Shown here piece after piece: positions 1-21,494 of a stretch of 21,494 bases of DNA; position 1 is the stretch's first letter; each line of letters begins with the position of its first letter. Source of the stretch: a virus. Both the position numbers and the translations under genes were made by a program. The notes below the pieces were generated by a model. That model did no database searches. It was not told the origin of the DNA and was given only the letters and a program-made list of their open reading frames with translations. Location: positions 1 to 21,494 of the IMG/VR virus record IMGVR_UViG_3300025168_000798; one strand, 5' to 3'.

Positions 1-154
1 AGAAGATCGGGCCAATTTCCAAAAGGGGGGGGTGGCGGGGGGGCACCCCCGGAGTTCCGCGCGACTTTCTCCCTATGGTCCTCTCGCTGTCAGTCCGCAT
101 AATTTCAAAATTTTATTTTTTATTTTATTTTTTATTTTTACCCAAGGAGCGTTA
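1..154 (+). other. Upstream region of terminase: G-rich hairpin, T/A-rich leader, no confident gene
   Basis: No gene can be called with confidence. G runs at 25-32 and 37-43 are followed by CACCCCC at 44-50, giving a perfect 7-bp hairpin (GGGGGTG 28-34 with CACCCCC 44-50, 9-nt loop). The G runs could instead form a G-quadruplex. Frame 1 is open from the window edge to a TAA at 100-102 and could be the last 33 codons of an upstream gene, for example a small terminase, but its poly-glycine content makes this doubtful. Frame 3 runs open to a TAA at 153-155 that overlaps the terminase ATG, but through the T-rich tract it encodes only low-complexity Phe/Leu/Tyr. A GTG at 32 would extend the terminase frame by 41 residues and is rejected because the ribosome binding site lies just before the internal ATG. 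The edge of an assembly is another possible explanation for the G-rich stretch. Confidence 0.4.
111..140 (+). repeat. 12-nt T/A tandem repeat, two and a half copies
   Basis: The unit TTTTATTTTTTA occurs perfectly at 111-122 and 123-134, followed by a half copy TTTTTA at 135-140. It ends two bases before the AAGGAG ribosome binding site of the terminase gene. An unstructured U-rich leader next to a Shine-Dalgarno sequence often favours ribosome loading. That role here is inference. Confidence 0.6.
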
Positions 155-1687
155 ATGGCAAAGCAAGTACCTCACCCAGACGAGCAACAACTCATAGCGA
201 AGCTCCTTGCTTTCAGGGATGACCCCTTGTCCTTTGTCCTTTACGCTTTTCCGTGGGGTCAACCGAACACCCCCCTGGCGAATCACGTTGGACCGCGTCA
301 GTGGCAGCTTGATGCCCTCAACCAGATGCGTGAACACCTACTTGCCAACAATCGAAAGTTGGAACTCGACCAGATACCGGAGTTATTGAAACTCGCCAGG
401 GCCAGCGGCCGGGGGATAGGCAAGTCAGCGTTTCTGGCGTGGATCGCCTTATGGCTTTTCAGTTGTCTACCATCGAGCACGGTGATCGTCTCGGCCAACA
501 CCGAGCAGCAACTCAAGTCCACGACATTTCCAGAGATCAGGAAGTGGGCAACGATGTCGATCAACAAGCGGTGGTTTGAGCATAACGTAATGAGCCTCTA
601 TCCCGCTGAGTGGTTGGTGACGGCTCTCAAGGAGACGACGGGGTACGATGATGCATATTGGTACATACAGGCGAAGCTGTGGTCGGAGGAGAACCCGAAT
701 GCCTTCGCCGGTCCTCATAGTCAGATGGGGATGGCGGTGTTGTTTGATGAGGCCAGCGGCATACCTGGGGACATCTGGCCGGTGGCGCAGGGGTATTTCA
801 CGGACAAGACGACCCATCGTATTTGGATAGCGATCAGCAATCCAAGGAACCCGTCGGGGGAGTTCTTTGAGTGTTTTCATGGGAACCGCGATCAGTGGAA
901 CCATGCGACGATAGACGGGCGGGATGTCAATGAGAATGACCACGGTGTTTATGATAGCATCATTCGGCAGTATGGGCCGGACAGCGATCAGGCGCGGGTT
1001 GAGGTGTACGGGCAGTTCCCCCGGCAGGGCGACGACAACTTCATTGCTAGGGGTGAGGTTGAGGATGCGGTCGAGCGTGAACTGATACCAGACAACGGTG
1101 CACCACTATTGATGGGGGTTGACCCGGCGCGGATGGGTAGAGACAAGGCGGTGATACGGTTCAGACAGGGGCGGGACGCGAGGTCTATACAGCCGCAGGT
1201 GTTTGCTAAATGCACGACAGAGCAGATGGCGGAGCATTGTTCGACGGCGATTGAGAAGTACAAGCCAGATCATGTTTTTATTGAGGCAGACGGCATTGGG
1301 GGTCCGGTGTGCGAATTGTTGAGCAATGCTGGATACCGCATCATCGAGGTGCAAGCTGGTGGCGCTGCACAGGATAAGACGGTGTTCTATCTGCACAGGA
1401 CGGAATTGTGGGGTCGGATGCGAGATTGGATTCCAACCGGGTGCCTTCCGAGCGAGGGGGAGTTGGTGGACGATCTCTGCGCTATGCGCTACAGCGTCAA
1501 CCTTAAAGGGCAACTCGCGCTATGGCCGAAGGAGAAGATGCGCAAGGAAGGGTTCGCCTCACCAGACTACGCGGACGCCCTGGCGATGACGTTCAGCAAG
1601 AACGTGTCGAGGAACGACGCACCATCATCCCGTAGGTTCAGGAAGAACAGAGTTGTAGTTTCTTCAGATTATGATATATTCACATGA
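155..1687 (+). CDS. terL: Phage terminase, large subunit (TerL)
   Basis: The 510-aa packaging motor cuts concatemeric DNA and pumps it through the portal using ATP. The ATPase domain shows a Walker A-type loop SGRGIGKS (residues 84-91), a hydrophobic strand ending in the Walker B acids VLFDEA (195-200), and a likely coupling motif ISNP (227-230). The C-terminal RNase H-like nuclease shows acidic residues in GVDPARMGRD (Asp323), FIEADG (Glu378/Asp379) and PDYADAL (Asp471, Asp474). The first Walker A position is Ser instead of Gly, which is common in terminases. I chose ATG 155 because AAGGAG sits at 144-149 with good spacing. The upstream GTG at 32 would add a low-complexity Phe-rich extension. 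No small terminase is visible upstream within the window. A terminator-like hairpin follows the gene. Assignment is very likely from motifs and position. Confidence 0.95.
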   Translation: MAKQVPHPDEQQLIAKLLAFRDDPLSFVLYAFPWGQPNTPLANHVGPRQWQLDALNQMREHLLANNRKLELDQIPELLKLARASGRGIGKSAFLAWIALWLFSCLPSSTVIVSANTEQQLKSTTFPEIRKWATMSINKRWFEHNVMSLYPAEWLVTALKETTGYDDAYWYIQAKLWSEENPNAFAGPHSQMGMAVLFDEASGIPGDIWPVAQGYFTDKTTHRIWIAISNPRNPSGEFFECFHGNRDQWNHATIDGRDVNENDHGVYDSIIRQYGPDSDQARVEVYGQFPRQGDDNFIARGEVEDAVERELIPDNGAPLLMGVDPARMGRDKAVIRFRQGRDARSIQPQVFAKCTTEQMAEHCSTAIEKYKPDHVFIEADGIGGPVCELLSNAGYRIIEVQAGGAAQDKTVFYLHRTELWGRMRDWIPTGCLPSEGELVDDLCAMRYSVNLKGQLALWPKEKMRKEGFASPDYADALAMTFSKNVSRNDAPSSRRFRKNRVVVSSDYDIFT

Positions 1688-1734
1688 TCCTCCCTGGATG
1701 AGACTATTGCGTGAGCACGCAGTTCTCAATACTC

Positions 1735-1763
1735 AACCCTCGGCCTTGTGCCGGGGGTTCTTT
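1735..1763 (+). terminator. Terminator-like hairpin after terminase
   Basis: Positions 1735-1744 pair with 1750-1759 to form a 10-bp stem with one T·G wobble and a 5-nt loop (CTTGT). Short T-rich sequence TTCTTTCC follows. It lies 47 bases past the terminase stop and 50 bases before the next start codon, where an intrinsic terminator or transcript-stabilising hairpin would be expected. The T-tract is imperfect, so termination may be partial. Confidence 0.6.
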
Positions 1764-1812
1764 CCGTTGTAGTGTGCCCATGTTGCAACACTGTGACCTA
1801 CAGGAGACGCCT

Positions 1813-2022
1813 ATGGGCGGTTTATTCTCTTCGCCAAAGATTCCCGATCCCAAGCCCGCGCCAGCGCCACCATCAAGGTCTGACACAGAAGTCAGGGATG
1901 CTGCTACACGGACGCGTTTGCAAAGAGCAAACGCAACAGGGCGGGAAAAGACTATTGCGACCAGCGGCCAGGGAGTAACGGACGAGTCCTCCCCAGCGAT
2001 TATGAAACTGTTGGGAGAGTGA
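1813..2022 (+). CDS. Small Pro-rich phage protein between terminase and portal
   Basis: The predicted protein has 69 aa. It starts MGGLFSSPK, followed by a Pro/Ala-rich stretch (about residues 10-20), a charged Arg-rich helix, then the segment IATSGQGVTDES and a C-terminal LLGE. Small proteins with a Pro-rich N-terminus and a TSGQGV...LLG tail often sit between terminase and portal in podoviruses; their function is not known to me. The frame is open back to a GTG at 1711. ATG 1813 is preferred because AGGAG lies at 1802-1806 and the upstream extension would cross the terminator hairpin. The stop is one base before the next ATG, so the two genes are probably translated together. The C-terminal motif appears related to that of the next gene. 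Confidence 0.8.
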   Translation: MGGLFSSPKIPDPKPAPAPPSRSDTEVRDAATRTRLQRANATGREKTIATSGQGVTDESSPAIMKLLGE

Positions 2023-2023
2023 G

Positions 2024-2605
2024 ATGAGTGGTAGTGATGCAGGGAACGACGGGTCTGACGACAACTCCAAGGGCGTGGGAGAGCTGCCGGGAAATCGCCA
2101 CATCTTCTCTGATGACCCAAAAACGGTTTCTAGTCCCAGCCTATTCAGCATCCTCTCTGGTAGACATTCAGCGGATAAAGCGAATGATGGGTCCACCGAC
2201 AACTCCAAGGTAGTGGGGACGCCAGAGCGTAAGAGCGTTTTACCTGAGAGTTCTGGCCCCGGCGTCTTCAGCGCCCTCTCAACCGTTTTAGGTTTAGCAA
2301 CGCCTATGGGTCTAGGTGCTAAAATAGCTACTGGAGTGGGCGGGCATTTACTCGACAGAAGCGGTATGCTTGATGGGTTCAACACCAGCGGTCTAGGGAC
2401 GGGGGGTGTAACTGACGACCCCGGCGACGACTCTGTTTCAGGAGCGCAGCAAAGAAGCCAACAGTACACACCCGGCGCGAGTAAAGAGTCCGACACACCA
2501 TCAGCCACTGCGGCGTTGGTTGAGCCAATGACAGCAGCCCAGCGAAGGAAGAGGGCGCTTGCACGATCTGCTACCACCTCAACCGAAACACTACTCGGAG
2601 CCTAA
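2024..2605 (+). CDS. Hypothetical linker protein with internal duplication
   Basis: The predicted protein has 193 aa and I do not recognise its function. The N-terminal half is Ser/Gly/Asp-rich and holds two copies of one unit (residues 8-45 and 54-86), each beginning NDGS.DNSK.VG and ending FS.LS. Residues 87-115 are Gly/Leu/Ala-rich and could be a weak amphipathic or membrane-associating helix. A TSGLGTGGVTDD segment (121-132) and a basic C-terminus (AAQRRKRALARS) ending in LLGA resemble the tail of the preceding 69-aa protein, suggesting an expanded paralogue or a shared partner. Mostly disordered composition fits an assembly or virion-associated protein. GGGAG at 2013-2017 is the ribosome binding site. 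The stop is two bases before the portal ATG. Confidence 0.8.
   Translation: MSGSDAGNDGSDDNSKGVGELPGNRHIFSDDPKTVSSPSLFSILSGRHSADKANDGSTDNSKVVGTPERKSVLPESSGPGVFSALSTVLGLATPMGLGAKIATGVGGHLLDRSGMLDGFNTSGLGTGGVTDDPGDDSVSGAQQRSQQYTPGASKESDTPSATAALVEPMTAAQRRKRALARSATTSTETLLGA
2045..2158 (+). repeat. Internal coding repeat, copy 1 (193-aa protein)
   Basis: Residues 8-45 of the 193-aa protein: NDGSDDNSKGVG at the start and FSILS at the end. The DNA core GACAACTCCAAGG is shared exactly with copy 2. Confidence 0.65.
2183..2281 (+). repeat. Internal coding repeat, copy 2 (193-aa protein)
   Basis: Residues 54-86: NDGSTDNSKVVG at the start and FSALS at the end. It is about five residues shorter than copy 1 and diverged in the middle, consistent with an older tandem duplication. 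Confidence 0.65.
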
Positions 2606-2607
2606 AC

Positions 2608-4230
2608 ATGGCCGAACAAGACATCGCTGGCGATATCATCAAACGGTACGACTCGTTGGTCAGCCAGCGCGGGACATGGGAGAGCCATTGGACTGAGATA
2701 GCCGACCGTGTGTTGCCCCGCTACAGCGTCCCGTATCAGTCGCCTAGCTCAGAGATCACCCGTGGCGAGAAGCGCACTGAGAAGATGCTCGACAGTACCG
2801 CAGCGTTGGGGCTTGAGCGTTTTGCTGCTGCGATGGAGAGTATGCTGACGCCGCGTAATCAGAAGTGGCACAGGCTGAAAGCATCTGATCCTAGCCTGAT
2901 GAAAGACCATGATGTTAAGTTGTGGTTCGAGGACGCGACGAACAGGCTGTTCAGACACCGCTACTCACCGAAGGCAAACTATTCCAGCCAACAGCACGAG
3001 GTCTACATTGGCCTGGGTGCGTTTGGAACCGGCGTCATGTTCACCGACCATCACGACAAAGGGGGTCTGAGATATCAGGCGACTGACCTTCGGGAACTCT
3101 ATTTCGACATGAGCCATCAGGCGATGATCGACACGGCGTACCGGAAGTACTGTTTGACAGCGCGGCAGATGCAACAGCGTGTTGACACCGGGCGTTGGGA
3201 CAAGATACCGGACAGCGTTGTCAGTACACTGAAGACTGACCCCGATAAACAGTATGAGATCATCCACTGTGTCCGCCCACGAATTGAGGTTGAGGCGGGT
3301 AGGCTTGACGCCAAAGGTAAACAGTTCGCGTCCTATTACATCTCGGTACAGGACCGTATGGTCCTGAGTGAAGGCGGGTTCAATACATTCCCATATCAGG
3401 TGTCGCGTTACGTCACGGGGCCGGGGGAAATCTATGGCCGGTCGCCCGCGATGCTGGCGCTGCCCGCGATCAAGGTTCTCAACGAGCAGAAGAAGACGCT
3501 GCTCAAGCAGGGCCACATGGTCGTGGACCCGGTGTTGCTGTCGCACGACGATGGCATCCTCGACACATTTAGCTTGAAGCCTGGAACGATGAACCCCGGT
3601 GGGGTATCCGCTGATGGTCGTGCGCTTGTCCACACACTCCCGACCGGCAATCTCGCAGCCGGTCAAGATTTGATGGACATGGAGCGCAGCGTTATCAACG
3701 ATGCGTTCCTGGTGTCACTGTTCCAAATCCTGATCGAGACGCCAACGATGACGGCGACCGAAGTTCTCGAACGCGCCCGTGAGAAGGGGGCGCTGTTGTC
3801 ACCGACAATGGGCCGTCAACAGTCTGAGATGTTGGGGCCAATGATCGAGCGTGAACTCGATGTCCTGTCGAAGCAAGGTCTGTTGTCCCCGATGCCACCG
3901 CTGCTGGCCGAAGCAGAAGGCGAGTTTGAGATTGAGTACGATAGCCCGCTGTCACGGTCGCAACGCTCCGAAGAAGCAGCCGGTTGGCTGCGAACTCTGG
4001 AAGCGGCGATTGCATACGCCAACACGACACAAGACCTGTCGGTGTTGGATCAGTTCAACACGGATGTCATCTACCAACAGTTGGCCGAGATTAATGCGGT
4101 TCCGGCGTCGTGGATGAATGATCTCGAAACAGTCAAGGCCCAACGTGAACAACGTGCTCAACAGCAGCAGACCCAACAGATGATCGAGGCGGCACCTGCC
4201 GCTGCTGGCGTGATGAAAGCATTGCAGTAA
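2608..4230 (+). CDS. Portal / head-to-tail connector protein (T7 gp8 family)
   Basis: The 540-aa protein is very close in length to T7 gp8 (about 536 aa). It forms the dodecameric ring at one capsid vertex through which TerL packages DNA and to which the tail tube attaches. The N-terminus carries the family pattern RYDSL..QR.TWE.HW.EIA...LPR (residues 13-38). A GLGAFGTGVMF segment (135-145) and the TATEVLERAREKG...P..GR...E.L.P.IERE region near residues 380-425 are typical of the Head-tail_con family. The C-terminal 40 residues are Gln/Ala-rich and probably line or cap the DNA channel. GGAG lies at 2597-2600, seven bases before the ATG. The TAA overlaps the ATG of the next gene (TAATG at 4228-4232), indicating translational coupling. 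Family assignment is strong; atomic details are inference. Confidence 0.93.
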   Translation: MAEQDIAGDIIKRYDSLVSQRGTWESHWTEIADRVLPRYSVPYQSPSSEITRGEKRTEKMLDSTAALGLERFAAAMESMLTPRNQKWHRLKASDPSLMKDHDVKLWFEDATNRLFRHRYSPKANYSSQQHEVYIGLGAFGTGVMFTDHHDKGGLRYQATDLRELYFDMSHQAMIDTAYRKYCLTARQMQQRVDTGRWDKIPDSVVSTLKTDPDKQYEIIHCVRPRIEVEAGRLDAKGKQFASYYISVQDRMVLSEGGFNTFPYQVSRYVTGPGEIYGRSPAMLALPAIKVLNEQKKTLLKQGHMVVDPVLLSHDDGILDTFSLKPGTMNPGGVSADGRALVHTLPTGNLAAGQDLMDMERSVINDAFLVSLFQILIETPTMTATEVLERAREKGALLSPTMGRQQSEMLGPMIERELDVLSKQGLLSPMPPLLAEAEGEFEIEYDSPLSRSQRSEEAAGWLRTLEAAIAYANTTQDLSVLDQFNTDVIYQQLAEINAVPASWMNDLETVKAQREQRAQQQQTQQMIEAAPAAAGVMKALQ

Positions 4231-4484
4231 TGATAGACCAAGTGCGGGACTTCTTGCGGACTCGTTCGCAAGCCTACCGCCAAGTGTTCAAAGGGGTCCA
4301 CGCCTCACGGGTTCTTCAGGATTTGGGAGAGTTTTGTCGGGCAAATGAAAGCACCTTCCACACCGACTCCCGACTCGAAGGCATCCTACAGGGACGGCGA
4401 GAGGTGTGGTTGCGAATTACGAAGCACCTCAACATGACGGAAGCAGAACTCTTACAACATTATAATCCAACCAAAGGAGCATAA
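4230..4484 (+). CDS. Bbp19-like small phage protein
   Basis: The predicted protein has 84 aa and is helical. The pattern DFLRTRSQAY..VF.......VL.DL..FCR...STFH.D.R....L.GRREVWLRI..HL resembles the Bbp19 family, first named in Bordetella phage BPP-1, usually found between portal and scaffold genes. The molecular role is not established to my knowledge; a chaperone or assembly factor for the portal or procapsid would fit its place. Its ATG overlaps the portal stop by one base and it lacks a strong ribosome binding site of its own, so translation probably depends on the portal gene. The scaffold gene starts three bases after the stop. Confidence 0.8.
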   Translation: MIDQVRDFLRTRSQAYRQVFKGVHASRVLQDLGEFCRANESTFHTDSRLEGILQGRREVWLRITKHLNMTEAELLQHYNPTKGA

Positions 4485-4487
4485 TAC

Positions 4488-5384
4488 ATGGCCGAAGAAA
4501 CTGGGTCCGTTGACGCGGGCAACCCGGCACCGGAAGCATCCGCGCCCCCCGCCGAGACAAGCGCTCCAGAAGCCGCCCCCGCGCCGGGGCGCACACCAGA
4601 CGCACCGAACACAGATTGGATCGGTGGTGTTCCAGATGGTGATGTCAAAGATTGGGCCATCAGCAAAGGTCTACAGAACGGTTCTTACGCGAATGTTCTA
4701 GGCAGCTACCGCAACCTTGAGAGCATGATGGGAGCCGACAAGGCTGGCCGTACCGTTGTACTCCTTGGCGACGACGCCACACCGGAACAGAGAAACGAGT
4801 TCTACACCAAGTTGGGGCGTCCTGAGACAGCCGCCGACTACGGCCTCGCTCCCCCCGCAGGAGAAGACGGAGCCTTCGCAGAGTGGGCCTCGAATACATT
4901 TCACGGTGCGGGCCTGACAGATAAGCAAGCGAAGATCATCTCGGAAAGTTGGGAGGGTTATCGCGGAACGACAGAGAAAGCCACTAATACCGCTGCTGAA
5001 GTGTCGCGCAATGACGCCATCGCGCAGTTGAGGACGGATTGGGGCGCAGCGTATGAACAGAAGATCGCCGGTATCGACGTTGCCGCGACTAAACTTGGGT
5101 TCACGTTGGAAAATTTAGAAGGACTGCGGAGCAGTATGGGGCCGGTTGCCGCGATGAAGTTCATCGACAACCTGAACTCCAAGATGGGTGACCATAACTT
5201 CGACACTGGAGAGTCGGTGGTGAGTAACGAGAAGACCCCTGACCAAGCGAAGACTGAGTTGAACGAACTATCAATGAACAAAGAGTTCATGGACGCATGG
5301 CTCGACAAGCAACACCCTGGACATAACGCCGCCGTCAATAAGAAGTCGGCGCTGGCCCGACAAGCCACGGGCCTCGCAGCATGA
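4488..5384 (+). CDS. Capsid scaffolding protein
   Basis: The predicted protein has 298 aa, close to T7 gp9 (about 307 aa). Scaffolds direct coat assembly into a procapsid and leave before or during packaging. The first 42 residues are Pro/Ala/Glu-rich and disordered. Then comes a segment typical of phage scaffolds: DWIGGVPDGDVKDWA, YRNLESMMGADKAGRTVVL, DDATPEQRNEFYTKLGRPE (about 43-120). The C-terminal half is helical and charged, with DKQHPGHNAAV near residue 275. Its position between portal and capsid is the standard scaffold slot. AAGGAG lies at 4474-4479, eight bases before the ATG. The gene ends ATGA, with its stop overlapping the next start by four bases. The acidic, disordered N-terminus and context make the call likely. 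No protease gene is seen nearby. Confidence 0.85.
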   Translation: MAEETGSVDAGNPAPEASAPPAETSAPEAAPAPGRTPDAPNTDWIGGVPDGDVKDWAISKGLQNGSYANVLGSYRNLESMMGADKAGRTVVLLGDDATPEQRNEFYTKLGRPETAADYGLAPPAGEDGAFAEWASNTFHGAGLTDKQAKIISESWEGYRGTTEKATNTAAEVSRNDAIAQLRTDWGAAYEQKIAGIDVAATKLGFTLENLEGLRSSMGPVAAMKFIDNLNSKMGDHNFDTGESVVSNEKTPDQAKTELNELSMNKEFMDAWLDKQHPGHNAAVNKKSALARQATGLAA

Positions 5385-5551
5385 AACAGGTAAGATTAGA
5401 AGCCCTCAAGTTGGCGAGTCGGCTTGAGGGTGTGACCGCTGATAATGTCCTCGCTGTGTCAGAATTGTTGGCGCAGTATATTTCTGCTGGACCGAAGGTG
5501 GTAGAGTTGGATAAACTGAAGCGTAAACATATTAACAGAGGTGAGAAGTAA
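5381..5551 (+). CDS. Small helical protein upstream of the capsid gene
   Basis: The predicted protein has 56 aa, starting MKQVRLEALKLASRLEG and continuing as two probable helices with a basic C-terminus (KLKRKHINRGEK). The ATG overlaps the scaffold stop (ATGA, 5381-5384) and the TAA overlaps the next ATG (TAATG, 5549-5553). The gene is therefore locked into a coupled chain, and this is the main evidence that it is real. Small proteins with a LEALKLA...V...A..L pattern occur at this place in other podoviruses, but I know no assigned function. It may take part in capsid assembly. Confidence 0.65.
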   Translation: MKQVRLEALKLASRLEGVTADNVLAVSELLAQYISAGPKVVELDKLKRKHINRGEK

Positions 5552-5658
5552 TGCCCTATGGTCCCGGTACTTACGGTTCAAAAGTTGGAAGACCTGCATC
5601 TAAGCCAATGGCTAAGAAAAAGCCGGTCGTGAAGAAATCATCACCAAGGAAAAAGTGA
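5551..5658 (+). CDS. Very small Lys-rich protein with MPYG.GTYGSK.GRP motif
   Basis: The predicted protein has only 35 aa: MPYGPGTYGSKVGRPASKP followed by a strongly basic tail with 10 Lys or Arg among the last 16 residues. I recall that short proteins beginning MPYG.GTYGSK.GRP recur near capsid genes of marine podoviruses, which argues it is not a chance frame; a search would settle this. The GRP segment followed by lysines looks like an AT-hook-type or general nucleic-acid-binding tail. Packaging with DNA, or binding the scaffold or the structured leader RNA just downstream, are speculative roles. The start overlaps the stop of the preceding 56-aa gene. It is the last gene before the 216-base non-coding leader. 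Confidence 0.65.
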   Translation: MPYGPGTYGSKVGRPASKPMAKKKPVVKKSSPRKK

Positions 5659-5702
5659 TAAAGCAGGTTTAGCCTTAATGCACATCAGAACGCGTAAACC
5701 TG

Positions 5703-5732
5703 TTGCATTACCGTTACACCTGTGCTCATAAT
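5703..5732 (+). promoter_or_regulatory. Possible sigma70-like promoter in capsid leader
   Basis: TTGCAT at 5703-5708 and CATAAT at 5727-5732 are separated by 18 bases. The -10 matches five of six consensus positions, but the -35 matches mainly in TTG. A promoter here would give the capsid gene its own transcript starting near 5739. Weak: single hexamer matches like this arise by chance. Confidence 0.25.
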
Positions 5733-5830
5733 GCCACAAGCACACCATAGTGGTGTCGAAAGGGAAACCGCCGATAACCCGCAAGGGCCGGTTATAAAAC
5801 CTTAGTAGTGGCCCCGAAGTTTTCGGACAA

Positions 5831-5867
5831 GCCTTCCAGCTTTTTGTTTTAACCGACATAGGAAGGC
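5831..5867 (+). promoter_or_regulatory. Hairpin sequestering the capsid ribosome binding site
   Basis: GCCTTCC (5831-5837) is the exact reverse complement of GGAAGGC (5861-5867), separated by a 23-nt T-rich loop. The 3' arm contains the strong Shine-Dalgarno AGGAAGG (5860-5866) of the capsid gene, whose ATG is at 5875. In the paired state the ribosome site would be masked, so this could gate or time capsid translation. Confidence 0.5.
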
Positions 5868-5874
5868 AAATCTC

Positions 5875-6741
5875 ATGTCAAATGAAGTCTTAGACTGGTC
5901 AGTAATTGACTACAAGTCTACTGTTGAGCACCTGCTTCAACAGCGTGGCTCCAAGCTGCGTGGGGCTGTCATGGAAGACAGCTATCACGGTAAGTCTGGC
6001 GCTGCTGTTAATCAGCTAGGTGCAGTAACCGCCGTTGCCAAGACTACGCGCCACGGTGATACCCCATTGATTGAGACTCCCCAGGATAAACGTTGGGTCT
6101 TCCCAACGGATTACGAATGGGCCGATTTGATTGATGACCAAGACAAACTCCGCATCATTGCAGACCCGACCTCGCCTTACGCCATCAACGGCGCTATGGC
6201 TCTGGGCCGCGCAATGGATGATCTCATCATCACCGCTGCGACGGCGACCTCGCTGACTGGTGAAGATGGAACGACTTCTACAGCTTTCCCCGCCGGGCAG
6301 ACCGCCGGGACAACCGCTGGTGGCCTCACGGTTGCCAAACTGCGTGAAGCCATGCAGTTGCTTATTGCGGCTGAAGTCGATGTGGACAATGAGCCTCTGT
6401 TCTGCGCTATTGGCGCTCAACAGCATGACGATCTACTTGGCGAGACTCAGGCAGTTAGCTTGGATTTCACCAACAAGCCCGTCTTGGTTGATGGACGTAT
6501 CAAAGCCTTCATGGGCTTTAACTTCATCGACAGCCAACGTCTTACTCTCTCTGGCACGGATCGCACGGCAATTTGCTGGGCGAAATCGGGCCTTCACCTT
6601 GGCATCTGGAATGATATCAATGTGAACATCTCTGAGCGTGCCGACAAATCTTATTCGACACAGGTCTATGTCAAAGGAACCTTTGGCGCTACCCGTGTAG
6701 AAGAGCAAAAAGTCGTCGCAATCACTTGTTCGGAGGCCTAA
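5875..6741 (+). CDS. Major capsid protein
   Basis: The 288-aa shell-building protein probably has an HK97-type fold, though on the short side. Visible landmarks are an N-terminal arm (residues 1-40), a variable region with G/T-rich loops near 125-145 (TSLTGEDGTTSTAFPAGQTAG), a helical stretch LTVAKLREAMQLLIAAEVDVDNEP (about 148-172), and a C-terminal strand segment YVKGTFGATRVEEQKVVAITCSEA typical of phage coat proteins. It sits after scaffold and before a decoration-type protein, the BPP-1-like order. The ribosome binding site AGGAAGG is eight bases before the ATG and can be masked by a hairpin. A long structured leader precedes it. No N-terminal propeptide or protease is evident, so the scaffold is probably a separate chain only. 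The family call is likely; the fold is inferred. Confidence 0.88.
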   Translation: MSNEVLDWSVIDYKSTVEHLLQQRGSKLRGAVMEDSYHGKSGAAVNQLGAVTAVAKTTRHGDTPLIETPQDKRWVFPTDYEWADLIDDQDKLRIIADPTSPYAINGAMALGRAMDDLIITAATATSLTGEDGTTSTAFPAGQTAGTTAGGLTVAKLREAMQLLIAAEVDVDNEPLFCAIGAQQHDDLLGETQAVSLDFTNKPVLVDGRIKAFMGFNFIDSQRLTLSGTDRTAICWAKSGLHLGIWNDINVNISERADKSYSTQVYVKGTFGATRVEEQKVVAITCSEA

Positions 6742-6744
6742 ATA

Positions 6745-7206
6745 ATGGCTACTACATATAGCGTCCAAAAGACCAAGTGGGACCAAAGTACGCCAGCCAC
6801 ACGGGTTAAGCCTAACGAACAGGCTGGTCGTGTGCGTGTCGCTTACGCATTAGCTGAAGCGGCATCTCTTGCTGTCGGTCCAATCGAAATGTTCAACCTT
6901 CCAAACGGTGCGCGTATCCTTTCGGGAGAGCTTGTGCATGACGCTCTTGGTGGTTCTACTACAGCTTCTGTAGGCCACGCGGCTTATAAGAACGCTGCTG
7001 GTACAGTTGTTGCTCTTGACGTTGATGAATACAAAGCTGCGGCTGCGTCAACCGGGATCGTTACGGTTGATATTGCTGCTACATCAGCACTTGGTCGCAA
7101 CAGTGTTGTCGATGCAGACGCTGATGGTATTCCCATCACGGTTGTAATTGCTGGCGCTGCTGCTACTGGCACTATTGAGCTAACAATGTTGTACGTTGTT
7201 GACTGA
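6745..7206 (+). CDS. Probable capsid decoration / cement protein
   Basis: The predicted protein has 153 aa, rich in Ala, Val, Thr and Gly with alternating hydrophobics, suggesting a beta-sandwich. It lacks motifs of known enzymes. Landmarks are VKPNEQAGRVRVAYAL, EMFNLPNGARILSGELVHDALGG and a C-terminal TGTIELTMLYVVD strand. It begins three bases after the capsid stop, with CGGAGG (6731-6736) inside the end of the capsid gene as ribosome binding site, so it is made together with the coat. BPP-1-type podoviruses carry a cement protein gene of similar size beside the coat gene. That analogy, not recognisable homology, is the basis for the role. A neck or head-completion protein is an alternative. 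A strong hairpin follows the stop. Confidence 0.65.
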   Translation: MATTYSVQKTKWDQSTPATRVKPNEQAGRVRVAYALAEAASLAVGPIEMFNLPNGARILSGELVHDALGGSTTASVGHAAYKNAAGTVVALDVDEYKAAAASTGIVTVDIAATSALGRNSVVDADADGIPITVVIAGAAATGTIELTMLYVVD

Positions 7207-7212
7207 TCGACC

Positions 7213-7240
7213 TGGGGGTGGTTTCGGCCACCCCCAATTT
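7213..7240 (+). terminator. Strong GC-rich hairpin, probable (partial) terminator
   Basis: TGGGGGTGG (7213-7221) pairs perfectly with CCACCCCCA (7228-7236) around a 6-nt TTTCGG loop, followed by AATTTCTCT. The 9-bp GC-rich stem is very stable but the T-run is weak. It lies seven bases past the stop of the decoration gene. It could stop part of the transcription, lowering expression of the tail genes relative to the capsid gene, or protect the 3' end of the capsid message. Confidence 0.65.
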
Positions 7241-7255
7241 CTCTAGGAGACAGGA

Positions 7256-7447
7256 ATGGCAAACTCTCAGATTGACGTTGCGATGAATGCCGACATTAGC
7301 GATATTACCCACACCGCTGCCGGTACGGTGACTGGCGGAGTTAGGGTGGTTATTGATGAAGACGCCAGTAAGCATGATGCTGTTGTGACGCTTCAGTCAA
7401 TTATTGCCGCCATTCTCAGCGACCGTATTACTCTCGAAACATCCTAA
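7256..7447 (+). CDS. Small hypothetical phage structural-region protein
   Basis: The predicted protein has 63 aa: MANSQIDVAMNADISDITHTAAGTV and a C-terminal helix AVVTLQSIIAAILSDRITLE. I do not recognise it. It lies between the decoration-type protein and tail tubular A, with a good ribosome binding site (AGGAGA at 7245-7250, five bases before the ATG). The strong site and dense packing argue for a real gene. Size and position would fit a head-tail joining or minor virion protein, but nothing in the sequence shows this. Its end lies 13 bases before the next start. Confidence 0.7.
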   Translation: MANSQIDVAMNADISDITHTAAGTVTGGVRVVIDEDASKHDAVVTLQSIIAAILSDRITLETS

Positions 7448-7460
7448 ATAGGGGGCGACG

Positions 7461-8036
7461 ATGACTGATGCAGTAAGCATCTGCAACCTCGCTCTACAAA
7501 GTGTCGGGGCAAAGGCCATCACCGCCTTGACCGAAGACACGACCGCAGGACGCGCTTGCAATCGTGTGTACGCACAAGCCCGCGATAGCGAACTCCGCGC
7601 TCACCCGTGGAGTTTCGCCCGTGCGCGGGTTCAGATCGCGGCGGATAGCACTGACCCCACCTTCGGATACGCGAAACGGTACGCCCTTCCCGCTGACTAT
7701 ATCCGTATGCTACCGACTAATGGGACGAACGGCTCGAACATCCAAGACGACTTCCAGATTGAGGGTAGGTTTGTTCTGACGGACAACAGTTCTCCGATTA
7801 ACCTCGTCTACATGAAACAGGTCACGGACGAGAACGAGTTTGATAAACTGTTCGTCGAACTCTTGATCGCCCGTATCGCCAGAGACATCTCGGAAAAGGT
7901 GACGCAATCCAACACTAAGAAGAGGGAGGCTGATAATCACTACTCAAGTGTCAAGGCGTCAGCCCGCCGCGTCAACGCCTTCGAGCGCCCGCCACAGGAA
8001 AGTCCAACTGATCCTTGGATTACGGCGAGGCTTTAA
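7461..8036 (+). CDS. Tail tubular protein A (T7 gp11 family)
   Basis: The predicted protein has 191 aa; T7 gp11 has about 196. This protein forms the ring that joins the portal to the tubular tail. The N-terminus MTDAVSICNLALQSVGAKAI, then AGRACNRVYAQARDSELRAHPWSFARARVQIA and KRYALPADYIRMLP (about residues 28-90) are characteristic of the gp11 / tail tubular A family, in which a helical bundle made of the N- and C-termini carries a beta insertion. The C-terminal part (LFVELLIARIARDISEKVT) is helical, as expected. The stop directly abuts the ATG of the tail tubular B-like gene (TAA then ATG with no gap), consistent with coupled synthesis of the two tail-tube components. Assignment is strong. 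Confidence 0.92.
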   Translation: MTDAVSICNLALQSVGAKAITALTEDTTAGRACNRVYAQARDSELRAHPWSFARARVQIAADSTDPTFGYAKRYALPADYIRMLPTNGTNGSNIQDDFQIEGRFVLTDNSSPINLVYMKQVTDENEFDKLFVELLIARIARDISEKVTQSNTKKREADNHYSSVKASARRVNAFERPPQESPTDPWITARL

Positions 8037-10796
8037 ATGACGAAAGTCAGCCCCATACAGAACAATTTCAACGGGGGTGAAATATCTTCACTTCTTTACG
8101 GACGACCAGAAGTTGACCGCTATAAGACCGGCTTGAAGACCTGTCTCAACTTCATACCGTTGGTGCAGGGGCCGGTCGAGCGCCGTCCTGGTACGGTGTT
8201 TATGAAAGAGGTCAAGACGAGTTCGCTGTCCACGCGAATAATCCGTTTTGAGTTCTCGACAACCCAGGCTTACATCCTTGAAGTTGGAAACCTCTACGCT
8301 CGTTTCTATAAAGACAACGGGGCAATCATCGGCAGCACCACCACCATCTCAGGCGCTACGAAGGCCAACCCTTGCGTTGTTACAGACAACGGCCATCCTT
8401 ATACCAACGGGCAGGAGATTTACATCACCGGCGTTGTCGGGATGACAGAGTTGAATGGGAAGTACTATGTGGTCGCCAACAAGGCCACCAACACCTACGA
8501 GTTGACCGACATCGACGGGACCAACGTCAACAGTACGGCGTACACTACCTACGGCTCCGCTGGCACCTCGGCCCTGACAATTGAGTTGGTAACGACCTAC
8601 GTTACAGCGGACTTGTTCCAGTTAAAGTTCACCCAGAGCGCCGATACGCTGTACATAACACATCCGACTTACCCGCCTCGCAAGATCACGCGCACCTCGG
8701 ACACTGTATGGACGATCACCAACATTACGTTCTTAGATGGGCCGTATCTGAACACGAACACCACAGCGACGACTCTAACCCTGTCCGCGACCTCTGGGTC
8801 TGTAACCGTAACAGCATCGGCGGTTACAGGTATCAACGGGGGCGATGGTTTTCTAGCAAGCGACATCGGGAGGCAAATACGCTGGGAAGACGCCGCAGGG
8901 AACTGGACATTCCTGACTATCACAGCCCGCGCCAATACCACTAGCATTACCGCCACCATTGATGGCCCTAATGCGTCAGCGACCACAGGGACTATCACTT
9001 GGCGGCTTGGGGTGTGGTCAATCACGACAGGCTATCCTACGGCGGTCACGTTCCACCAGAACAGACTTTGTTTTGCTGGTCCTACGGATCACCCGCAGCG
9101 ACTTGATCTCAGCCGCACAGGTGACTTTGAGAACTTCACGCCGACTGACCCTGATGGTACGGTTGTTGCCGATCACGGTGTCACGAACACCCTATCCGCT
9201 GATACGGTCAACGCGATACGCTGGCTGGCCTCAGACGAAAAAGGGCTTCTGATTGGAACAGTTGGTGGTGAGTGGATACTTCGGGCGTCTGACACCGGCA
9301 TTATTGTGACCCCAATCAATGTGCAGAGCACCAGATCGACCGCCTACGGCAGCGCCAACATCACCCCCATTAGAGCCGGTCGTACAATACTCTTCCTTCA
9401 ACGCGCCAAGCGCAAGATCAGGGAACTCGCCTATATCTTCGAGGATGACGGTTTCAGAGCCTTGGACACGACCCTCGTTGCCGAACATATCACCCGCACA
9501 GGTGTAGTCGATATGGCCTATCAGGCCGAGCCACAGAGCCTCGCATGGACGGTCTTGGCGGATGGTACGCTGAACTCATTGACCTACGAGCGCGACCAGA
9601 AGGTCATTGGATGGGCGCGGCACATCATGGGGGGCGTCAGTGACGCAGGGACCACTCAAGCAAAGGTCGAGAGCGTGGCGGTCATTCCGAACACCGCAGG
9701 AGATGCCGACGAACTTTACATGATAGTACGGCGGCACATCAACGGCGCGACGAGACGATATATTGAATATCTGAAGCCCCACTGGGAAGAGACGAAAGAT
9801 CAGGAAGACGCCTTCTTTGTTGACAGTGGTCTGTCTCTCGATGTCCCGTTGACCATCACGAGCATCACCTCGGCTGACCCTGCCGTGGTCACATCAGCAT
9901 CTCACGGAATACCTGACGGTTCTGAAGTGCGACTGACAGATGTCGTAGGCATGACAGAGGTCAATAAAATATCCTACAAGACCGGACAGAGCGCGACCAA
10001 TACGTTCGAGTTGTTCCTCAACGGTAAGATTTCACCCGCTATCTCTGGGGCTACCGCAGCGAACCCCGTCGTAATAACGGCGGTCGCACATGGTCTTGAA
10101 AATACTGACGAAATCTTGATCGTGAATGTGGCGGGCATGACCGAACTCAACGGTAAGGGCTTCACCGTCGCCAACAAGACCGCTAATACATTTCAATTGT
10201 CTGGCATCAACGGCTCTGGTTACACCAGCTATACTTCAGGTGGTGACATCCATCATGCTGTAGACGCCACCGTAACCGCTAGTTACACCGCCTACGTCTC
10301 AGGCGGCAAGGCCAGGATAAGGACGACGGCGATCTCTGGCCTCGACCATCTCGAAGGTCAAGTAGTATCCATCTTGGCCGAAGGGTCTGCCCATGCCCCC
10401 AAGACCGTCTCTTCAGGTGCAATTACATTGGATCGTAAAGCATCGAAGGTTCATGTCGGTAAATCCTACAACTCTGATTTCGAGATGCTGCGCCTCGACG
10501 CGGGGGCTACAGACGGAACCGCGCAGGGTAAGTTGAACCGCATTCACCGCGTCATCATACGCTTTTTACAGACATTAGGTGGTTCAGCGGGTCCAGATGT
10601 TGACAATCTTTCTGTTATATCCTTCCGCGAAGGCGGCGACCGTATGGATACGGCGGTGTCGTTATTCAATGGGGATGTGGAGATTGAGTGGGATGGAGCG
10701 TACAGTAGCGACAACCATATCTTCTACCGGCAAGCCCAACCCTTGCCGGTGACAATCGAGGCGGTGATGCCTCAGTTGAGTACACAGGACCGATGA
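8037..10796 (+). CDS. Tail tubular protein B-like / tail stabilisation protein with FCCH-like repeats
   Basis: The predicted protein has 919 aa; T7 gp12 has about 794. It forms the nozzle of the short tail. The N-terminus shows the diagnostic pattern FNGGEISSLLYGR.EVDRYK.GL..C.NFIPLVQGPVERRPGT (residues 11-53). The core includes FHQNRLCFAG (339-348), SRTGDFENF (359-367) and IEYLKPHW (576-583), also typical of these proteins. Three Ig- or FCCH-like repeats are inserted (residues 103-175, 606-662, 669-738), each with V.GMTE.N and NT.EL-type signatures. They probably decorate the outside of the nozzle and account for the extra length. The second repeat lacks part of the middle. The gene follows tail tubular A with no gap, and the next gene starts one base after its stop. 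Family call is strong; the repeat role is inference. Confidence 0.9.
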   Translation: MTKVSPIQNNFNGGEISSLLYGRPEVDRYKTGLKTCLNFIPLVQGPVERRPGTVFMKEVKTSSLSTRIIRFEFSTTQAYILEVGNLYARFYKDNGAIIGSTTTISGATKANPCVVTDNGHPYTNGQEIYITGVVGMTELNGKYYVVANKATNTYELTDIDGTNVNSTAYTTYGSAGTSALTIELVTTYVTADLFQLKFTQSADTLYITHPTYPPRKITRTSDTVWTITNITFLDGPYLNTNTTATTLTLSATSGSVTVTASAVTGINGGDGFLASDIGRQIRWEDAAGNWTFLTITARANTTSITATIDGPNASATTGTITWRLGVWSITTGYPTAVTFHQNRLCFAGPTDHPQRLDLSRTGDFENFTPTDPDGTVVADHGVTNTLSADTVNAIRWLASDEKGLLIGTVGGEWILRASDTGIIVTPINVQSTRSTAYGSANITPIRAGRTILFLQRAKRKIRELAYIFEDDGFRALDTTLVAEHITRTGVVDMAYQAEPQSLAWTVLADGTLNSLTYERDQKVIGWARHIMGGVSDAGTTQAKVESVAVIPNTAGDADELYMIVRRHINGATRRYIEYLKPHWEETKDQEDAFFVDSGLSLDVPLTITSITSADPAVVTSASHGIPDGSEVRLTDVVGMTEVNKISYKTGQSATNTFELFLNGKISPAISGATAANPVVITAVAHGLENTDEILIVNVAGMTELNGKGFTVANKTANTFQLSGINGSGYTSYTSGGDIHHAVDATVTASYTAYVSGGKARIRTTAISGLDHLEGQVVSILAEGSAHAPKTVSSGAITLDRKASKVHVGKSYNSDFEMLRLDAGATDGTAQGKLNRIHRVIIRFLQTLGGSAGPDVDNLSVISFREGGDRMDTAVSLFNGDVEIEWDGAYSSDNHIFYRQAQPLPVTIEAVMPQLSTQDR
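8343..8561 (+). repeat. FCCH/Ig-like coding repeat 1 in tail tubular B-like gene
   Basis: Residues 103-175, with NGQEIYITGVVGMTELNGKY and ANKATNTYELTDIDG. It lies near the N-terminus, about 430 residues away from the other two copies. Confidence 0.7.
9852..10022 (+). repeat. FCCH/Ig-like coding repeat 2 (shortened)
   Basis: Residues 606-662, with SHGIPDGSEVRLTDVVGMTE and ATNTFELF. The LNGK.Y.V.N segment present in the other copies is replaced by VNKISYKTGQS, and the tail with G..Y..Y is missing. Confidence 0.65.
10041..10250 (+). repeat. FCCH/Ig-like coding repeat 3
   Basis: Residues 669-738, with AHGLENTDEILIVNVAGMTE and ANKTANTFQLSGING. It matches copy 1 closely, including the SGATKAN/SGATAAN opening and a final Y.SY or Y.TYG segment. 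Confidence 0.7.
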
Positions 10797-10797
10797 A

Positions 10798-11220
10798 ATG
10801 ATCGTCGTACCCTTTAAGTACACCCACCTAGAGAACCTGAAACTTCAGGACGCCCAGGCGTACCTGAGTGGGTGGGTGACTAAAGAGCAAGGCGAAGCCC
10901 TTGAGAAGTTCCCATCCTATACTGCCTTCATTGATGACACACCCATCGTGTGTGCCGGTATTATCAAACAGTGGCACGGTAGGGCGATGGCGTGGTCCTT
11001 CATCTCCGATGTAGGTACAAACAATTTTATGAGTGTCCACCGGGCGGTTAAGCGGTTCCTTGACGGGTGTTACATACAACGTATCGAGATGACCGTAGAT
11101 TGTGATTTCGAGCCAGGACATCGCTGGGCGCGGGCGTTGGGATTTACGATGGAGGCTGAGTGTATGAGAGCGTATTCTCCCGGTGGCGGGGATTGTAGCC
11201 TGTATGCGAGGGTGTTGTAA
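10798..11220 (+). CDS. T7 gp13-like internal protein with GNAT-like fold
   Basis: The predicted protein has 140 aa, like T7 gp13 (about 138 aa, DUF2833). In T7 this protein is needed for a normal virion core, though it is not a major component. The C-terminal half resembles a GNAT acetyltransferase: a helix SVHRAVKRFLDG (about residues 79-90), strand RIEMTVDCDF, then HRWARALGFTMEAECMRAYSPGGGDCSLYARV (108-139), the usual W...LGF...G..R.Y.P.G..Y.LYA end of such proteins. The canonical acetyl-CoA loop (Q/R-x-x-G-x-G/A) is not visible, so catalytic activity is doubtful. It starts one base after the preceding stop, and its TAA overlaps the next ATG (TAATG at 11218-11222). Position between gp12-like and gp14-like genes supports the call. 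Confidence 0.8.
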   Translation: MIVVPFKYTHLENLKLQDAQAYLSGWVTKEQGEALEKFPSYTAFIDDTPIVCAGIIKQWHGRAMAWSFISDVGTNNFMSVHRAVKRFLDGCYIQRIEMTVDCDFEPGHRWARALGFTMEAECMRAYSPGGGDCSLYARVL

Positions 11221-11678
11221 TGGACCCAATTAGCATTGGCCTGATGGCCGCGTCAACCGCGATAACCGCTATTGGCGCGATCAAGCAGGGGCAGTCAGCC
11301 AACGCGGTCGCAAAGTACAACGCAAAACTTGAAGAGAACAACGCCAGAGCAGCCATCGCTTCATCTGAGGAGAATGCTAGGCGTGAGGGACGGCTGGGTA
11401 GAAAGCGCCAAGGTGAGTTACGAGCCTATGGTGTGTCTATGGATGTTCTTGAGGACAGTGCTAAAGAGGAAGAATTGAATCTGTTGTCCATCCTCCACGG
11501 CGGCAAAGTGCAAGCCTCTGGGGCCAGGAACACCGCGAGACTTGACCGAGCGCGTGGTCGGAACGCATTGACGCAGAGCTATTTCTCCGCATCGGGCACC
11601 TTATTAAAAGGTGGTGTGAAAGCAAACGACCGATATTACGATTTATACCCAAAAGAAACGGGGTCACCTGATGCCTAA
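11220..11678 (+). CDS. T7 gp14-like internal virion (ejection) protein B
   Basis: The predicted protein has 152 aa. The N-terminus (PISIGLMAASTAITAIGAIKQGQSAN, residues 3-28) is a hydrophobic helix, followed by a long charged helix (AKYNAKLEENNARAA...ARREGRLGRKRQGELRA) and a Ser/Gly-rich C-terminus. This layout matches the gp14-type proteins (T7 gp14 about 196 aa), which leave the virion and form the outer-membrane part of the DNA translocation channel. The start overlaps the stop of the gp13-like gene by one base. The end overlaps the next gene by eight bases. GAGGG at 11208-11212 serves as ribosome binding site. Call rests on position and the hydrophobic N-terminus rather than clear sequence identity. 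Confidence 0.75.
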   Translation: MDPISIGLMAASTAITAIGAIKQGQSANAVAKYNAKLEENNARAAIASSEENARREGRLGRKRQGELRAYGVSMDVLEDSAKEEELNLLSILHGGKVQASGARNTARLDRARGRNALTQSYFSASGTLLKGGVKANDRYYDLYPKETGSPDA

Positions 11679-14265
11679 AATCTTTGATGCACCTGCGAAT
11701 ATAGCCCCCTCTGGTGGCGGGGGTCGCCGTGCGTCGGAGGGGGATGTCGGCGGTTTTGGTAGAGGTATGGTCGAGTTTGGCGGCGCTATTTCAGATATCA
11801 GTGATATCTTAAAGGTGCGGGAAGATAAGCGTTCTATTACGTCTGCGAGAGCGCAGTTCTCGGAGTTTGAAATTGAATTTAGGAATGAGGAGGCCGAACG
11901 GCGAAGGTTAGCGCCGGTTGGAGCGCCTGGGCATTACGATGCGTCTCAAAAGTTATTTGATGATAAGGTCGGTGATTTTACCTCGAAACTTAACAATGTC
12001 CAGAAATACGCTCTGGGTGAAAGGATAGCTACGGCTAGGACATCGTACCTAGATGGTGCGCGGATTTTTCAAGCGGAGAGTACGGTTAAAGGCGAAATTA
12101 TAGATGTAAAGAAGATCAAGACAGCTTTTGATGGGGATTTGTTTATCGGGGGAACAGACGTAGAAACGGCTATGGAGGAATATGGATCAATACTCAAAGC
12201 CACGACGTTTTCCGCTCAAAGAATAAATAAAGCGCTGGACGATGCTCTACCGGAGTTCCAAGCACAAGTCCTTGCGGGATTGTTAGAACGTCCCGCCGAT
12301 GCGATCCGAATGTTAGAGAGTGGCGAACTGTCGGACTTCAACCCAGAGGCTCTGGCTAAGTTCGAAGGTGAAGCAGTAGCCGCTGTACTAGGCGCGGGGA
12401 AGAAAGCTAAGGAGAGGCGTTACGCCTCGACTCTTGGGAACAACGCTGCGGCTTTCAACCTTGTCAAACAAGGTGGAAGTCTCGCGGATTTGGATAAAGT
12501 GCCCGATCTCAGCACAGAAGTCCGCAATACTATAAGGCGTGCGCTTATAAAACAGAACACCCCGGTTCGCTCACTAAACGAAAAGCTGGATGCCTCAGCT
12601 AGGATTGTGGCGGAATACACGGACCTCGGTATTGCATTGAAGGATGGGAAATATGAATCGTCTGCGGGCCTTGAGGCCCTCTTATCTTTCCAAACCCGCA
12701 TCATTGGACTGGGGATGGAAGGTTTTCTCGGCACTAGTGAAGTCGCTAGGTACAACCGAAACATTGAGCAGATCGTGCAGGGGAGAGTAGGGTCCACTGA
12801 CACAGGCACATTCGGCTTCCCTGGCTTTGATTTCATAAAAGACAACCCTTTCAATGTAGGTAACGAAAAGCTGATAGATCATGTCAAAAAGTACAAGCTT
12901 ACGAGAGCACAACACGCAGAGTTGGCGCGGACATTCAACGATCTCTTAGACGAAAATGGAATTGACCCGAACATCAACAAGGTTGATGGCTACAAAGAGA
13001 GCCGGGACGCATTGGTACTCCGTCTGGTTGATCAGACCATAACTGATTACGTCCATATGACTGTGCCCGCCACACGGGGTATGGCTAAAGTACCAAATCA
13101 CATCGTCGGCGAAGGGGGTGTTACACCCGGTGTGCCGGGGGAAAGCAATGTCAAGTCCAACGTTAAGGTCGGCGATGATGTCATCATAGGCTATGACAAA
13201 AAGACGGGGCAGTACTGGAGAGTGACTAAGGATAAGAACGGAAAGGTCATTGACTCGGACCCGATAACGAAGGACCAAGCTAATGGTATAACCATAGAAG
13301 AGCGTCAGCGGCTCGATGAAGCAGAGCGTCTTGAAAAAGATGAAGCCCAGAGTCTTAAAGATGAAATATACTTAAGAAGTCTAGCAAAACCGGAAGTGCC
13401 GGAAAATGCAAATCCTGACCTAGACCCTGATCCATTACGGTCCCTTACGGCTTTCCCCCCGGCTCCACCCCGCCCGAAAGAGGCGGGAGCGCCGACTCCT
13501 AGTGTAGATGAATCCCAGGTAGGTATACGGTATGGGACGCCTGCCCCACTAAGTCCCGTTACAATAGAATCACTGCCTGATGCAGATACTAATCCTGATA
13601 ATGTAGAGCCTGCTGGACTGAGCAGGGGCAAAGGAGCTTTGGCATTAGCCGAAGTTGTTGCTGACAACATCAAGAAGGCTATGGGTTCTGTAGGAGAAAT
13701 GTTGGATGCCACAGGTGAATCTATCAACAATATATCTATTTTTGGGGACCCCTCAGCTACAGGCCTGACCAGAGGAATTGATAACAACAATCCAGGGAAC
13801 ATTGATAGGACCAATGTCAAGTGGGAAGGTATGGGCGATCAACAGGATGATCCAAGGTTCATCAACTTCTCATCTCCCGAGTACGGAATTAGAGCCATTA
13901 GTAAGGTGTTACAGACCTACAGAGATAAGCACAATCTTAATACAGTGGAGGGGATTATCAGTCGTTGGGCACCTCCCGTAGAGAATGATACAAGTTCTTA
14001 TATCGACCATGTCTCTAGTCTCCTTAATGTGGAACCTGATGAAACTATTGATGTGAAGAATCCTACAATAATGAGGGCATTGATTAAGAGTATTATCAAG
14101 CATGAGAATGGAGTACAGCCCTACACTGATGAACAGATTGACAGCGGATTGGTCCTGTCGGGGATTGCAGCGGGAAAGATTGATCTAAAAACGGGTGCGT
14201 TCACCCAACATGCGAGACAGCTGCTATCGGGCGCAACCCCGCCCCCCCGGCCAGGGAATAGCTAA
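11671..14265 (+). CDS. Internal virion protein with C-terminal murein-hydrolase (NNNPGNI) domain
   Basis: The predicted protein has 864 aa and occupies the T7 gp15 slot. Residues 1-480 are mostly helical and charged, without recognised enzyme motifs. Residues 490-690 are a low-complexity linker with Pro/Asp-rich and coiled-coil stretches (RQRLDEAERLEKDEAQSLKDE, PPAPPRPKEAG). From about residue 698 comes a domain opening LTRGIDNNNPGNI, then YGIRAISKVLQTYRDKH, RWAPPVEND.SSYIDHVSS (about 765) and HENGVQPYTDEQID (811-824). These are marks of a phage virion peptidoglycan hydrolase family often annotated structural protein P5. The protein probably degrades the cell wall locally during DNA ejection. 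In T7 the equivalent lytic activity sits at the N-terminus of gp16, so here it has a different host protein. The hydrolase-coding part is somewhat AT-richer than the start of the gene. Confidence 0.82.
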   Translation: MPKIFDAPANIAPSGGGGRRASEGDVGGFGRGMVEFGGAISDISDILKVREDKRSITSARAQFSEFEIEFRNEEAERRRLAPVGAPGHYDASQKLFDDKVGDFTSKLNNVQKYALGERIATARTSYLDGARIFQAESTVKGEIIDVKKIKTAFDGDLFIGGTDVETAMEEYGSILKATTFSAQRINKALDDALPEFQAQVLAGLLERPADAIRMLESGELSDFNPEALAKFEGEAVAAVLGAGKKAKERRYASTLGNNAAAFNLVKQGGSLADLDKVPDLSTEVRNTIRRALIKQNTPVRSLNEKLDASARIVAEYTDLGIALKDGKYESSAGLEALLSFQTRIIGLGMEGFLGTSEVARYNRNIEQIVQGRVGSTDTGTFGFPGFDFIKDNPFNVGNEKLIDHVKKYKLTRAQHAELARTFNDLLDENGIDPNINKVDGYKESRDALVLRLVDQTITDYVHMTVPATRGMAKVPNHIVGEGGVTPGVPGESNVKSNVKVGDDVIIGYDKKTGQYWRVTKDKNGKVIDSDPITKDQANGITIEERQRLDEAERLEKDEAQSLKDEIYLRSLAKPEVPENANPDLDPDPLRSLTAFPPAPPRPKEAGAPTPSVDESQVGIRYGTPAPLSPVTIESLPDADTNPDNVEPAGLSRGKGALALAEVVADNIKKAMGSVGEMLDATGESINNISIFGDPSATGLTRGIDNNNPGNIDRTNVKWEGMGDQQDDPRFINFSSPEYGIRAISKVLQTYRDKHNLNTVEGIISRWAPPVENDTSSYIDHVSSLLNVEPDETIDVKNPTIMRALIKSIIKHENGVQPYTDEQIDSGLVLSGIAAGKIDLKTGAFTQHARQLLSGATPPPRPGNS

Positions 14266-14266
14266 T

Positions 14267-17200
14267 ATGGCTACCGCCCCCGTATTCAACCCCGATGATT
14301 TCGAGGCACTGTCCCCACCTACGATCCCATTGGCAGATGTGGACAATGGTAGCGGGGTGCCCACGTTCAACCCTGAGAACTTCATACCTTCAGGGTTACC
14401 CAATGAGAAGATACTGAATGAAGACAACGGCTCGGTGTACGAGGCACCCTTCGGCACTATGGCCAGGATAAGCGATCTTGCTACTAGAGGATTTAGAAGG
14501 GGCGACATCGAAACTCAGATCAGCAAGTTGAACTGGGAGTTGTTCATAGGTAACGACACACCTTTCATCAATGAAAGTATAGCACAGCTACGAGAGTCCA
14601 GCCCGAAGCCTATGGAAACACAAAACTTCTTTGAGGATATGGTGAGAGGGTCTTCGGAAGTTATACCTTTTATGAAAGATATATTACAGAAATCGGCACT
14701 TCGTGCAGGGCAAGGCGGTATCGGTTTCGGAACGGCAGGGTTGGCGTTCATGGGCGTAGGAGCGATCCCTGGCTTTTTCGGTGGCCTGAAAGCAGGTGCG
14801 ATTACTGGTATGGCAGAGCAGACGTTCATACTTGAGGTGGGCGAGCTTTATGGTGAGATTAAAGAGTTCACGGATATCAATGGTAAAAAGATAGAGCCGA
14901 TGGCTGCTCGAATTGGTGCGGTAATGGGGGGAGCAGCGTCAGCGAGTCTAGAGTTTGTGCCTATTGCGCTAATAGCTAAGTTAGTCCCTGGCAGTGAGAA
15001 CGTGATCGGTAAATTGGCGACCAAAGGTTTACAGTTTCTAAGGATACCCACGGGTAAAACAGCATTCAGAAAATTCCTATTCAACATATCTACGTTAGTA
15101 GCTGCCGAGGCATCAGCAGAGGGCGGTCAGGAATTTGCTAAGATTGCGGCGGGCGAGGTGACCAAGTTGTTTGCAGAAGGGGAATTTGAACCCATCAGTA
15201 CAACGGAAGCGCTGGACCGTGTAGGCGACGCCGTTGTCGGGGCACTAACGGCCATGCCCCTTATCGCGGTGGGTTTCTCCGCGCCGAGGCTGGCGGTTGA
15301 TGTAGCGCAAGACCGTAGGGCAAATAATATACCCCCCAATCCAAAAGGAGAACTGCTCAAGGATGTTACTAATAAAACGATAGACAGCGTTACAGCTAAG
15401 TTACGCGAAGCCCCGGTGTCGCCTGACCTGAAGACGTACCAAGTGAGTAACTTGAACGCTCAAGAGAAAGAGGCATTAGCAAAGGTTGGGGTTGAGATCG
15501 CGGACAATGGTGTCATCGTCGCGGAAGACGCAGAACTAATCGCCGCCGAGAGTATGCGGCGTACAGACTTCTACCAGAAGCAATTTGCTGAACAGAATAA
15601 GGTCGCTGATAAAGGTGAAGCTGCCGCGTTGAGGAAGGTCGCAAGGGGCCGCATTAGGGAGATTGACAAGGTAGTAGATACCTTGGATCAACGCATTGTC
15701 GATACTATGGAGACAATAGACGTAAGGAAGGCAGAAGGGAAACCAGTGAAGGCGCTGGACAATCGGGTCAACTCCCTGCTGAAGACTCGTGAGATACTGG
15801 ACGAAGAACGCGCCAATCTATTAACCGCATCCACCCCCTTGGCTAAGACCCGTGAAGCGCTGAAAGCCCTAGATAAACCCGTAGAATTAAAGGGTGTCGA
15901 ACTGCTCCGTGCCGAGCGCCGCACAGCTAAAGCGCGGGCGCGGGCGTTGGAAAAGGGTGTTCGCGAGGGGCTACGTTTGGCTAAAACAGATGTCAAAGCC
16001 GCGCAGTCCGCCGTAATAGATGTCATTAATCAATCTGATTTGAAGCCTGAAGATAAAGCTAAGTTCTTAATAGCTATACGAAACGTACAGACGGCGGAGC
16101 AGTTCCAACGGGCGTTACCGAAGTTACAGAACCGGATCAATAAGTTGGTCACCGCAGCCCGACGTGAGAAGGTTACGGCTAAGTTGAAGAGAGTACTTAA
16201 ACGGACGGTGGTGAAGGGCCACAAAGGTAAGTTTGGGCCGGATGTGCAGAAGGTTCTGGACGTAGCTCGTGAGGCCTTCAGTCTAACAAAAGACGCTGCC
16301 ATTCAGAGACTGAAAATCCGTGCGGGTAACGGTACGACGGATATACCCACCCCTGTCGAAGCCTTGGAAAATAGACTCCTCGCGGCAAAGGCAGACCCCA
16401 CTAGTGTTGATGTGGCGCAACTCGAACAGCTACTTGACACCGTTACCTCTCTGATTGAAGAGGGCAAGTCAATACTGGCAGGTGATGTTCTAGCCAAACA
16501 GGAAGAAAGCGCCGCCCAGCGCACGGAGCTTCTAAGCCTCATCGGCGCTGAACGTGTAGAGACACCGCAACAGCGTAACAGGCGTGAGAAGGTTACGAAG
16601 GTTGAAGTTGAGATGTTCATCGGCCCAAGTGGAGCGTGGTGGAATAAACTGCGAAGGGTCATGCGCTCCAGTGATAAAGCCCGCGTAGACGCCATGACTA
16701 ACAAGCTGACACTGTTCGATGAGAACCGGGCATTTGACCGGGGTAAAAAATCGTCTGTCGAGCGTTTCACAGAACTCATGCTACGGGCTATGAATACAAC
16801 ATCTGAGCGGGCGTTGCTCAAGCAATTACAAATTGATGAGACAGTAGAACTGAACCTTGGAGCGTATCTCCACTCTGATGGTGTTGTCCGCAACATTGAG
16901 GTTCGGACCCGTGCACAGTTGCGTAAACGGATGATGGAGTTGAAAGCCCCTGACCTGCGGTTAAGTATGAAGTCGGAAAAAAGTAACGCATACACTGACG
17001 AGATAATAACGGCACTCGAAGACCAGATGACAGAGCTTGATTGGCGTATGGTTAATGCACAGCTTGAATTTTACGAGGGATACTACCAGCGTATCAACGA
17101 AGTTTATGAAAGAGTTTACGGGTACTCGCTGCCTAAGTTAGAGTTTTACAGCCCAATCAAACGTAGGACCGACGATACAGGCACCCAAGATGAATTTATG

Positions 17201-18574
17201 AAAGGTATCCTCTATCGCGGTGGTGTCGCGCCGGGGAGCCTCAAGAATAGGGAGCCTACCGTGCGCCCTATTAGTGAGATTGGTGATTTCACGGCGATGC
17301 AATCTCACATCAGCGAGATGGAATACTTCATCGCGTATAGTGAGAAGACACAACAGTTAAACCAAGTAGTTGGGCATCCCGATGTCCTGCAACGCATAGA
17401 GCGGGCGCATGGTAAAGATTTATTGAAGACCATACGCAGAGATTTGGATATGTTCTCGAAGCGTGGGGTCCAGAACTCCATCACAGGTACGCAAATTTTC
17501 GAGACTTTGATGCGTAACTTCTCCTTCGCCCAACTTGGATTGAAACCCCAGATTGGGTTAAAGCAGTTAGCATCGTTTGCTGCGTTTGCTGAAGATGTGA
17601 AATCTAAAGACTTCGTAGAGGGGATGGTTAAGTTTGCAGCAAACCCAAGGGCTGCGCTACGAGAATTGAACGAGAGTGAGTTCTTCAGAAATCGTGGTCT
17701 AAACATTGACCGGGATTATCAGGCGATACTTACGGACAAGTCGTTCTTCAACGTCGTGGGTAAACGCCCAACGATCACGAAGATGATTATGGTCTACATC
17801 AGATTTGGTGATAAGGCCGCTATTGCGCTAGGTGGCTACGGGCACTACCACGCCCGGCTCAAACAGAATGGTGGGGATAAGGCGGCTGCGCTGGAGAATG
17901 TAGAGAGACTATCCGTCAACACCCAGCAGTCTCCTGATGTGGATCAGTTGTCAGAATGGCAAAGGCAGAACGTATTTACTAGGATTATGACGCAGTTCAT
18001 GTCTTCTGCAAACGCACTAGCCCGCGCAGAATATGCCGCAATTGTGGACAATTCGTATGGGCGTCTTAGTCGGAAAGAGTTCGCAAAGCGTATGTTTGTG
18101 CTACACATATTCATACCAAACATGATCCAGTTCGTTGCCAACGGCTTCAACTGGGAGAACGAGGACCAGCTTCGGGCGTCCATACTGGGTTCTCTGAACG
18201 GGGTGTTCGCGTTTGGTACTGCGATTGACACTATCTCCCGTTTAGTTGTGTCTGGAACCGACGCTGTGCATGACTTATCCAACCGCAACCCGTTGGATTT
18301 TATAGTGGATATGGGATTAGCGATTGCTGATTTTGCGAAGAATGGTATATCCGCAGAAGACTGGCTCGATGGGAGCCGAGCTTTAGACCTCGCCCTACAA
18401 AGCATCAGCGCAGTGACTGGCGCTCCTGTAAAGACTGTGGTTAGTGAAGTTCGGGGAGCTATCCATATATCGGATGGGGTTAATTACGGCAGCGTTGACG
18501 ACATCATTCGAGGTCTTGCAGAAGTCACAGGGTACTCAACGTATATCATTGACGAAAAGATACTCGCGCAATGA
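14267..18574 (+). CDS. Giant internal virion / DNA ejection protein (T7 gp16-position)
   Basis: The predicted protein has 1435 aa; T7 gp16 has about 1318. The frame is open from 14195, but ATG 14267 is chosen because AGGGAA lies at 14253-14258, the preceding gene stops at 14265, and the upstream 24 residues are an overlapping-frame reading of that gene. Three Gly/Ala-rich hydrophobic segments (about residues 147-185, 212-241 and 322-339) could insert into or cross the inner membrane. A long charged helical region (about 440-690, many RE, KA and LDK patterns) is probably coiled coil. The C-terminus (about 1085-1330: FSFAQLGLKPQIGLKQLAS, KAAIALGGYGHYHARLK, NTQQSPDVDQLSEWQRQNVF, FIPNMIQFVANGF) is the conserved end of the large phage ejection or polyvalent proteins. 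No transglycosylase domain is seen; that activity lies in the previous gene. Confidence 0.82.
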   Translation: MATAPVFNPDDFEALSPPTIPLADVDNGSGVPTFNPENFIPSGLPNEKILNEDNGSVYEAPFGTMARISDLATRGFRRGDIETQISKLNWELFIGNDTPFINESIAQLRESSPKPMETQNFFEDMVRGSSEVIPFMKDILQKSALRAGQGGIGFGTAGLAFMGVGAIPGFFGGLKAGAITGMAEQTFILEVGELYGEIKEFTDINGKKIEPMAARIGAVMGGAASASLEFVPIALIAKLVPGSENVIGKLATKGLQFLRIPTGKTAFRKFLFNISTLVAAEASAEGGQEFAKIAAGEVTKLFAEGEFEPISTTEALDRVGDAVVGALTAMPLIAVGFSAPRLAVDVAQDRRANNIPPNPKGELLKDVTNKTIDSVTAKLREAPVSPDLKTYQVSNLNAQEKEALAKVGVEIADNGVIVAEDAELIAAESMRRTDFYQKQFAEQNKVADKGEAAALRKVARGRIREIDKVVDTLDQRIVDTMETIDVRKAEGKPVKALDNRVNSLLKTREILDEERANLLTASTPLAKTREALKALDKPVELKGVELLRAERRTAKARARALEKGVREGLRLAKTDVKAAQSAVIDVINQSDLKPEDKAKFLIAIRNVQTAEQFQRALPKLQNRINKLVTAARREKVTAKLKRVLKRTVVKGHKGKFGPDVQKVLDVAREAFSLTKDAAIQRLKIRAGNGTTDIPTPVEALENRLLAAKADPTSVDVAQLEQLLDTVTSLIEEGKSILAGDVLAKQEESAAQRTELLSLIGAERVETPQQRNRREKVTKVEVEMFIGPSGAWWNKLRRVMRSSDKARVDAMTNKLTLFDENRAFDRGKKSSVERFTELMLRAMNTTSERALLKQLQIDETVELNLGAYLHSDGVVRNIEVRTRAQLRKRMMELKAPDLRLSMKSEKSNAYTDEIITALEDQMTELDWRMVNAQLEFYEGYYQRINEVYERVYGYSLPKLEFYSPIKRRTDDTGTQDEFMKGILYRGGVAPGSLKNREPTVRPISEIGDFTAMQSHISEMEYFIAYSEKTQQLNQVVGHPDVLQRIERAHGKDLLKTIRRDLDMFSKRGVQNSITGTQIFETLMRNFSFAQLGLKPQIGLKQLASFAAFAEDVKSKDFVEGMVKFAANPRAALRELNESEFFRNRGLNIDRDYQAILTDKSFFNVVGKRPTITKMIMVYIRFGDKAAIALGGYGHYHARLKQNGGDKAAALENVERLSVNTQQSPDVDQLSEWQRQNVFTRIMTQFMSSANALARAEYAAIVDNSYGRLSRKEFAKRMFVLHIFIPNMIQFVANGFNWENEDQLRASILGSLNGVFAFGTAIDTISRLVVSGTDAVHDLSNRNPLDFIVDMGLAIADFAKNGISAEDWLDGSRALDLALQSISAVTGAPVKTVVSEVRGAIHISDGVNYGSVDDIIRGLAEVTGYSTYIIDEKILAQ

Positions 18575-18617
18575 AGGCTTAATTGTTATATTCGCAACAC
18601 CATAAGGGATAAAGACG

Positions 18618-20903
18618 ATGGCGATAAGTTCAACAGCTAATCGGTCCAGCACAGCCGGGGACGGCTCCGCCACAGCGTTCACGTTCCCGTACCTGTTCTT
18701 CGCCGCAGACGACCTCAAGGTCATCTTGGTGGTAGACAGCACAGGGGTTGAGACGACAAAGACCCTGACCACCCATTATACTGTAACAGGTGCGGGTATA
18801 GCGGCTGGCGGTACGGTGACGATGGGGTCGGCCCCCGCCTCTGGCGAGACGCTGGTCATTATCCGTGAGGAACAGTTCACCCAAGGTCTTGACCTCGTTG
18901 AGAACGATCCCTTTCCCTCTGATCTCGTTGAGCAACAGCTTGATACGCTGACGATGTTGGCGCAGCAGGTGAATACTGAGGTCGGTCGGTCGGTTAAGTT
19001 GTCGGATGGTGACACTACTGGTGCCAACACAACACTCGCCACCCCTGTTGCTAACGCTTATCTCCTCTGGGATGCTACGGGTCTGGCCCTGACTAGCTCA
19101 ATCGACTCTGCGGGTCAGTACCTCGGCAGCAACGGCACAGTGTCACTTCCCTTCTATTCATTCTCCTCTGACCCTGACAGCGGCTTCTACCGGATAGGTG
19201 CTAACAATATAGGGTTGACCCTAAACGGGGCTAAAGTTGTCGATTACAACACCAGTGGAATGAACGGTGCTATTGGTGCTACCACCGCAGCAACGGGCGC
19301 TTTCACTACTCTCGCGGCAAGTGGCACAGGAGCTATAACTGGCGTCCTGACTATGGGCGGAGATGTTGTATCAGACACCGATAGTACCGACAGCCTTGGC
19401 ACGACGGGCGTTCGCTGGCTCAAGGCATGGGTAGATAGTATTCAGACCACCGCCGATGTCGATGTGGGCGCTAACCTGACCATCGCCGGTAATCTCACAG
19501 TCAATGGTACAACTGTTACCAATGATGCGACCAACACTGTCATCAAAGACCCGCTGATTGAATTAAATAGCGGTGCTGGTAGCAATGCCAACGACCTCGG
19601 CCTTATCATGGAGCGGGGATCGACTGGCAATAACGCTGTAATTCTCTGGGACGAGAGTGGTGACTTCTTTACGGTTGGAACGACAACCGCAACGGCTGAT
19701 GCCACTGGCAATATGACGTATGCGTTTGCACCGTTTAAGTGCTCCACGCTGACTGCTACGGCTGGAACATTGGCTGGCTTAACCTCAATCGCCATGTCGG
19801 CTGGCGCTACATTGACCGCTGGCTTCCTTGACGAAGACGCTATGGGATCGAATAGCGCGGTGGCTGGTGTCACACAGCAGTCAGTCAAAGCATACGTCGA
19901 TAACAATGCACCAGAGAATGGCGTCAAGTTCGCTTTTGAGACCGCTACCACTGACACCGACCAAGGTGTTGGGAAGGTCTGGCTAAATCACGCCACGCCG
20001 TCGAGCGCAACAGTCCTTTATATTGATGATGTCGAGGCTGGGTCTGTTAGCGTCAATGCTTGGGTAGACACTTGGGATGATGTCACGAATGCCGTGGCAA
20101 GGGGCATGATCTACATTGCGTCCTACGGTGCGACCAACGCCATTCTAGTTTACAAGGTGACGGGCGCGGTCACGTCAGCATCCACTTACTCCAAGGTAGC
20201 AGTCACTCACGTTCTGACTGTTGGAACAATCTCTGACGGTGATGCTATTGGGTTGACGTTCATACCGGCTGGTGAGGATGGTGATGTTCCCGATGCTGCA
20301 TCCGCAACTGCCTCGGGTATTGTCGAACTAGCTACGAGTGCAGAGGTCACAACTGGGACTGATACTGTACGGGCGATCACACCTGCGGGATTACATGCTG
20401 GTTTAGCAGGTCTAACCGACACGGTCATCACTGCCTCTGATACTATCATATTTGCTGATGCCACTGATTCTAATAATCTCAAAGAAGATACGGTCCAAGG
20501 TATAATTGACCTCGCTGGTGGTTCTAATATCGTCTTAACAAACGCCCAGCAGACGTTCACAAAATCACAAGTGCCGTCTACTTACACTGCTGCGCTGGCG
20601 GCAACGTCCGGCGTCTTGGACTATGACACTTATACTAACTTCATCATTACCCTTGCATCTGGGTCTAACACACTAGCCGCGCCAACCACTGAAGCCAGCC
20701 AAGTTGGACAATGCGGGACTATCATATTTATCCAGCCATCTAGCTCTAGCGCAGGGACTGTATCGCTACACGGGGATTACGAGACAGCGGCTGCTGCTGG
20801 CCTGACAGTCTCTAGTGCTAATAATGACTATGACGTCGTCCCGTACATTATTAAGGCCGATAATTCTATCTTACTTGGCACCCCACAACTGAACTTCGGG
20901 TAG
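18618..20903 (+). CDS. Tail fibre protein (T7 gp17-type anchor)
   Basis: The predicted protein has 761 aa. Residues 1-130 match the T7 tail-fibre N-terminal anchor pattern: FTFPYLFFAADDLKVILV, HYTVTGAGIAAGGTVTM, PASGETLVIIRE, FPSDLVEQQLDTLTMLAQQ. This end attaches to the tail. The shaft holds modules common in aquatic phage fibres: DPDSGFYRIGANNIGLTLNG (185-204), NLTVNGTTVT to LNSGAGSNANDLGLIMERG (292-334), VAGVTQQSVKAYVDNN (415-430), a beta domain VKFAFETATTDTDQGVGKVWLN (436-457), and GIVELATSAEVTTGTDTVRAITPAGL (567-592) of the phage fibre/collar repeat type. The C-terminal domain (about 645-761) probably binds the receptor. AAGGGA at 18604-18609 is the ribosome binding site. The 43-base gap before it contains no terminator I can see. 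No chaperone domain is evident. Confidence 0.9.
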   Translation: MAISSTANRSSTAGDGSATAFTFPYLFFAADDLKVILVVDSTGVETTKTLTTHYTVTGAGIAAGGTVTMGSAPASGETLVIIREEQFTQGLDLVENDPFPSDLVEQQLDTLTMLAQQVNTEVGRSVKLSDGDTTGANTTLATPVANAYLLWDATGLALTSSIDSAGQYLGSNGTVSLPFYSFSSDPDSGFYRIGANNIGLTLNGAKVVDYNTSGMNGAIGATTAATGAFTTLAASGTGAITGVLTMGGDVVSDTDSTDSLGTTGVRWLKAWVDSIQTTADVDVGANLTIAGNLTVNGTTVTNDATNTVIKDPLIELNSGAGSNANDLGLIMERGSTGNNAVILWDESGDFFTVGTTTATADATGNMTYAFAPFKCSTLTATAGTLAGLTSIAMSAGATLTAGFLDEDAMGSNSAVAGVTQQSVKAYVDNNAPENGVKFAFETATTDTDQGVGKVWLNHATPSSATVLYIDDVEAGSVSVNAWVDTWDDVTNAVARGMIYIASYGATNAILVYKVTGAVTSASTYSKVAVTHVLTVGTISDGDAIGLTFIPAGEDGDVPDAASATASGIVELATSAEVTTGTDTVRAITPAGLHAGLAGLTDTVITASDTIIFADATDSNNLKEDTVQGIIDLAGGSNIVLTNAQQTFTKSQVPSTYTAALAATSGVLDYDTYTNFIITLASGSNTLAAPTTEASQVGQCGTIIFIQPSSSSAGTVSLHGDYETAAAAGLTVSSANNDYDVVPYIIKADNSILLGTPQLNFG

Positions 20904-20914
20904 GAGTAAGATAT

Positions 20915-21494
20915 ATGTTCGGCCAATCACAGTGGTTTCTAGCTCCAGACACCGCATTGACTCTGGACTATACCGCGCAGTCGGTTGTTTCTCACGCTGG
21001 TAATACCGACTGGTCAGGTCAGTTTGACGGCATGGCAATAGGCGATGCAGCTACTAGCCGGTTGGTAGTCGCTGGTATATCTGCGGTGAGGACGAGTGGG
21101 GGTACGCATATAGTTTCGGCGTGTACCATTGGCGGTCAAACGGCCAGTCTCGTCGTAAGACAAGCAACAACTAGTAACGACGTTTGTGAACTTTGGGCGG
21201 CGACTGTTGCATCAGGGACTACTGCTGATGTTGACATAACATTTTCAGCGACGTGCAACCATGCTGGCGTTGGATTATGGCGACTAACCAATGCGGCTAC
21301 GACTGCTACAGAAACAGCTAGTGATAGCAATGGCATACCGTATGCAGCTAATCTAGAGATACCTACCGATGGAGTGGGGATAGGGTATTTCCTTAATGTC
21401 CAAGAGGCAAGTGATGGCGGATCAGACGGCAATCGAACGACTTGGACTAACCTGACCAAGGATTTTGATGCTGATTTCACTGGTGCTGCGGCAG
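20915..21494 (+). CDS. Tail adhesin-like beta protein, partial at window end
   Basis: The frame is open through the right edge; 193 codons are visible from ATG 20915. It begins MFGQSQWFLAPDTALTLDYT. A repeated phage beta-sandwich pattern follows: RLVVAGISAVRTSGG, VSACTIGGQTASLVVRQA, VCELWAATVASGTTADVDITFS and AGVGLWRLTNA (about residues 48-128), ending at GNRTTWTNLTKDFDADFTGAAA. Domains of the form VSAVTIGG..A..V....W.A.V..G.T..I.VTFS occur in tail and receptor-binding proteins of aquatic phages. AGGAG at 20902-20906 is eight bases before the ATG, and the gene starts 11 bases after the fibre stop. It is probably a second tip adhesin or a fibre-associated protein. The C-terminus and full domain set cannot be judged. 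Confidence 0.75.
   Translation, partial: MFGQSQWFLAPDTALTLDYTAQSVVSHAGNTDWSGQFDGMAIGDAATSRLVVAGISAVRTSGGTHIVSACTIGGQTASLVVRQATTSNDVCELWAATVASGTTADVDITFSATCNHAGVGLWRLTNAATTATETASDSNGIPYAANLEIPTDGVGIGYFLNVQEASDGGSDGNRTTWTNLTKDFDADFTGAAA

Follow-up and report, generated by a model that had tools for sequence, protein, structure and literature searches.

The genome around the DNA analysed here (the window, 21,494 nt, IMG/VR record IMGVR_UViG_3300025168_000798) is podovirus-like, with PHROGs matches to a terminase, a portal, a scaffold-like protein, a capsid and tail tubular proteins, and it raises the question of what occupies the 216-nt gap between the end of a 35-residue ORF at 5658 and the ATG of the capsid gene at 5875. 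The major capsid gene (phrog_3437; 5875–6741, + strand) was identified by a PHROGs match with an E-value of 2e-84, and its product is 43–50% identical to its closest named relatives, most of which are HTVC010P-like SAR11 phages. No + strand ORF of at least 50 amino acids is present between 5658 and 5875. The basic 35-residue ORF just 5′ of the gap (5551–5658; MPYGPGTYGSKVGRP...KKSSPRKK) encodes a candidate small basic protein.

A first-pass annotation, made from the sequence alone, had claimed that this gap lacks a + strand gene and is rich in inverted repeats, and both claims held. Our repeat search found 11 inverted repeats of at least 6 nt in the gap, and the arms at 5742–5747/5751–5756, the GCAA hairpin at 5778–5787 and a 7-bp arm over the Shine-Dalgarno (SD) sequence at 5831–5837/5861–5867 were all recovered. 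The claim that the whole of 5659–5874 is structured held only in part, as the conserved RNA covers only ~5738–5874 and excludes 5659–5736. Folding energy against dinucleotide shuffles, one of the checks proposed with the annotation, was better than the shuffles but borderline, with z of −2.1 for the entire 5659–5874 (4/200) and −1.8 for the core 5737–5874 (12/200). Such a modest value (z about −2) proves little when taken alone, and it would have missed the conserved RNA.

Architecture and covariation of the marine-type leader

Relatives were sampled as 80 viral contigs carrying a capsid homologue of 81–100% identity. We aligned 49 distinct leaders with MAFFT by sequence only (alignment A1), with a structure model of 27 pairs. 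The relatives share a structured block that begins where the RNA begins and runs as far as the start codon of the capsid gene. In the window this marine-type leader spans 5738–5874 on the + strand, where the covariance model R1 matches 5737–5875 with 128.9 bits.

The leader opens with the 5′ strand AAGC of helix P0 (5738–5741), whose partner lies at 5839–5842 and for which 84% of the aligned cells are paired. P0 is the weakest helix, and RNAalifold favours a different partner; compensatory cases were seen by eye in L018 (UAGC/GCUA) and L078 (UAAGU/ACUUA). The P1 hairpin ACACCA/UGGUGU (5742–5756) is 98% paired, with double changes in three of its five pairs. P2 (5762–5764, partner 5800–5802) encloses P3 and P4 and shows double changes in all four pairs of the model helix. 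The P3 strand GCCG (5770–5773) pairs with 5789–5792, with double changes in three of four pairs, one of which is double-changed in 22 sequences. Between P3 and P4, the AUAA at 5774–5777 faces the single C5788 in an asymmetric internal loop (motif A), which was identified by a motif finder run against shuffles. The P4 hairpin CCC-GCAA-GGG (5778–5787) is 95% paired with double changes, and its tetraloop itself is unconserved among relatives.

The joining segment AGUAG (5804–5808) is nearly invariant in the alignment and precedes the second hairpin. The GGC of P5a (5810–5812) pairs with 5831–5833, and the pair types vary among relatives. C5813 faces ACAA at 5827–5830, forming a mirrored copy of the motif A loop (motif B, by the motif finder), and the P5b hairpin CCGAA/UUCGG (5814–5826) follows, supported by covariation. 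RNAalifold without a supplied model recovers P1, P2, P3, P4 and P5b in the marine leaders.

Across A1, 91.9% of the cells are paired and 17 of the 27 pairs show changes on both sides, in 92 such cells. The slid controls on the same alignment reach only 24–50% paired and 7–19 double-change cells. In a phylogeny null, with columns simulated independently on the FastTree tree, the maxima were 11 pairs and 48 cells, and none of 200 simulations reached the observed values.

A promoter-like element at the 5′ edge

Farther upstream the relatives show no evident sequence similarity; TTGC and an AATAAT-like block are the first shared features, starting ~37 nt 5′ of the RNA. In the window, these correspond to a −35-like hexamer TTGCAT (5703–5708, + strand), supported by the positional conservation of TTG[CA], and a −10-like hexamer CATAAT (5727–5732, + strand), which was located by eye and belongs to the conserved AATAAT-like block. 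TTG[CA] occurs 36–38 nt 5′ of the AGC of P0 in 34 of 38 marine leaders (4.8 of 38 expected from shuffles) and 41–44 nt 5′ of it in three more, 37 of 38 in total. A generic sigma-70 consensus scan gave nothing significant, only the positional TTGC test being positive, and a search for a terminator found none. The promoter is likely though unproven; a sigma-70-like promoter at the TTGC would begin the transcript at the 5′ edge of the RNA, with a predicted start at ~5738–5740, so that ~5738–5874 would form the 5′ end of a capsid mRNA transcribed from its own promoter-like element.

Within 5659–5736, conservation is limited to the TTGC and the −10-like positions. An imperfect inverted repeat of 19 nt (79%; 5664–5682/5704–5722) flanks the −35-like element, and a perfect 8-bp repeat (5664–5671/5695–5702) lies near it; these may be a local operator or chance, and the surrounding upstream sequence is not kept in relatives. 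In HTVC010P, the first leader hairpin overlaps the 3′ end of the annotated upstream ORF.

Divergent leaders share a duplicated internal loop

Divergent relatives, the HTVC010P group among them, were collected in three scans, the first of which used a Manatee Spring podovirus capsid as query; the full set comprises more than 600 HTVC010P-like stretches. We use "soil type" as a convenience label for the first divergent set, and habitats were not checked contig by contig. With this reservation, phages of soil and fresh water as well as the HTVC010P group of pelagiphages carry divergent versions of the leader in front of related capsid genes. These leaders differ strongly in sequence, and R1 detects the soil-type leaders only weakly and fails to detect the pelagiphage leaders.

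The common architecture was first spotted by eye and then tested. Its core consists of two hairpins and one internal loop, 5′-G-RNAA-N-3′ opposite a single pyrimidine plus C, where RNAA belongs to the 5′ strand of the first hairpin (motif A) and to the 3′ strand of the second, SD-adjacent hairpin (motif B). With strict stems, motif A was found in 31/39 marine (79%), 42/57 soil-type (74%) and 18/18 pelagiphage leaders (100%), against 5–8% of shuffles, and motif B in 38/39 marine (97%) and 39/57 soil-type leaders (68%), against 2–3% of shuffles. Both motifs occur together in 77% of the marine leaders and in none of the shuffles. The strict finder missed motif B in the pelagiphages, in which P5a carries a mismatch; the alignment there shows P5b paired. 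Among the 22 leaders of a more distant group, that around L144, the strict finder accepts only 8 and 6.

The pelagiphage leaders, which include one (L268) whose capsid is 100% identical to that of HTVC010P, are paired in 98.1% of cells and show double changes in 11 of 18 pairs, compared with at most 3 in the slid controls; the RNAalifold structure agrees with the model. The soil-type leaders show double changes in 13 of 17 pairs, and the sequence alignment mis-registers some of them.

The identity of the first RNAA base is correlated with that of the facing pyrimidine, A standing opposite C and G opposite either C or U (Fisher p = 1.2e-5, uncorrected for relatedness). Isosteric wobble pairs, A-C and G-U, would fit this pattern, an inference only. 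By eye, both loop copies change together in some distant leaders, to AUUA in both or GNAG in both (L360, L362, L368; L354, L372), which possibly suggests that one partner reads both loops.

An extra hairpin with a GAAAGA- or GAAUAGA-like loop lies between motifs A and B in soil-type and pelagiphage leaders (L150–L229; L138, L140–L142) and is missing in the marine type. The capsid leaders of Alteromonas phage ZP6 (L147) and Vibrio phage 1.182.O (L146) look structured and are not obviously the same RNA; that of ZP6 contains two similar GGTAGCCA..TAGG stretches after a TTGACA/TATAAT-like element.

Linkage of the leader to one capsid lineage

R1 finds a single copy of the leader directly 5′ of the capsid gene in all 91 testable loci and nothing comparable elsewhere (587 kb). 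A DNA pattern for the 3′ hairpin matched 59 stretches in IMG/VR, 58 of which sit 10–50 nt before an ORF for the same capsid, and the distance from P5 to the ATG is mostly 34–55 nt. Of the 39 soil-type pattern matches with enough downstream sequence for the test, 37 are followed by the same capsid family; the two exceptions look like chance. The pattern matches in L101 (the 92nd source in the R1 search), L232 and L248 were judged to be chance. The soil-type matches include two bacterial genome bins, an alphaproteobacterial MAG (L230) and a Bacteriovoracaceae MAG (L231), which carry the same leader and capsid and represent a prophage or a co-binned phage.

The genes directly 5′ of the leader differ among relatives, with an extra gene of 414 residues in L041, L042 and L044 (L041, 1572–2816) and another of 165 residues in L078 and L080 (2314–2811). 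The leader stays immediately before the capsid gene despite these differences and thus travels with it. The capsid leader is a conserved RNA structure that contains a duplicated loop and is linked in cis to the capsid gene.

One might instead invoke inverted repeats arisen by chance, or conservation of a coding region, given the weak folding energy and a minus-strand ORF of 72 residues (5641–5859) that lies antisense to the leader. That ORF is probably no gene, since relatives match it only in short pieces, some with stops. The loop lengths of the RNA vary freely among relatives, and covariation is present in three groups, so this explanation is all but excluded. The search for covarying pairs in homologous leaders, the other check proposed with the annotation, was clearly positive in these three groups. 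This comparative result is the decisive evidence, the compensatory changes of the marine type lying far above shuffled, slid and phylogeny-simulated controls. Its claim of a new cis-regulatory capsid leader RNA is supported by the conservation and covariation, and the regulation itself is still inference.

Predicted pairing of the Shine-Dalgarno sequence and a putative switch

The strand GCCUUCC (5831–5837) not only closes P5a with GGC 5810–5812 but also matches the capsid SD sequence GGAAGGC (5861–5867) with full complementarity, so it can serve either as the P5a 3′ strand or as an anti-SD. Among relatives, P5a occurs as GGC/GCC, GGG/CCC, AGG/CCU, GAC/GUC, GAG/CUC, AGC/GCU and GCC/GGC, and many such variants come with a matching third change in the SD region, giving triples such as GAC/GUC/GAC, GGG/CCC/GGG and AGG/CCU/AGG. 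An alignment-free permutation of the shared strand against the SD region gave p = 5e-5 at every redundancy level, from 91 down to 55 leaders, and p of 0.0004 to 0.003 per group. When the SD helix was counted on the sequence alignment, no excess over shuffles was found. The SD pairing is less secure than the aptamer-like part because the alignment-based count is neutral and its support comes from the permutation only.

In the unconstrained fold of the window without ligand, the SD helix has a pairing probability of 0.98–0.99, and the conserved fold is 8–11 kcal/mol less stable than the SD-helix fold in the nearest-neighbour model. For this reason the conserved fold would need stabilising. The energy models omit tertiary contacts, and the relative stability of the two folds is uncertain. 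The two folds are completely exclusive where the SD helix uses only GCC (e.g., L020 and L076); in some members, including the window, exclusivity is partial and UUCC/GGAA could persist alongside P5a.

The simplest reading of the model is a default OFF state that opens the SD when the conserved fold is stabilised; this is predicted, not observed. In one fold, P1, P2–P4 and P5 would form with the twin RNAA/pyrimidine loops, the GCC being occupied in P5a and part of the SD left free. In the other, GCCUUCC would pair with GGAAGGC and hide the SD. Interconversion would be driven by something binding the twin loops, and both the interconversion and the binding are inferred. The leader is thus likely a new cis-regulatory RNA whose two competing folds expose or hide the capsid SD. 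Control of capsid translation is strongly suggested, in the absence of expression, probing or binding data.

Two other explanations are much less favoured. In one, the leader needs no trigger and acts as a stability element, its hairpins shielding the 5′ end of the mRNA, or as an RNA thermometer that opens as the temperature rises. The position of P1 near the predicted 5′ end and the SD inside a helix in the model speak for it, but it leaves unexplained the conserved unpaired RNAA/Y loops, the AGUAG and the second helix competing for the anti-SD strand, and we consider it very unlikely. In the other, the leader is a put- or EAR-like element for processive antitermination, by which RNA polymerase would be modified to transcribe the long late operon. 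A structured RNA does open the transcript leading into the capsid and tail genes; however, such an element needs neither a fixed position relative to the capsid start codon nor co-variation with the SD, and the window does not match the EAR family of Rfam. This possibility too is highly improbable.

Comparison with known RNA families

Neither the window nor 20 related loci of other types gave an Rfam 15 match at the gathering cut-off, and the sub-threshold matches were at chance level, the best being ArcZ with 15.3 bits against a cut-off of 66. The claim that the leader contains no known riboswitch, ribozyme or ribosomal-protein-leader core was therefore upheld by Rfam. A DNA-level search in named phages gave short chance matches only, and the capsid leader RNA is undescribed in the open-access literature that we searched (subscription papers were outside that search).

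The leader satisfies the riboswitch criterion of a conserved 5′ leader structure with compensatory changes. Like translational riboswitches with SD sequestration, such as SAM-II and preQ1, it is a structured conserved 5′ leader in which one strand is predicted to be common to a domain helix and an anti-SD helix. Unlike them, it exceeds no gathering score, is confined to one phage capsid family, has two identical internal loops and has no known ligand. The coat operators of the ssRNA phages MS2 and Qbeta are hairpins beside a structural gene with conserved unpaired purines, as is seen here; the capsid leader differs in coming from a dsDNA tailed phage, lying at the capsid's own start, measuring ~135 nt, carrying two loop motifs and lacking binding data. 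Ribosomal-protein autoregulatory leaders (S15, L20, L1 and others) also precede a highly expressed structural gene, and the L20 leader also carries two sites, but no Rfam leader was matched and the gene regulated here would be a phage capsid.

Among structured RNAs of marine phages, manA, wcaG and PhotoRC-II were found by comparative genomics and are tied to metabolic or photosynthesis genes (PMC2864571), whereas the capsid leader has no Rfam match and precedes a capsid gene. The OM43 phage Melnitz carries a glutamine riboswitch of the known glnA class, associated with tmRNA (PMC9004378). There too a phage that infects streamlined marine bacteria carries an RNA of the riboswitch kind, though not one associated with a capsid.

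Candidate triggers

A phage structural protein (capsid or scaffold) that times capsid synthesis is the candidate trigger that we favour, because phages of very different environments share the capsid lineage and the same loops. In the absence of binding data, it remains a leading guess that may well prove wrong. The strict link to one capsid lineage across environments likewise points to a partner encoded by the phage rather than to a metabolite of the host, without proving it.

A metabolite riboswitch, in which a small host or infection-dependent metabolite binds the internal loop(s) and frees the SD, remains possible, with ligand binding being inferred. The loops are conserved and aptamer-like, and a predicted alternative helix would sequester the SD. 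Against it, no Rfam riboswitch was matched, and the testable pattern matches precede one capsid family, apart from three exceptions that look like chance; known riboswitch classes usually accompany several related genes.

Autogenous repression, in which surplus capsid or scaffold protein binds the RNA and stops capsid translation as the coat proteins of ssRNA phages do, would agree with the strict linkage to the capsid gene, and the twin loop sites fit a dimeric binder. However, the loop-bearing fold frees the SD in the model, so binding would activate rather than repress. The direction is undecidable from these data, no binding data exist, and we regard this version as unlikely.

Significance

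A bolder reading, to which we give rather less than even credence as a whole, is that the leader belongs to an undescribed, widespread RNA class. With it, dsDNA tailed phages, the HTVC010P group of SAR11 phages among them, would sense one of their own assembly proteins or an infection-stage signal. The twin RNAA/pyrimidine loops would do the sensing, and synthesis of the major capsid protein would be timed or capped at translation. As a marker RNA, the leader can help to find further members of this capsid lineage, and synthetic biology might use it as an orthogonal switch. It also raises the concrete, testable question of which partner binds the twin loops. The amount and timing of the most abundant protein of tailed phages are usually credited to promoters and gene order. 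If true, an RNA switch conserved in phages of sea, soil and fresh water, the HTVC010P pelagiphages among them, would place a new control point at the capsid gene.
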